This document shows positions 1-64,000 of a stretch of DNA of 64,000 bases, piece by piece. The DNA is from Hyphomicrobiales bacterium (GTDB taxonomy: Bacteria > Pseudomonadota > Alphaproteobacteria > Rhizobiales > NORP267). The position numbers and the translations under genes were made by a program. The notes beneath the pieces were generated by a model, which saw only the letters and a list, made by a program, of their open reading frames with translations, did not search any database and had not been told where the DNA came from. The DNA is taken from NCBI GenBank assembly GCA_021775875.1, contig JAJFHA010000017.1, positions 1 through 64,000 on the forward strand, read 5' to 3'. The stretch's first letter is position 1; each line of letters opens with the position of its first letter.

Positions 1-1610
1 TTACAGCAACCGGTGCCGTTAGGGGCGGTTTACAAGGCATTCGGGCCATTCAATTCGGCAATGGTGGCGTGACGGTCAATGCTGCATCCGTGACGGGTGA
101 TGCGGATGGAAATGGTATCGGTGAAGGCATTGACGTCGATAATGATGGAATGAGCGCGACCAGCATTACGGCTGTGGGCGCTGTTTCGGGCGCCACCGGC
201 ATTCTCATTCGTGACCGCGGTAACATGATTGCCACTACAATCACCACATATGGCGGGGTGACGGGTTCTAGCGGCACTGCGATTAATTTCCAGGGCGATG
301 GCAATGATGTACTAAATCTCGGTGGGGGGGCATTTATTACCGGCACTGTTGATATGGGCAATGGCAATGACAATATGGGTGGCACCAATCCCAACGACAT
401 TGATACTCTGAATGCACTTCCTGGCTTTAATGGCGTCGTGACGTTTGCTGACAGTTCTGGTGGCGACAGCAATATTCAATCAGCCCCTGAAAAGGTCAGT
501 TCGAACATTCTATTGATCAATGGAGGCACGACGGCAGTTGCTGTTGATCCAACCGGGTTTGCGACCTCCGGCTTGTTTTTGGGAGCTTTAACCAATTCGA
601 TCTTCAACATGATCGACAATAACAGTTCAGCGCCTCATTATAGTGCGTCCAGCCCTAGTGGAACAAGCTCGTATCAATATAGCTCAGGATCCCCCCGGTT
701 GGCTTCCAACTTTGGCGGACTACAGGAGGCCAAAGCAAGATCCAACATCTCTGCGTTCGACCAGTCGTCTGGCGAGGTGGTGTTTGGGGCCGAATGGTGG
801 GCTTCCAGCTTTGGCGGACTCCAGGAGGTCGCAGCAAGTGCCAACATCGCGGAGATCGACCATTCGTTTGGCGGGGTGATGTTTGGGGCCGAGAACGATA
901 TTGGCTATGGAAGGCTCGGCTTCTTCGGCGGCTTTGGTGTCAGCGATCTGGATCTGCAATTCGGTGCCGGTGGAACAGACATCGAGACCTTCTTCGGTGG
1001 GACCTATTGGAAATGGGACCATGGTTCCCACCGCATACACATGGCTTTAGCCGGCGGTTTTGTAAATCATGATTCAACCCGGATCATTGCGGGTGCTCCA
1101 ACGCCCATTGCTAATGGCGACTATAACGGGTGGTTCTTCTCGCCCTCAATAACATTTGCCACTCCCTTACCGATGTTCCCGATTCCTGCAATCACCAGTA
1201 TCAGAGCGAGTTATGCGGGGATGTGGCTGGAGAGCTATACAGAGACAGGAGCGGTTGCAAATTCGCTCACCGTCTCTGACCGGAATGTGCATCTCTTTAA
1301 TGCAAGAGCACAACTGGCGCTTCCAAATACCGTGATCAATGACAATGGTTCACACACGCAAATGGAACTTAGAATAGGTGTAGACGGCCAATGGGACGCA
1401 GGCAGTGATGCTGTAAATGTTGTCACCGGAGGCACAGCTATTATTTTTGATGCCAATTTGGATGACGACATCTCTGGCTTCATAGGTGCTTCTCTCACCC
1501 ATACTAACCCTGACAAGAGCTTCGCCGTTACCCTATCAGGTGAAGTACAGCCCAACTTTGATGGCGGCTTCGGAGCAATCGGTGAACTCAAAGCAACGAT
1601 TAAGTTCTGA
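1..1610 (+). CDS. Autotransporter barrel protein, 5' end outside window
   Basis: The frame is open from the left edge (first full codon at base 3) through the GTG at 69, so the gene starts upstream and the ORF-track start is only the first internal start codon. The first 140 residues are Gly/Asp/Asn-rich and low in complexity (GNGIGEGIDVDNDG), like beta-helical passengers of type V autotransporters. From about residue 270 of the tracked ORF the alternating aromatic pattern (YGRLGFFGGFGVSD, TFFGGTYWKWDHG) and the C-terminal Phe (ELKATIKF) fit an outer-membrane beta-barrel translocator. The linker holds a 33-aa tandem duplication, listed separately. Family assignment is good; the passenger's function cannot be read. 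Confidence 0.75.
   Translation, partial: TATGAVRGGLQGIRAIQFGNGGVTVNAASVTGDADGNGIGEGIDVDNDGMSATSITAVGAVSGATGILIRDRGNMIATTITTYGGVTGSSGTAINFQGDGNDVLNLGGGAFITGTVDMGNGNDNMGGTNPNDIDTLNALPGFNGVVTFADSSGGDSNIQSAPEKVSSNILLINGGTTAVAVDPTGFATSGLFLGALTNSIFNMIDNNSSAPHYSASSPSGTSSYQYSSGSPRLASNFGGLQEAKARSNISAFDQSSGEVVFGAEWWASSFGGLQEVAASANIAEIDHSFGGVMFGAENDIGYGRLGFFGGFGVSDLDLQFGAGGTDIETFFGGTYWKWDHGSHRIHMALAGGFVNHDSTRIIAGAPTPIANGDYNGWFFSPSITFATPLPMFPIPAITSIRASYAGMWLESYTETGAVANSLTVSDRNVHLFNARAQLALPNTVINDNGSHTQMELRIGVDGQWDAGSDAVNVVTGGTAIIFDANLDDDISGFIGASLTHTNPDKSFAVTLSGEVQPNFDGGFGAIGELKATIKF
702..899 (+). repeat. Two-copy 99-bp in-frame tandem duplication in the autotransporter
   Basis: Copies 702-800 and 801-899 encode ASNFGGLQEAKARSN... 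and ASSFGGLQEVAASAN..., each 33 residues and ending VVFGAEWW or VMFGAEND. The register is exactly 99 nt. The copies have diverged, so this is not an assembly echo. It sits where the passenger joins the barrel. Confidence 0.85.
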
Positions 1611-1845
1611 TATAAGTGTGAATATCTGTTGTCTGTCATATTGCTCAATAATTATCCTTCAAGCCGTCCAGAGTGTGACATGGCCCATTCGGTCACTAAG
1701 GGCTCCGAGTTGCCGTTCGTTGCAAATTAAACCAATGTCTCTTGTTGGCACAAAGCTGCCTTAGTTCGATTGTCGAGGATCGCGCGACACATCATTTGTT
1801 CAATATCCGCTCTGCGCAATGTGGATTTGGCAAACCGCACCTGCA

Positions 1846-2124
1846 ACAAATTCCCGCTTTCCTCCTTGGTTGCCAATCACAGGGTTTTTAGGCCATTTAA
1901 TGGTTCTACATAAGCGAGGTAGCATATGTGATTGCCTTTTCCTGATTCCATCCTCGATGGAACCGACAGGGAACCACAGACTCCAACTGAGCCTGGAACC
2001 ACATATATTTTTACAATTGTAGATAGCAAAACAAGCCCCCTAAGGGCCTGTTATAACGTTGCTTTTACAACCGGAAATATGGAGCGGGCGATGGGATTCG
2101 AACCCACGACCCCAACCTTGGCAA
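1846..2124. repeat. Left copy of the tRNA-Gly-linked direct repeat (att-like)
   Basis: This stretch matches 7977-8238 in the same orientation, with shared blocks such as CGCTTTCCTCC, ATATTTTTACAA, AAGGGCCTGTTATAACG and TTTTACAACCGGAAATATGG. The left copy carries about 22 extra bases near 1905-1935. It ends in a 3' tRNA-Gly fragment and includes the same terminator-like hairpin (AACAGGCCC/GGGGCTTGTT on the minus strand) as the intact locus. Divergence is appreciable, so the duplication is old. It marks the left boundary of an accessory segment. Confidence 0.75.
2080..2124 (-). pseudogene. 3' fragment of a tRNA-Gly(GCC) gene
   Basis: Read on the minus strand it gives the anticodon loop TTGCCAA, the T-arm GGGTTCGAATCCC and the acceptor end CGCCCGCTCCA, but the D arm and 5' acceptor strand are missing. 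Bases 5' of the loop (CTCCC) no longer pair with the 3' anticodon stem (GGTTG). This is the usual scar when an integrase recombines in the 3' half of a tRNA gene. The T arm is better paired than in the intact copy at 8192-8266, so it came from a slightly different tRNA-Gly allele. Confidence 0.75.
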
Positions 2125-2182
2125 GGGAGAGTTTGCGGTGTTCCGCTAGTGAGGGATATTCGAACATAATTGACGCGATTGA

Positions 2183-2260
2183 ACGAGATTGCCCGAAGTC
2201 GGGACTCGTAATGGGCCGAAGTGGGTGTGTAGGATTTCATTCAATTTAGCGCAATCTCGT
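2183..2260. repeat. 10-bp inverted repeat next to the tRNA fragment
   Basis: ACGAGATTGC at 2183-2192 is the exact reverse complement of GCAATCTCGT at 2251-2260. It lies just inside the left boundary of the accessory segment in a gene-free stretch (2125-2399). A recombinase arm site or part of a lost integrase locus are possibilities, but nothing in the sequence decides. I see no other gene or RNA in this gap. Confidence 0.35.
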
Positions 2261-2399
2261 CAAAAATCGTGTCGGGGCGTGAGTGGAACCGACGTGGAAC
2301 AGAAAGCAACTTTTTTCCAACTCTACTAATTGGAGGATACTCATTCGGTTAGAGCAACGGGTTCTGTTGATGTCTGCATTGCCGCTGATGTCAGACAGC

Positions 2400-3377
2400 T
2401 CAAGGTGTTTTCCTCTGACTCTGCCGTACCCCTTGCTCTAGCGCTTCCACTGCCTGATCCACCGTTTGTTCGACAATGTCGGCAGCGGACATAACGCCCC
2501 GGACAAGATCTACACCTTCGCCGGTCCAGACAGCGCGGATGGAAACGTCTTCCGGTGAAGTTCCAGAATAACGCTCACCTACAGTGTCTTGGGCGGCCGT
2601 CAGCTCCTCTTCCCGGCCATGCCATTCTTTGAAGAAATCGTTTTTCACCACTCGCCCAGGATAAATCTCCGGCCAGGGCGTGCCTCGGACGATATCGAAT
2701 ACACGGGTCTGTTCGGTGTCGTCGCCTCCTGCGGCTATGACTCGTGTCTTCAACGCATCGTTCCACAATGATTCAGTAGCCGCCGTGAAGCGGGTCCCCA
2801 TCAGGACTCCGGAGGCCCCGAGCGTTATTGCGGCAGCGAGCCCCCGACCGTCGGCAATTCCGCCGGCGGCAACAACTGGGATCGGAGCGACAGCATCCGA
2901 GACCGCCGGAACCAAACCCATCGTACCCCGCATCGTTCCAGAATGACCGCCCGCGTCACGGCCCTGTGCAATGATGATGTCCGCGCCGGCATCCGCCGCC
3001 TGTCGCGCCTGCGACAGGCTCTGAACCTGGCATATGAGTAAGCTACCAGCATCGTGGATCGCGCCGGCGTATGGTGAGGGATCGCCGAACGACAGCATAA
3101 CCACTGGTGGATGAGACGCCAGGGCAACATCGAGTGCTCCTGGATTTTTGTCGAGAGCCCAGAGGATCATACCTATACCAACGCGCGCATTTCCGGCTTC
3201 CGCAAATTCCCTCTTGATTGCATCAACATTGGCGTATCCGGACCCTATTAGCCCCAACCCGCCAGCATGAGTTACGGCAGCGGCAAGCCGACCGCCAGCT
3301 GCCGATCCCATGGGCGCAAGCAGAATCGGATGCTCGATTTCGAGCATTTCGGTCAACGTGGTTGAAATATTGGACAA
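2400..3377 (-). CDS. Nitronate monooxygenase family flavoprotein (copy 1)
   Basis: An FMN-dependent TIM-barrel enzyme of the NMO/2-nitropropane dioxygenase family, which oxidises alkyl nitronates to carbonyls and nitrite. Family marks are IEHPILLAPM near the N-terminus, the AQGRDAGGHSG segment carrying the presumed catalytic His, and the phosphate-binding VVAAGGIADGRG and ASGVLMGTRF stretches. I place the start at the TTG at 3377, eight bases after a perfect AGGAGG; this gives 325 aa aligned with its paralogue. The longer tracked ORF would read through a relic ORF. It is the last gene of the GST-led operon. Substrate is unknown: this family also includes enoyl reductase-like members. Confidence 0.85.
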   Translation of the reverse strand: MSNISTTLTEMLEIEHPILLAPMGSAAGGRLAAAVTHAGGLGLIGSGYANVDAIKREFAEAGNARVGIGMILWALDKNPGALDVALASHPPVVMLSFGDPSPYAGAIHDAGSLLICQVQSLSQARQAADAGADIIIAQGRDAGGHSGTMRGTMGLVPAVSDAVAPIPVVAAGGIADGRGLAAAITLGASGVLMGTRFTAATESLWNDALKTRVIAAGGDDTEQTRVFDIVRGTPWPEIYPGRVVKNDFFKEWHGREEELTAAQDTVGERYSGTSPEDVSIRAVWTGEGVDLVRGVMSAADIVEQTVDQAVEALEQGVRQSQRKTP

Positions 3378-3378
3378 A

Positions 3379-3447
3379 TTATAAAACCTCCTGTTGTGTG
3401 ACGACACTGCCGACTTTGCCGGTTGCTCCAAGGATAAGAATATTCAT
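3379..3447 (-). pseudogene. 22-codon N-terminal relic of an NmrA/SDR-type NAD(P)-binding gene
   Basis: A short ORF with its own AGGA ribosome site reads MNILILGATGKVGSVVTQ, then four more codons and TAA. The first strand plus GATGKVG is the classic dinucleotide-binding N-terminus of NmrA-like reductases, but the remaining some 250 residues are absent. Its last codons contain the AGGAGG that serves the next gene, whose TTG start is one base beyond the stop. I infer an internal deletion that fused the 5' end of a reductase gene to the nitronate monooxygenase. A real translated leader peptide is the alternative. Confidence 0.55.
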
Positions 3448-3522
3448 GTAATTTTTCCTAGTTGTTGTTGATGGTTAGAGGATGGTGGAGCCTCAAGCCC
3501 AATGTCGCGGTGGAAGATCGCC

Positions 3523-3927
3523 CTATGATGGAAATCCCGGATGTGGGTTGATTTGCTCAAGGCCTGATGACCAAGAAGGTTGTTCAGCCGCAAATATTCT
3601 AATCCGTTCGGCGACGTCCGGTTCTCCGTGCAGAGAACCCGCCGGAACAATCACTTTCGATCCATCGTCGCTGGACCAAGGAACGCCCGAACCGCATATC
3701 CGACAGAATGTTTTGGAGATACCCCGTCCCGGCACCTGATAGCTGACGATATCCTCAACGCCGCCGAGCCAGTTGAACCCGTCCGCGCCCACGAAAAGGT
3801 TTGATGCAAACGCGGACCCTGTGATCCGTCGGCATTGATCGCAACTGCAAAAGAACAGCTTGTCGAAGGCCTTGACGACCTCGAACGAGACCGCGCTGCA
3901 CAGGCAACTGCCTTTGATTTTCTGCAT
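3523..3927 (-). CDS. GFA/CENP-V family zinc protein
   Basis: A 134-aa member of the glutathione-dependent formaldehyde-activating (GFA) fold. Zinc-ligand motifs appear in the usual order: GSCLCSAV near residue 7, FCSCDQCRR near 27 and KTFCRICGSG near 73. Characterised Gfa was proposed to assist addition of formaldehyde to glutathione, while most homologues are uncharacterised, so the activity here is inference. It follows the second nitronate monooxygenase by four bases and shares an operon with a GST, which supports a glutathione link. Confidence 0.85.
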   Translation of the reverse strand: MQKIKGSCLCSAVSFEVVKAFDKLFFCSCDQCRRITGSAFASNLFVGADGFNWLGGVEDIVSYQVPGRGISKTFCRICGSGVPWSSDDGSKVIVPAGSLHGEPDVAERIRIFAAEQPSWSSGLEQINPHPGFPS

Positions 3928-3931
3928 CGTC

Positions 3932-4918
3932 TCAATCCTCCTCTATTGGGTCAGCAAGCCGCCCGATGCGCCACAAACGATCTTCAGCCTGCGAAATCAT
4001 TCCGTGAAGCGTGTCTTGCGCTGGTTCGATAGCCCGAATGAGATCAGCTGCCTCACCGACAATCACAGCGGCAACATCTGTGTCACCCGCCGCCGAAGCG
4101 GCCTCGAAACGAGCCTGCTCTTCCGAAAGGTTTTGCATGAGGCCGTCCATGTCCGCACTCCATCGCCGTGTGAAGGCATTGCGCATCGCGCGGAGGTTCC
4201 AGCCCGTTGGCCAGTCGAGACCACGCGCAATGTCGAATATGGAACTACGTTCGGTATCGTGACCAGAACCGCTAACGGCTGCTTGTTTGGCGTTGTCATT
4301 GGCGAGGGATTCGTTGCTGGAAAAGAAGGCAGTTCCACACAACACGCCCGAGGCCCCGAGCGCCAGAGCCGCAGCCAACCCACGACCATCGGCGATGCCT
4401 CCTGCCGCTATTACCGGTATTTCCTTCGCGATATCGACCACCGCCGGAACGAAAGGCAATGTCGCTCTGGTGCCGCCGTGTCCGCCCGCCTCGGTGCCCT
4501 GTGCCACAATGGCATCGACTCCAGCGTCGACAGCTTCGCGCGCTTGGTCCAGCGTCTGCACCTGAACGATAAACTTTGCCTGTCCGTCCCTAATTTTAGG
4601 GAGAAACGGCTTGAAATCGCCAAACGAGAGCATCAGTGCTGCAGGAGCACGATCGAGGACAAGATCGAGCAGATGGGACTGACGAGCCAGTGACCAAGTG
4701 ATAAAGCCCACCCCAATCCGCGCATCGCCCGCAGCGTCGAACTCACGTTCGAGCCAGTCGGCGTCACCATAACCGCCGCCGATCAGGCCCAAACCGCCCG
4801 CCCTGCTCACTACCGCCGCAAGCGCTCCGCCGCTGACACCCGCCATTGGTGCCAGCAGGACGGGATGTTCGATGCCGAACAGATCACAGAGAGGCGTGCG
4901 AATGGACATTTTGGTCAA
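3932..4918 (-). CDS. Nitronate monooxygenase family flavoprotein (copy 2)
   Basis: A paralogue of the gene at 2400-3377, aligned over its length: IEHPVLLAPMAGVSGG at the N-terminus, VAQGTEAGGHGG with the presumed catalytic His, and VIAAGGIADGRG and ASGVLCGTAFF for the FMN phosphate. The tracked start is TTG at 4918, overlapping the tautomerase stop as TTGA; an ATG three codons on (4909) is equally possible. The two copies differ clearly, so they are old paralogues, perhaps with different substrates. Family assignment is firm, substrate unknown. Confidence 0.85.
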   Translation of the reverse strand: MTKMSIRTPLCDLFGIEHPVLLAPMAGVSGGALAAVVSRAGGLGLIGGGYGDADWLEREFDAAGDARIGVGFITWSLARQSHLLDLVLDRAPAALMLSFGDFKPFLPKIRDGQAKFIVQVQTLDQAREAVDAGVDAIVAQGTEAGGHGGTRATLPFVPAVVDIAKEIPVIAAGGIADGRGLAAALALGASGVLCGTAFFSSNESLANDNAKQAAVSGSGHDTERSSIFDIARGLDWPTGWNLRAMRNAFTRRWSADMDGLMQNLSEEQARFEAASAAGDTDVAAVIVGEAADLIRAIEPAQDTLHGMISQAEDRLWRIGRLADPIEED

Positions 4919-5121
4919 CTCGCCGCTTCGCGTCGGTACTGTTCAACCGGCAGACCACCGATCCCCCAATCCTCAAGCGCAACTTCGTCGATTACGACAA
5001 AAGTCGTCGCCGGAGACTTGTCGAGAACCCGAACCAGTAAGTCGGTAACGCCGCTGATGAGTTCAGCCTTCTGATCGGAAGTAACGCCCTCCCGCGTTAC
5101 CTTGATGTTTACATAAGGCAT
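4915..5121 (-). CDS. 4-oxalocrotonate tautomerase family protein
   Basis: A 68-aa protein starting MPYVNIKVTREG. Removal of Met exposes Pro1, the catalytic base of this superfamily. The end (VVIDEVALEDWGIGG) matches the strand region that packs the active site of 4-OT subunits, which assemble as hexamers or dimers. The family interconverts enol and keto forms and some members dehalogenate. Here it could tautomerise nitroalkane/nitronate or enol intermediates for the adjoining monooxygenases; that is inference from operon position. Confidence 0.85.
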   Translation of the reverse strand: MPYVNIKVTREGVTSDQKAELISGVTDLLVRVLDKSPATTFVVIDEVALEDWGIGGLPVEQYRREAAS

Positions 5122-5133
5122 ATCGGTTTCCTT

Positions 5134-5508
5134 TCAGATCTCGCGTTCAGTGATTTGGAAAATCTTGGCCATTATCCGCCATGCGCCATCGGTTCGCACA
5201 AGGGTCAGGAAGTCGATGAAATCCTTCGTACCGATGGAACACCGCACACGGGCAAAGGCGGTGTTCTCACCCGCGAACTCTATGGACTCAATCACGTCAC
5301 GCCGGGGTTCATCGCGCGATGCTGGGGATACGCGCTTCGCCACCACCGGAAAATATTCATCCATCGTGCGATATAGAAGCGGCACCTCATCCGCCGTTGC
5401 GTAGATCGCTTTTGGATGAAACGCGATTTCCAGCTTTTCAATGTCGGCGTGATAGAGACCATCGAAATAGGTCTCCAGCACGCCGGTTACAGCGGCAAAC
5501 TCGTTCAT
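5134..5508 (-). CDS. NTF2-like (SnoaL/lumazine-binding type) protein
   Basis: A 124-aa protein if started at the ATG at 5508, which overlaps the GST stop as ATGA; the 33 residues before it in the ORF track look like GST shadow. The start MNEFAAVTGVLETYFDGLYHADIEKLEIAFHP and the later FLTLVRTDGAWRIMAKIF are typical of the NTF2-like cone fold used by SnoaL cyclases, ketosteroid isomerases and many small-molecule binding proteins. Substrate is not evident. Translational coupling to the GST indicates joint production. Confidence 0.75.
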   Translation of the reverse strand: MNEFAAVTGVLETYFDGLYHADIEKLEIAFHPKAIYATADEVPLLYRTMDEYFPVVAKRVSPASRDEPRRDVIESIEFAGENTAFARVRCSIGTKDFIDFLTLVRTDGAWRIMAKIFQITEREI

Positions 5509-6134
5509 GCCACCTGGCCCTGTTCGATGAGTCCTTCTGCGACCATTGCCTTGATCGATGCAGGACGAGCCGCAACACGCGACACGTAAGCACGGGTTTT
5601 CGGCCACGCGTCGAGGCTCACCCCGACAAAACCTGCCCAGTTGAGCACCACGAATGCATAGGCGTCCGCGACGGTGAAAGTGTCGCCGAGAAGAAAGGTG
5701 CGACCGTCTGCGAGACTTCGTTCGATATGCGCGGCGCGACGTCCGACACCGGCCTCGGCCTTCTGCCTTGCGTCACCTTCAAGTTCAGTACCTGAAAAGA
5801 ACGGACCGAAGGATTTATGCAGTTCTGACGATACGAAGTTGAGGGTTTCCTGAAGCCGAGTGCGCCCCAGCGTACCGTTTAGCGGCGCAAGCCCGGCATC
5901 GGGTGACTGATCGGCCAGATACTGCAGCACGGCAGAATTTTCCGTAATGATCTCACCCTCGTCGGTGACCAGAGCTGGAACATAGCCGTTCGGGCTGATT
6001 TTGCGGAAATCCTCGCCCGCTTCGGTCTTGCCCGCCTCGGTATCTGTCTTGTCGAGTTCAAACTGTATGCCGAGCTCGTTCAGGATGATGTGGGATGCCA
6101 TCGAACACGCACCGGTTTTGTAATACAACTTCAT
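5505..6134 (-). CDS. Glutathione S-transferase, beta-class-like
   Basis: First gene of the operon, 209 aa. The N-terminal thioredoxin-fold domain begins MKLYYKTGACSMASH, the bacterial GstA-type start with Cys10, which makes a mixed disulfide with glutathione in beta-class GSTs. NGYVPALV (cis-Pro) and ITENSAVLQYLAD are the glutathione-binding loops, and FTVADAYAFVVL in the C-terminal helical domain is the folding motif. I chose the ATG at 6134: GGAGGT sits eight bases upstream and itself contains the first ATG of the tracked ORF. It conjugates or reduces electrophiles with glutathione. Confidence 0.9.
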   Translation of the reverse strand: MKLYYKTGACSMASHIILNELGIQFELDKTDTEAGKTEAGEDFRKISPNGYVPALVTDEGEIITENSAVLQYLADQSPDAGLAPLNGTLGRTRLQETLNFVSSELHKSFGPFFSGTELEGDARQKAEAGVGRRAAHIERSLADGRTFLLGDTFTVADAYAFVVLNWAGFVGVSLDAWPKTRAYVSRVAARPASIKAMVAEGLIEQGQVA

Positions 6135-6173
6135 GAGAATTACCTCCATTCGATTGGTTGGTTCGTTGAACGA

Positions 6174-6224
6174 GAGATAGGATGCAGACTAACTGTTGAC
6201 AACCAAGTTTCCAATAGATACTTA
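6174..6224. promoter_or_regulatory. Divergent promoter/operator between GST operon and HxlR gene
   Basis: The imperfect palindrome GTTGACAAC lies at 6195-6203. On the plus strand it supplies a perfect -35 TTGACA (6196-6201) for the regulator, though no strong -10 follows. On the minus strand it supplies TTGTCA, then 17 bases and TATCTC (6174-6179) for the GST operon, leaving a leader of about 33 bases. A direct repeat AGTTAC (6232-6237 and 6251-6256) lies before the regulator start and could be its operator. All of this is prediction. Confidence 0.4.
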
Positions 6225-6260
6225 AATATCGAGTTACTTCAAAGAAACCTAGTTACCCAC

Positions 6261-6611
6261 ATGCCCCTCAAAGTCCGCAAGAACAGAAGCCCCAACCCAC
6301 CGCCGCCCTGTATGTTGACGCATTGCATGGCTGTGATCTCCGGCGCATGGGCGACCAACGTGATCTGGTCCCTACGCGCTGGCCCCCGCAGGTTTAATGA
6401 ATTGCGCGGTGACATACCCCCGATCTCTGCCAAGGTTCTGTCAACGCGGTTGAGCGAGTTGGAGCAACGCGGTGTGCTGAGCCGGAACGTTCAACCGACA
6501 TCACCGCCATCGGTGGAATACTCTCTGACGCAATTGGGCGCGGAACTCGTACCCGCGCTAGAAGCAATCGTGCAGGTCGGACACAGATTGAAGGCGATCG
6601 GCCATGAATGA
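6261..6611 (+). CDS. HxlR-family transcriptional regulator
   Basis: A 116-aa winged-helix repressor or activator. From the ATG at 6261 it has the HxlR layout: an N-terminal Cys (residue 17) ahead of the first helix, VISGAWATNVIWSL, the recognition-helix block RRFNELRGDIPPISAKVLSTRL, and the wing with PPSVEYSLTQLGAEL. The conserved Cys is a redox or electrophile sensor in studied relatives, and HxlR itself controls formaldehyde fixation genes in Bacillus. It is divergent from the GST operon and is its likely regulator. Earlier in-frame starts would add unrelated residues. Confidence 0.85.
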   Translation: MPLKVRKNRSPNPPPPCMLTHCMAVISGAWATNVIWSLRAGPRRFNELRGDIPPISAKVLSTRLSELEQRGVLSRNVQPTSPPSVEYSLTQLGAELVPALEAIVQVGHRLKAIGHE

Positions 6612-6890
6612 CGGTCGAAATTGATCCCATTATTTGCAATGCTACAGCAAAGCAACCGCTACCATTGGCGTGGGGTTTTTAGGAAAGTCATTTAGTGCTG
6701 AACGCATATTTCCAGACTAAAAGTGTCTGTTCTTTGCGCATTGCAGACGTTCGATCATTGTGTGGTATCGGTCAAAATGGGCTCGAAGTCGCCATTCATT
6801 GTAATTCAAAAAGTAACTGTTAATGGCACTTTGAATTGCCCCTAGAATTGTAGACACCTTGTCACCTAAAAATGAGGCAAGGAGAACAAC

Positions 6891-7883
6891 ATGGGCAAGC
6901 CACAATTTACAGAAGAATTGGAACACGCGTTCGTCCGGAGAGCTGTCAATGAAGGTGTATCGGACCTGCACATGATTGAACGGATCATGACAAGTCAGGT
7001 GTCGAAGTCGGTACAGCAGATGTTCGTCGAAAACCAAGATATGCATGGTCGAATGAGGATGCTTCGAAGCATTGCAATTGGCGAGCCTTTGGAGACTCGT
7101 CTCGAAGTTATAGAGCAATCCCGATACGATGAAATATGGGATGATGGCGAATTTCTCAAGACTAGCCATGCGCCACTCGCCATCGGCGATGTGATTGAAA
7201 CCATTGCTGGCGACACCACTCGTCGTTTCATCCTTTTAGGACAGCCTTGCGATCTTGCACTTCGAGGCGACGGCAAGCGTAGTGCACAGATTGGCCAGCT
7301 AGTGTCGTTCAGAAAAATCGCCAACGATCACCTCAAGAAAAGTACGGTCTACGCCGGGCGTAAAATCAATGACCTTCAGATAGGCAAAGGCGGCGGCTAT
7401 TTTCGGTTCGACTATCGTCAAGCTTCACCAGCCCAGTTGGAGGTCCTCGACTTAGCGACTTTCAATGAAGACGGAGTGGTAGCGGTCCAGAATGACCATG
7501 ACTTTAATGCAGCGCTTCTGCCAGGTCAGGCCAAGGGACTTAGAACCGCCAATAAGCTCTTAGAAAGAATCGTAAATGCGCAAAACAATGCTCAGGAAAA
7601 TCCTGATGAACTTAGAAAAGCCGATGCGCGTTGCAAGCTAACGCTAAGCTTCGATGGGCATTTCAAATCTGTCTGCACGCCGACCTTTTCAAAGAATTGC
7701 GAAGTGGCCAAGCTCGACTGGAACTTGAAGCGTACCAAACGACTCCGGTCACCATATGTCGACACCCTTATGGATCAACAGTTGGCTATTCTTAACCGCC
7801 GTGCACTTGAGCTTGGCTACCTCGATGAAACGGAAACGGTTACGGCGGATTGCGGCACCGAGCACCCATCGGCGGTCAACTAA
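6891..7883 (+). CDS. Unrecognised 330-aa cytoplasmic protein
   Basis: I do not recognise this protein with confidence. It starts at an ATG behind AAGGAG, and an in-frame stop lies just upstream, so the start is good. There is no signal peptide or membrane segment. The N-terminal 90 residues are helical and charged. A middle beta-rich part contains FILLGQPCDLALRGDGKR, a conserved-looking Cys/Asp segment. The C-terminal third is mixed and basic (RTKRLRSPYVDTLMDQQ). It is the gene next to the tRNA-Gly boundary, a usual place for accessory cargo. The gap before it (6612-6890) holds only weak promoter-like sequence (TAGAAT at 6843-6848). Confidence 0.6.
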   Translation: MGKPQFTEELEHAFVRRAVNEGVSDLHMIERIMTSQVSKSVQQMFVENQDMHGRMRMLRSIAIGEPLETRLEVIEQSRYDEIWDDGEFLKTSHAPLAIGDVIETIAGDTTRRFILLGQPCDLALRGDGKRSAQIGQLVSFRKIANDHLKKSTVYAGRKINDLQIGKGGGYFRFDYRQASPAQLEVLDLATFNEDGVVAVQNDHDFNAALLPGQAKGLRTANKLLERIVNAQNNAQENPDELRKADARCKLTLSFDGHFKSVCTPTFSKNCEVAKLDWNLKRTKRLRSPYVDTLMDQQLAILNRRALELGYLDETETVTADCGTEHPSAVN

Positions 7884-7976
7884 AACATCCATAATACAAA
7901 ACGACTTAGACTGATATTGAGAACACGTCAGCCCATGCTTGCCTTTTCAAATTTCAGCCCTAGCCTCGTGCGGGCA

Positions 7977-8266
<290 letters not shown>

Positions 8267-8444
8267 CCAATTAATTTCCAGCTATCTGGCAGCGGCGTTT
8301 TATTGCGCAAAGCGAAGCGCATTGCAACATAAACCGACAGCTTCATGAAGAAAGACTGGTTTTGATGAACGCATGACCCGGATCCCCCTTTGATCTTTCG
8401 CCCCAACAGGCTAAAAGTCGTGGCCGCCAACAAGGAAAAATCTG

Positions 8445-8951
8445 ATGGCTTTGACCCGTGAAAATTTAATGCAGCGCCTGGATGAGCTGGGAATAGAAAG
8501 CGTAACCCGGGATCACGCACCCCTGTTCACGGTTGAAGATTCCAAAAGTCTGCGTGGTGAAATTCCAGGCACGCATTCAAAAAACCTTTTCCTCAAGGAC
8601 AAGAAGGGTGTCCTTTTTCTGGTGGTAGCTGAAGAAGACGCGACGATCAACATGAAACGGTTCCACCAGAAAATCGGCTCGGCACGACTCAGTTTCGGAA
8701 AACCGGATCTGTTGCAGGAAGTGCTGGGCACAACCCCGGGATCTGTTTCGCCCTTCACCCTGATCAACGATACCCATAATCGGGTCATCGTCATTTTGGA
8801 CGCGAACTTGATGGAGAGTGATATTATCAATTTCCACCCCCTCACCAACGAAGCCACCACATCGCTGACACCGCAAGACTTGCTGACATTTATCACCAGC
8901 TGCGGACACGAACCCCGGATCATTCAGGTTGCAGGCGCGGAATCAGTTTGA
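8445..8951 (+). CDS. YbaK/ProX-type aminoacyl-tRNA deacylase (ProXp-ala-like)
   Basis: A 168-aa single-domain trans-editing protein. The family (INS/YbaK superfamily) hydrolyses mischarged tRNA, most often Ala-tRNA(Pro). Visible marks are ESVTRDHAPLFTVEDSKSL near residue 18, SKNLFLKDKKGVLFLVV with the conserved Lys, and the GTTPGSVSPFTLIND loop that lines the substrate pocket. The start is ATG behind AAGGA. It lies just outside the tRNA-Gly boundary and opens the conserved core, upstream of the thioredoxin gene. Deacylase assignment is firm; amino-acid specificity is from family resemblance. Confidence 0.85.
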   Translation: MALTRENLMQRLDELGIESVTRDHAPLFTVEDSKSLRGEIPGTHSKNLFLKDKKGVLFLVVAEEDATINMKRFHQKIGSARLSFGKPDLLQEVLGTTPGSVSPFTLINDTHNRVIVILDANLMESDIINFHPLTNEATTSLTPQDLLTFITSCGHEPRIIQVAGAESV

Positions 8952-9014
8952 TTTTTTTGTTTAAATGACCATCTTGCCGATAATTAAGTACTTCATGGAG
9001 GCGACTAGCCAGAT

Positions 9015-9947
9015 ATGTCCGATAATAATGACCAGATACCGCTTTCCGGCGAGTTGATTTCGCCCCCAAGCAGCGACTTGATTAAAGAATCATCGGAACG
9101 AGAATTCGCAACTGATGTGATCGAACCGTCCCACGACCGCGTTGTGTTGGTGGATTTCTGGGCGCCCTGGTGCGGACCGTGCAAACAATTGACCCCGCTT
9201 CTGGAAAAAGCCGTTCAGGCTGCAAATGGCCGGATCGCTTTGGTCAAAATCAATGTAGATGAGAATCAAGGCATTTCCTCGCAATTGAACATCAAGTCAA
9301 TTCCTGCCGTTTTTGCTTTCAAAGACGGGCAACCGGTCGATGGCTTTATGGGGGCCTTGGGGGAAAGTGAACTGGCTGAATTTATTTCGCGCGTTGCAGG
9401 TGACCCGGAAGCCGACCAGACGATAGAAATGCTCCAGACTGCCAACGCCGCTCTTGAAGCAGGTAACCATGAAGACGCGGCACAGATTTTTGGCGCCCTT
9501 GTTCAAGCGTCTGCCGGACACCCGGACGCAGATGCGGTCGGCGGGTTGGTGCGCTGCTATCTAGCCAGCGGCGATCTGACGGCAGCGGAACAAACTCTGG
9601 CCCTTATGGATGAAACCGATCACGATCACCCGGCGATTTCCGGCGCCCGTGCCGCGCTCGAATTGCTGGCTGATGCCGGACCAGTTGTTGATATTTCTGA
9701 ATTGCAGGCAAAAGTGGATGCTGATGAAAATGATTTTCAGGCCCGTTTCGATCTTGCCATAGGCCTCAATTCCTCAGGCGACCGGGACGGCGCAACTGAT
9801 GCCTTGTGTGAAATTCTGGTAAGAAAAAGAGACTGGAATGAGGAAGCTGCCCGCCATCAATTGTTGAAATTTTTTGAAGCCTGGGGGCAAACCGACGAAG
9901 CAACCATTTCCGGACGACGGAAATTGTCTTCGGTTCTGTTTTCTTAA
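9015..9947 (+). CDS. cnoX: Thioredoxin-TPR protein, CnoX/YbbN-like
   Basis: A 310-aa protein with an N-terminal thioredoxin domain (VVLVDFWAPWCGPCKQ near residue 50, then cis-Pro in IKSIPAVFAF) and a C-terminal TPR half rich in Ala/Asp/Glu helices. CnoX proteins act as redox-linked holdases that hand clients to GroEL. Unlike the E. coli protein, this one keeps an intact WCGPC, so it should have true thiol reductase activity. It heads a same-strand group with a LON-domain protein and Trm112-like protein, an arrangement familiar from alphaproteobacteria. Confidence 0.85.
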   Translation: MSDNNDQIPLSGELISPPSSDLIKESSEREFATDVIEPSHDRVVLVDFWAPWCGPCKQLTPLLEKAVQAANGRIALVKINVDENQGISSQLNIKSIPAVFAFKDGQPVDGFMGALGESELAEFISRVAGDPEADQTIEMLQTANAALEAGNHEDAAQIFGALVQASAGHPDADAVGGLVRCYLASGDLTAAEQTLALMDETDHDHPAISGARAALELLADAGPVVDISELQAKVDADENDFQARFDLAIGLNSSGDRDGATDALCEILVRKRDWNEEAARHQLLKFFEAWGQTDEATISGRRKLSSVLFS

Positions 9948-9968
9948 ATTTTCGCTGGAACCGACCCG

Positions 9969-10637
9969 ATGAAATTCTCAGACCAATATGGCAGCCCTGG
10001 TGATATCCCCAAGGTCATTCCTGTCTTTCCCCTGTCCGGCGCCTTGTTGTTACCAAGGGGCCAGCTGCCACTAAATATTTTTGAACCGCGCTATCTCGCC
10101 ATGGTCGATGACGCCATGCGCGGTAATCGATTGATCGGCATGATCCAGCCAAAAACCAAAGATGCCAATGACGGTGTCCCGGAGTTGGAAAATACCGGAA
10201 CCCTCGGTCGCATCACCACCTGGGCTGAAACCGGCGATGATCGTCTCTTGGTCACCCTGGCCGGAATCACGCGTTTTCACGTTGTTGAAGAAGTGCCCGG
10301 CAATAATCCATATAGAAGCATAAAAGCCAGTTACGAAGCCTTCGCGGATGATTTTTTGCTTGAGAGCGATTCCGGCCCTGTCAACCGGGACCAGTTGATT
10401 GCAACCCTGAAGGATTTTGTCGACGCCCAGGATCTGAGTGTCGATTGGGAAGATATCATGGACGCGTCCGATGAAGCCCTGGTCAATGGCCTCTCAATGC
10501 TCAGCCCTTATGGCCCTGAAGAAAAACAGGCCCTGCTCGAAGTTCACGATGTCGGTGCACGGGCCGAACTGTTGATCGCTTTGACCGAATTATTTTTGCA
10601 TCGCGAATGCGAAGACATGCCCGGCCAATTACAATAA
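9969..10637 (+). CDS. LON substrate-binding domain protein
   Basis: A 222-aa stand-alone copy of the N-terminal domain of Lon protease, without the ATPase and protease parts. The opening VIPVFPLSGALLLPRGQLPLNIFEPRYLAMVDDAM is diagnostic (PLSGALLLP, IFEPRYLAM), and GRITTWAETGDDRLLVTLAGITRF is the typical second beta block. The role is probably protein binding. It lies 21 bases after the thioredoxin-TPR gene and 33 bases before the Trm112-like gene, so one transcript is likely. Confidence 0.85.
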   Translation: MKFSDQYGSPGDIPKVIPVFPLSGALLLPRGQLPLNIFEPRYLAMVDDAMRGNRLIGMIQPKTKDANDGVPELENTGTLGRITTWAETGDDRLLVTLAGITRFHVVEEVPGNNPYRSIKASYEAFADDFLLESDSGPVNRDQLIATLKDFVDAQDLSVDWEDIMDASDEALVNGLSMLSPYGPEEKQALLEVHDVGARAELLIALTELFLHRECEDMPGQLQ

Positions 10638-10670
10638 GTTGAGTTGCCACGAGAACAAGGAACTATACCG

Positions 10671-10868
10671 ATGGCAAAAAACGAAAAAGCCAGTGCAGGT
10701 GTTGACCCCAAGCTACTTGAATTGCTTGTCTGTCCGGTGACAAAAACCACATTGCACTATGACGCTGAAGCGGGCGAACTGATCAGCGAAGCCGCCAAGC
10801 TCGCTTATCCCATCCGTGATGGCATTCCGATCATGTTGCCGGAAGAAGCCCGTAAACTTGAAGGTTGA
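10671..10868 (+). CDS. Trm112/YcaR family small protein
   Basis: A 65-aa protein of the UPF0434/Trm112 family. The core [47 protein letters not shown] is typical, but only one Cys (VCPVTK) of the zinc-knuckle pairs found in some homologues is present. In eukaryotes and archaea Trm112 activates methyltransferases; the bacterial role is less defined. The ATG at 10671, nine bases after AAGGA, is preferred to the tracked start at 10644. Confidence 0.85.
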
Positions 10869-10875
10869 TTTGGCG

Positions 10876-12159
10876 TCAAACGTCGCCGACCCGCATCAAC
10901 GCAGGCACCCGCCCGGTTTCCCCTGCGGCTTCCCGGGTTAGCAAATTTTTGAGCGGAAGAAACCGGTCCACAAGTCCAAGCCCCACGTCGCGCAATTGTT
11001 TCAGACCGGATATCCGGTTGGAAAAGATCCGGTTGATCCCATCCATCGCCATGGCGTTTGAGACCACGTCGAACCGTCGCCAGGTTTGATAACGCTCCAG
11101 CACGGTCAGACTGGCAAAATCTTCGCCCACCCGCTGGGCTTCGATCAATGTATCGCCCAGCGCCGCCACATCCTTAAATCCAAGATTGGCGCCCTGTCCG
11201 GCAAGCGGGTGCAGCCGGTGCGCCGCGTCTCCGATAACCACAATTCCGGGCGCGACAAAATCCCGCGCCAACGTCATGCCAAGTGGAAACGCCTGGGGTC
11301 CAGAGATCATTCGCGCCTCGCCAAACTGGTGTCCCAAGCGCAATTGCAGGGCTTCAAGAAATCCTGCTTCATCCAAATCCATTAAACGCCGGGCTTCCCG
11401 TCTTTCTTCAGACCAGACCAGCGATCCGCGATGCGCATATTCACTGTTCCCCACAAGGGGCAACATGGCGAACGGACCGGCGGGAAGAAAATGCTGGATC
11501 GCCCGACCCTTATGTGGCCGGTCAAGCGCGATAGTCGCGACAATGCCGGTCTGGCCATAATCCCAATCCGTAGTTTTTATCCCCGCCATGCGGCGGATGC
11601 TGGATTTGGCACCATCGGCGGCTACAACAAGCCGGGTTGAAAGAGAGCCGTTCTTTTCAAGCGTGACATTGACGATACCGCCGTTGCGCTCGACACCCGT
11701 TACCCGGTCAGGAGCGATGACACTGATCCGTTTGTCCTGTTTCACCCGCGCCTTCAGGACAGCGAGCAGATAATGACTTTCAACAATCGCCGCTGCTTCC
11801 TTGCCATCTTCCGAACTATCTTCCGTTGGCAATTCCAGCAGGGGCGGGCGCACCATTTGATCAAGTTCACCGTCGCTGATCAGCATTTTTGATACCGGCT
11901 GCGCATACGGCGCGACTTTGTCCCAAACCCCGAGCCGCGCCAGCATCCGCCGACTGGCCGCTGTGATCGCAAAAGAGCGCAAATCCCTGGCTGCATCGTT
12001 TCGGGTGAACACCACCTTGTCGACCAGAACAATGTTCCCGGCTCCGGTTTCAGCAAGCGCCGCCAATGCAAGCGCCTGCGCCATACCCACCAGCCCACCG
12101 CCGACAATCAGGACAGGACATTTGATCGAGTTATTTGATGTCTGGCTCTTACGCATCAT
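10876..12159 (-). CDS. UbiH/COQ6-family FAD-dependent ubiquinone hydroxylase
   Basis: A 427-aa class A flavin monooxygenase. The Rossmann start VLIVGGGLVGMAQALALA, the VVAADGAKSSIRRMAGI segment and the second FAD motif VVIGDAAHRLHPLAGQGANLGFKDV are all present. The family hydroxylates the aromatic ring in ubiquinone synthesis. Alphaproteobacteria use varied UbiH/UbiL/UbiM sets, so the ring position cannot be assigned from sequence. It converges on the Trm112-like gene with seven bases between and diverges from tesB. Confidence 0.85.
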   Translation of the reverse strand: MMRKSQTSNNSIKCPVLIVGGGLVGMAQALALAALAETGAGNIVLVDKVVFTRNDAARDLRSFAITAASRRMLARLGVWDKVAPYAQPVSKMLISDGELDQMVRPPLLELPTEDSSEDGKEAAAIVESHYLLAVLKARVKQDKRISVIAPDRVTGVERNGGIVNVTLEKNGSLSTRLVVAADGAKSSIRRMAGIKTTDWDYGQTGIVATIALDRPHKGRAIQHFLPAGPFAMLPLVGNSEYAHRGSLVWSEERREARRLMDLDEAGFLEALQLRLGHQFGEARMISGPQAFPLGMTLARDFVAPGIVVIGDAAHRLHPLAGQGANLGFKDVAALGDTLIEAQRVGEDFASLTVLERYQTWRRFDVVSNAMAMDGINRIFSNRISGLKQLRDVGLGLVDRFLPLKNLLTREAAGETGRVPALMRVGDV

Positions 12160-12252
12160 GATGACCCATTCAGGAAAATGTGGAAATCAGTACTTCTCGT
12201 ATCCGCAGTTTGGATTATATTGCACACAACCTGCAACCAGGAAAATTTTTCC

Positions 12253-13128
12253 ATGACCGATCCCGTAAAAGAATTGCTCGATACCCTTGATCTTGAGCCG
12301 CTTGAAAAAAATCTGTTTCGCGGCCTCAGCCCGCAGGTCGGGTGGCAACGGGTTTTTGGCGGCCAAGTGATTGGGCAAGCGCTGGTTGCAGTTCGCCGCA
12401 CCGTTGAAGATCGTGCCGCCCATTCCCTGCATGGCTATTTTATGCGCCCGGGCGATCCCTCCGTGCCGATCATTTATGAAGTTGACCGGATCAGGGACGG
12501 GCGCAGTTTCACCACCCGCCGGGTCGTCGCGATCCAGCATGGCAAAGCAATTTTTTCCATGTCGGCCTCGTTTCACAATAACGAGGACAGTCTGGACCAT
12601 CAATTTACAATGCCTGATGTTCCGATGCCCGAAGACCTGGCAAGTGAAGCTGAGCTTCGCGACATGTTTATCGACAAGATGCCGGAAAGCGCACGACGCT
12701 ATTGGGAACGCGCCCGCCCGATTGAAATGCGCCCGGTCGATCTGACCCATTTTGTCTCAGACAAAATTCTCGATCCGATCCAGAATGTCTGGTTCAAAGC
12801 GACCAGTCCGTTGCCAGACGATGTAGCGATCCATGAATGCGTGCTCGCATACGCCTCCGACATGACGCTTCTGGACACATCTCTTTTTGCCCATGGTCGT
12901 AGTTTTTTTAACCGGGATCTGCAATTAGCCAGCCTGGATCATGCCATGTGGTTCCATCGGCCTTTTCGCGCCGACGAATGGCTGCTCTATCACCAGGATA
13001 GTCCTTCAACCAGCGGCGCACGAGGTTTTAATCGTGGCTCCGTTTATACCCGCGACGGGGTCCTTGTGGCATCCGTCACCCAGGAAGGTCTGATCAGAGT
13101 CATCCAAAAAGAAAAACAAGGTCACTGA
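12253..13128 (+). CDS. tesB: Acyl-CoA thioesterase II (TesB)
   Basis: A 291-aa double hot-dog thioesterase hydrolysing medium and long acyl-CoA. The N-terminal GLSPQVGWQRVFGGQVIGQALVA with HSLHGYFMRPGDP forms the first hot-dog, and the second contains ASLDHAMWFHRPFRADEWLLYHQDSPS with the Asp/His/Gln active-site area. I choose ATG 12253 after AGGAAA; the tracked ORF adds 25 upstream residues unlike the family. It diverges from the UbiH-like gene across a short AT-rich promoter region. Confidence 0.9.
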   Translation: MTDPVKELLDTLDLEPLEKNLFRGLSPQVGWQRVFGGQVIGQALVAVRRTVEDRAAHSLHGYFMRPGDPSVPIIYEVDRIRDGRSFTTRRVVAIQHGKAIFSMSASFHNNEDSLDHQFTMPDVPMPEDLASEAELRDMFIDKMPESARRYWERARPIEMRPVDLTHFVSDKILDPIQNVWFKATSPLPDDVAIHECVLAYASDMTLLDTSLFAHGRSFFNRDLQLASLDHAMWFHRPFRADEWLLYHQDSPSTSGARGFNRGSVYTRDGVLVASVTQEGLIRVIQKEKQGH

Positions 13129-13256
13129 TTAAAAATTAATCTCTTAAAATAAACTGCTTAAATTTTAGGCATATTTGTTTTTTTGTGACCGAATATTCTC
13201 AGATTTGCTCCTATAATTCTTTTTATAACAATAGCTTATGACTTTTTCCAACCAAT

Positions 13257-13272
13257 TGGCACAAGGCTTGAA
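13257..13272 (+). promoter_or_regulatory. Sigma54-like promoter of the glnK relic/amtB
   Basis: TGGCAC, five bases, then TTGAA matches the -24/-12 consensus TGGCAC-N5-TTGCA except for C to A at -12. It lies 64 bases before the relic glnK start in a 292-bp AT-rich intergenic stretch (13129-13420). NtrC-dependent sigma54 control is the rule for glnK-amtB operons, which supports the call. No clear NtrC sites were seen upstream. Confidence 0.55.
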
Positions 13273-13335
13273 TATCCCTTGTTGAGTCGCCCGGTATGTT
13301 TCCGGTCATGTGATGATTAAAAACAGGGGACAAGC

Positions 13336-13416
13336 ATGAAATTGATCATAACGATCATCAAACCCTTCAAGCTTGATGCCGAACGCGGACGCACTTTAGT
13401 GATCGCACAGGAGTAG
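13336..13416 (+). pseudogene. glnK: glnK relic (PII protein gene with internal deletion)
   Basis: ATG after GGGGACAAGC opens an ORF reading MKLIITIIKPFKLD, the exact N-terminal strand of PII proteins. It then runs AERGRTLVIAQE and stops after 26 codons instead of about 112. In another frame the following bases read NADAL-stop, which resembles a GlnK C-terminus. The gene therefore seems to keep its first some 15 codons and last some six, joined out of frame. Position directly before amtB is exactly that of glnK. The T-loop and ATP site are gone, so no functional PII can be made here. Confidence 0.75.
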
Positions 13417-13420
13417 TTTC

Positions 13421-14740
13421 ATGAGCAAGACAAGTCTTTTTCTAAAAACCGGTCTGGGCGCATTGTTGCTCCTTTCCGGACCTGCCATGGCGCAGGAAAC
13501 GCCTGAATTCGCCAAGGCGATGGACACCACCTTTATCTTCAACACGCTGTTATTTCTGATCTGCGGCTTTCTCGTTATGTGGATGGCTGCTGGTTTCGCC
13601 ATGCTCGAAGCTGGCATGGTCCGCACCAAAAACGTTTCCATGCAATGCCTGAAAAATATCGGGCTGTTTTCTATCGCCGGACTGGCCTATTGGCTGGTCG
13701 GCTACAACCTGATGTATGATGGCGTCGATGGTGGTTATATGGGATCGTTCTCGATGTTCACGACCCCTGATCCGTCCGAAGACGCTGGCAGTTACGCTGC
13801 CGGGTCCGACTGGTTCTTCCAGATGGTATTCTGCGCCACCGCCGCATCCATTGTTTCAGGCACAATTGCTGAACGTATCAAAATCTGGCCGTTCTTTATT
13901 TTCACCGCACTCCTGACCGGGTTTCTCTACCCAATTACAGGTGCCTGGAAATGGGGCGCAGGCTGGCTTCAAGTAGCCAATTTTCAGGATTTCGCTGGTT
14001 CAACCCTGGTGCATTCTGTTGGCGGATGGGCTGCCTTGGCTGGCGCTGTCATTCTCGGTGCCCGGGTCGGCAAATACAATAAACAAGGTCAAGTTATGCC
14101 AATGCCCGGTTCCAACATGCCGCTGGCAACGCTTGGTACTTTCATTTTGTGGCTCGGCTGGTTCGGCTTTAATGGCGGTTCTCAATTGGCGCTTGGCACG
14201 ATTGCTGATGCGTCTGCAGTGGCCCGTATTTTTGTCAACACCAACATCGCCGCAGCTGCAGGTGTTGTCGCCGCAATCACCCTCACCCAGTTGATGTACA
14301 AGAAGATCGACCTGACTATGGCGCTCAACGGTGCTTTGGCTGGTCTGGTTTCGATCACCGCTGAACCGCTGACACCCAGCATGCCAGCCGCTGCCTTTAT
14401 CGGCGCCGTTGGTGGCGTGATCGTCGTCTTCGCCGTTCCCATGTTGGACCGGTTGAAAATCGATGACGTGGTCGGTGCGATTCCCGTTCATTTGTTGGCC
14501 GGTATCTGGGGAACCCTGATTGTGCCATTCACCAATGGCGGCGCGACTTATGGCGCCCAAATTATCGGGATCGTGGCAATCGGCGCGTTCACCCTGACCG
14601 CCAGCACGATTCTATGGTATGCGCTGAAACTTACCATCGGAATCCGCCCGAGCCTGGAAGACGAAGTGGCTGGACTGGATACGGCGGAAGTCGGGTTGGA
14701 GGCCTATCCGGAATTCGGTCAGGGCAGTCAACGGATATAA
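13421..14740 (+). CDS. amtB: Ammonium transporter AmtB
   Basis: A 439-aa Amt/Rh channel. An N-terminal signal-like segment (LGALLLLSGPAMAQE) precedes 11 membrane helices. Family marks are AGFAMLEAGMVRTKN, AGSTLVHSVGGWAALAGAVILG with the first pore His, WLGWFGFNGGSQ and IPVHLLAGIWGTL with the second pore His. The C-terminal tail that contacts GlnK is present. CACAGGAG gives a strong ribosome site within the glnK relic's last codons. Expression is probably sigma54/nitrogen controlled, but the cognate PII gene beside it is broken. Confidence 0.95.
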   Translation: MSKTSLFLKTGLGALLLLSGPAMAQETPEFAKAMDTTFIFNTLLFLICGFLVMWMAAGFAMLEAGMVRTKNVSMQCLKNIGLFSIAGLAYWLVGYNLMYDGVDGGYMGSFSMFTTPDPSEDAGSYAAGSDWFFQMVFCATAASIVSGTIAERIKIWPFFIFTALLTGFLYPITGAWKWGAGWLQVANFQDFAGSTLVHSVGGWAALAGAVILGARVGKYNKQGQVMPMPGSNMPLATLGTFILWLGWFGFNGGSQLALGTIADASAVARIFVNTNIAAAAGVVAAITLTQLMYKKIDLTMALNGALAGLVSITAEPLTPSMPAAAFIGAVGGVIVVFAVPMLDRLKIDDVVGAIPVHLLAGIWGTLIVPFTNGGATYGAQIIGIVAIGAFTLTASTILWYALKLTIGIRPSLEDEVAGLDTAEVGLEAYPEFGQGSQRI

Positions 14741-14776
14741 TATCCCGGCCTGAATATTCCAAAACAATCAAGCCAG

Positions 14777-14810
14777 AAGGACCCACTATAAAATGTGGGT
14801 CCTTTTTGTT
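14777..14810 (+). terminator. Rho-independent terminator after amtB
   Basis: AAGGACCCAC (14777-14786) pairs perfectly with GTGGGTCCTT (14795-14804) around an AT-rich 8-base loop, followed by TTTTTGTTT. It lies 36 bases after the amtB stop and fits a strong intrinsic terminator. Confidence 0.9.
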
Positions 14811-14961
14811 TACAAAAATGCCTTCGCTTTAAGCTTAATCCACACTTAACCAACACCGGCTAAAGTTATGCCATGCACCGGGTCATCACCGAACCATCCG
14901 GGGTTGGGACCGTCCTTTGGGACGATTTCGTTCAGTATCAAGTCAGTGTGGAGTATTCGGT

Positions 14962-17610
14962 TTGGGTCTTATCGCCAATTCTGTCCCTATAGACACCCTC
15001 GTTCCCGAAAACATCCGGCACGCCGTTGGCCGCCGGGCATATCTGTTTTCCGGCCTTACCATGGTCCTGTTTGGGAGCGCCATCGCTCTTGCGCTCGCCA
15101 CCTGGTCGATCAGCGATCCAAGCCTCAACCATGCCGTGACTGGTGACATCAACAACGCTCTTGGTCGGCCCGGCGCCATTATCGCCGACTTGTTGATGCA
15201 ATTATTCGGTCTGATTTCGATATTTTTGGTGGCATTCTTCACATTTTGGGGCGTTCGACTTCTGCGCAAACAACAAATGCCAACACCTGCTCGGCGCTTC
15301 ATCCTGAGCCTTTTGGCATTGGCCGCTGGTGCTACAGCCATTGCCGCCCTGCCAACGCCTGGATCCTGGCCGTTACCAACCGCTTTGGGTGGGTTTCTCG
15401 GAGATTTTTTATACCAGTCGATTGGCAGCATTACCGGCAGCCAAATGGGGTTCTTTACAAACCTGTTGGTTTTTCTGGCCGCTTCCGCATGTTTCACATT
15501 GCTGGCGCTACGGGCTCTTGATCTGTCGCTGAAATCCTTTTCTTCGCCAGAAGAAACCGCCACACCCGAGATTGTCGAACAGGAATTTGAGGACGATTAT
15601 GAAGACTATTTTGACGATGATGAAACAGACAATAATGCCTGGTTAGGCGCAGCCGGTCATATAGGTTTGAGCCTGCGCGCCCGTATCCGGCGGCTGTTTC
15701 GCCGCACGCCTCAAGCGATCCCGACCATTCAAGAGGAACAGACGAGAGCTCATGAAGGCTTGTTCATGAAGATGGTCCGCTGGGGTTTTGCCCGGTTGAG
15801 AGGTACCCAGGATTCCAGCTACGATTACGAGTCTGCGGATTTCATCCGCTCCCCCGACAATGGCGACAGGGTCGAACCAATATTCAACGAAAGTGCGCCT
15901 GCATATTCCGCTCCGTTCGTACAGGCGACCGAACAATCTGATACTGGCAATTATGCTGATTATGAAGATTTCCAGGACAACGCGATTGACGGGGAAATGT
16001 ATCCTGAACATGTTTATGAGATGCCGCGGGTAGAAGCCCCCACTGCCCGACCGAAACAAGGGAAACGCATCAGCCGCGAAGCCCAGCCTTCGCTGCTGCC
16101 ATCCCGCGATTTTGTTTTACCGCCGTTGCGCCTTCTCTCGAAACCGACAAAAATTTCACCGCAAAAGGCGACAAATCTCGAGTCTCTTGAACAAAATGCC
16201 CGCATGCTCGAAAGCGTTCTTGAAGATTACGGCATCAAGGGTGAAATCATCAAGGTCCGTCCCGGCCCGGTCGTCACCCTGTACGAACTGGAACCGGCAC
16301 CCGGCATCAAATCCGCCCGCGTGATCGGGCTGGCCGATGATATTGCCCGCTCAATGAGCGCCATTTCGGCGCGTATCGCGGTTATCCCGGGGCGCAACGC
16401 CATCGGCATCGAATTGCCGAATTCCGAACGGGAAACCGTATTTTTACGCGAGGTTCTGGGTTCCGAGACTTTCGAGAAGAGCAAATCCAAACTTCCTCTG
16501 GTGTTGGGCAAAACAATTGGCGGTGAACCTGTAATCGCCGATCTCGCCCGCATGCCGCATCTTCTGATCGCAGGCACCACCGGTTCGGGTAAATCAGTTG
16601 GCATCAATGCCATGATCCTGTCCCTGCTGTACCGGTTGCCGCCGGACAAATGCAAGCTGATCATGATCGATCCAAAAATGCTTGAATTGTCGGTTTATGA
16701 CGGTATCCCGCATCTGCTGTCGCCGGTTGTCACCGACCCAAAAAAGGCTGTCGTTGCCCTCAAATGGACCGTGCGCGAAATGGAAGAGCGCTACAAGAAA
16801 ATGTCCAAGCTTGGGGTCCGCAATATCGACGGCTTCAACCAGCGTGTCGTCGATGCCCGCGAAAAGGGCGAAGTAGTTTCCCGCACTGTCCAGACCGGGT
16901 TCGATAAGGAAACCGGCAAGGCGGTTTACGAGACCGAGGAAATGAGCCTTGATGAAATGCCGTTCATTGTCGTCATCGTCGATGAGATGGCCGATTTGAT
17001 GATGGTAGCTGGCAAGGATATTGAAGGCACCATCCAGCGTCTCGCCCAGATGGCCCGCGCCGCCGGCATTCATATCGTCACCGCCACCCAGCGCCCGAGT
17101 GTCGACGTTATCACTGGCACCATCAAAGCCAATTTCCCAACCCGGATTTCGTTCCAGGTCACTTCAAAAATCGATTCCCGCACCATCCTTGGCGAACAAG
17201 GAGCCGAACAATTGCTCGGCCAGGGAGATATGTTGCACATGGCAGGTGGTGGACGCATCAGCCGCGTCCATGGTGCATTCGTATCCGATGACGAAGTAGA
17301 GAGGGTCGTCAATCACCTCAAAAAACAGGGCGTGCCTGAATATCTTGATGTGGTCACCGAGGATTCAGAAGAATCCGATATTGATGCGTCAACCGGGATG
17401 CCTGTAAACAGCGACGGCGACGATCTTTATAATCGCGCCGTGAATATCGTGCTCCATGACCGCAAAGCATCCACCAGCTATATCCAGCGCCGTCTGTCGA
17501 TCGGCTATAACCGCGCTGCCACCATCATCGAGCAGATGGAAGCGGAAGGTGTCATCAGCGGCGCCAATCATGCCGGGAAACGTGATATTCTGGTCGGCGA
17601 AGACGCCTGA
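14962..17610 (+). CDS. ftsK: DNA translocase FtsK
   Basis: A septum-anchored dsDNA pump that clears chromosome termini and activates XerCD at dif. Layout: four or five N-terminal membrane helices (residues about 25-200), an acidic linker ([15 protein letters not shown]), then the RecA-type motor with Walker [12 protein letters not shown] near 537 and Walker [13 protein letters not shown] near 668. A C-terminal gamma winged helix ends in [13 protein letters not shown] prefer the TTG at 14962 behind GGAG over the TTG at 14917; about 882 aa. The gap 14811-14961 holds nothing else clear. Confidence 0.93.
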
Positions 17611-17767
17611 CCCGACGCCAGAAATTACCGGAAAATTAACCACGTTTGATCAAGTTCACATAAGATGGCCGCAACAGATTTTGTGGTCCAACCGATCTTT
17701 TGCCACATTGATCCCGTTAGGTTCCGGCAATTGATCACCCGTCTTGCAGCAAGGAATATTCGATCAA

Positions 17768-18421
17768 ATGCCAGGCCTGAAACAACTTATCCCGGTTCTG
17801 CTCGCCGCTTTCACACTCATTCTTGGCGGCCTGGTGACGGCATCCAGTGCCCAACAACCCGTTTTAAGTCCTGAAGCCGAGAGAGCCGCCATCATTGATC
17901 GGGTCAACGGCTATTTCAATGCCCTGCAGCATCTCCACGGCCGGTTCAGCCAGATCGGCCCCAACGGCGAATTTTCCGAAGGTGTGTTTTATCTGGAACG
18001 ACCTGGAAAAATCCGGTTTGAATATGCCCTCCCCAACCCGCTTCTCGTTGTCGCTGATGGTTTCTGGGTCGGGATTGAAGACCGCAATATGAAAACCACA
18101 GACAAATACCCTCTCGCTGCAACACCCCTAAGCCTGTTGCTTGAGGAACGCGTCGACCTTAACGAGGAAGCAAGCATTATTGATGCCCGTGAGGAAGAGG
18201 GATTTATAAGCGTTACATTCGAAGACAGTGGAGGGGCGGCACCGGGACAACTAACCTTGGTATTTGGCAGCGAAGACCTGATGCTACGCCAATGGATTGT
18301 ACTTGATGCGCAAGGATTGCGGACCGAAGTATCTGTCTTTGATCTGGTTGTTGGCACGCCGGTAGATCCAACCCTGTTCTGGATCGCTGACAACGCAACT
18401 TATGATGTTGGCGATCGATAG
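17768..18421 (+). CDS. lolA: LolA-like periplasmic lipoprotein carrier
   Basis: A 217-aa secreted protein. ATG 17768 gives a good signal peptide (LIPVLLAAFTLILGGLVTASSAQQ). The mature part has the LolA pattern: VNGYFNALQHLHGRFSQIGPNGEFSEGVFYLERPGKIRFEYA and the later PLSLLLEERVDL. LolA shuttles lipoproteins from LolCDE to the outer membrane. Its position directly after ftsK is shared by many proteobacteria. The tracked TTG start at 17744 would spoil the signal peptide N-region. Confidence 0.88.
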   Translation: MPGLKQLIPVLLAAFTLILGGLVTASSAQQPVLSPEAERAAIIDRVNGYFNALQHLHGRFSQIGPNGEFSEGVFYLERPGKIRFEYALPNPLLVVADGFWVGIEDRNMKTTDKYPLAATPLSLLLEERVDLNEEASIIDAREEEGFISVTFEDSGGAAPGQLTLVFGSEDLMLRQWIVLDAQGLRTEVSVFDLVVGTPVDPTLFWIADNATYDVGDR

Positions 18422-18529
18422 TGATTCGAGTGTCGGCTTTTCTCGGGCTCCAGAAATACACTTTCACGTGATCACATTATAACTGCTTGCAAAATCGACT
18501 TGCTCTCCTATCTCTTTTATATATGCAGG

Positions 18530-18660
18530 CCTGAAGCATTTATCGGTTGTGCCCCCCGTCTAGCCGGCTGAAGGCCCTGCTGGCACCGGTTCATACCAGG
18601 TGCGCCGTGCATACGGCAGAAGCGCCTGATCTCCACCCCAGGGATCAGGCGCTTCTATTA
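18530..18660 (+). ncRNA. Candidate structured small RNA ending in a strong terminator
   Basis: In the 327-bp gap between lolA and xthA a promoter-like CTTGCT...TATATG (about 18498-18528) is followed by a GC-rich stretch. It can form GGCACC/GGTGCGCC around GGTTCATACCA, AGCCGG with CCGGTT, and CCGTGCATACGG. It ends at the 14-bp terminator at 18618-18656. There is no ORF with a ribosome site. It does not show the signature loops of SRP RNA or tmRNA. An independent small RNA is my reading; a long lolA 3' UTR is the alternative. Confidence 0.4.
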
Positions 18661-18663
18661 TTT
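18618..18663 (+). terminator. Strong intrinsic terminator
   Basis: AGAAGCGCCTGATC (18618-18631) pairs without mismatch with GATCAGGCGCTTCT (18643-18656) over an 11-base loop, followed by ATTATTT. It ends either the lolA transcript or the candidate small RNA, upstream of xthA. The reverse strand could also terminate, though its T tract is weaker. Confidence 0.85.
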
Positions 18664-18748
18664 CCCTATTCCCCTTGCATCAGGCTCTTGACCTTACCTG
18701 TGAAATAGGACTGACTCTCGGTTTAAAATTTCCGGGCAAAGGCAAATC

Positions 18749-19573
18749 ATGACGCAATCAAATTCAGCTTCTATCGTTACATGGAATATCAATTCGGTTC
18801 GCTTCAGGATCGATCTGGTTGCGCGTTTCATCGAAATATACAAACCGGATGTTTTGTGTTTGCAGGAGACAAAATGCATTGATGACAGTTTCCCTTTGAA
18901 CGCATTTCACAAGCTTGGTTATCCCCATATCGCCCTGAAAGGCCAAAAGGCCTATCACGGGGTTGCCACCATTTCCCGCTGGCCGATTGCTGAAACAAAT
19001 CGCATGGAGTTTTGCGGCAAACAGGATGCCCGCCACATCGCAACCCGGTTTGCTGATGACGCCCATCCAGCTCTTGCAGGCGTCGATCTTCATAATTTTT
19101 ATGTCCCTGCTGGCGGCGATGTCCCGGACCGTGAGCAAAACGACAAATTTGGGCACAAACTTGATTTTCTGAGTGAAATGACAAGTTGGTCGAAAGGTTT
19201 GAGCGGCAAAGATACTATGCTGGTCGGGGACCTGAATATCGCTCCGCTGGAAACCGATGTCTGGTCGCACAAACAATTACTCAAGGTGGTCAGCCATACC
19301 CCGATTGAAGTTGATGGTCTGAACGGTATCCAGCAGGCAGGTAATTGGGTGGATGTAATTCGTAGTCATATACCACCAGAGGATAAATGCTACACGTGGT
19401 GGAGTTATCGCTCTCCAAATTGGTCAAATTCCAACAAAGGCCGCCGGCTCGATCATATCTGGGCCAATGCCGGTCTCGCGGCCCGGACCATTTCGGTTGA
19501 AGTGTTGCGGGATGTGCGGGGTTGGGACAAGCCGTCCGATCACGCACCGGTCATCACCCATATCAAAGTCTGA
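18749..19573 (+). CDS. xthA: Exodeoxyribonuclease III (XthA/ExoA)
   Basis: A 274-aa Mg-dependent AP endonuclease and 3'-5' exonuclease of base excision repair. EEP-fold motifs in order: IVTWNINSVRFR, VLCLQETKC with the metal-binding Glu, the DLNIAPLETDVW loop, WWSYRSPNW, GRRLDHIWA and the terminal SDHAPVITHI with the catalytic Asp-His pair. The start is the ATG at 18749. It stands alone between a terminator and the convergent cNMP-domain gene. Confidence 0.95.
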   Translation: MTQSNSASIVTWNINSVRFRIDLVARFIEIYKPDVLCLQETKCIDDSFPLNAFHKLGYPHIALKGQKAYHGVATISRWPIAETNRMEFCGKQDARHIATRFADDAHPALAGVDLHNFYVPAGGDVPDREQNDKFGHKLDFLSEMTSWSKGLSGKDTMLVGDLNIAPLETDVWSHKQLLKVVSHTPIEVDGLNGIQQAGNWVDVIRSHIPPEDKCYTWWSYRSPNWSNSNKGRRLDHIWANAGLAARTISVEVLRDVRGWDKPSDHAPVITHIKV

Positions 19574-19585
19574 AGGCATTTGTGC

Positions 19586-20059
19586 CTAAAGCTTGCCGTC
19601 CACATTGTCATCAAGTTGTGGGAGAATGCCGGTCAGGTCACCCATGGCATTTTTTAACCTGTCCCCCAAAAACCGGTGGATTTGCGCGGCAGTATCGGGA
19701 AATTCGTTCAAGACGCGGCGGAACAGCTGCCGGGAAATAATAAACACCTCGCTTAATACCAAAGCGCGGGCGGTTACCGCCCGGTTGATATTGGTGATCA
19801 TTGACAATTCGCCAATCATCTTGCCTGCGACGAGGGTGTCTTCTTCCACCATTCCATCTTCATATCGCCGCTCAAGGGCTATTTCCCCTGACACAATGAT
19901 GACGGCACCAGAGCCTGAGCTGCCTTCTTCGAACAATGTTTCGCCTGCACGGAACCGGCGCATTTCGCCGTTAAAAGCCAGAAGCTGTAATTGCTCATTA
20001 TTCAGGATCGCAAACAAAGGAAATTGTTGCAAAAGCGCTATATTCTGCTCAAGGCTCAT
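19586..20059 (-). CDS. Cyclic-nucleotide-binding domain protein without DNA-binding domain
   Basis: A 157-aa stand-alone cNMP-binding (Crp-type) domain. The beta-roll is clear: LFAILNNEQLQLLAFNGEMRRFRAGETLFEEGSSG, IIVSGEIALE, and the phosphate-binding-cassette region LVAGKMIGELSMITNINRAVTARAL. The RAVTARA stretch holds the Arg that binds the cyclic phosphate in true binders. The protein ends after a C-helix (LFRRVLNEFPDTAAQIHRFLGDRL), with no winged helix, so it is a sensor or adaptor. It lies 44 bases downstream of an orphan response regulator on the same strand. Confidence 0.85.
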   Translation of the reverse strand: MSLEQNIALLQQFPLFAILNNEQLQLLAFNGEMRRFRAGETLFEEGSSGSGAVIIVSGEIALERRYEDGMVEEDTLVAGKMIGELSMITNINRAVTARALVLSEVFIISRQLFRRVLNEFPDTAAQIHRFLGDRLKNAMGDLTGILPQLDDNVDGKL

Positions 20060-20103
20060 AGGTCCGTTCCGGGTATTACCTGACCGTAAACTGGCACGGA
20101 TGC

Positions 20104-20790
20104 CTACGGCACAAGCTTATAGCCACCACCTTCGGTTACAAGCAATTCGGCGTTTGCAGGATCAAGCTCAATTTTTTGGCGCAGCCGGTAAATATGGGTT
20201 TCCAGCGTATGGGTCGTAACCCCGGCATTGTACCCCCACACTTCATGCAGGAGTACCTCGCGGGTTACAACCTTCTCGCCAGAGCGATACAGGAATTTGA
20301 GGATAGAGGTTTCTTTCTCCGTCAGCCGAATTTTGCGGTCATCCTCGGTTGTCAGCGATTTCGCACTCGGGCGGAATGTATAGGGACCGACCGAGAAAAC
20401 GGCATCTTCGCTCTGTTCGTGTTGGCGCATCTGGGCACGAATGCGCGCCAGCAAAATCGCAAACCGAAATGGTTTTGATACATAATCATTGGCACCCGAT
20501 TCCAGTCCGAGAATGGTATCGGATTCTGAATCCTGCGCCGTCAGCATAATGACCGGGCTTCTGAACCCGCTCTTGCGCATGATCTTGCAAGCTTCCCGCC
20601 CGTCAATATCCGGCAGGCCCACATCGAGAATGACCAGGTCGGTATGTTCGGCTTTCACGGTCTTTATGCCTTCTGTTGCCGTGCCAACGGTTAAACATTC
20701 AAATTCCTCATGAAAATCCAGTTGCTCAGCAAGAGATTCCCGGAGGTCTTCATCATCATCGACGATCAGGATTTTACAGACATTGCTCAT
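20104..20790 (-). CDS. OmpR-family response regulator
   Basis: A 228-aa two-domain regulator. The receiver has the acidic pair in LIVDDDEDLRES, phospho-acceptor Asp in LVILDVGLPDIDG, the switch Thr in VIMLTAQD and Lys in DYVSKPF. The C-terminal winged helix (LTEKETSILKFLYRSGEKVVTREVLLHEVWG, then TLETHIYRLRQKIE) is OmpR/PhoB type. No histidine kinase is nearby, so it is an orphan. It is followed by the cNMP-domain gene, possibly giving joint second-messenger and phospho input. Confidence 0.92.
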   Translation of the reverse strand: MSNVCKILIVDDDEDLRESLAEQLDFHEEFECLTVGTATEGIKTVKAEHTDLVILDVGLPDIDGREACKIMRKSGFRSPVIMLTAQDSESDTILGLESGANDYVSKPFRFAILLARIRAQMRQHEQSEDAVFSVGPYTFRPSAKSLTTEDDRKIRLTEKETSILKFLYRSGEKVVTREVLLHEVWGYNAGVTTHTLETHIYRLRQKIELDPANAELLVTEGGGYKLVP

Positions 20791-20901
20791 TTTCGGCCCC
20801 GTTTACCCGGATAATTCAAAGCTTGATTCGCCGTTGTGCAAATCACTATATGAGTATTTATACTGGAATGACACGGTTTCAAGAATACACATTTGATCAG
20901 T

Positions 20902-21480
20902 ATGGGTTGCAATTTCGTGATCGGATTGAAAAGCATCGTGAACAAACCCCTTATCCGGCCCCTTATCCGGCCCCTCATCCGGGTTGCCACAAGGAGGGCG
21001 GTAGCTACGCAGGGCCAACTTGTCCTGTCCGGTGTCAGCTTTCGTTGCGCTTTGGGACGGAGCGGTATCCGGCAAAAAAAACGCGAGGGCGACGGCGCGA
21101 CACCCCGCGGTATCCATAAAATCCGCCGCCTTTTTTTCAGACCTGACCGCGTAGCCAGACCTGCAACTGCGCTTGCAACGTATCCGTTAAATCAAAAACT
21201 TGGCTGGTGCGATGATCCGGCACACAGCGCGTATAACCGTCTGGTCGATCTGCCATTTCCCGGAACCCACGAAAAAATGTGGCGCCAGGACCACCTTTAT
21301 GACGTGGTGATCGAGCTCGGATACAATGACGATCCGCCAATCCCCCGACGCGGCAGCGCCATATTTCTGCACATTGCCGCTGAACATTATGCACCAACCG
21401 AAGGCTGTATCGCCATATCACTGGAAGATATGCAGCACCTTTTAGCTCATCTCAATCCAGGCGATCGAATCATAATCTGA
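20902..21480 (+). CDS. YkuD-type L,D-transpeptidase domain protein
   Basis: A protein of about 192 aa with the YkuD catalytic signature HIAAEHYAPTEGCIAISLEDM, where His and Cys belong to the HXX(14-17)-S/T-H/E-G-C motif. The opening of the mature part, QLVLSGVSFRCALGRSGIRQKKREGDGATPRG, fits the family's substrate-groove strands. No signal peptide is visible, which is normal for the short proteobacterial type. The start is uncertain: ATG 20902, TTG 20923 or GTG 20938 are all in frame, followed by a 12-bp tandem repeat. Confidence 0.75.
   Translation: MGCNFVIGLKSIVNKPLIRPLIRPLIRVATRRAVATQGQLVLSGVSFRCALGRSGIRQKKREGDGATPRGIHKIRRLFFRPDRVARPATALATYPLNQKLGWCDDPAHSAYNRLVDLPFPGTHEKMWRQDHLYDVVIELGYNDDPPIPRRGSAIFLHIAAEHYAPTEGCIAISLEDMQHLLAHLNPGDRIII
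20947..20982 (+). repeat. Three 12-bp tandem repeats (CCCCTTATCCGG)
   Basis: CCCCTTATCCGG, CCCCTTATCCGG and CCCCTCATCCGG lie head to tail and encode repeated PLIR. They fall at the N-terminus of the L,D-transpeptidase ORF, before the conserved domain begins. Copy number changes would keep the frame. Confidence 0.85.
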
Positions 21481-21481
21481 T

Positions 21482-22165
21482 TTACGAATAGTCTCGCGGA
21501 CCAAAAATAGCAGTGCCGACCCGCACATGGGTCGCTCCATAAGCAATTGCTTTTTCATAATCCGCGCTCATGCCCATACTTAGAACTGGTAGGTTACATT
21601 TTTCTGCAATTTTTTTCAGCAAGGCAAAATGCAGAGCCGCTTCTTCCTCTATGGGTGGAATACACATCAGACCCTGTATATCGAGGTTAAATTCAGAGCG
21701 GCATTTTTCCACAAATTCAGCTGCCTTTGTCGGATCGATACCGGCCTTTTGCGGCTCCATCCCAGTATTGACCTGAACCAGACAGCGCAATATTTTGTTT
21801 TGAGATTCCATCTCGCGGGCGACGGCGGAAGCTATTTTTTCCCGGTCTATTGTATGAATCCAATCGAACAATGTTACCGCATCACGCGCCTTGTTGGATT
21901 GCAATGGGCCAATTAAATGTAGTTCGGTATCTGGAAAATCTTCTCTGATCGCAGGCCATTTCGTCTGGGCTTCTTGGACCCTGTTTTCTCCAAATATTTT
22001 TTGTCCGGCTTCAAGCACCGAACGGATTTCTTCAAAATCTCGGGTTTTAGAAACGGCGATCAGGGTAATATCGTGTGGGTCGCGGCCTGCCGTCTCAGCG
22101 GCTTTGCCGATGGCCTCTTTCACAATTTGCAGGCGTCCGCCAGCATTATCCATATTTGCATCCAT
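21482..22165 (-). CDS. yggS: YggS-family PLP homeostasis protein
   Basis: A 227-aa single-domain fold-type III PLP protein. The cofactor Lys sits in [15 protein letters not shown] near residue 39, and [38 protein letters not shown] and [28 protein letters not shown] follow in family order. It binds and buffers PLP rather than catalysing a defined reaction. It is divergent from leuS and nearly abuts the L,D-transpeptidase at its 3' end. Confidence 0.93.
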
Positions 22166-22294
22166 AACAATCGCTCGTTTTCGGCTAAACCCGACGCCCG
22201 GCCATACCAGGCATTTTCCTATCAGGGCTTTTATTTCATACCGGCAATGGATAAACCATGGCGAACAATTTCCGGAGCCGAAAAGTCAAAACTA

Positions 22295-24919
22295 ATGTCC
22301 ATAGAACGTATGTCCGTAGAAAGATACAATCCCGGGGCCTGTGAAACCAAATGGCAGCAGACCTGGACAGATCACGGCACCTTCCAGACCAGGGACGATG
22401 ATCCCGGCGAAAAATATTATGTGCTGGAGATGTTTCCCTACCCGTCTGGCCGCGTCCATATGGGCCATGTGCGCAATTATACCATGGGCGACGTGGTTGC
22501 CCGGTTCAAACGCGCCCGGGGATTTAATGTACTTCATCCGATGGGGTGGGACGCCTTTGGCATGCCGGCGGAAAACGCTGCGATGGCCAACAACATTCAT
22601 CCCCGTGAATGGACCTACGACAATATCGCGACCATGCGCGACCAGCTCAAATCAATGGGGCTGTCGCTCGACTGGAGCCGTGAATTTGCCACCTGCGATG
22701 TGGAATATTATACCCGTCAGCAACAATTGTTTCTGGATTTTCTGGACGCCGGTCTGGCCTACCGGCGCAAATCCACCGTGAACTGGGACCCGGTCGACCA
22801 TACCGTCCTGGCCAACGAGCAGGTGATTGACGGCAAGGGATGGCGCTCGGGCGCAATTGTCGAGCAACGCGACCTGACCCAATGGTTTTTCCGCATCACA
22901 GCTTATAATGATGATTTGTTGGCAAGCCTCGATAAGCTGGACCGCTGGCCGGAAAAAGTCCGCCTGATGCAGCAAAACTGGATCGGGCGCTCCGAAGGCA
23001 TGACCTTCGATTTTGATCTGGTCGGAGACAATGACGCAGCGACCGACCAAAAGCTCACCGTTTTCACCACCCGTCAGGATACAATTTTCGGTGCAACATT
23101 TTGTGCGATCGCACCCGATCACCCAATGGCTAAGGCGGCGGCCGAACAATCCCCGGAAGCTGCTGAATTCATCGCTGCCTGCCAGCAATCCGGTACCAGC
23201 GAAGAAGAATTACAAACCGGAGAAAAACGCGGCTTCAAACTTGACCTGCGCGCCGTTCACCCATTTCTGGAGGGTCAAACACTACCGGTCTATATCGCCA
23301 ATTTCGTCCTGATGGGCTATGGCGAAGGCGCAATTTTCGGCTGCCCCGGTCATGACCAGCGCGATCTGGAATTTGCCCGCAAATACAATATCGACGTGAT
23401 CCCGGTTGTTGTTCCCGAGAACGAAGACCCGGCGGAATTCGAAATCAGTGATGATGCCTATGTCGGTCCGGGGCGGATTGCCAATTCACAATTTCTCGAT
23501 GGAAAAACCATCGAAGATGCCAAGGAAGATATTGCCGGACGCATGGAAGCAGGGAATTTTGGCAAACGCACCGTCAATTACCGGTTGCGTGATTGGGGCA
23601 TTTCCCGCCAGCGTTATTGGGGCTGCCCGATTCCGATCATCCACTGCGATTCCTGCGGCATCGTCCCGGTCCCACGCGCCAACCTGCCGGTCAGCCTGCC
23701 CGATGATGTGACATTTGATGTGCCGGGCAACCCGCTCGATCATCACCCTACATGGGCAAATGTGCAATGCCCGACCTGCCAGGGTGAGGCGCGGCGCGAA
23801 ACCGATACGATGGATACATTTGTAGATTCGTCATGGTATTTTGCCCGCTTCACCGCGCCCCATGCCGACGCACCAACTGTCCCCGAAATTGCGAATCAAT
23901 GGCTGCCAGTGGATCAATATATCGGCGGTATCGAACATGCCATTTTGCATCTTCTTTATTCGCGCTTTTTCACCCGCGCTATGAAAGCCACCGGCCATCT
24001 TGATCTGGACGAGCCGTTTGCCGGTCTCTTCACCCAGGGCATGGTGATCCATGAAACCTATCGCAAATTGGACGGCACATGGGCGACCCCTGACGAGGTT
24101 TCGATTACTGAATCGGATAATGTTCGCACTGCGACACTGATCGAGACCGACGAAAAGGTTGAAATCGGCAACGTGGAGAAAATGTCGAAATCCCGACGCA
24201 ACACCGTCGACCCATCCGACATTCTAGAAACCTATGGTGCCGATACCGCGCGCTGGTTCATGCTGTCGGATTCGCCGCCCGAACGCGATATCATCTGGAC
24301 CGAAGCCGGGATCGAAGGTGCTTGGCGCTTTGTCCAGCGGCTTTGGCGTCTGGTACATGATGCCAAAGAGCAATCTTCCAATGATCCAATTTCTGGTAAC
24401 CTGGATGGCCCGGCGCTTGGCTTGCGCAAAATCGCCCATCGCTCGCTGGCAGCTGTTGCAACCGATATCGAGAGCCTGCGGTTCAACCGTGCGGTTGCGC
24501 ATATTTATGAATTTGCCAATGCCCTGTCGGCATCCCTGCCGACAGGTGATAACCCGGCCAGCGCGACGCCTGAAATGAAGTCCGTTATTGGGGAAGCACT
24601 TCAATTCCTGATCCAGGGTTTTGGTGCCATGATGCCGCATCTTGGCGAAGAATGTTGGCAGGCGATTGGTAGCGAAGGCTTGTTGGTTGATAGGCCATGG
24701 CCTAAAATTGACCAAAGTCTTTTGCAGGATGATACCGTTACCATCGCCGTGCAGGTCAACGGTAAACGTCGTGATGAATTGACAATTGCCCGGGATATGG
24801 CGAAACAAGATATTGAGAAAGCCGCGCTCGCCCTCGACAACGTGATCCGGGATATTGGCGACCGGCCTGTCAGGAAAATTATTGTGGTACCAAACAGGAT
24901 CGTCAATGTCGTTGCTTAA
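22295..24919 (+). CDS. leuS: Leucyl-tRNA synthetase
   Basis: An 874-aa class Ia synthetase. It has the HIGH-type motif in [17 protein letters not shown] near residue 45, the CP1 editing domain ([30 protein letters not shown]), [24 protein letters not shown] and KMSKSRRN near 629. The anticodon-binding and C-terminal domains are complete. The tracked ORF extends 107 residues further up through antisense yggS, which I discard; ATG 22295 or 22310 are the candidate starts. The leuS-lptE-holA order is conserved in alphaproteobacteria. Confidence 0.95.
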
Positions 24920-25430
24920 CCGCGTCTCTCGCCGCTCATTCACGGCCCTGATCTGCCTTTCAGCGAGCCTGGTCCTGACTGGTTGCTTTCGCCCGATGTT
25001 GGCCGAGCGCAGCAATGGGTCTTCGGTATCAGGCGATCTATCCCAAATTTACGTTGAGGTTATGGACACCCGGGTTGGACAGGTAATCCGCAACGATCTG
25101 ATTTATGATTTCGGCAGCAATAGCAGCGGATCAACCTATCAATTATCTATTTCGCTTGATGTCAAAGAAACCGGCGCACTGGTTCAGCCCAGTACGCGGG
25201 TACGCGGAAAGACCATTTCGATCAACGCGGTCTATACCCTGACAGACAATTCCACCGGCGAAGTTGTCCATGGTGGGACGGCCTTTTCGCGGGCATCTTA
25301 TGATTCGTCCCGGGCTTTATTTGCCAATGAGCGCGCCGAACTGGATGCGGAGAACCGGGCGGCCGGTGTTATAGCTGATGATATAAAGACCAGAATATCA
25401 GCCTGGTTTGCCGCCAATCCATCTTCCTGA
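24906..25430 (+). CDS. lptE: LPS-assembly lipoprotein LptE
   Basis: A 174-aa outer-membrane lipoprotein, plug of the LptD translocon. ATG 24906 overlaps the leuS end by 14 bases and gives a lipoprotein signal peptide with lipobox LVLTGC. The mature part begins [11 protein letters not shown] and contains NDLIYDF and [15 protein letters not shown], the alpha-type LptE pattern. Translational coupling to leuS and holA is likely. Confidence 0.88.
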
Positions 25431-25452
25431 CACTTATCCACCGGGGTCGGCC

Positions 25453-26499
25453 ATGACCGCCATCACAGCCAACCGGGTAAATGCGTTTCTCAACAACCCG
25501 CCTGAAAATTTCCGCGCCATCCTGATCCATGGCAGCGACCGTGGCCTCGTCAACGAGCGCGCCGGGGCGCTCGCCAATAAATTCATCGGTCAAAGCGACA
25601 ATGAATTGTCAATTACCCGCCTGATATCGGGCGACCTTGAACTTGATCCAGGACGGCTATCTGATGAAGCCACATCGATTGGATTGTTTGGCGGCAAGCG
25701 GGCTGTCCGCGTGCGCCCGGAAAAAATCCAGATTGCAGACCAAATTGACAATATACTGGAGCGGATTCCCGACGACATTCTGGTTATCGTTGAAGCCGGT
25801 CAGCTGACGCCTTCTTCCAAATTGCGGAAAATGTTTGAAGCCTCGACCGCCTGTGCCGCGTTACCTTGCTATTCCGATGGGGCGGGCGACTTAAACCAGA
25901 TCATTGTCGAGCATTTGCAAAAGTCCGGACTGGCCATTGATAGCGAAGCCATTGCCGCGCTCAGCGCCCAACTTGGCAGCGACCGTCAGGCCACACGCTC
26001 CGAGCTGGACAAGCTCGCGCTTTATTGTTCCGGTCGAGATCATGTAAGTCTTGCTGATATCGCAGAAATTATCAGCGATTCCTCCATGCTTAATATTGAC
26101 GATTTATGCGATTCGTCCGGCCTCGGGCAATTACAAGAGAGTGATTTATTGCTACAACGACTGTTGCAAAGCAACGTGGCACCGGACCGGATTTTGGCCG
26201 GGATCAACCGACACTATATGCTTTTGCATGAATTACGGAGCAGCGCTGATACTGGTGGCCGCCCGGACGATCTGGTTGCCCGCTACCGTCCACCAATTTT
26301 CTTCAAGCGAAAAGCTGCTGTCATCAATCAATGCCGTATCTGGCGGTTGCCGGATTTGAACCGGGCACTTGAAATTATAGGCAGAGCTGAATGGCAAATC
26401 CGCCAGGGCGATGGCCTGGCCGGTGAAATAATTTCAACCGCAATCCTTACAATTTGCGCCAAAGCTGGTTCGATCGTCGGCCGCAGCCGCGCCTCGTAA
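25453..26499 (+). CDS. holA: DNA polymerase III delta subunit
   Basis: A 348-aa clamp-loader subunit that opens the beta sliding clamp. Family features are NFRAILIHGSDRGLVNERA at the start, GLFGGKRAVRVRP, an AAA+ fold lacking a working Walker A, and the collar-domain helices ending RAEWQIRQGDGLAGEIISTAIL. The start is ATG 25453 rather than the tracked 25408, which would overlap lptE with unrelated residues. It converges on parB with a 12-base gap. Confidence 0.9.
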   Translation: MTAITANRVNAFLNNPPENFRAILIHGSDRGLVNERAGALANKFIGQSDNELSITRLISGDLELDPGRLSDEATSIGLFGGKRAVRVRPEKIQIADQIDNILERIPDDILVIVEAGQLTPSSKLRKMFEASTACAALPCYSDGAGDLNQIIVEHLQKSGLAIDSEAIAALSAQLGSDRQATRSELDKLALYCSGRDHVSLADIAEIISDSSMLNIDDLCDSSGLGQLQESDLLLQRLLQSNVAPDRILAGINRHYMLLHELRSSADTGGRPDDLVARYRPPIFFKRKAAVINQCRIWRLPDLNRALEIIGRAEWQIRQGDGLAGEIISTAILTICAKAGSIVGRSRAS

Positions 26500-26511
26500 C
26501 CTGCCTAAAAT

Positions 26512-27438
26512 TTAATTTTCGCGGATACCCTGCAAACGTCGGCACACATGATCCAGCTGCTCAAGATCATTATAGGCAATGGTGATTTCACCCTTGCCGC
26601 CAGCACCATGGCGAATCTTTACCCGGTACCCCAAAGCACTGCACAGGGTTTCTTCCAATGCTCTTGTATCGGCATCCAGCACCGGCACTTCGGCTAACGT
26701 TGATACCCGGCTTTTTCCGGGCACATCCCCTGCCCGGCGCGCCAGGGCTTCGGCCTGTCGCACATTCAACCCGTCCCGGACAATAACCTGGGCCAGCGAC
26801 AAGGGGTCATCATGGCCAACCAGAATTTTCGCGTGCCCTGCGGTCAACACGCCGGATGCCAGCATATCGCGCACTGCATCAGGCAACTTCAAAAGTCGTA
26901 ACATGTTGGCTACGTGCGATCGGCTTTTCCCGATTGCCTCGCCAAGGGACGCCTGGGTATATTCATGTTCGTTCATGAGCTGCTCATAGCCGAGCGCTTC
27001 CTCCAGTGCGTTTAGGTCGGTCCGCTGGATATTTTCAACGAGCGCAATTTCCATTGCTTCGCGATCTTCCAGTTCACGAATCACAACTGGAATTTCATGA
27101 AGGTTTGCTCGCTGGGCTGCCCGCCAACGCCGCTCACCGGCAACAATTTCATACTCATCCGGAATCCCCGGTGCCGGACGCACAATGATCGGTTGAACAA
27201 CCCCGCGCCGCTCAATCGAGCTGGCAAGATCAACCAAATCGCTTTCATCAAATTCCTTGCGCGGATTACGCGGATTAGCCCGGATCAAGGCGATTGGAAT
27301 TTTGCGCACGCCTTCCAGCAACGCAGTTTCCCCATCCCCGCTATCGTCATGAATATCACCGATCAATGCTGCAAGGCCACGCCCCAGCCGCCTGCCACCG
27401 ATTTCGTTTGAAGAGGGTTTTTCGCTATTGTCAGTCAT
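26512..27438 (-). CDS. parB: Chromosome partitioning protein ParB
   Basis: A 308-aa CTP-dependent DNA clamp that loads at parS. The N-terminal GRRLGRGLAALIGD is the ParA-stimulating peptide; the CTPase region carries EIVAGERRWRAAQ and AMEIALVENIQRTDLN (GERRxRA and ENxQR motifs); the HTH part YTQASLGEAIGKSRSHVANMLRLL reads parS. It ends with a dimerisation segment. Three parS sites lie 1.5-6 kb away in this window. Confidence 0.95.
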   Translation of the reverse strand: MTDNSEKPSSNEIGGRRLGRGLAALIGDIHDDSGDGETALLEGVRKIPIALIRANPRNPRKEFDESDLVDLASSIERRGVVQPIIVRPAPGIPDEYEIVAGERRWRAAQRANLHEIPVVIRELEDREAMEIALVENIQRTDLNALEEALGYEQLMNEHEYTQASLGEAIGKSRSHVANMLRLLKLPDAVRDMLASGVLTAGHAKILVGHDDPLSLAQVIVRDGLNVRQAEALARRAGDVPGKSRVSTLAEVPVLDADTRALEETLCSALGYRVKIRHGAGGKGEITIAYNDLEQLDHVCRRLQGIREN

Positions 27439-27474
27439 GATTGTTCCGGTTCCGAATCGATTTCATATTGTATT

Positions 27475-28326
27475 TCAGGATTGAAGCTCTGCGACCTGTC
27501 CGGTCAATTGCCGTTCGCGTTGAATAATTTCTGAAGCCAGCTTGATATAAGCCTGACTGCCGGCGCAATGATAATCATACAGCAATACCGGTTTGCCATG
27601 AGACGGCGCTTCCGACACCCGCACATTACGCGGGATCACAGTTTCATAAACCTTCGCCCCAAGAAATGCCCGTACATCATCCACCACCTGATTGGCCAGA
27701 TTGTTGCGGGCGTCAAACATGGTCATCACGACCCCCTGGATTTCAATTTCCGGGTTGATGGTCTGCTTCACTTCTTCGACTGTCTTCAAAAGCTGGCTCA
27801 GGCCTTCAAGCGCAAAAAACTCACATTGCAGCGGCACCAAAACCGCGTCACACGCTGCCATTGCATTGATGGTCAACAGATTAAGTGACGGCGGACAATC
27901 GAACAGAATATAGGTGTAAATCGGCGCGGCCCCTTTGTTAGCCGAATTCCGGTAACCCTGTGTCTCCAAAAGGTTACGCATCAATAAAGCCCGGTCGCGC
28001 TTTTGCGATACTTCAAGTTCAAACCCGAGCAGGTCCATAGTAGATGGCACAACAAATAATCGTGGGATCGCCGTTTCCTGAACGGCGGACGCAAGATCGG
28101 CATTCCCAACCAAAATATCATAGCTCGAAAATGGCCGTTGCTCCCGATCAATCCCTAATCCGGTACTCGCATTGCCCTGCGGGTCCAGATCAATAATCAG
28201 AACCCGTTCTCCTGTGGCTGCAAGCGCAGTGCCCAGATTGATCGCCGTCGTGGTCTTGCCAACGCCGCCTTTCTGATTGGCCAGCGCTAGAATACGCGGT
28301 GTCTCTCTGTTGAAATTCATTACCAT
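27475..28326 (-). CDS. parA: Chromosome partitioning ATPase ParA
   Basis: A 283-aa Walker-type ATPase moving ParB-parS complexes. It has the deviant Walker A KGGVGKTTTAINL near residue 19, LIIDLDPQGNAS, and YILFDCPPSLNLLT. ATG 28326 is the tracked start; ATG two codons later (MNFNRETPRI) is an alternative. It lies between rsmG and parB as in most bacteria with a chromosomal par locus. Confidence 0.95.
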   Translation of the reverse strand: MVMNFNRETPRILALANQKGGVGKTTTAINLGTALAATGERVLIIDLDPQGNASTGLGIDREQRPFSSYDILVGNADLASAVQETAIPRLFVVPSTMDLLGFELEVSQKRDRALLMRNLLETQGYRNSANKGAAPIYTYILFDCPPSLNLLTINAMAACDAVLVPLQCEFFALEGLSQLLKTVEEVKQTINPEIEIQGVVMTMFDARNNLANQVVDDVRAFLGAKVYETVIPRNVRVSEAPSHGKPVLLYDYHCAGSQAYIKLASEIIQRERQLTGQVAELQS

Positions 28327-28346
28327 TTCACGCCACTTGAAATTTG

Positions 28347-29036
28347 TTACACATTGTCACCACGAACAGCCAAATCTTTGCGCCGGGGTTCAGAAATCAT
28401 CAATATCCGACCATGGGGGTCGGTCAAGCTCTCATACCGGTTTTCTTTGAAATCCCAATATCTGGTAGCTTCTTCCAGTTCTTCTACCATATGAAGACCT
28501 TTTGGAAATATAAATTGTGTATAAGCGCTGCCCAATGGTGTCGCCAGATCGAGCAACTTGTTCAGGCTTGCTAATGCCCGCGCTGAAATAATATCAGGCA
28601 CAACGGAGCCTTGCGTCTGAAGCGCTTCGATCCGGCAATTGTGAACCACCGCACTCACCCCGGCTTCCCGACAAACCGTTTGCAGAAATGCCGCTTTGCG
28701 GCTGGTGGATTCCACCAGATGCATCTCAATATCCTGGCGCAGGATCGCAACCACCAACCCCGGAAACCCGGCGCCAGAACCAAGGTCCATCCAAACCCGG
28801 GCTTTGGGAGCCAACAACGCCAATTGGGCACTGTCAGCAAAATGCCGTGACCAGAGATCAGGAATGGATTTCTGCGACACAAGGTTGGTTGTCTTCTGCC
28901 AATGACACAAAAGATCATGCATTCTCTGCAATCGCGCCATGGTTTCACGTGAAACATTGAACGCAGCCTGAAAAGAATCCGCCCCGGAAATAGCGCGAAC
29001 CTGAGCTGGGTCAAGCAGATTTTGCAAAATTACCAC
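28347..29036 (-). CDS. rsmG: 16S rRNA (guanine-N7) methyltransferase RsmG
   Basis: A 229-aa SAM-dependent enzyme that methylates G527 of 16S rRNA (GidB). [22 protein letters not shown] and [18 protein letters not shown] (SAM motif I) are diagnostic. It starts with GTG and overlaps the end of mnmG by 26 bases. Its codons for NVSRETMA contain a parS site at 28941-28956. Confidence 0.93.
28941..28956. promoter_or_regulatory. parS site inside rsmG
   Basis: GGTTTCACGTGAAACA matches the bacterial parS consensus TGTTTCACGTGAAACA at 15 of 16 positions. It is in coding sequence and is translated as part of VSRET. Confidence 0.88.
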
Positions 29037-30903
29037 GCTTCAAATAGGCCAGCAAAAGGGTCAGGGCAGCAGGCGTCACCCCGTCGATCCGGCTCGCCTG
29101 GCCGAGGGTTTCCGGATTTACAGCTTTAAGTTTTTCCCGGACCTCACCGGACAGGCCCGGAATCGCATCAAAATCCAGGCTCGCAGGAAATTTGAGATTC
29201 TCGTCCCGTTTGAACGCCGCAATATCTGCGGTCTGCCGGTCGAGATAAACCGCATACAGGGCTTCGATTTCCAATTGACGAACCTGATCTGCGTTCAATT
29301 CAGCCAGTTCTGGCCAGATCACTTTCAGCCGATCCACGTCAATATCCGGGTAGGCGAGGAGGTCATAAACCGACCGTTTAACCCCATCCGGATTGACCTT
29401 GAGACCGGCCCGGTTCGCTTCAGTCGGACTAATCATCAAAGACCGCGCAAGAACAATGGCCCCGTCAACCTCCTTGCGCCGTTTTTCAAATACAATCCAG
29501 CGATCAGAAGACACGCACCCCGCGTCCATGCCGACCGGGGTCAGCCGCAAGTCTGCATTGTCTGCCCGCAAAGTCAGTCGATATTCGGTGCGCGATGTAA
29601 ACATCCGATAAGGCTCGGTAATCCCCTTTGTGACCAGATCATCGATCATGACACCCAAATACCCGTCAGACCTCGAAAATATAACCGGGGTCTGCCCACC
29701 GGTCGCCCGGGCCGCATTCAGACCCGCCACCAACCCTTGAGCCCCGGCCTCCTCATACCCGGTGGTGCCGTTGATTTGCCCGGCAAGGAAAAGACCCGGC
29801 CATTTTCTGGTCTCAAGAGCCGCTGTAAGTGCCCGTGGATCGACAAAATCATATTCTATCGCATATCCCGGTTGAATGATCCGGACCTCTTCCAGCCCCT
29901 TGATGGTGACGAGAAAGGCCTTTTGCACATCTTCCGGCAGAGATGTGGAAATTCCGTTTGGATAAACCGTGAAATCATCCAGACCTTCTGGCTCCAGAAA
30001 AATCTGATGGCTGTCGCGATCACCAAACCGAACGATTTTATCTTCGATCGACGGGCAATAGCGTGGGCCTCGACTTTCAATCTGCCCGGAATATAACGGT
30101 GACTGTTGGATATTTTCATCAATCACTCGATGGGTAGTCCCATTGGTATGGGTGATATGACAAGGTGTCTGCGGTACTGAAATTTCCCTGGTCATACGGG
30201 AGAAAGGCACTGGTGTCTCATCACCGTGCTGGACCTGCAGACCGGAATAATCAATCGTGCGCCCATCGAGCCGGGGCGGTGTCCCGGTTTTTAGCCGCCC
30301 CATAGGAAATCCGGCCTCATAAAGCCGGGCCGACAGGGCATTGGCCGGCGCTTCACCGGTCCGTCCGGCGGGAATGATTTTTTTGCCCAGATGCATAACA
30401 CCACGCAAAAAAGTACCGGTCGTGATAACCACCGCGCCGCTTTTCAATGTGCCTCCATCACCAAGGCAAACACCCACAACCCGGTCGCCATCGAACAGAA
30501 GATCGTCAACCGACCCTTCATGAACTGTCAGACCCGGTGTGGCGGCAATCTCGGCCTGCATGGCATTTCGATAGAGTTTACGATCGATCTGGGCCCGCGG
30601 CCCCTGCACCGCTGGTCCCTTGCTCTGGTTCAAGACACGGAACTGGATCCCGGACAGATCAGCGATCCGGCCCATAACGCCGTCAAGCGCGTCTATTTCG
30701 CGTACCAGATGTCCTTTTCCCAACCCGCCAATGGCCGGGTTGCAGGACATTTCGCCAATTGTGTCGCGCCGATGGGTTACCAGACAAACGGTTGCCCCGA
30801 CGCGCGCAGCTGCGGTTGCGGCCTCGCAACCCGCATGACCGCCGCCAACAACGATCACATCGAACCGTTGAATATCCCCTGAATTGGTATTGCTAGCGTC
30901 CAT
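29011..30903 (-). CDS. mnmG: tRNA uridine 5-carboxymethylaminomethyl modification enzyme MnmG
   Basis: A 630-aa FAD enzyme (GidA) that works with MnmE to modify U34 of tRNAs reading NNA/NNG codons. The FAD motif [21 protein letters not shown] opens the protein. [34 protein letters not shown] and the tail [40 protein letters not shown] are hallmarks. It lies downstream of mnmE with an intervening parS. Confidence 0.96.
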
Positions 30904-31017
30904 CGGAAATACCCGGTCAAACTGGAAATCGGCAACCTATCTTGCCGACTAAATATGTTGCGCCTTCTCTATCCCGACCCGACAGGCACGTCAAAGAGTC
31001 TGGACCGGATTCAGACA

Positions 31018-31033
31018 TGTTTCACGTGAAACA
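31018..31033. promoter_or_regulatory. Perfect intergenic parS site
   Basis: TGTTTCACGTGAAACA is the exact 16-bp palindromic parS consensus, located in the gap between mnmE and mnmG. It is the best of three sites in the window and a probable primary ParB nucleation point. Confidence 0.95.
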
Positions 31034-31047
31034 TCCCCGACACGGCT

Positions 31048-32403
31048 CTATTTGCCGATACAGAGCTTGGAAAAAACAACATCCAGCAAATCCTCCACAT
31101 CCACGCGCCCGGTAATCCGACCCAGCTGCAGGGCTGCCTGACGCAGATTCTCCGCAGAAATTTCCATTGGCTGAAGAGGGTTTTCCAAGAATTCTCGCAG
31201 CCCATCAAGTGATGCCTGCAGCGATTCTCTGTGACGGGCTTGCGTTATGCCAGCACTTTCGCCCTGTCCACACAATCTGGCCGCCGCTGCACACAACCAG
31301 TTTTCCAGCGCCTCGATATTCCAGTCATTGTGAATTGAAAGACGCAAATTTTCCCGACCATCCACCTTGAAAACGCTGCCCGGTGCAGTTTTGTCCACCA
31401 GATCACATTTGCTGTGAACAATGAGATGATCTGCACAACCAGATATTTCGTTTGGAATTCTGCCGGTCGCGAGAGCAGCATCTTCGAGATACAAAACAAT
31501 GTCCGCGCCCGAAATTGCTTTTTCGGCGCGGCGAATGCCCTCTTGCTCTATTTCCTCTTCCGTATCCCCAAGCCCCGCCGTATCCACCAGTGTTACCGGA
31601 TACCCCCCCAAATCCAAATCAACCTGGATGATATCCCGCGTGGTTCCGGCAAGATTTGAAACAATAGCTGCGTCTCGCTTGGCAAGGGCATTCAACAAAG
31701 TAGATTTCCCCGCATTCGGTGACCCCGCAATTACCACCCGCACACCGTCCCGCAACCGTTCGCCACGATTTTTATCATCAAGATGGGCTGCAAATTCTGC
31801 GGCAAGGCTCTTCACTTGACCCACAATTTCGGGAACCAGATCATGGTCCGCTACATCGTCTTCCTCAGGAAAATCAAGCGCGGCTTCCATCATCGCCAAA
31901 GCATGCAGAAGGCGGCTTCGCCAAGAATCATAAAGTCGCGACTGTTCGCCGCCCATTTGCCGCACCGCCTGGCGTCGCTGAAATTCCGTTTCCGCATCCA
32001 CCAGATCGGCAATTCCCTCAATTTCAGCAAGATCCAGCTTGCCGGCATGAAAGGCCCGCCTGGCAAATTCCCCGGCCAATGCCGGTCGGCATTCCGAAAA
32101 TGTCGCCAAAATATCTAACAGACGATTACCCACAGCCACACTGCCATGGATATGCAGTTCCGCTACATCCTCCCCTGTAAAACTGGCCGGTCCCGGATGC
32201 CATAAAACAACTGCCTGATCGAGAATATCCCCGTCCTTTGGGTCGCGCAGGGTTCGAAGGCTGGCTCTTTGTGGTTTCGGCAAAACCCCGATCAAAGCAG
32301 TCAAAATATCTTTCGCCTTTGGCCCCGAAAGACGATAAACCGCAATCCCGGCCCGGCCCGGCCCACTGGCCAGTGCGTAAATTGTTTCACGTGAATCATT
32401 CAT
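31048..32403 (-). CDS. mnmE: tRNA modification GTPase MnmE
   Basis: A 451-aa protein with an N-terminal folate-binding domain (DSRETIYALASGPGRAGIAVYRLSG), helical domain and inserted G domain. The G domain has VVIAGSPNAGKSTLLNAL (G1), LAGTTRDIIQ (G2), DTAGLGD (G3) and HSKCDLV (G4). The essential C-terminal CIGK is intact. It is the partner of MnmG in U34 modification. The start codons overlap a parS-like sequence. Confidence 0.95.
   Translation of the reverse strand: MNDSRETIYALASGPGRAGIAVYRLSGPKAKDILTALIGVLPKPQRASLRTLRDPKDGDILDQAVVLWHPGPASFTGEDVAELHIHGSVAVGNRLLDILATFSECRPALAGEFARRAFHAGKLDLAEIEGIADLVDAETEFQRRQAVRQMGGEQSRLYDSWRSRLLHALAMMEAALDFPEEDDVADHDLVPEIVGQVKSLAAEFAAHLDDKNRGERLRDGVRVVIAGSPNAGKSTLLNALAKRDAAIVSNLAGTTRDIIQVDLDLGGYPVTLVDTAGLGDTEEEIEQEGIRRAEKAISGADIVLYLEDAALATGRIPNEISGCADHLIVHSKCDLVDKTAPGSVFKVDGRENLRLSIHNDWNIEALENWLCAAAARLCGQGESAGITQARHRESLQASLDGLREFLENPLQPMEISAENLRQAALQLGRITGRVDVEDLLDVVFSKLCIGK
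32383..32398. promoter_or_regulatory. parS-like site at the start of mnmE
   Basis: TGTTTCACGTGAATCA differs from the consensus at one of 16 positions (A to T in the right half) and is translated within MNDSRET. It lies 1.35 kb from the perfect site. Confidence 0.8.
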
Positions 32404-32480
32404 GGCAAAATATAAGAATATTTCTAAATTGACGGCGATTTTGTAGGCTCATAACCCAACAAGCGGGAAACGAAAAGTTT

Positions 32481-34523
32481 ATGCAAAAATCAATAAATCT
32501 TCTAGGCGAAGAAACAAGTCCTTATCTGCTTCAACATCGCGACAACCCTGTCCATTGGCGCGCCTGGAACGATGCTTCCTTAGCTGAAGCAAGGGAATTG
32601 AACAAACCTATTCTCCTGTCAATCGGATATGCTGCCTGCCACTGGTGTCATGTTATGGCGCACGAGAGTTTTGAAGACCGGGAAACCGCTGATGTCATGA
32701 ACAAATTGTTCGTAAACATCAAGGTGGATCGCGAAGAACGCCCGGACGTGGACGCCATCTACATGGCGGCATTGCACCAGTTAGGCGAGCAGGGTGGCTG
32801 GCCCCTGACTATGTTTTTAACACCCGACGCTGCGCCTTTCTGGGGTGGAACCTATTTTCCCAAAGAACCCAATTATGGCCGACCCGGCTTTATCCATGTC
32901 ATGACGGGAATTGCCCGAATTTTTCATGAAGAACCTGAAAAAATTGAGCAAAATCTCCAGGCTGTACGCGAACGCCTGAATCATCAAAACGCCGCACGCC
33001 CGCAAGCCGAGATCGACAATGATCTATTTCTCCTAACTGGCGAAAAAATCCTGTCAATCTGGGACCCGGTGAATGGCGGAGTACAGGGCGCACCCAAATT
33101 TCCCCAAACCAATATGATCGAAATATTGTGGCGGTGCGGTCAACAAAACGGCAATTCAAAATATAACAGCCAGACATTGTTCGCGCTGGAGCGCATGGCC
33201 TTTGGCGGCATCTACGATCATTTGGCCGGTGGCTTTGCCCGCTACACGGTCGATGAAAGATGGCTTGTCCCCCATTTTGAAAAAATGTTGTACGACAATG
33301 CAATGATTCTAAATCAAATGGTCGCCCAATGGCTGGAAACCAAATCCCCGATCCTCGAAAAAACCATTGCAGAAACCATCGAATGGCTGAGACGAGATAT
33401 GCAAATGGACGGGGGCGGACTGGCTTCAAGCTACGATGCCGATTCCGAAGGTGAGGAGGGTCGTTTCTATGTCTGGACCCTGGCAGAAATAGAGAGCATC
33501 CTGGGCCCAAATGACGGGGCCTTCTTTGCTCATCATTACGACATCAAATCCGTTGGAAATTGGGAAGGAAAATCCATCCCAAACCGGCTCCATTCAAAAG
33601 CACTTGAAGATCTGGATACGGAAACGCGACTTGGTGAAATGCGCAATATCCTTCTTGAAAACCGTAGACAACGCGTATGGCCGGGATTAGACGATAAAAT
33701 CCTGGCGGATTGGAACGGCCTGGCTATTACAGCTATCATTCGAGCGTCGCGCGCTTTTGAACGAAGCGATTGGTATGAGTTTGCAGAAGGGGTGTTTCGT
33801 TTCGTTTCCGAATCAATGTCTGAAAATAACGTGCTTGTTCATAGTTTCTGCGCAGGAAAAACAAATGGCCAGGGCATGCTCGCAGACTATGCCAATATGA
33901 TCGAAGCGGCCCTTGAAATGTACCAGACCAGTCTGGACGAAAAATACATCTCATTTGCAAAAGACTGGGCAGACACTGTAAACCGGCATTTTTTAGCAAA
34001 AGATGGTGGATATTACATGACACCCGATACCAGCAACGATTTGATTTTGCGTCCACGCAATGGCGCAGATGACGCAACACCCAACGGCAATCCAACCATG
34101 ATGCGGAATTTCACCGTCCTCGGAGCTATCACCGGGAATGTCGGCTACGATGCGACCGTTCGCAAAATACTCTCGGCTTTTTCCGGCGACATTAAAGAGA
34201 ACCCGCATGCTCATGTAGGGTTTCTCAACGCGTTCGATCAAGCCAACCGGCAGATCCAGGTACTAACCAACAAAGCCGGGGTAAATAAAAGCAGTCTGGA
34301 AGAGAAAATTTCGGCAGCGAAATTTCCTTATCCTATTGTTTTAACAAATGAAACAGGGTCTGGTACAATTCCAGAAAACCTCGCAGCTGAGGCTATATCC
34401 AAAATGCCGGACGGCATTCATGTCTGTATCCCGGGTGCCTGCTTGCCACCAGCAATGAATGAAGAAGATCTTGTTCAGCGCCTGAGCGAAGCCCGCACCA
34501 CAATGCCGTCTGCCAAAGATTAA
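32481..34523 (+). CDS. YyaL/SPATA20-type thioredoxin-domain protein
   Basis: A 680-aa DUF255 protein. The N-terminal thioredoxin-like domain has SPYLLQHRDNPVHWRAW and the family motif GYAACHWCHVMAHESFED with a CxxC, then VDREERPDVDAIYM and GGWPLTMFLTPDAAPFWGGTYFP. The rest is an (alpha/alpha)6-barrel like N-acyl-glucosamine epimerases (FGGIYDHLAGGFARYTVDERWLVPHFEKMLYDNA). Function is unknown in bacteria. It faces rho convergently with a 20-base gap. Confidence 0.9.
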   Translation: MQKSINLLGEETSPYLLQHRDNPVHWRAWNDASLAEARELNKPILLSIGYAACHWCHVMAHESFEDRETADVMNKLFVNIKVDREERPDVDAIYMAALHQLGEQGGWPLTMFLTPDAAPFWGGTYFPKEPNYGRPGFIHVMTGIARIFHEEPEKIEQNLQAVRERLNHQNAARPQAEIDNDLFLLTGEKILSIWDPVNGGVQGAPKFPQTNMIEILWRCGQQNGNSKYNSQTLFALERMAFGGIYDHLAGGFARYTVDERWLVPHFEKMLYDNAMILNQMVAQWLETKSPILEKTIAETIEWLRRDMQMDGGGLASSYDADSEGEEGRFYVWTLAEIESILGPNDGAFFAHHYDIKSVGNWEGKSIPNRLHSKALEDLDTETRLGEMRNILLENRRQRVWPGLDDKILADWNGLAITAIIRASRAFERSDWYEFAEGVFRFVSESMSENNVLVHSFCAGKTNGQGMLADYANMIEAALEMYQTSLDEKYISFAKDWADTVNRHFLAKDGGYYMTPDTSNDLILRPRNGADDATPNGNPTMMRNFTVLGAITGNVGYDATVRKILSAFSGDIKENPHAHVGFLNAFDQANRQIQVLTNKAGVNKSSLEEKISAAKFPYPIVLTNETGSGTIPENLAAEAISKMPDGIHVCIPGACLPPAMNEEDLVQRLSEARTTMPSAKD

Positions 34524-34543
34524 AGATCTTTATATCAACAGGG

Positions 34544-35809
34544 TCAGGTATTCATAGAATCGAAAAATTCTGCGTTGCTTTTCGTTTGGCGCAATTTATC
34601 GAGCAAAAATTCGATCGCATCCACAGTCCCCATAGGGTTGAGGATACGGCGAAGCACATACATTTTCTTGAGATCGTCTTTCCCGACAATAAGTTCTTCC
34701 TTGCGCGTACCAGAGCGCAAAATATCCATCGACGGGAAGATGCGTTTGTCTGCAACTTTACGATCAAGAATAATCTCCGAATTACCAGTACCCTTGAATT
34801 CTTCAAAAATCACTTCGTCCATCCGGCTCCCGGTCTCGATCAATGCTGTCGCGATAATTGATAAAGACCCACCTTCTTCAATATTCCGCGCGGCACCGAA
34901 AAACCGTTTCGGTCGCTGCAGCGCATTAGCATCAACGCCACCGGTCAAAACTTTACCCGAAGATGGCACAACGGTATTATAGGCTCGTCCAAGACGTGTG
35001 ATAGAATCAAGCAGGATCACCACATCCCGGCCATGTTCGACCAATCGCTTGGCCTTTTCGATCACCATTTCCGCAACCTGCACATGCCTCGTTGCCGGTT
35101 CGTCAAAGGTCGATGAAACAACCTCACCAATCACCGTTCGCTGCATGTCGGTAACTTCTTCCGGGCGCTCATCGATCAACAGAACGATCAGGTAGCATTC
35201 CGGGTGATTGGCAGAAATTGATTTTGCAATATTCTGGAGCAACACGGTTTTACCGGTCCGCGGTGGCGCCACGATCAGCGCGCGCTGGCCTTTACCCAGG
35301 GGCGCAACGATATCAATGACACGGGCGCTTCTGTCTTTGATCTCCTGATCCAGAACTTCCATATTCAGGCGCTCATCTGGATAGAGCGGTGTCAGATTAT
35401 CAAAATGAACCGTATGTTTTGCCGTCTCAGGATCACTGAAATTTATCGTGCTGACCTTGAGAAGGGCAAAATACCGCTCCCCGTCTTTGGGGCTACGAAT
35501 ATGCCCCTCAACCGTATCGCCGGTGCGAAGACTGAAACGCCGAATCTGGCTGGGGCTGATATAAATATCATCCGGACCTGACAGGTAATTGGCATCCGGT
35601 GAGCGGAGAAACCCAAACCCGTCCTGCAAAACCTCTACAACGCCCTCACCAATTATATCTATATCATCCAAAGCGAGCTGCTTGAGAATGGCAAACATCT
35701 GTTCTTGTTTCCGGAGCGTGCTCGCGCCTTCCACTTCCAATTCTTCGGCAAAAGCCAACAATTCAGTTGGTGATTTACCTTTAAGCTCGCGCAGTTTGAT
35801 TTCCTGCAT
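34544..35809 (-). CDS. rho: Transcription termination factor Rho
   Basis: A 421-aa hexameric RNA helicase. The N-terminal part has the OB/cold-shock RNA-binding fold ([37 protein letters not shown]). The motor carries [19 protein letters not shown] (Walker A), [16 protein letters not shown] (Walker B) and the Q/R loops. The start is ATG behind GGAG. The 205-bp leader before it holds a hairpin and a possible hemH relic, listed separately. Confidence 0.97.
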
Positions 35810-35852
35810 TTTTTACTCCGGAGATTGAATTGGATATTTGGAAGTTGGTCGG

Positions 35853-35885
35853 GTGTCTGGTTTTTAATAAAATCAACCAGAACAC
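35853..35885 (-). promoter_or_regulatory. Hairpin in the rho leader
   Basis: On the minus strand GTGTTCTGGTT pairs with AACCAGACAC with one bulged base around an AT-rich loop. It lies some 45-75 bases before the rho start. No T tract follows, so it is not an intrinsic terminator; a role in rho autoregulation or mRNA stability is possible but unproven. Confidence 0.35.
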
Positions 35886-35932
35886 AAAACTTAAGGGAGG
35901 AATGGCCCGGGAATGGGACTTAACATCTGAAC

Positions 35933-35975
35933 GAATATCAGGATCGCCCAAATTTACCAGAACTATTTTTGGCAA
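35933..35975 (-). pseudogene. hemH: Possible N-terminal relic of ferrochelatase hemH
   Basis: Between hemJ and rho the minus strand reads PKIVLVNLGDPDIRSD from a TTG. VLVNLG-x-PD is the first conserved element of ferrochelatase (usually LLVNLGGPD or LGTPD). After about 14 residues all similarity ends and the frame runs into the rho leader. hemH often lies among hemE, hemJ and rho in alphaproteobacteria, which makes a deleted gene plausible. The match is short, so chance is not excluded. Confidence 0.35.
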
Positions 35976-36014
35976 AAAAACAAAACCTAATAAGAATAAC
36001 CAAAATCACACCAT

Positions 36015-36452
36015 TCAAAAAGGTTTAATAACAACCATCAATACGATAAAAATCATCAACAATGTAGGTACTTCATTGACCACACGGTAAAAACGGCCGG
36101 TTCTCGTGTTTCTTTCTCCGGCAAAGTCCATTTGCCTTCGCGTCAGAAAAAAATGAAACCATGTCATGGTAATCACAGCTGTAAATTTGGCATAAAACCA
36201 AAAATCCGCAGAAAATATCCCAAATCCATAAAGATTCCAGAACAGCCCTAACCCGGTTACCCATGAAACCAACATAGCTGGCATCATGATAATTCTAAGA
36301 AGCTTCACTTCCATTATCTGGAATATCCGATCCGCTTCCCCGCCCGGCTCCACATCAACATGGTAGACAAAAATCCGGGGTAAATAGAGAAGTCCCGCCA
36401 TCCAGGAAATCACAGCGATAAAATGAAGTGCCTTGAAAAGTAAATACGTCAT
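36015..36452 (-). CDS. hemJ: Protoporphyrinogen oxidase HemJ
   Basis: A 145-aa inner-membrane protein with four helices. HemJ oxidises protoporphyrinogen IX to protoporphyrin IX in bacteria without HemG/HemY. The N-terminal LFKALHFIAVISWMAGLLYLPRIFVYHVD carries the conserved haem-ligand His, and LRIIMMPAMLVSWVTGLGL and WFHFFLTRRQMDFA follow. ATG 36452 starts two bases after the hemE stop, so the pair is coupled. Confidence 0.92.
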   Translation of the reverse strand: MTYLLFKALHFIAVISWMAGLLYLPRIFVYHVDVEPGGEADRIFQIMEVKLLRIIMMPAMLVSWVTGLGLFWNLYGFGIFSADFWFYAKFTAVITMTWFHFFLTRRQMDFAGERNTRTGRFYRVVNEVPTLLMIFIVLMVVIKPF

Positions 36453-36453
36453 T

Positions 36454-37503
36454 TCAAGCGCCTCTGGTCGCTTTTGAATAAGCCCGCACCTTTGCAACCA
36501 AATATTCTACATGGGCAATCGGGGTTTCAGGCAAAATTCCGTGTCCCAGATTGAAAATAAACGCGGTTTCGCCAAAACCTTCCAGAATTCGGTCAATCCC
36601 TTCATCAAGAGCATCTCCACCTGCCAGAAGCGCCAGTGGATCCAGGTTTCCCTGTATGGTTTTCTTACCCGACAAAGTTTCACGCGCAAAATCGATATCG
36701 CTCGCTGTATCAATTCCAACCCCTTCAATATCAGCGATTTTCGCCATTTCCTGATAAACCAGCGGTGCACCGCGTAAAAACCCGATTATCGGGATTTCTG
36801 GATGGGCTTCCTTGATTGCCCGGGAAATTTTCCGGAGTGGTTCCAGACACCATTTTTCACGTTCGTTTTCGGCTAAAGACCCGGCCCATGAATCAAATAT
36901 CTGGACAACGTCAACGCCGGCTTCAATCTGACCTTTCAAATAAATAATTGAGGCCTCCGTCAGAATATCTATCAGGCGAGAAAAAGCTTGCTCATCCTGG
37001 TAAGCCCAAAGTCTGGCTGGTGCCTGCTCCTTGGTACCTTCCCCTGCCACCATATACGTAGCAACCGTCCAGGGCGCTCCGCAAAAACCGATCAGGGCCT
37101 TATTGTCTTCCAGACCATCTTTTACCCGTGATACAGTTTCAAATACCGGCGCCAGGTGTGAGTTAATTTTCCCAATATCAAGCCCACTGAAATCATTTTG
37201 ATCCAAAGGTTCCAGCTTTGGACCCTCACCAGTTACAAACCAGACTCTTTGTCCGAGCGCGTCAGGGACAACCAAAATATCTGAAAACAAAATAGCCGCA
37301 TCAAAATCAAATCTCCTGATTGGCTGCAAGGTAACCTCGGCTGCCAACGATGGTGAATAACAGAGCGAGAGAAAATCACCTGCTTCCGCACGGAGCTTTT
37401 TATATTCGGGCAGATACCGTCCCGCCTGACGCATCATCCAGAGAGGAATTTGGCAATCACTTTTCCCTTGGAGAGCCTGAACAAGAGGTTTTTTCACAGT
37501 CAT
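36454..37503 (-). CDS. hemE: Uroporphyrinogen decarboxylase
   Basis: A 349-aa TIM-barrel enzyme converting uroporphyrinogen III to coproporphyrinogen III. WMMRQAGRYLPEYKKLR holds the substrate-binding Arg residues, FSDILVVPDALGQ the catalytic Asp, and GFCGAPWTVATYMVAGEG and FNLGHGILPETP complete the signature. It borders the origin region and is transcribed away from it, the position of hemE beside oriC in Caulobacter. Confidence 0.96.
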   Translation of the reverse strand: MTVKKPLVQALQGKSDCQIPLWMMRQAGRYLPEYKKLRAEAGDFLSLCYSPSLAAEVTLQPIRRFDFDAAILFSDILVVPDALGQRVWFVTGEGPKLEPLDQNDFSGLDIGKINSHLAPVFETVSRVKDGLEDNKALIGFCGAPWTVATYMVAGEGTKEQAPARLWAYQDEQAFSRLIDILTEASIIYLKGQIEAGVDVVQIFDSWAGSLAENEREKWCLEPLRKISRAIKEAHPEIPIIGFLRGAPLVYQEMAKIADIEGVGIDTASDIDFARETLSGKKTIQGNLDPLALLAGGDALDEGIDRILEGFGETAFIFNLGHGILPETPIAHVEYLVAKVRAYSKATRGA

Positions 37504-37579
37504 TACGGCGGCTCTTCTTCCTATAAATATAAAGATTCTAGATTGTTGATTATTCTTTATGACACAGGCGTTGGTCGAA

Positions 37580-37594
37580 TTAAGATTCAGTTAA
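37580..37594. promoter_or_regulatory. CtrA-type box TTAA-N7-TTAA in oriC
   Basis: TTAAGATTCAGTTAA matches the CtrA full-site consensus exactly and ends five bases before the perfect DnaA box. In Caulobacter, CtrA sites in oriC block DnaA-driven initiation. The AT richness makes a chance match possible. Confidence 0.6.
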
Positions 37595-37688
37595 CCAATT
37601 ATCCACACAAACGGAATTTTAAAAGTGGGGTTTTAATTAAAATACGATATTTCCAACCAAAATCATTTTTCAAATTAATATCATTATT

Positions 37689-37701
37689 TATCAACATGTT
37701 A
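37689..37701 (+). promoter_or_regulatory. IHF consensus site in oriC
   Basis: TATCAACATGTTA fits WATCAA-N4-TTR at every position and lies in the AT-rich centre between the two perfect DnaA boxes, where an IHF bend would be useful. Confidence 0.55.
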
Positions 37702-37924
37702 GAAATTTATCTGTACCAAAATTTTTATTCATCCTATGAAATTTTATTGGAAAACCTGTTAAGAACACTCTTCTTGCCATTCGAACATCAGACTCTTGGA
37801 TAATCCCGTCCACAGACTGTATCATGTGGATAAAATCACTGGATAACCCTGTTTGAAAGGCGAGTTATCCCACAAGCTGGATAAAGCGTCTGTTTTTCCA
37901 CAATTCACCCACAACGGATCAACA

Positions 37925-38758
37925 TTGCCCAAGACCAAAAATTTTTTTCACGTTCACCTGATTTCGGACGCGACCGGTGAAACCCTGCACGCAGTGGCGC
38001 GTGCGGCGGCTGCACAATATGCAAATGTTCGCGCTATTGAACATACCTATCCGCTAATCCGGTCGCGAGATCAACTCGACAAAGCCATCGGTAACATTGA
38101 AGCGTCGCCCGGCATTGTGCTTTGCACATTGGTAGATGTGGAACTCGCTGAACATCTAAAAACCAAATGCCAGGAATTTGGTTTACCATGCGTGTCGATT
38201 CTTGATCCGGTTCTGACTGTATATCGTTCTTATCTTGGAACCGAGCAGACACCAAAAATCGGTGGGCAATATATCCTGAATGCCGAATATTTTCGCCGCA
38301 TCGATGCTCTCAATTACACCATTATCCATGATGATGGCCAACACCCGGAAGGTTTGGACAATGCGGACATCATTCTCTTGGGAATCAGCCGCACGTCAAA
38401 AACACCGACCAGCATGTATCTGGCAAACCGGGGTATAAAAACCGCGAATGTACCACTCGTCCCCAACGTTCCAGTACCGGTTGAACTTGGTCAGACGACA
38501 AAACCGCTGATTGTCGCTTTGATATCTTCACCTGAACGGATCATGCAGGTGCGGCGAAACCGGCTATTGTCTTTAAAAGTTGAAAACGACACCGATTATG
38601 TGGACCGCCGCGCCATCGCCGCTGAAATCACCGAGACCAAAAAATTATGCGCTCGCAACAATTGGCCGGTAATAGATGTGACCAGGCGTTCGATTGAAGA
38701 AACTGCAGCCGGAATCTTGTCGCTTTATAATGAACGAAAAGCAGCAGACGAAATATGA
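37925..38758 (+). CDS. PPSR-family kinase/pyrophosphorylase
   Basis: A 277-aa DUF299 protein, the bifunctional regulator that inactivates (ADP-dependent) and reactivates (phosphate-dependent) PEP synthetase or pyruvate phosphate dikinase. NFFHVHLISDATGETLHAVARAAAAQY and the P-loop-like GISRTSKTPTSMYLANRG are diagnostic. I place the start at TTG 37925, since the tracked ATG at 37853 would encode DnaA-box sequence and residues unlike the family. It is the first gene rightward from oriC and overlaps maf by four bases. Confidence 0.9.
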   Translation: MPKTKNFFHVHLISDATGETLHAVARAAAAQYANVRAIEHTYPLIRSRDQLDKAIGNIEASPGIVLCTLVDVELAEHLKTKCQEFGLPCVSILDPVLTVYRSYLGTEQTPKIGGQYILNAEYFRRIDALNYTIIHDDGQHPEGLDNADIILLGISRTSKTPTSMYLANRGIKTANVPLVPNVPVPVELGQTTKPLIVALISSPERIMQVRRNRLLSLKVENDTDYVDRRAIAAEITETKKLCARNNWPVIDVTRRSIEETAAGILSLYNERKAADEI

Positions 38759-39375
38759 CCGAAACAACCGAGCAAAACCCGATTATTCTGGCTTCTGCCA
38801 GCATTGTCCGAAGCAACCTGCTTCGTGCCGCGGGTGTCGAAATTTCAGTTCAAGCGTCAGACATTGATGAAGTCGCGGTGCGTCAGGTTCTTGATATTTC
38901 CGACGCTCCGATGCCGCCGGCTGATGTGGGCCTGGTCCTGGCTGAAGCAAAAGCCCGTTCGGTTGCGGCTCTCAATCCGGGCACGATTGTGATCGGCGCG
39001 GATCAGATTTTGGCGCTCGACAACGAGATATTTTCGAAACCCGATTCGATCGCTGTGGCCCACCGCCAGCTAAAGCAATTGCGAGGCCGGACCCATGAGC
39101 TTCACGCTGGAATTTGTTGCGTGCGCGATGATCAAACCCTGTTTCGCTATACCGATAGCGCCAGTTTGACCGTGCGGGATTTTTCAGATGACTTTCTGCA
39201 AAATTATCTGAATCAGGAAGGCGAAGATGTTTGCACCAGCGTTGGCGCCTATAAACTCGAAGGCCGGGGCGTTCAGCTTTTCAGCAAGATCGAAGGCGAT
39301 TATTTCACAATCCTTGGGTTGCCGCTGGTGCCGCTTCTGGAGTTTTTGCGTAGCCAAAAGGTCATTGCGCAATGA
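38755..39375 (+). CDS. maf: Maf-family nucleotide pyrophosphatase
   Basis: A 206-aa house-cleaning enzyme hydrolysing non-canonical or m7G-type NTPs. IILASASIVRSNLLRAAGV is the phosphate-binding start, VIGADQILAL carries the catalytic Asp, and FSKIEGDYFTILGLPLVPLLEFL the C-terminal signature. ATGA overlap with the PPSR gene and again with aroE shows a coupled operon. Confidence 0.93.
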   Translation: MTETTEQNPIILASASIVRSNLLRAAGVEISVQASDIDEVAVRQVLDISDAPMPPADVGLVLAEAKARSVAALNPGTIVIGADQILALDNEIFSKPDSIAVAHRQLKQLRGRTHELHAGICCVRDDQTLFRYTDSASLTVRDFSDDFLQNYLNQEGEDVCTSVGAYKLEGRGVQLFSKIEGDYFTILGLPLVPLLEFLRSQKVIAQ

Positions 39376-40232
39376 TATCCACAGCTACACCAGCCACCAA
39401 AGCTTTTGTCGTCGGATGGCCAATATCTCATTCCCGGTCACCGTTGGTGCATAATTACTGGCTCAAGAAACTTGGAATCAACGGGTCATATCAGGCAGTG
39501 GCGATCGAGCCGGAACGAATCGAATCGTTTCTCAATGGGCTTGGCAAAGACAACGAATTTGTCGGTGGCAATGTCACTATCCCTCATAAAGAAGCAACGT
39601 ATCTTTGTTGCTCTCATCATACAGACCAGGCCCGGCGCTTAAAGGCAGTCAATACAATCTGGCTGCAAGATGGCGAGCTTCACGGTGACAATAGTGATGG
39701 CCACGGATTTGTTGCCAACATGGATGATCAGGCACCAAACTGGGACAAAGCAGATCGGATAGCGGTAATTTTTGGTGCTGGCGGTGCCGCCCGTGCCATT
39801 TTGCTGGCCCTCGAAGGGCGTGGTTTCAAGACTATCAGGATTATCAATCGCACCCCTGTCCGCGCCACCCGGATGGTGTCGGAACTGGGTGTTTCAGCAG
39901 AGATTTTCCCCGCAGATAAATTGCAAGCGGCGATTTCAGGCGCCGGAATATTTATCAATACAACTTCGCTTGGCATGACCGGGCAGCCGCCGCTGGAGAT
40001 AGATCTGTCTGTCCTTGCGCCCGATGCTATTGTCAGCGATATCGTTTATTCACCGCTTGAAACAAGGCTCCTTGCTTCGGCCCGGAAATCAGGTTTCACA
40101 CCCGTTGACGGGTTGGGAATGTTGCTGCATCAGGCTGTGCCCGGGTTTGAACGCTGGTTCGGGCAAAGGCCAATTGTCAGCAAAGCTCTGCGCGAACTTG
40201 TTGTCCAGGATCTTGGAGCCAAAAAATGCTGA
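39372..40232 (+). CDS. aroE: Shikimate dehydrogenase
   Basis: A 286-aa NADP-dependent enzyme reducing 3-dehydroshikimate. Substrate site [13 protein letters not shown], catalytic Lys in [11 protein letters not shown], nucleotide motif [12 protein letters not shown] with NRTPVRA, and [19 protein letters not shown] near the end are complete. It overlaps maf and coaE. Confidence 0.95.
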
Positions 40233-40834
40233 TCATCGGTTTGACCGGTTCAATCGGGACCGGGAAAAGCACCATCGCAAAAATGTTCGGGGCTCTCGGT
40301 ATCCCGGTTTATGACGCAGATGCCGCCGTCCACGCACTTTATAATGGCGGTGCGGCGGTGGCAGCTGTTGAAAAAGAATTCCCCGGCACAAGCGTCGACG
40401 GGGTGATCGACCGTCAAAAATTATCGGCTCAAGTTTTAGGCGATCAGGAAAAACTCAAAAAACTGGAAACCATCGTTCACCCGCTGGTTCACAAATCAGA
40501 GCGCGCTTTTATCGCCGGCGCGCGAGCGGCGGGTCATCGCCAGGTGGTTCTGGAAATTCCGCTTTTGTTTGAAACCAAAGGCACCAACCGCTGCGACATA
40601 TTGGTTGTGACCAGCGTCGCCCCAGATATACAGCGTGAGCGCGTATTGGCGCGGTCCGGCATGACTTCAGACAAATTCGAAGCCATTTTGGGGAAACAAA
40701 TGCCGGATATCGAAAAGCGCCGACGCGCCCATTTCATTGTGAATACCGGCACCGGAATGGAAGCTTCCAGCAAGCAGGTATCTGACATTGTACGGGCATT
40801 ATACGCGGTTCGCTCAAATCGGACGAACGAATAG
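40226..40834 (+). CDS. coaE: Dephospho-CoA kinase
   Basis: A 202-aa P-loop kinase for the last step of CoA synthesis. Walker [18 protein letters not shown] opens the protein; [12 protein letters not shown] carries the catalytic Asp and [16 protein letters not shown] the lid/CoA region. It overlaps aroE by seven bases and precedes dnaQ. A second CoA gene, coaA, lies at 53823. Confidence 0.95.
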
Positions 40835-40869
40835 ACCCGCCAACAAAATAGCGGGCAGGGAGATAAAAA

Positions 40870-41565
40870 TTGCGAGAGATTGTTCTTGATACCGAGACGA
40901 CCGGTTTTGATCACGATAACGGTGACCGGATCGTGGAGATCGGTTGCGTAGAATTATTCAACCATATCGCAACCGGTAAAACCTGGCATACCTATCTCAA
41001 CCCGGAACGGGACATGCCCCACGGCGCATTTCAGGTTCATGGTCTCTCGGAAGAGTTTTTGTCCGACAAACCTTTGTTTGGTGATGTTATCGACGGTTTT
41101 CTTGAATTTATCGGTGAAGCCGATTTGATCATCCATAACGCATCATTTGATATCGGGTTTCTCAATATGGAAATTGAGGGCGTCTCCGCAACCAAATTAT
41201 CCATGTCCCGGGTCATCGATACACTTTCTATGGCGCGTCGGAAAAACCCTGCCGGGCCCAACAGCCTCGATGCCTTGTGCCGACGCTTCGGGATCGACAA
41301 TTCCGGGCGCACGCTCCATGGCGCGTTGCTTGATGCAGAGCTTTTGGCCGAAGTTTATCTGGAATTGAAAGGGGGCCGTCAGGCCGGGCTGACATTTGAT
41401 TCGATAGCACCTGTCGCCCAGGTCGGCGAGGCTGACGCCGATAAATTTGCCGGGGCGCGGTCCACACCCTTGCCGTCACGCCAAACCGCCGCCGCCCAAG
41501 CCGCACATAAAGAAGCCGTTGCCCGGCTCGGAGACGACGCAATATGGAAAAAATACGAAGCTTGA
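40870..41565 (+). CDS. dnaQ: DNA polymerase III epsilon subunit
   Basis: A 231-aa 3'-5' proofreading exonuclease. ExoI REIVLDTETTGFDHDNGDRIVEIG, ExoII HNASFDIGFLNMEIE and ExoIII HGALLDAELLAEVYLEL supply the four acidic residues and the His of the DEDDh class. The start is TTG behind GGGAG, fixed by the family N-terminus MREIVLDTETTG. The C-terminal tail would bind the alpha subunit. Confidence 0.95.
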   Translation: MREIVLDTETTGFDHDNGDRIVEIGCVELFNHIATGKTWHTYLNPERDMPHGAFQVHGLSEEFLSDKPLFGDVIDGFLEFIGEADLIIHNASFDIGFLNMEIEGVSATKLSMSRVIDTLSMARRKNPAGPNSLDALCRRFGIDNSGRTLHGALLDAELLAEVYLELKGGRQAGLTFDSIAPVAQVGEADADKFAGARSTPLPSRQTAAAQAAHKEAVARLGDDAIWKKYEA

Positions 41566-41570
41566 CCGGT

Positions 41571-42104
41571 TTAGCTAACCGGTGCGTTCTGCTGCGAAGC
41601 CCCTTTTTGCTGAAACAAGGCCATGAAATCGATCGGCTCCAGCAATAAAGGCGGATAGCCACCATTGCGGGTTGCTTCAGCAATGATTTGACGAGCGAAA
41701 GGAAACAGAATGCGAGGGCATTCGACCAGAACAATTGCTTGAAGATTTTGTTCAGGAACATTTTGTAGTCGCATCATGCCCGCATAGACGAGAGAAACCT
41801 TGAAGACCACTTTTTCGTCTTCTATAGCTTCCGCGTCCAGGTCCAGCTCAACTTCATATTCGGTCTCGCCGATTTTCTTCGCGTTGACGTTGATTTGAAT
41901 CTGGATTTGCGGGTTTTTCGGACCTGCCGCCAGAGATTCCGGCGCATTGGGATTCTCGAATGACAAATCTTTTACATATTGCGCGAGCACATTCAGCGAG
42001 GGCGCCGCGCCATTTCCACCCGGTCCTACGCCTGGTGCGGGAGCTGCGCCGGTTGGTGCATTTGCTGCTGCGGCAGCGCTTTTCTTCTTCGGGCTTTTCG
42101 CCAT
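41571..42104 (-). CDS. secB: Protein-export chaperone SecB
   Basis: A 177-aa cytosolic chaperone that keeps preproteins unfolded for SecA. NVLAQYVKDLSFENPNAPESL, INVNAKKIGETEYEVELDLDAEA and LVECPRILFPFARQIIAEATRNGGYPPLLLEPIDFMALF are the SecB pattern. The N-terminus is extended and Ala/Pro-rich (SAAAAANAPTGAAPAPG), common in alphaproteobacteria. ATG 42104 is preferred to the tracked start seven codons earlier. Confidence 0.94.
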   Translation of the reverse strand: MAKSPKKKSAAAAANAPTGAAPAPGVGPGGNGAAPSLNVLAQYVKDLSFENPNAPESLAAGPKNPQIQIQINVNAKKIGETEYEVELDLDAEAIEDEKVVFKVSLVYAGMMRLQNVPEQNLQAIVLVECPRILFPFARQIIAEATRNGGYPPLLLEPIDFMALFQQKGASQQNAPVS

Positions 42105-42225
42105 CAAATTAACTCGCTTTTTCAAATTTTGCTTAGCCTCAAGGGGCGGAACCCGAGGGGCGGAAAGTGGCTATCATGCTTTCGCAAGCTTAACAAGAGA
42201 ACCCGCGCCGCTTCTAACCATATAG

Positions 42226-42774
42226 CTAATGATTGCGCCATGGCGAAGCGGCACGCGGGCTGCCCTGAGATGAACCCGGTTCATCATGATCAGGCGACGC
42301 ATCATTTTGTTGTTGATTTTCGTCGTCGATAATTTCCCCGTCAATTACTGGGCCATTGGAAAAACCGCCCGGCCCATGCTGATTCCCACCGCGCGTCCGG
42401 ACGTCGATTTTTCCTGAAGCGGCCAGTTTTTGCCAGATCGCGCGCCCAATCCGGTGGCGCAAACCTGGGATGAATAACAGAAAGCCGATAAAGTCAGTTA
42501 AAAACCCCGGCGTTAAAAGCAAAATACCGGCGATTAGCAGAAAAATACCGTCGGCAACCGATTCAACCGGCAATTGCCCACTTTCCATGGCGTTCCGCGC
42601 GTTGGCGAGGGCACCCGCGCCCTGCATGCGAAGCATCGAGGTTCCGGCGATGGCGGTGGCGATCACAATAATAATCGTCCAGAGAACGCCGATCCGGTCG
42701 CCGACAATGACAAACAGGGCAATTTCGATCAGCGGAATGCCGATAAATATGAGAGGTAGCACCAATCGGTTCAT
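42226..42774 (-). CDS. fxsA: FxsA family membrane protein
   Basis: A 182-aa inner-membrane protein. The core is typical: LVLPLIFIGIPLIEIALFVIVGDRIGVLWTIIIVIATAIAGTSMLR, then GIFLLIAGILLLTPGFLTDFIGFLLFIPGLR. In E. coli FxsA relieves phage T7 exclusion by F plasmid when overproduced; its normal role is unknown. The tail is His/Gln/Asp-rich. It is divergent from the Tim44-like gene and follows secB's 5' side in a conserved order. Confidence 0.92.
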   Translation of the reverse strand: MNRLVLPLIFIGIPLIEIALFVIVGDRIGVLWTIIIVIATAIAGTSMLRMQGAGALANARNAMESGQLPVESVADGIFLLIAGILLLTPGFLTDFIGFLLFIPGLRHRIGRAIWQKLAASGKIDVRTRGGNQHGPGGFSNGPVIDGEIIDDENQQQNDASPDHDEPGSSQGSPRAASPWRNH

Positions 42775-42903
42775 TTATTTTGGTTCCATTTGGGTCTTCG
42801 GCCCTTAACTAGGGTCAAATATCAGGTTAATGCTATTATATATAGGTGCGATCCTGATACTATGCAGGAACAACCTGTTTTGAATTTCACTTGCAGAGGT
42901 TCC

Positions 42904-43632
42904 ATGCCTGAGTTTTTTGATATCTACACACTGATTTATCTGGTGATTGCCGTTGTTGTTTTACTACGCTTGCGGCGGTCTCTTGGACAGCGTACCGGGA
43001 ATGAAAAACAGCACCCGCAGGATCGTTTTGGTGGCTCGGAAAAAGCCGACAATAGCGCAACACCGGAACCTGCCAATGACGATAAGGTCGTGACTTTGCC
43101 GGGATCGGGGCGGCGCACCGCTGCCGCCCGAAATGCGGCCCGCCCGGCAGCGCGGGATTGGGGCGATTTTGCAAAACCACGCTCAAACCGCGCCAAGACT
43201 TTCAACTCAATCGTTGAAATTGACGGTAATTTTGATCCTGCTGAATTTGTCCAAGGCGCCCGTGCCGCGTATGAGATGATTGTCACGGGGTTTGCCGAAG
43301 GCGACCGCGATACGTTGCAATCTTTACTGAGCCCGGAAGTATATGGCGAATTTCTGGAAGCGATTTCAGCACGTACCAAACGCGAAGAGCGGATCGAATC
43401 GAGTTTTGTCAGTATCGATAAAATCGATATCAAGGATGCCCAGCTGAAAGGGTCCACTGCCCATATGGTTGTCAGTTTTGTCAGCCAGATGATTACCGCG
43501 ACCCTTGATAAAGCCGGCGATGTGATTGATGGCGATCCAAACACGGTAATTCAAGTGAATGATGTCTGGACTTTTGCCCGCGACTTGAATGCGTCAAATC
43601 CTAATTGGAAACTTGTAGCGACAGGATCTTGA
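42904..43632 (+). CDS. Tim44-like domain protein
   Basis: A 242-aa protein with an N-terminal membrane anchor (FFDIYTLIYLVIAVVVLLRLRRSLGQRTG), a charged linker, and a C-terminal Tim44-like (NTF2-fold) domain (FVQGARAAYEMIVTGFAEGDRDTLQSLLSPEVYGEFLEAI). In mitochondria the related domain tethers the Hsp70 import motor; the bacterial version is a periplasm- or cytoplasm-facing anchor of unclear partner. ATG 42904 after AGAGG is preferred. The fxsA-Tim44-mltA-Smr order is a known alphaproteobacterial cluster. Confidence 0.9.
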   Translation: MPEFFDIYTLIYLVIAVVVLLRLRRSLGQRTGNEKQHPQDRFGGSEKADNSATPEPANDDKVVTLPGSGRRTAAARNAARPAARDWGDFAKPRSNRAKTFNSIVEIDGNFDPAEFVQGARAAYEMIVTGFAEGDRDTLQSLLSPEVYGEFLEAISARTKREERIESSFVSIDKIDIKDAQLKGSTAHMVVSFVSQMITATLDKAGDVIDGDPNTVIQVNDVWTFARDLNASNPNWKLVATGS

Positions 43633-44900
43633 GGCGGATCATAGAACAACAAAGTGTCGTCCATATTCCGGACCATAATCTGTATCGGCGGGTTTGCCGG
43701 GTGGCGGCAGAAATCGTTGCGGCGTTCCGCAATCGATCCCTGTTCACCTTGGTGTTTGCAACAACATTTGTCGCAGGAGGGTGCTCAGGCGTGAATTCTG
43801 ATTTGCAAACCGGCATGACCCAGGCTTCCGCCGCCCCGAGCGTCCAGCAAATTGCTATCGCGGATTTACCGGGTTGGACCGGCGATGATCCGGTGGGTGC
43901 ACTGGAAGCGTTTCGTCGATCTTGCACCAAAATCAATCGTAACGCCTGGGCAACAGCGTGCGAAGCATCGCGTTCAACGGCACCGGATGGGCGTTCTGCC
44001 CGGCATTTTTTTGAAGTTAATTTCGAAGCTTATCAGGTAAATCCGGGTGGCAATGAGCGCGGATTTCTCACCGGATATTTTGAACCGGCGGCGCGCGGTT
44101 CCAGAATTCGCGCACCGGGTTTCGAAGTTCCCTTTTACGCCCGGCCTGATGATCTGGTTGTATCCTCAGAACGCGCCAATGCGACTCAAGCTGACAAACG
44201 TCTCGAAGCCATGCGTCGCACGTCAAACGGACAATTGGTGCCTTATTATACCCGCGCTGAAATCGAATCCGGGGCGTTGGCGAACAGAGGCCTTGAACTG
44301 GTCTGGCTGGCAGATCCGGTAGATGTGTTTTTTATCCACGTACAAGGCTCGGCCAGAATCGAATTAACCGACGGCAGCACCATGCGGCTCGCTTTTGCCG
44401 CCAAAAATGGTCACCCATACACATCCATTGGCGGCGTCCTGGTAAACCGTGGTGAAATTCCCCGGCCTGACGTTTCCATGCAATCGATCCGCGCCTGGTT
44501 TGTGCAAAATCCTTCACGGGTTTCAGAAATTACCGACGAAAACAAATCCTTCATTTTTTTTCGCGAACTGACAGGTCGGGATAATTCTCTTGGCCCCGAA
44601 GGAGCGCAGGGGATTCCCTTGACGCCAATGCGCAGCCTTGCTGTAGATCGTAATTTTCATCTGCTCGGCACACCGATCTGGTTGGCCGGAACACTTCCCG
44701 GTGACAATGGTAGCGACCGGCCCCTTCACCAGCTAATGATCGCTCAGGATACCGGGTCCGCTATTTTGGGCGCGGCACGCGGCGATGTGTTTTTTGGTCC
44801 GGGTGATGGTGCTGGCAGACGCGCAGGCTTGACCCAGCACCGCGCGGATTTTTTCATGTTGCTGCCGAAAGGCGCGACCCTACCCCGATGGGCGCGTTGA
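43629..44900 (+). CDS. mltA: Membrane-bound lytic murein transglycosylase A
   Basis: A 423-aa lipoprotein that cleaves glycan strands. FVAGGC is a lipobox within the signal region, and MltA/3D-domain marks include GFLTGYFEPAARGSRI, VDVFFIHVQGSARIEL, MQSIRAWFVQNP and QDTGSAILGAARGDVFFGPGDGAG with catalytic Asp. The start is uncertain: TTG 43629 overlaps the Tim44-like stop as TTGA, while GTG 43701 would give a shorter, more typical lipoprotein signal. Confidence 0.88.
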   Translation: MRRIIEQQSVVHIPDHNLYRRVCRVAAEIVAAFRNRSLFTLVFATTFVAGGCSGVNSDLQTGMTQASAAPSVQQIAIADLPGWTGDDPVGALEAFRRSCTKINRNAWATACEASRSTAPDGRSARHFFEVNFEAYQVNPGGNERGFLTGYFEPAARGSRIRAPGFEVPFYARPDDLVVSSERANATQADKRLEAMRRTSNGQLVPYYTRAEIESGALANRGLELVWLADPVDVFFIHVQGSARIELTDGSTMRLAFAAKNGHPYTSIGGVLVNRGEIPRPDVSMQSIRAWFVQNPSRVSEITDENKSFIFFRELTGRDNSLGPEGAQGIPLTPMRSLAVDRNFHLLGTPIWLAGTLPGDNGSDRPLHQLMIAQDTGSAILGAARGDVFFGPGDGAGRRAGLTQHRADFFMLLPKGATLPRWAR

Positions 44901-44909
44901 GTTGGAACG

Positions 44910-45497
44910 ATGGCGGGGGACAGACGAAAACCAGGACTGGATAAAGAGGATGAAAATCTCTGGGAGCAAGTTACCGAAAATTTGACGCCGCTTTCAAAAA
45001 AATCCCGCAATATCCAGCGGGAAGACGCCGCCGATCCTGGTAGCGATACATTTGCCGGGAAAAAATCCCGACCCAGGAAAGCGACTTTACCGGCTTCACC
45101 GCCCCCTGCACCAACCCCATATGTGCCGCCCCGCTCAAACCCCGGACAAATGGAAACCAAGCGCGTTCGTCGCTTGGGTCGCGGAAACCTGTCATTTGAC
45201 GCGCAGATCGATCTGCACGGCATGTACCAGAAAGAAGCTCATTCCAGATTGCTGATGTTTTTGCGTGAAGCCCGCGCGCGCGGATACCGCAACGTCCTCG
45301 TCATTACTGGTAAGGGCCGGGCAGGAGATACGACAAATGAGCCGGGCCGTGAAGCGCCGGGCGTGATCCGCCGCAATATCCGCCATTGGTTGAACGAACC
45401 GGAATTTTCAGAAATTGTATCCGCACTTTCCTCAGCCCGGCCAAATCATGGTGGCGATGGGGCGCTGTATTTGCAAATCCGCCGAGCGCGAGAATAA
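44910..45497 (+). CDS. Smr-domain protein
   Basis: A 195-aa protein with a disordered Lys/Pro-rich N-terminal half and a C-terminal Smr (small MutS-related) domain. The domain shows FDAQIDLHGMYQKEAHSRLLMFLREARARGYRNVLVITGKG and VIRRNIRHWLN, with the DLHG and GKG motifs of nuclease-type Smr folds. It lies ten bases after mltA. Possible endonuclease activity on branched DNA or RNA is from family knowledge. Confidence 0.9.
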   Translation: MAGDRRKPGLDKEDENLWEQVTENLTPLSKKSRNIQREDAADPGSDTFAGKKSRPRKATLPASPPPAPTPYVPPRSNPGQMETKRVRRLGRGNLSFDAQIDLHGMYQKEAHSRLLMFLREARARGYRNVLVITGKGRAGDTTNEPGREAPGVIRRNIRHWLNEPEFSEIVSALSSARPNHGGDGALYLQIRRARE

Positions 45498-45499
45498 AA

Positions 45500-47953
45500 T
45501 TATCTTCGCATTTTTTCCCCGGTCGGATCATAAAAAGGTGTCAAGCTGGCCTTAACTGGCACCCGTTTCCAGGCAATTTCGATTTCAAAATCCCCGTTGG
45601 CTATAAAAGCTTCATCAACCCCTTCTGAACAAGAGACATATCCTATGCCAATCGATTGTTCGATCCGGTGGCCATACGCACCAGATGTAATCGCCCCAAC
45701 AATTTCGCCGTTTCGCCAAATTGGTTCTTCGTGAAACAGACGGAGATCAGGATTTTGAAGCGCAAAATAAACAAGGCGTCTGGTCTGTGGTTTTTCTATT
45801 CTTTCCAGCAGCGCATCCCGGCCAATAAACCCACCCGGTTTATTCCACGCGACTGCAAATCCGAGACCGGCTTCAAGGGGTGTATCGCTGACGCCAATAT
45901 CATGGCCCCAATGGCAATAACCCTTTTCAAGCCGCATCGCGTTCATTGAATGCATTCCTGCAAAGGTCAGTCCGGAATCAGCGCCCGCTTTGACGATCTC
46001 ATCAAACACCGGCAATGCGGATTCGGTCGGGATCAATAATTCATAGCCTTGTTCGCCCACATAAGAAATACGGGTCGCGCGGGCTTGGCTCTGGCCAATG
46101 TCGATGCGCCTGGAGTCCCGGAACGAAAAAGCCTCTTTGGAAAAATCCGTGTGCGGCGATAGCAGTTGTAACAAGGCCCACGTTTTCGGTCCCATCAACC
46201 CGATCAAAGTATAGCCTGAGGTCACATCGGTAATTGTAGCCTGCAAATCATCCCGTACATTTTGCCGGAACCAGGCCAGATCACGGGTCTGGCTGGTTGC
46301 CCCGGTGATGATCATAAATTCATGTTCGCCAAGCCGGGTAATTGTAAGGTCAGCTTCGATTCCGCCCCGCTCGTTGAGCCATTGGGTATAAACCGCCCGA
46401 CCGGGTTTCACGTCTATATTATTGGCCGAGATCAAATTCAGTGCTGTTGCAGCGTCAGGCCCTTGTATCAGAAATTTGGCAAAACTTGTCTGGTCAAACA
46501 GCGCGACCTTATCACGTGCAGCGAGACATTCACGTGCGCAAGCTTCAAACCAGTTTTCCTTGCCCCAGCCATATTCGTAAACAGCGTCCTGGTCTTTGGC
46601 CGCAAACCAGTTGGGCCGCTCCCACCCGGCGGCTTCTCCCATGCAGGCATTTGCCGCCACAAACCGGTCGTGGAATGGTGACCGTCTAACTCCGCGCGCG
46701 GTTTCATATTGGCGATGCGGCCAATGCATGTCGTAGAGGAGGCCGAGGGTCTCAACTGTCCGGTCATGGAGAAATGCGCGGTTTGATTGAAACGATAAAA
46801 CCCGCTTCACATCCACATCCACAAGATCCATCGGTGGATGGCGATCCCTGATCCAATCGGCCAACACTTTGCCGACCCCACCGGACGATTGGATGCCGAT
46901 CGAATTAAACCCGGTTGCTACAAACAGATCACGTATCTCTGCCGTCTCACCGAGATAATAACGATTGTCAGGCGTAAAACTTTCCGGTCCGTTGAACCAG
47001 GTCTGGATCCCGGTCCGGCCAAGTACGGGTATCCGGTTGCAGGCCATTTCGACAATTGGCCCGAAATGATCCAGATCATCGGGCAGGGAATCAAACGAAA
47101 AGTCCGCCGGTATCCCGTCCATCCCCCAGGGTTTGGCGATCAGCTCAAACCCGCCCACCATCAGTTTGCCAGCATCTTCCTTGATATAGGCCTGCTCGTC
47201 AGGCACCCGAACCACAGGGAGATTGCGGGCAAGCCCGTCAATCGCTTCGCTTACGACATAGAAATGCTCAGCGGCATGAAGCGGTAAATTGACGCCAATC
47301 TCAACAGCCATATCCCGCGACCACATGCCGCCCGCAATCACAATTGTATTGGCCCGGATCAAATGATTATCGGCAACAACAATCCCCGTGGCCCGCCCAG
47401 CTTCGACAACAATTCGCTCAACCAGGCAATTTTCAATAATCCGCGCCCCACCAGCTTTCGCGCCCTTGGCGTAAGCCGCGTTGGTATCCACAGGGTTGGT
47501 CTGGCCATCGCCCGGCAGAAAAACGCCGCCAAGCACAGAATCCAGATTGATCCCTGGCCAGCGTTCGCCAATGTCACCGGCGCCAATCACCTGTACTTCA
47601 AGTCCGAAACTGCGGGCCATCGATGCGCCGCGTTTCAATTCTTCCAGCCGACCCTCGTGGAGCGCGACCGCGATCGAACCATTTTGTTTAAAGCCGGTTT
47701 CCTGGCCGGTTTCAGCACCAAGCCGGGTCAGCAGGTCTGATGTGTATTTTGCCAGTTCGGTCAGATTTCGGGTGGCGCGCAATTGTCCCACCAGCCCGGC
47801 AGCGTGCCAGGTCGTGCCGCATCCAAGTTGTTTGCGCTCAACGAGGGTGACGTCGTTAATACCGATTTTTGTAAGATGGTACGCAATTGAACATCCGGCG
47901 ATGCCGCCACCGACAATTACAACATCTGTATGGTCTGGCAGATTGTCTGTCAT
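45500..47953 (-). CDS. FAD-dependent dimethylglycine/sarcosine dehydrogenase-like protein
   Basis: An 817-aa enzyme with an N-terminal DAO-type FAD domain ([33 protein letters not shown] carries the His for covalent flavin) and a C-terminal GcvT/aminomethyltransferase half ([62 protein letters not shown]). Relatives demethylate glycine betaine derivatives and pass the C1 unit to tetrahydrofolate. Exact substrate is undetermined. ATG 47953 behind AAGGGA is preferred over the tracked start. Confidence 0.88.
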
Positions 47954-48019
47954 AAAATTTCCCTTCAACAAGGGAAGTTGACGCGGCATCATGGGACCGG
48001 TCAAGCACCGGTTCCAATA

Positions 48020-49327
48020 TTAGAGAATAAACCGCGATAGATCTGTATCTTTGGCCAGATCACCGATCTGATCCTCAACAAATCTGGCGTCGATTTTGAC
48101 GGTCTCGCCGCCCCGGTCGGTCGCTGTGAAGCTGATATCATCGAGCACCCGTTCCATCACGGTCTGTAGCCGCCGTGCGCCGATATTTTCAACACTTGAA
48201 TTAATATCGGCGGCGATGCCAGCAATCGCATCGATGGCATCATCGGTAAAGTCTAGCGTCACTTCTTCGGTCGCCAATAATGCCACATATTGCTTGATCA
48301 GGCTGGCTTCGGTCTCGGTCAGAATGCGTTTGAAATCGTCTTTGGTGAGAGCCCGCAATTCAACCCGGATCGGCAATCGCCCCTGTAATTCAGGCAACAG
48401 GTCAGATGGTTTGGCGATATGAAAAGCGCCCGACGCAATGAACAGAATATGGTCAGTTTTCACCGTCCCGTATTTGGTGGCCACATTGGTGCCTTCCAGC
48501 AACGGCAACAAATCGCGCTGCACGCCTTCACGGCTGACATCGCCGCCAGCGCGATCCGAACGCACGGTGATTTTATCAATCTCATCGAGAAACACTATGC
48601 CGTCATTTTCCACGCTCGATATTGCTTCCTGGGTGATCTGGTCCTGATCCAGTAATTTGTCGGATTCTTCCGCGATCAACACTTCGTAGCTTTCAGAAAC
48701 TTTCATTTTGCGGGATTTTGTCCGCCCGCCCATCGCTTTGCCGAGCATATCGTTGAGGTTGATCATGCCGATTTGACCACCGGGCATACCTGGAATATCA
48801 AAGCCGGGCGCACCCCCGCCGGTATCCGCAACTTCAACTTCAATCTCGCTGTCATCAAGTTCGCCGGACCGGAGTTTTTTGCGGAAATGTTCCCGCGTAG
48901 TGGTGCCCGCTTTGTCCCCGGCAAGGGCATCTATAACACGTTCTTCGGCGGCACCATGGGCAATGGTTTTTACCTCTTCGCGCCGCCGTTCCCGCACCAG
49001 GGTCATCCCCACTTCCACCAGATCGCGGACGATCTGTTCAACATCCCGCCCCACATAACCAACCTCGGTAAATTTGGTGGCTTCAATCTTGATGAAAGGT
49101 GCTTGCGCCAGTTTGGCCAGACGGCGGGAAATTTCGGTCTTGCCAACCCCGGTCGGGCCGATCATCAGAATATTTTTCGGCAGCACCTCTTCTTTCAAAG
49201 GCCCTTCGATTTGCATCCGACGCCAGCGATTACGCAGTGCAATGGCGACCGCACGCTTGGCATCCTTCTGACCGATAATGTAGCGGTCCAGTTCGGAAAC
49301 GATTTCGCGGGGAGAGAAATTGGTCAT
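48020..49327 (-). CDS. hslU: HslU ATPase of the HslUV protease
   Basis: A 435-aa AAA+ unfoldase. [33 protein letters not shown]-type start, Walker [17 protein letters not shown], the pore loop [13 protein letters not shown], Walker [10 protein letters not shown], and the C-terminal DTDLSRFIL tail that docks on HslV are visible. It follows hslV on the same strand. Confidence 0.96.
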
Positions 49328-49367
49328 AGATCAGTATTTACCCGGTTCGGATTTAAAACAGGAAATG

Positions 49368-49919
49368 TCATTCGGCATCAAGCGTTTCCACAACAAGATT
49401 TTCGTTGGTGAAAATACAAATTTCAGCGGCAATCGCCATGGCTTTTCGTGCCAGAGCTTCGGCATCGAGATCGGTATCGGCCAGTGCTTTGGCGGCTGCA
49501 AGCGCGTAATTACCACCTGATCCGATCGCCATGATACCGTGTTCCGGTTCCAGCACATCGCCATTGCCGGTCAGCGCCAGGGAAACCTGGGCATCTGCCA
49601 CAAGCATCATCGCTTCAAGGCGGCGTAAATAGCGATCCGTGCGCCAATCCTTGGCAAGTTCGACGCAGGCTCGGGTCAATTGTCCGGGATATTGTTCAAG
49701 TTTTGATTCAAGCCGCTCGAACAAGGTCAACGCATCCGCAGTCGCGCCTGCAAATCCGGCAATCACCCTGCCTTCGGAAAGTGTGCGCACCTTGCGTGCA
49801 TTATGTTTGATCACGGTATTACCAAGACTGACCTGGCCATCGCCAGCCACCACCACCTTGCCGCCTTTGCGCACAGTGAGGATTGTCGTTGCATACATCT
49901 GGTCCGGCGATTTGGTCAT
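49368..49919 (-). CDS. hslV: HslV peptidase of the HslUV protease
   Basis: A 183-aa proteasome-like threonine protease. A ten-residue prosegment precedes the catalytic Thr in [53 protein letters not shown] and [15 protein letters not shown] are further hallmarks. It forms a dodecamer capped by HslU. A weak sigma70-like promoter lies upstream; I saw no heat-shock consensus. Confidence 0.95.
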
Positions 49920-49962
49920 TGAAAATCCTGTGTCTTAGTCACGGGCCTTTAATTCAGTCCCT

Positions 49963-49990
49963 AATGTAGGAATTACTAACGATTCTGCAA
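49963..49990 (-). promoter_or_regulatory. Possible hslVU promoter
   Basis: On the minus strand TTGCAG (49990-49985), 16 bases, then TACATT (49968-49963) resembles a housekeeping promoter, about 45 bases before the hslV ATG. No CTTG...CCCCAT heat-shock pattern was found in the hslV-hisB gap. Confidence 0.35.
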
Positions 49991-50100
49991 ATCCGAGACT
50001 GACCTCATCCTTAACTGCTATTTCGGTTGAAGGTGGAATAATTTGTTCCATCCTGTTAAACCCGCCCCATAAATTTCAGTTAAAGAACGGATCTTCTGCC

Positions 50101-50700
50101 ATGCGTACGGCAAAAACAGCTCGCAAGACCCGGGAAACCGATATCCAGGTCTCCGTCAAACTGGACGGTACCGGTGTCAATGATATTGCCACAGGGGTCG
50201 GTTTTTTCGACCATATGCTCGAACAATTGGCGAAACATGGCCAGATTGATCTGGATGTGAAAGCTGTGGGGGATCTTCATATTGATGATCATCACACGGT
50301 TGAAGATACCGGAATTGCGCTCGGGCAGGCTGTAAAAAAGGCGCTTGGCGATATGGCCGGGATCCGGCGCTACGCGTCTGCTTATCTTCCCATGGATGAA
50401 ACCTTGAGCCGGGTTGTTGTGGATATATCGGGTCGTCCGTTTCTGGTCTGGAATGTGGAATTTAGGTCAGAAAAAATTGGTACCTTCGATACTGAATTAG
50501 TGCGCGAATTTTTTCAGGCCTTTGCCCAGCATGCCGGCATAACTCTTCATGTGGAAACACTTTACGGGGTGAATAGCCACCATATCGCAGAATCCTGTTT
50601 CAAGGGTCTGGCCCGTGCGTTATATAGCGCAATTGAAATCGACCCGCGTCAGACTGGTATCATTCCCTCCACCAAAGGCGCGCTCGGCGATTCTGACTAG
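50101..50700 (+). CDS. hisB: Imidazoleglycerol-phosphate dehydratase
   Basis: A 199-aa Mn-dependent enzyme of histidine synthesis. [46 protein letters not shown] supplies the first metal-binding His cluster and [17 protein letters not shown] the second. It is the monofunctional type without the phosphatase domain of enteric HisB. It is divergent from hslVU and opens the his cluster. Confidence 0.96.
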
Positions 50701-50718
50701 TCGTGGATTCTTGAACCA

Positions 50719-51210
50719 ATGGCAATTTATACGGTGCATGAACCTGCCGGACAAAAAGCAGCTGAGCAGGCTGTATTTGTGCGCGACAAATTTTCCTGGC
50801 CGGGCTTTTTTTTCGGGCCATTTTGGTTGTTGGCAAAAGGCATGTGGCTGGTCCTGATCGGCTATCTGGTTCTGGCCGCAATGTTTGTTTCTGCGCTTGT
50901 TTATTTATTGCCTGCCAGTCTCGTAATATTACCTCTGGTTATTTTTTTGACCCATTTGCTGTTTGGTTTTGAAGCACCGAATTTGTGCGCCTGGACCATT
51001 GCGCGTCGGGGTTATTCCTTGAAAACGGTGATATCCGGTCATGATCTGGATGATTGCGAACGACGCTATTTTGCAAACCGGATTAACCGCGATGCGATCC
51101 CGGAACCAATTGCACCGTTACCACCGGGACCTGAAATTTTTCACCCGGGCTCAAACGTGCCGGGCTCAAACGTGATTGGCATTTTCCCCAGGCCCGGGGG
51201 TGACGGATGA
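50719..51210 (+). CDS. DUF2628 membrane protein
   Basis: A 163-aa protein with the DUF2628 pattern: [24 protein letters not shown] followed by two hydrophobic helices ([19 protein letters not shown] and [19 protein letters not shown]). The cytoplasmic tail is Pro-rich and contains a tandem [10 protein letters not shown] from a 15-bp repeat near 51150-51178. Function is unknown. It sits between hisB and hisH in many alphaproteobacteria; it overlaps hisH by four bases. Confidence 0.85.
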
Positions 51211-51857
51211 CCATCGCCATCATCGATTACGGATCGGGGAATTTACGTTCGGCAGCGAAAGCGTTTGAGCGTGCTGTACAAACCATTGCCAGCAACCAAA
51301 ATGTGCTTGTCACAAGCGACCCGGGAATTGTTGCCAGCGCCGACCGCATTGTGCTGCCGGGTGTTGGTGCGTTCCGCGACTGCAAACAGGGTTTTTACGC
51401 GATTGATGGCATGGTTGATTCTCTGGAAGAAGCGGTGCGGACAAAAGGCCGTCCATTTTTTGGTATCTGTGTCGGGATGCAACTCATGGCCACAAGAGGT
51501 CTGGAACATGGTGCTGAGCCAGGGCTGGATTGGGTTCCGGGCGACGTGACAAGGATCGAGCCCAGCGACCCAGATTTGAAAATTCCGCATATGGGATGGA
51601 ACACGCTTGGCGTTTTAAACGATCATCCGATGCTGGCAGATATCGAAACCGGGACCGATGGCCTGCACGCTTATTTCGTGCATTCTTATGCGATGCAGGT
51701 TGAGAATTCTGACCACCTTGTTGCGACCGCTGATTATGGTGGGCCGATAACGGCAATCGTCGCCCGGGATAATATGATCGGCACCCAGTTTCATCCGGAA
51801 AAAAGCCAGGCGCTCGGCTTGAAACTCATCGCCAATTTTATTGAATGGTCGCCATGA
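51207..51857 (+). CDS. hisH: Imidazole glycerol phosphate synthase glutaminase subunit
   Basis: A 216-aa class I glutamine amidotransferase. [14 protein letters not shown] holds the catalytic Cys, and [20 protein letters not shown] the His and Glu. [20 protein letters not shown] opens the protein. It feeds ammonia to HisF, making IGP and AICAR. ATG overlaps the DUF2628 stop, and its own stop overlaps hisA. Confidence 0.95.
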
Positions 51858-52598
51858 TTTTGTTCCCCGCAATCGATCTGAAATCAGGCCAATGCGTCCG
51901 CCTTGTGCGTGGCGACATGGACCAGGCGACCGTCTTTAATGATGATCCGGCGGCCCAGGCTAAAAATTTTGAAGACCAGGGTTTTGAATATCTCCATATG
52001 GTCGATCTGGATGGTGCTTTTGCCGGCAAATCACAAAATGGTGCAGCGGTGGAGCGGGTGCTTGAAACGGTCTCGATCCCGGTCCAGCTTGGCGGCGGTA
52101 TCCGCACGCTGCATGATATCGACGCCTGGATCGATAAAGGCCTGGCCCGGGTCATTCTAGGCACGATTGCCGTGCGTGATCCAGATCTGGTCAAGAGGGC
52201 GTGTCAAAAATATCCCGGCAAAATCGCCGTTGGGATCGACGCCCGCGATGGTTTTGTCGCGGTCGAAGGCTGGGCCGAAACATCTCAATTGACCGCCAGC
52301 GATCTGGCCGCACAATTCGCCGATTGCGGCGTCGCTGCGATCATCTATACCGATATTTCCCGCGATGGCATGTTGCAGGGGATTAATTGGCAAGGCACCA
52401 TTGAGCTTGGTAAATCGACCAATATACCGGTCATTGCTTCGGGAGGTCTTGCATCCATGACCGATATCGAAATGCTTGCGTCCCCCGCCGCGAACCATCT
52501 TGAAGGTGCCATTGCGGGGCGCGCTCTTTATGATGGCCGGGTGGATGTCGATCAGGCGCTTGCCCTGATCAAGGAAGCAAAAAAGGCGGCGAAGGCCG

Positions 52599-52606
<8 letters not shown>
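51854..52606 (+). CDS. hisA: ProFAR isomerase
   Basis: A 250-aa TIM barrel that opens the ribose ring of ProFAR (Amadori rearrangement). [25 protein letters not shown] with the catalytic Asp, [18 protein letters not shown] and [11 protein letters not shown] are diagnostic. I use ATG 51854 (ATGA overlap with hisH); ATG 51845 is possible. Confidence 0.94.
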
Positions 52607-53375
<769 letters not shown>

Positions 53376-53395
53376 CCATGATCCATATTGCCAAT

Positions 53396-53425
53396 TTGAC
53401 TTTTCGCCTGGTGGGTTCGTATATG
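53396..53425 (+). promoter_or_regulatory. Possible promoter before hisE
   Basis: TTGACT, 18 bases, TATATG in the 85-bp gap between hisF and hisE resembles a housekeeping promoter and could give hisE-coaA separate transcription. The ribosome site GAGGGAAA and the TTG start follow. Confidence 0.45.
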
Positions 53426-53460
53426 CTCGTCCAGATTAGTTCCAGTGAGGGAAACCGGCA

Positions 53461-53784
53461 TTGAGCGATTTTAGTATCGAACAATTGGCGGAGATAATTC
53501 GCGCCCGTCGCGCCGCAACCGGGGATACATCATATACCCGGCAATTGCTTGATCGTGGCGTCGCGCATATCTCCCGCAAGCTTGGCGAAGAATCTACCGA
53601 AACTGTCATCGCGGCGCTTTCCGAAGATAAAGATGCCCTGCGTGACGAAGCCGCTGACCTGATCTACCATCTGCTGGTTTTGCTGGAGGCGCGGGATATA
53701 AAAATCGAAGATGTTGTCGGTGAGCTGGAGCGCCGCACGAAAACTTCAGGTCTTGAAGAAAAAGCCGCCCGCTCGCCCGCCTAA
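53461..53784 (+). CDS. hisE: Phosphoribosyl-ATP pyrophosphatase
   Basis: A 107-aa all-helical pyrophosphatase of the MazG-like superfamily for the second step of histidine synthesis. SYTRQLLDRGVAHISRKLGEESTETVIAAL and RDEAADLIYHLLVLLEARDIKIEDV carry the metal-binding Glu/Asp residues. It is the stand-alone HisE (no HisI fusion) and starts with TTG after GAGGGAAA. Confidence 0.94.
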   Translation: MSDFSIEQLAEIIRARRAATGDTSYTRQLLDRGVAHISRKLGEESTETVIAALSEDKDALRDEAADLIYHLLVLLEARDIKIEDVVGELERRTKTSGLEEKAARSPA

Positions 53785-53822
53785 GAGCCAGATTGAGTAT
53801 TTTCAACCGGTAAACGAAAAAT

Positions 53823-54779
53823 ATGGATAAGCTTTCCTCCCAATCGGTTTCGCCGTTCAAGGTTTTTACCCGCAAGCAATGGGCTGAATTGCGCGCGGGC
53901 GAACCCATGACCCTGACGGGAGAAGAGTTGCGCCAGTTGCAGGGGATCAACGAGCGGGTCTCTGCCAAGGAAGTCGAGCAGATTCATTTGCCGCTTTCCC
54001 GGTTGCTGGATTTTTATGTTGTGGCAGCCAGAGACCTTCATACCGCGACCGAGCGGTTTTTAGGCGGCAACAATCATGCCAAAATGCCGTTTGTTATCGG
54101 GCTGGCGGGTTCTGTCGCTGTCGGTAAATCAACCACCGCCCGTATCCTGCAGGCTTTGCTGGGGCGCTGGCCGGGAAACCCGAAGGTGGCGCTGGTGCCA
54201 ACCGACGGATTTTTGCTCCCCAACGCGGTTTTGGAAAAAGAAGGACTGATGGAGAAAAAAGGCTTTCCAGGGAGCTTCGATCTGCCAGCTTTGTTGCAAT
54301 TTCTGACCGATATCAAAGCCGGTGAAGCGAAAGTCAAAGCACCGGTATATTCGCATTTTTCTTATGACGTCATGCCCAGCCAGTTTATCGAAGTTGACCG
54401 CCCGGATATTCTGATCGTGGAAGGGTTAAACGTATTGCAGCCCGCACGCTTACCCAAAGATGGGTCGGAAATTCCGTTTGTGTCGGATTTTTTTGATTTT
54501 TCGATTTATGTGGATGCTGATGAACAAGTGATCGAGCGCTGGTATGTGGAACGTTTTATGGAACTGCGCAAAACTGCATTCCGCGACCCGGCTTCATATT
54601 TTCATCGTTACAGCCAGATTTCTGACTCTGAAGCCCATGAGACGGCCAATGATATCTGGCGGCAGATCAATTTACGGAACTTGCGCGAAAATATTTTGCC
54701 CACCCGCCAACGCGCTGATTTGATCCTGCACAAAGGTGCAAATCACCAGGTCGATAAAGTGGCGCTTAGAAAGCTCTGA
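53823..54779 (+). CDS. coaA: Type I pantothenate kinase
   Basis: A 318-aa P-loop kinase for the first committed step of CoA synthesis. Walker [19 protein letters not shown] near residue 100, [28 protein letters not shown] and the long [17 protein letters not shown] segment mark the bacterial CoaA fold (feedback-inhibited by CoA). hisE-coaA adjacency is common in alphaproteobacteria. Confidence 0.95.
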
Positions 54780-54797
54780 TTTTTCAAAGGGCCGTTT

Positions 54798-55790
54798 TCA
54801 AACCAATCTGTCGGATTTCGCAAGATCCATCAGGGACGTTTCCGGGCGTGCTCCCATATGGCTGATCACTTCCGCCGCGGCCATGGCACCAAGCCGGGCG
54901 CAATCAAGCCATGGCAGCTTTCGGGAAAGACCATACAGAAATCCAGCAGCAAACAAATCCCCCGCCCCGGTGGTATCGACAACCTGTTCGACGTGTTTTG
55001 CTGGCACCTGGCTGATCTTGTCTTTGGACGTGATTACCGCCCCGTCTGCACTTCTGGTAAGGACACCAAGCGGGCAGTCGCGGCGCACCTTTTCACATGC
55101 CTCATCAAACGATGAGACTTCATAAAGCGAAATAATTTCGGCTTCGTTGGCGAACAGAATATCAACTTCGTCGTTTACAAGAACCCGGAATTCTTCCCGG
55201 TGACGATCCACACAAAATGAATCGGATAGCGTTAGCGCCACCCGGCCACCATGTTTGTGGGTAAGGCGGGCGGCCTTGTAAAAGGCTTCCTTGGCGGGGG
55301 CCGGATCAAACAGATAGCCTTCCAGATAGACGATATCGGCCTTCGCGATATCGTCTTCATTGACATCACCGGGCCCTAGCGTCTGGCTGGCACCAAGAAA
55401 TGTATTCATGGTGCGCTCCCCGTCCGGTGTCACCAAAATCAGACACCGCGCAGTTGGGTCGCCCTCGGTACGCGCGGGCGTTACATAATCCACCCCAAGC
55501 GCACTGATATCATGGCGAAATACTTTGCCAAGCTGATCAGATTGAACGGTGCCGATAAACCCGGTTTCAGCACCAAACGAAGCTAGCCCGGAAATTGTAT
55601 TGGCAGCCGAACCGCCAGATATTTCAATCCCCGGCCCCATAGCGGCATAGAGGTTTTCGGCCTCCACCGCATCGATCAATTGCATGCCGCCTTTGGCAAG
55701 ACCGCGTCCTTTGAGAAATTCATCATCAGCACGCGTTAAAACGTCGACAATCGCGTTACCGATTCCAAGCACATCATATTTATCAGCCAT
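54798..55790 (-). CDS. PfkB-family adenosine kinase
   Basis: A 330-aa ribokinase-fold kinase. YDVLGIGNAIVDVLTRADDEFLKGRGLAKGGMQLID at the N-terminus and EISGGSAANTISGLASFG are typical of the adenosine kinase branch in alphaproteobacteria, and VVDTTGAGDLFAAGFLYG carries the anion hole and catalytic Asp. It probably phosphorylates adenosine for purine salvage. It converges with coaA; the gap 55791-55984 to the next gene shows nothing notable. Confidence 0.9.
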   Translation of the reverse strand: MADKYDVLGIGNAIVDVLTRADDEFLKGRGLAKGGMQLIDAVEAENLYAAMGPGIEISGGSAANTISGLASFGAETGFIGTVQSDQLGKVFRHDISALGVDYVTPARTEGDPTARCLILVTPDGERTMNTFLGASQTLGPGDVNEDDIAKADIVYLEGYLFDPAPAKEAFYKAARLTHKHGGRVALTLSDSFCVDRHREEFRVLVNDEVDILFANEAEIISLYEVSSFDEACEKVRRDCPLGVLTRSADGAVITSKDKISQVPAKHVEQVVDTTGAGDLFAAGFLYGLSRKLPWLDCARLGAMAAAEVISHMGARPETSLMDLAKSDRLV

Positions 55791-55984
55791 GGGGCGTCCT
55801 GTTTCAGGTTTTCTGCGAAGCTATGATTCTGCGCTGGATTATAGAGTCAGGCCTCTCTAATTCCAGTCAAATCTATGGTCCATTGGCTGGCCTGGAAAAA
55901 GCTCTTTGGCCCTTGTTCCTGCGCCGGCAAACAACTATCTGAAGTGGCGGGTAATTCCTTGTTTTAATTTATCTGGAAACGTAA

Positions 55985-56677
55985 ATGCTTGATGCTGCCC
56001 TGACATCCTTTCGCCAGGTTTTAACGCCGCCATTTCGCTCTGTGCTGTGGCGTTCGCTTGGAATAACCATTGCCGGTCTGGTCGTGATCTGGTTCGGAAT
56101 CCAGGCATTATTCGGTTATTTTATAGTAATCCCGTGGCCCTGGGTCGAGACCATGCTGGCGATTGTCGCAGGCCTTGGGATGGTGATCGGCATGACCTTT
56201 CTGATCGCCCCGGTCTCATCCATCGTTGCCGGGCTGTTTCTCGATGAAATCGCCGATCAGGTAGAAGCAGAGCATTACCCGAACGATGTTCCGGGCACCG
56301 CCCTGCCGGTCGTAAAGGCAACATTGCTGGCATCCAAATTTGCCGGATTGGTAATCCTGGTAAATATCATGGCGCTACTTTTGCTGCTCATTCCGGGCAT
56401 CAACCTGATCGCTTTTTTTGGCGCCAACGGCTATCTGCTCGGCCGGGAATTTTTCGAACTGGCCGGCCTGCGCCACCGTTCCCATGAACAGGTAACGGCG
56501 TTGCGAAAAGCCAATCAGATCCGGGTCTTTATGGCCGGTCTGATCATTGTCGGCTTGCTGGCGATCCCGATCCTCAATCTGCTGACGCCTATATTCGCCA
56601 CCACCTTCATGGTACATATCTACAAGCAGGCCGAAGCGCGTCAGCCAAGGGGTGTTCCTGAACAGCGATTGCGCTAA
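55985..56677 (+). CDS. EI24-domain (CysZ-like) membrane protein
   Basis: A 230-aa protein with four or so membrane helices: LGITIAGLVVIWFGIQALFGY, AIVAGLGMVIGMTFLIAPVSSIVAG, AGLVILVNIMALLLLLIPGINLIAFFGANGYLLGREFFELAGLR and FMAGLIIVGLLAIPILNLLTPIFATTFMVHIY. The RREFFE-like GREFFELAGLRHRS stretch and IPILNLL-P are EI24/CysZ marks. CysZ imports sulfate; here substrate is unproven. It precedes the restriction-modification gene by 12 bases. Confidence 0.88.
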   Translation: MLDAALTSFRQVLTPPFRSVLWRSLGITIAGLVVIWFGIQALFGYFIVIPWPWVETMLAIVAGLGMVIGMTFLIAPVSSIVAGLFLDEIADQVEAEHYPNDVPGTALPVVKATLLASKFAGLVILVNIMALLLLLIPGINLIAFFGANGYLLGREFFELAGLRHRSHEQVTALRKANQIRVFMAGLIIVGLLAIPILNLLTPIFATTFMVHIYKQAEARQPRGVPEQRLR

Positions 56678-56689
56678 AGTCTGCGGGTC

Positions 56690-59600
56690 ATGAGCCTTTT
56701 CAACAAACGCATACTCAAAAAATCTATTGGCAATCCAGCGCCGATCCCGTCTGCCCATTTGGAAATTCTTTCAAACTGGGCACGCACCATAAATGATCGC
56801 AGTATCTTTTCCGAAAACGAAACCCAGATCGAAGGTGATTTCAAATCCCGCATAATCGAGGCCGTACTTGGCTATATTCCGGCCGGGCTGGAGGCACCGC
56901 AAACGGTTGCGGTGCAGGAATTGATCGCGGGTGGCCGGGTTGATCTGGCGCTCGGATCGTTTGGTGATGACCGCCGGATCATCGCCCCGTTCGAATTAAA
57001 GGGCGCGAAAACCCGCGACCTTGACGCCCCAATATCGGGACGCCGGGAGACCCCGGTCGAACAGGCATGGCGCTATGCCCGGAAAAACAGCGGGACAAAA
57101 TGGGTTCTGGTATCGAATTATCTTGAAATCAGGCTCTATTCCTACGCGCTTGGCGAGCAGGAATATGAGGCTTTTTTCCTCAAAGACCTGACCGACCCGG
57201 ATGAATATGCCCGGTTTAGGCTTTTGTTGTCGGCGGAAAATTTGCTGTCCGGCAACACCCAAACCCTGCTCGATGAAAGCGGGCGCGCCGATAAGGAAAT
57301 CGGCGAAGCCCTGTACCGCGAATACCGCACCCTGCGCGAAACCCTGATCGCTGTGATCCCGGTAAAAAATTCAAGCATCGATGCCGTGACGGCGGTGGGT
57401 GCCGCCCAGAAAATCCTCGACCGGATTCTTTTTGTGGCTTTTGCCGAAGATACCGGGTTGCTGCCGGCACGCTCCCTTGAGCAGGCCTATCAACATGCCG
57501 ATCCGTATAATCCCCGGCCCGTTTGGCAAAATTTTCTCAGCCTGTTCCGCGCCGTGGATGAGGGCAACAAGGGTCTGAATATTCCGAAATATAATGGTGG
57601 CCTGTTTCAGCCTGACCCGGCGGTCGATGAAATCGAGCTGCCCGACGAGATTTGCGAAGGCTTCAAGCGGATCGGGTCTTATGATTTCGAAACCGAAGTC
57701 GGCGTCACCATTCTGGGGCGCATTTTCGAACAATCGGTCTCGGACCTTGAGCGCCTTCTGGCCCGCGCCCGGGGGGATGCTGAAGACGATTCGGACAAGA
57801 CCGGGGCAACCGGGCGGCGCAAGCGCGACGGCATCGTCTACACGCCTGATTATATCGCCCGCTTCATCGTCGAGCGTACTTTGGGCACCCACATCAACGA
57901 AATATTCCGTGCCACCATGGCGAAACATGCCAGAGGCGATGCCGACGATTATGACAATTTGCAATTCGCGCAAAATTCAGAACGCGGCAAAGCCACATGG
58001 AACAAGCGCGAACTGGAGGCCTGGACAGAATTCAGGTTTAAACTGCAAACCCTGCGGGTTGTTGATCCGGCCTGCGGGTCGGGGGTGTTTCTGGTCACCG
58101 CTTTTGACTATCTGAAAAGCGAATATGACAAGGTCAACGCCAAAATGGCGGAATTGCGCGGTAGCCCGGACCTGTTCGATCCCGACGCCGAAATTCTCAG
58201 CCAAAATCTCTACGGCGTTGATGTCAATGCCGAGAGCGTCGAGATCACCAAATTATCGCTCTGGCTGAAAACCGCCAAAAAAGGCAAGGAACTGGCCAGC
58301 CTTGACCACACCATCCGGGTTGGCGACAGCCTGATCGAAGATTCAAATTTCGCCTATCTGGAACACGGCTTCACCTGGCAAAAAGCGTTCCCCGAAGTGT
58401 TCGCCAATGGCGGCTTCGATGTGGTGCTTGGTAACCCGCCTTATGTCAGGCAGGAATTATTGTCGCCCCTGAAACCGTATTTGCAAAAGCGCTTTGAGGT
58501 TTATCACGGCGTCGCCGACCTCTATTGTTATTTCTTCGAGCGCGGCCTGCGTTTGCTGAAACCCGGTGGACGGCTGGGCTATATTTCTTCCAGCACTTTT
58601 TTCAAGACCAATTCCGGCAAGCCGTTGCGGGCCTATCTGCCAAATGCGGCGACGTTAGAGACCATCACGGATTTTGGTGATCTGCAAATTTTTGACGGTG
58701 TCACCACCTACCCGGCAATCCTCACCATGCAGCGCCGGGAGATGCCGAAAGACCATGCTTTACATTTCTGGAAGCTGGATGAAATCCCCCGCGAAAATTT
58801 CTCGAAAAGCTTTGACGCGCACGCGGAAAATTTCCCGCAAGACGCATTGACGCAGGCAAGTTGGCAACTGGAAAACCCTGCGCTCCGGGCCTTGCGCACC
58901 AAAATTGTTGAGGGAAAACAGACTCTGAAACAGGTCTATGGTTCACCATATCGCGGCGTCCTGACCGGTCGCAACGAAGCCTTCGTTATCGACCGGCAAG
59001 TGCGCGACCGGCTGGTAACGGAGGACCCGAAATCAGAAGAAATTCTGAAACCCGTATTAAAGGGAAACGAGTTGAAAAGGTGGCGAATCGAACCTGAAGA
59101 CCTTTGGCTTATATTGTTTCCGAAAGGTTGGACCGGACAAAATGTAATGACTGATAATGAAGAAACGGCTTGGAATTGGTTGACTGAACAATACCCTGCG
59201 ATTGCTGGTTGGCTTTTACCTTTCGCCGCAGTTTGCCGAAAAAGAACCGATAAGGGTAATTTTTGGTGGGAATTACGAGCGTGTGATTATTATGAGCAAT
59301 TCAAAAAACCAAAAATCTCTTATATAGAAATTTGCTCTTGGGCACCGTTTTCGTTCGATGATAAACAAAGATATCAGGAAGCCACAACTTTTTTTATTCC
59401 AGCAGCTGATCGTTTTTTGTTAGCTCTTTTGAATTCCAATCCGATATGGTTTTTTTGGGCAGCCACCACGTCATTTCTTCGGGGTGGTTATCAGCGCATG
59501 AAGAATCAATATGTTGAACCAGTCCCCATCCCCCCGGCCTTCGACACCGATAAAGCCGCGCTCGCCCGCCTCGCCGAAGCTTGCCAATTGGCGGCGGAAG

Positions 59601-59926
59601 CGCGCTACGAAAAGCAGGAGGCTTTGCGCCGCCGCATTCCTGATCTGTGCCCGCCGGACCGCGACCCAAAGCTCAATACAAAACTCAAAAACTGGTGGGT
59701 GCTGGATGATTTTAGGGTCTTCCGGGCCGAAGTGAAAAAGCACTTCAAGGCCGATATCCCCTTGGCCGAGCGCACCGACTGGGAAACCTGGTTCACCCGC
59801 GAAAGGGGAGAGATTGCCCGCCTGTCTTCAGAAATCGCCCGCTTTGAGGCCGATATCAACAAAATCGTCTACCGCCTGTTTGACTTGACCTCAGACGAAA
59901 TCACCTTGCTGGAAGCAAATATCTGA
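56690..59926 (+). CDS. Type IIG restriction-modification enzyme (Eco57I/MmeI-like)
   Basis: A 1078-aa single chain that both cuts and methylates. The N-terminal nuclease has GGRVDLALG near residue 83 and PFELKGAK near 100, fitting PD-(D/E)xK. Helical linker follows. The gamma-class N6-adenine methyltransferase has motif I VVDPACGSGVFLVTAFDYL near 457 and motif IV VVLGNPPYVRQELL near 581. The remainder is a TaqI-like specificity region (KQVYGSPYRGVLTGRNEAFVIDR ... NELKRW) and a helical C-terminus. About 59040-59515 is much more AT-rich than the flanks. No separate S or R subunit lies nearby, as expected for this type. Confidence 0.88.
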   Translation: MSLFNKRILKKSIGNPAPIPSAHLEILSNWARTINDRSIFSENETQIEGDFKSRIIEAVLGYIPAGLEAPQTVAVQELIAGGRVDLALGSFGDDRRIIAPFELKGAKTRDLDAPISGRRETPVEQAWRYARKNSGTKWVLVSNYLEIRLYSYALGEQEYEAFFLKDLTDPDEYARFRLLLSAENLLSGNTQTLLDESGRADKEIGEALYREYRTLRETLIAVIPVKNSSIDAVTAVGAAQKILDRILFVAFAEDTGLLPARSLEQAYQHADPYNPRPVWQNFLSLFRAVDEGNKGLNIPKYNGGLFQPDPAVDEIELPDEICEGFKRIGSYDFETEVGVTILGRIFEQSVSDLERLLARARGDAEDDSDKTGATGRRKRDGIVYTPDYIARFIVERTLGTHINEIFRATMAKHARGDADDYDNLQFAQNSERGKATWNKRELEAWTEFRFKLQTLRVVDPACGSGVFLVTAFDYLKSEYDKVNAKMAELRGSPDLFDPDAEILSQNLYGVDVNAESVEITKLSLWLKTAKKGKELASLDHTIRVGDSLIEDSNFAYLEHGFTWQKAFPEVFANGGFDVVLGNPPYVRQELLSPLKPYLQKRFEVYHGVADLYCYFFERGLRLLKPGGRLGYISSSTFFKTNSGKPLRAYLPNAATLETITDFGDLQIFDGVTTYPAILTMQRREMPKDHALHFWKLDEIPRENFSKSFDAHAENFPQDALTQASWQLENPALRALRTKIVEGKQTLKQVYGSPYRGVLTGRNEAFVIDRQVRDRLVTEDPKSEEILKPVLKGNELKRWRIEPEDLWLILFPKGWTGQNVMTDNEETAWNWLTEQYPAIAGWLLPFAAVCRKRTDKGNFWWELRACDYYEQFKKPKISYIEICSWAPFSFDDKQRYQEATTFFIPAADRFLLALLNSNPIWFFWAATTSFLRGGYQRMKNQYVEPVPIPPAFDTDKAALARLAEACQLAAEARYEKQEALRRRIPDLCPPDRDPKLNTKLKNWWVLDDFRVFRAEVKKHFKADIPLAERTDWETWFTRERGEIARLSSEIARFEADINKIVYRLFDLTSDEITLLEANI
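59040..59515 (+). other. Atypical AT-rich target-recognition segment
   Basis: Within the restriction-modification gene, codons here are A/T-ending (GAATTACGAGCGTGTGATTATTATGAG, AAACCAAAAATCTCTTAT) while flanking codons are GC-ending. The boundaries fall in the region that reads the DNA target in type IIG enzymes. I infer exchange of the specificity domain by recombination. Confidence 0.6.
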
Positions 59927-59971
59927 CGCCTTCATTCTGGTATTCACCGGAATTTCGATGAGGATGGCAAC

Positions 59972-60010
59972 CCCTCACCCTGTCCCTCTCCCACCGGGGA
60001 GAGGGGACGG
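59972..60010. repeat. GC-rich hairpin repeat after the restriction gene
   Basis: GTCCCTCTCCC (59982-59992) pairs with GGGAGAGGGGAC (about 59997-60008) across a three-base loop. The form CCCTCACCC-N-CCCTCTCCC...GGGAGAGGGG is a common dispersed intergenic element in proteobacteria. It may stop transcription from the upstream gene. Confidence 0.55.
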
Positions 60011-60058
60011 AGACGGCGAGGTTAATGTTTGTTGAAATTCCCGAACCAAGCGGCCACC

Positions 60059-60193
60059 TCGTCATCCCGGACAAGCAGCGGCCGGGATGGTTTACATGCC
60101 TCGATGCTGACCCGCCGCGCGATCCGGGATCCAGTCTAGCGATTTCGCTATGGCAACATTGCTCTGGATTCCGGCTTATCGCCGGAATGACGA
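60059..60193. repeat. 135-bp MITE-like element with imperfect terminal inverted repeats
   Basis: TCGTCATCCCGG (60059-60070) and CCGGAATGACGA (60182-60193) are inverted with one mismatch. Inside lie further palindromes such as ATTCCGGCTTATCGCCGGAAT. The ORF 60025-60213 runs through it and is not a gene. The style matches non-autonomous palindromic intergenic repeats of alphaproteobacteria. Confidence 0.55.
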
Positions 60194-60209
60194 ATGAGGG
60201 AAACCCCGC

Positions 60210-60938
60210 CTAAAGCATATCGGTCTTGTCTTCAAAAAGGCAGAGATCGGAAATCAGACATGCCGGGCAATCGGGTTTACGCGCTTTGCACACATAGCGC
60301 CCGTGCAGGATCAGCCAGTGATGGGCATGGAGCCCGAATTCTTCAGGCACATTGGCATCAAGCGCTTTTTCAACTGCCAGCACATCTTTGCCGGGTGCCA
60401 GACCGGTGCGGTTCGAGATGCGGAAAATATGGGTGTCCACCGCCATGGTCGGGTGCCCGAAAGCGATATTGAGGACCACATTGGCGGTCTTGCGGCCAAC
60501 GCCGGGTAAGGAAACAAGGGCGTCGCGGTCTTCGGGAATTTTGCCGTCAAATTCAGCAATCAGTTTTTCGGAAAGGCCAATGACATTTTTCGCCTTGTTG
60601 CGAAACAGACCGATAGTGCGGATATGGTCCCGGACTTGATCTTCGCCAAGCGCCAGCATCTTCTGTGGCGTATCGGCAATCTCGAATAAAGCTTTGGTCG
60701 CCTTGTTGACACCGGCATCGGTCGCTTGGGCTGATAATACCACTGCCACCAGCAGGGTAAAATGATTGATATAATCAAGTTCGCCCTTCGGGTGCGGATC
60801 ATTATCCCGGAACCGCTTGAAAATCTCGAACCGGGCTGGTTCGTCAAGCGGTTTTGATAATCCGGGCGCCGGTTTTTTCGCCTGTACTGGTTTTTTCGCC
60901 CGCGCTGGTTTTTTCGTATGTGTCTTGGATTTAGCCAT
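60210..60938 (-). CDS. nth: Endonuclease III
   Basis: A 242-aa base-excision glycosylase/AP lyase for oxidised pyrimidines. HhH motif SLPGVGRKTANVVL with the catalytic Lys, AVDTHIFRISNRTGL with the catalytic Asp, and the 4Fe-4S site CKARKPDCPACLISDLC (C-x6-C-x2-C-x5-C) are complete. ATG 60938 gives an unusual basic N-terminal tail (KKPARAKKPVQAKKPAPG) before the domain. The tracked 310-aa version adds 68 unrelated residues. Confidence 0.95.
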   Translation of the reverse strand: MAKSKTHTKKPARAKKPVQAKKPAPGLSKPLDEPARFEIFKRFRDNDPHPKGELDYINHFTLLVAVVLSAQATDAGVNKATKALFEIADTPQKMLALGEDQVRDHIRTIGLFRNKAKNVIGLSEKLIAEFDGKIPEDRDALVSLPGVGRKTANVVLNIAFGHPTMAVDTHIFRISNRTGLAPGKDVLAVEKALDANVPEEFGLHAHHWLILHGRYVCKARKPDCPACLISDLCLFEDKTDML

Positions 60939-61145
60939 GGCTGACCTATACTCGGGGTCTGCGCGGCCCCGCAACCCGATTCCTGTTTTTATTCCGGAGC
61001 TTCGCCATGGCCGGGGAAAAACCTGAAACCTGATCAGGAAACGGGTGGCGGAAGGGATCAGGAATACCAATAATGAGGCTGAAGATAATAACCAAGGACA
61101 TGTCCCATGTTGCTCGATCCAGTCGCCCCGCAAGGAGGGCATAAA

Positions 61146-62039
61146 ATGGCTCCGATAAATTCAAGCCCGGCGGATGATTATGATGCGGTGCGCCGGTCGG
61201 TCGAATATCTGATCGACAATTGGCGCAACCAGCCGCCTCTGGGGGCGGTCGCGAAGCATGTGGGATTGAACGAGACCCGGTTTCAGAAATTGTTCAAGCG
61301 CTGGGCCGGGATCTCACCCAAGGATTTTGTCCAGGCCCTGACCATCGATCATGCCCGGTATCTGTTGCGCGATTCAGCGTCTATTCTGGATGCGGCCTAT
61401 GAGGTCGGCCTGTCCGGGCCGGGCCGGTTGCATGACCTATTCGTGACCCACGAGGCCATGACACCCGGCGAATATAAGGCCGGTGGTGCGGGGCTTGAAA
61501 TGATCTACGGGTTTCATGATTGCCCGTTTGGTGAAGCTCTGGTCATGGCGACTTCACGAGGCTTGTCCGGGCTTGCTTTTTGCAATGATATCCGGGGCCG
61601 GGCACCGACGCTTGCCGATATGATCCGACGCTGGCCCAACGCGACTTTCCGGGAAGACCCCGATGCCACGGCTCACTATGCCGCCCGGATTTTCGACCCT
61701 GAACAATGGCGCAGCGAAGAACCCTTACGGGTCGTCATGATAGGCACGGATTTCGAGATCCGGGTCTGGGAAAAATTGCTACGCATTCCTGTCGGTGCAG
61801 CCACCACATATGGCGATCTGGCGGCGGCGTTAGGCAAACCAAAAGCCGCCCGCGCGGTCGGCTCTGCAGTTGGCCGCAATCCGGTTTCTTTCGTGGTGCC
61901 ATGCCACCGGGTGCTGGGCAAAACCGGCAGCGTCACCGGCTATCATTGGGGCGTGACGCGCAAGCACGCCATCATTGGCTGGGAGACCGGGCTGATCAAT
62001 AAATCTTCAGAATCCCTCTCCCTCGGGGATTTTGGGTAA
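61146..62039 (+). CDS. AraC-HTH/Ogt fusion, Ada-like DNA alkylation repair protein
   Basis: A 297-aa protein with an N-terminal AraC-type HTH (VEYLIDNWRNQPPLGAVAKHVGLNETRFQKLFKRWAGISPKDFVQAL) and a C-terminal O6-alkylguanine methyltransferase. FVVPCHRVLGKTGSVTGYHWGVTRKHAIIGWE has the acceptor Cys in PCHRV. The N-terminal Cys-rich zinc domain of E. coli Ada, which senses phosphotriesters, is absent. ATG 61146 follows AAGGAGG. It diverges from nth, another DNA repair gene. Confidence 0.92.
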   Translation: MAPINSSPADDYDAVRRSVEYLIDNWRNQPPLGAVAKHVGLNETRFQKLFKRWAGISPKDFVQALTIDHARYLLRDSASILDAAYEVGLSGPGRLHDLFVTHEAMTPGEYKAGGAGLEMIYGFHDCPFGEALVMATSRGLSGLAFCNDIRGRAPTLADMIRRWPNATFREDPDATAHYAARIFDPEQWRSEEPLRVVMIGTDFEIRVWEKLLRIPVGAATTYGDLAAALGKPKAARAVGSAVGRNPVSFVVPCHRVLGKTGSVTGYHWGVTRKHAIIGWETGLINKSSESLSLGDFG

Positions 62040-62360
62040 TTCACAACCATTTTGTTCCGCGAGATCAGATAACACCAAATTTCGTCGAACAATGGCGTCT
62101 TGTTCGCTTTCTATTGAATTTGACGCATCGATCATCAAAGGCGACATCAATAGAAAGCCAATATTATTGGCAAGCCGCGTCTGCTTTTCACTGTCAAGAT
62201 CAGCGATTCGCCTCAGATTAAACTCGTATTCTGCGGAAATGTGATTGCAGGATAAATTCATATCGCTAGACCGGGTTTCAGTTACTTCATTCGCCACCCG
62301 ACCGCCGCAACCGGTTACACATACAACAATTAGCAACGTGAAAATGAATCTAACGTGCAA
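62007..62360 (-). CDS. Small putative lipoprotein, divergent partner of the next gene
   Basis: A 117-aa protein if started at TTG 62360 after GGGGA. LIVVCVTGC is a lipobox, giving a short lipoprotein. The mature part keeps LSCNHISAEYEFNLRRIADLDSEKQTRLANNIGFLLMSPLMIDASNS and a final Cys in LAEQNGCEL, a pattern I associate with short envelope proteins of unknown role. Its 3' end overlaps the Ada-like gene by 33 bases. The tracked 230-aa ORF runs antisense through the neighbouring lipoprotein. Confidence 0.7.
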   Translation of the reverse strand: MHVRFIFTLLIVVCVTGCGGRVANEVTETRSSDMNLSCNHISAEYEFNLRRIADLDSEKQTRLANNIGFLLMSPLMIDASNSIESEQDAIVRRNLVLSDLAEQNGCELPKIPEGEGF

Positions 62361-62448
62361 ATTTGTAATCCCCGATGTATGATTTACTTTGATTTTTCTG
62401 TAAGCGAGTCTATTCGTTATTTCGGTTTTGTGTGGAGATATATTTAAA

Positions 62449-62988
62449 ATGAATTTTCGTCTTGTGTTTCTGGTATGTACGGCCTTCCTTCTTGCAGGCT
62501 GTGCATCCGGCGCACGTCCTGGCGCCATGACTACAGGAATAACAAATAATATTGTAATTACTGAAAATTCAAAATTACACAAATCTATTTCATTGATCGA
62601 AACTACCGGTGGTCGGGAGACCAATCCACTCTGGACATCGCAAGTTTCTTCGTCTGATTTTGAAGCGGCTCTTAAGCAATCACTTGCTCTCAACGCCATG
62701 CTTGCAGATGCCGACCCAAAATTTGAACTGAAAGCCGAGTTGTTGGGTCTCGATCAACCGGTAATCGGATTTGATTTTACGGTCACGGCAAGAGTGCATT
62801 ATGTCCTTATCGAGAAAGAAAATGGAAATGTGGTTTTTGAACAGGATATTGTTTCACCTTATACCGCAGATTTCTCTGACTCACTTGTTGCAGTTGAGCG
62901 TCTTCGGTTGGCGAATGAAGGTGCGGTAAAGGCGAATATCGAAATGTTCATTCAATCATTGCAACAAACGCCAGCATTGCGAAATTAA
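62449..62988 (+). CDS. Putative lipoprotein of unknown function
   Basis: A 179-aa protein with signal peptide and lipobox FLLAGC. ATG 62449 lies 11 bases after GGAG. The mature domain (VVITENSKLHKSISLIETTGGRETNPLWTSQVSS-like, then FEAALKQSLALNAMLADADPKFELKAELLGLDQP) looks like a compact alpha/beta envelope domain that recurs in alphaproteobacterial lipoproteins. Function is unknown. It is divergent from the lipoprotein at 62007-62360 across an 88-bp AT-rich gap. Confidence 0.75.
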   Translation: MNFRLVFLVCTAFLLAGCASGARPGAMTTGITNNIVITENSKLHKSISLIETTGGRETNPLWTSQVSSSDFEAALKQSLALNAMLADADPKFELKAELLGLDQPVIGFDFTVTARVHYVLIEKENGNVVFEQDIVSPYTADFSDSLVAVERLRLANEGAVKANIEMFIQSLQQTPALRN

Positions 62989-62994
62989 CCTGTT

Positions 62995-63615
62995 TCAGGC
63001 TTCGAGAATACGCTTCTCCAGAACCCTGGTATCGTCTCCGAGACGATAAACCAGCGGTACGCCGGTGCCGAGATTGACGCCTGTAATTTCATCCCGGCCC
63101 AGTCCTTCAAGCACCATGACAAGGGCACGCAGGGAATTTCCATGGGCGGCGACAATGACTCTTTTCCCGGCCATCACATCGGGCAGGATTTTGGTCAGGT
63201 AATAGGGCAGCACCCGCGCTGCGGTATCCTTGAGGCTTTCACCACCGGGTGGCGGAATATCATAAGACCGGCGCCAGATATGGACCTGTTCGTCGCCCCA
63301 TTTTTTCCGCGCATCATCCTTGTTGAGGCCAACGAGGTCACCGTAATCGCGCTCATTCAGTGCTTCATCCTCGATGGTTTCAAGATCAGGCTGGCCGATC
63401 TCATCAAGGATCAACTCAAGTGTCTTTTGCGCCCGCTCCAGTTTGCTCGTATAGGCTAGGTCAAACTGCATCTCTTCGCCTGCCATCCGAACCCCGGCGG
63501 CTTTGGCCTCAATGATGCCTTTTTCCGTGAGGCTGACATCCTTCCAGCCGGTGAACAGGTTTTTGAGGTTCCATTCGCTCTGGCCGTGGCGCACAAGCAC
63601 TAAAAGTCGTTCCAT
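62995..63615 (-). CDS. gpmA: 2,3-bisphosphoglycerate-dependent phosphoglycerate mutase
   Basis: A 206-aa histidine-phosphatase fold enzyme of glycolysis. [30 protein letters not shown] holds the phospho-His, [44 protein letters not shown] the substrate loop, and [20 protein letters not shown] the second His. ATG 63615 follows GGAG. It lies downstream of dapB on the same strand. Confidence 0.95.
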
Positions 63616-63664
63616 AAATATCTCCATCAGGCAAATCAGGGATCGAGCCGAAAAGGTTCAGGGG

Positions 63665-64000
63665 TTACAGCCCCAACACGTCCGTCATGGTGTAAATTCC
63701 GGGCTTTTGGTCTTTGCCCCAAAGCAACGCGGCTACCGCACCACGGGCAAATACCGAGCGGTCTTCGGCCCGGTGGGTCAGTTCGATCCGCTCATGAGGC
63801 CCTGCCAAAAACACGCTATGGTCGCCAACAACCGAACCACCACGCAGCGTCGCAAACCCGATATCTCCCGGGTTTCGCGGGCCCGTATGGCCATCGCGGG
63901 CGCGAACAGACTTTGCTTCCAGATTGATATCGCGCCCTGCCGCCGCCGCCTTGCCGAGCAAATAGGCGGTTCCTGAAGGTGCATCCACCTTGTGACGATG
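63665..64000 (-). CDS. dapB: 4-hydroxy-tetrahydrodipicolinate reductase, C-terminal part
   Basis: The gene runs off the right edge; [20 protein letters not shown] at the boundary is the catalytic segment ([12 protein letters not shown]) of DapB. The visible C-terminal domain ([48 protein letters not shown]) is the substrate-binding half. It makes tetrahydrodipicolinate for lysine and peptidoglycan. The N-terminal NAD(P) domain is outside the window. Confidence 0.93.

Follow-up and report, generated by a model that had tools for sequence, protein, structure and literature searches.

In the window, the stretch of 64,000 nucleotides from a Hyphomicrobiales bacterium that we analysed, positions 59054-59505 are best explained as a target-recognition module that was replaced by recombination in an otherwise vertically inherited single-chain type IIG restriction-modification gene. 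We put the probability of this reading at roughly 0.88. A domain exchange at this place had been the original prediction, and it is supported by the edges of homology to a congeneric genome (G002), by the conflict between the trees of the target-recognition domain (TRD) and of the backbone, and by class-marking insertions that are common to the window's gene and distant backbones. Our conclusion rests on homology and phylogeny, not on composition. The exchange would be a clean natural case of a bifunctional enzyme with a recognition module that has changed, at the same site, between two related species, and the edges of the module are unusually clear, being visible in both composition and homology.

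The type IIG gene and its insertion site

The type IIG gene is an open reading frame at 56690-59926 on the forward strand and encodes a single chain of 1078 amino acids. The PADLOC model REase_MTase_IIG matched this chain essentially end to end (residues 36-1075, 1e-149). The parts of the protein are arranged in the order nuclease, helical spacer, gamma-class m6A methyltransferase, TRD and C-terminal helices, and with nuclease, gamma-class m6A methyltransferase and TRD in one chain it belongs by sequence to the type IIG enzymes. Pfam matches were found to Eco57I, N6_Mtase and TaqI_C (residues 787-947). MmeI_Mtase also matched (54.9, above the cut-off of 27), while the matches to MmeI_hel (23.8) and MmeI_N (19.9) were weak and under this cut-off. 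A PD-(D/E)xK-type motif, D85...E102-L-K104, is encoded at 56942-57001 (forward strand) and its D...ExK residues are retained in near homologues; it probably has a nuclease function. Methyltransferase motif I, DPACGSG (residues 459-465), is at 58064-58084 and motif IV, NPPY (residues 582-585), is at 58433-58444, both on the forward strand. The enzyme is presumed to be active. The AlphaFold model of the protein has a pLDDT of 83 and a pTM of 0.66, and in Foldseek it matched DNA-bound CamA, M.BseCI and MmeI over the methyltransferase and the TRD. The C-terminal helical region (codons 952-1078, 59543-59923, forward strand) tracks the history of the backbone, and its helices are at residues 952-986 and 1025-1063 in the model. 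A BREX PglX/BrxX identity was rejected, as the score of 115.9 bits is far below the cut-off of 500 and the genes next to this one are EI24-like, nth and PfkB genes.

The insertion site is marked by an EI24/CysZ-like gene on the left (55985-56677, forward strand) and by nth, an endonuclease III-like gene, on the right (60210-61142, reverse strand). These two genes are directly adjacent in another genome of the same genus (G001) and in one of the same family (G003), and the site is thus empty in both; the homologue that G003 does have sits on another contig. In G002, which is of the same genus, the type IIG gene is beside nth in the same orientation as in the window. The G002 gene is interrupted by a contig end, and only its codons 464-1078 are present.

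A dispersed repeat of about 140 bases at 60055-60193 has 12-base inverted ends (TCGTCATCCCGG and CCGGAATGACGA), and the genome has about 14 copies that are nearly full length, besides many partial copies. A second repeat, at 59971-60009 (CCCTCTCCC...GGGAGAGGG), is a short, GC-rich stem-loop with several more copies in the genome. The region at 62000-63000 is low in GC (0.38-0.45) and has small open reading frames on both strands. In Rhodobacterales plasmids (L054, L056 and L059), a hypothetical gene and a gene of the AbiEii type lie directly upstream of the homologue, and the three form a recurring trio. In the Phaeobacter piscinae homologue (L059, 3001-7865), an IS1247-type element immediately ahead of the TRD part splits the gene.

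Homology and phylogeny of the recognition segment

DNA identity to G002 is 88.8% up to 59053 (blastn). There is no blastn match to G002 across 59054-59505, and similarity resumes at 59506 with 81% identity. The neighbouring chromosome at 61-64 kb has 87-88% DNA identity to G002, and since the methyltransferase part of the gene is as diverged from G002 as this neighbouring chromosome, the type IIG backbone looks vertically inherited. At the protein level, identity to G002 is 0.93-0.94 in the methyltransferase, 0.35-0.36 in the TRD and 0.77-0.78 in the C-terminus. A codon-level comparison placed the drop at residues 789-793 and the recovery at 940-946, and both points fall in or beside conserved stretches, ILKP and QYVE-PIP. 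The left junction is at the conserved DPKSEEILKP (residues 779-788, 59024-59053, forward strand), in which the last 12 bases (59042-59053) are identical in G002, and the right junction is at the conserved QYVEPVPIPP (residues 940-949, 59507-59536, forward strand). The segment between the edges at 59053 and 59506 is therefore replaced while the flanks are alike, as would be expected from the predicted exchange, and it is not common to all homologues with the same flanks: a homologue at the same site, that of G002, has matching flanks and a distant TRD. The closest TRD is that of G013 (0.50 identity), though its methyltransferase is only 0.56 identical.

In the backbone tree, the window's gene clustered with G002 (support 100/100). 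In the TRD tree, it clustered with G013, G643 and a sequence from an Erythrobacter MAG (100/99), and G002 clustered with G778, G048 and Sphingomonadales (100/100). For the TRD, the AU test rejected the pairing of the window's gene with G002 (p=1.5e-10), and for the backbone it rejected a group of the window's gene, G013 and G643 (p=0.02). The TRD phylogeny is thus discordant with the backbone phylogeny.

Motifs and insertions told three classes of TRD-N apart: class A (KRATKQ-WFELQQ), class B (a long insert and GRK-G-W-E-QDT) and class C (an insert before YPAI and KR-DKG--WWELRAC). Class C contained the window's gene, G013, G643 and the Erythrobacter MAG, and the class-marking insertions of the window's gene thus recur in distant backbones. 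Class B contained G002, G048, G778, a Sphingomonadales MAG and one viral contig. At least six changes of TRD-N class are required on the backbone tree of 24 sequences. Because the nearest other backbone relatives of the window's gene and G002 carry class A, the TRD of G002 may have been replaced as well.

We infer that recombination at the conserved stretches made the exchange, with crossovers probably in or next to SEEILKP (left) and QYVE-PIP (right). Crossovers at such conserved stretches, as proposed here, would leave the frame and the domain junctions intact. The incoming allele would have carried a class C TRD-N, the type seen in the distant backbones, and the congener would hold a different allele, of class B, at the same site. 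Since one TRD guides both methylation and cutting, a single exchange would change both specificities together and the enzyme would stay viable. The base-contact positions were replaced, and from this a new recognition sequence, with a motif unlike that of G002, is likely. A new m6A motif, probably asymmetric, would be expected.

Composition of the segment and alternative explanations

The most deviant GC3 segment of the type IIG gene in a likelihood scan is 59030-59521 (codons 781-944, forward strand), where GC3 is 0.335 compared with 0.60 in the whole gene. Its log-likelihood ratio is 27.8, while shuffles preserving synonymous codons had a mean of 5.1 and a maximum of 9.7, and none of 200 shuffles reached the observed deviation. 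Overall GC goes down to 0.39 at 59150-59449. The window has 19 non-overlapping open reading frames with 320 or more codons, and the deepest 157-codon GC3 dip among them is in this gene (-0.30), and the runner-up has a dip of -0.16. A switch to A/T near 59040 and back near 59515, within the likely target-recognition region, had been noticed earlier in the sequence; both edges are within about 10 bases of those of the scan, and the shift is significant along the gene. The segment coincides with the TaqI_C domain and with the fold matches, and therefore it is the TRD of the type IIG enzyme. The compositional edges (59030/59521) and the homology edges (59053/59506) agree within 25 bases.

The dip could be intrinsic to the TRD, a result of codon choice or of weak constraint in a variable domain, and would then say nothing on exchange. 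This is possible, though doubtful. TRD GC3 is below that of the rest of its own gene in 26 of 29 family sequences, including the window's gene, with a mean offset of -0.12 after amino-acid correction (Wilcoxon p=1e-7, although p-values for the family-wide dip err on the optimistic side as the homologues are kin). The dip also persists once amino acid and conservation are controlled for (25 of 28 sequences), and TRD GC3 follows the GC3 of the rest of the gene across the family with a slope of 0.85. However, the window's gene is 2.4 sd under the expectation from the other family members, only G003 being more extreme, and other TaqI_C-domain genes have no consistent dip (7/11, p=0.32). As an account of all observations, an intrinsic dip already fails, because it does not account for why DNA homology ends at these same edges, why the trees conflict and why class insertions are shared. 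Composition as a sign of exchange thus stood in part: the dip is real and the deepest in the window, but it is family-wide and weak evidence alone. Composition alone was dropped as a proof of import, and in the family of the window's gene an AT-rich TRD is by itself no sign of recent import. A common pool of AT-rich TRDs is disfavoured, the slope being far from zero, and a general AT-rich rule for all TaqI_C domains is unsupported by the other genes with this domain.

The segment might also have diverged quickly in place under phage selection, with no import. TRDs evolve fast and part of the divergence could be ordinary. Moreover, we found no near-identical donor, the best TRD identity being the 50% of G013; a plasmid DNA search with the segment gave no match, a scan of viral contigs with it found nothing, and protein matches in plasmids and phages were distant only. 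As the whole explanation, in-place divergence is nevertheless improbable. Identity to G002 has sharp edges, where it drops from near 0.9 to near 0.35 and then recovers, the TRD is 50% identical to its counterpart in G013 and only 36% identical to the one in G002, the 93%-identical congener, and the same insert and motif are present in four distant backbones; these class-specific insertions and the AU result (p=1e-10) oppose it. Replacement of the whole gene in one congener at the same site, so that the two copies would not descend as alleles from a single inherited gene, is more improbable still. The gene is patchy, with an empty site in G001 and G003, and homologues are carried on plasmids, but the methyltransferase DNA is just as diverged from G002 as the flanking chromosome is, and the TRD stretch alone departs. 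An assembly chimera, in which sequences from two strains were joined at conserved motifs, would fit breakpoints in conserved stretches. It would require two frame-keeping joins within about 450 bases, in a contig of 184 kb from a 28-contig genome with contamination of 0.02, and we consider it very unlikely. Replacement of the recognition module by recombination is thus the reading that we prefer.

Two modules in the TRD and comparison with known systems

The TRD of the window's gene can be divided into TRD-N of class C (codons 789-870, 59054-59299, forward strand), with the insert before YPAI and the KRTDKGNFWWELRAC motif, and TRD-C (codons 871-940, 59300-59509, forward strand). Distances in the nuclease, the methyltransferase and the C-terminus correlate with each other (Mantel r 0.79-0.84). 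For TRD-N against TRD-C r is 0.23, and for each against the backbone it is 0.06-0.33, values that saturated distances in the fast-evolving TRD could depress. TRD-N identity depends on TRD-N class (0.678 vs 0.345), and TRD-C identity is independent of it (0.376 vs 0.362). Particular pairs nevertheless give direct cases of half-exchange. Between the homologue on a viral contig (L094) and that of Pseudosulfitobacter, identity is 88% in the methyltransferase, 42% in TRD-N and 70% in TRD-C, and between G013 and Rhizobium it is 34% in TRD-N and 61% in TRD-C, with a two-residue insertion in common. We lean towards the view that the TRD in this single-chain type IIG family consists of two half-site cassettes, which are shuffled independently of each other and of the backbone and give combinatorial specificity. 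In the part of the literature covered, we came across no account of single-chain type IIG enzymes whose TRD halves are shuffled independently in nature. If TRD-N and TRD-C move separately, they would form a ready set of half-site modules for which host methylomes could yield recognition rules, and natural joining points for hybrid enzymes would be indicated.

MmeI uses TRD-N for its contacts to the first two base pairs and TRD-C for those to the remainder (PMC4833311). In CamA, residues 425-441 contact base pairs 1-3 and residues 455-521 contact base pairs 4-6 (PMC8187626). The two modules correspond to the parts of the TRD that touch different base pairs in these enzymes. The CamA base contacts 438, 439, 455, 456, 472 and 473 (PMC8187626) align to residues that vary from one TRD class to another: positions 438/439 separate the TRD-N classes (Q/Q, Q/D and R/A), and positions 455, 456, 472 and 473 vary among TRD-C types. 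CamA positions 346-349 and 425, near which the alignment is unreliable, were left out of this comparison. The sequence gave hints on the recognition motif for individual positions only. The end of TRD-C is E-L-R in G002 and R-M-K in the window's gene, and in MmeI it is the pair E806/R808 that selects C:G as the last base (PMC4833311). As a weak lead, from resemblance only, the base that follows the methylated A may not be the same for the two enzymes.

CamA of Clostridioides difficile (PMC8187626) is the best PDB match for the methyltransferase and TRD by both profile and fold, and its contact positions can be aligned to the window's enzyme. However, it is an orphan methyltransferase without a nuclease, and its base contacts are conserved among CamA orthologues. 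MmeI and the type IIL enzymes (PMC4833311) have the same single chain of nuclease, spacer, gamma-class methyltransferase, TRD with two subdomains and C-terminal helices, and they matched in Foldseek, but identity in the structural match is only about 14%. Diversity in the MmeI family is described as changes of contact residues in a shared TRD (PMC4833311), whereas whole modules are replaced in the family of the window's gene. TaqII and TaqIII of Thermus (PMC5587805) are single-chain type IIC/IIG enzymes with similar nuclease, helical and methyltransferase parts, a variable TRD and different recognition sequences. Unlike the window's enzyme and that of G002, they are paralogues in one genome, their specificities have been measured and their TRDs resemble those of type ISP enzymes.

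Exchange of TRDs is known in type I and S-subunit type IIG systems (PMC3077401, PMC3983042) and in type III systems, and ready changes of specificity are expected of bifunctional enzymes, because a single TRD serves both of their activities (PMC4833311). As in TRD exchange and domain movement in S subunits, recognition modules are replaced inside conserved genes, and specificity would change with them. S subunits, however, have two TRDs with flanking repeats, whereas the window's enzyme has one TaqI_C TRD inside a bifunctional chain. The type III Mod methyltransferase is of a different kind than that of the type IIG gene, and the restriction subunit is separate. TRD movement in type III Mod resembles the present case in that crossovers were inferred at conserved protein motifs flanking the TRD (summarised in PMC3983042). 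Thus, TRD exchange is of a known kind, and the shuffling of half-TRDs in a single-chain type IIG enzyme would be the less familiar part.
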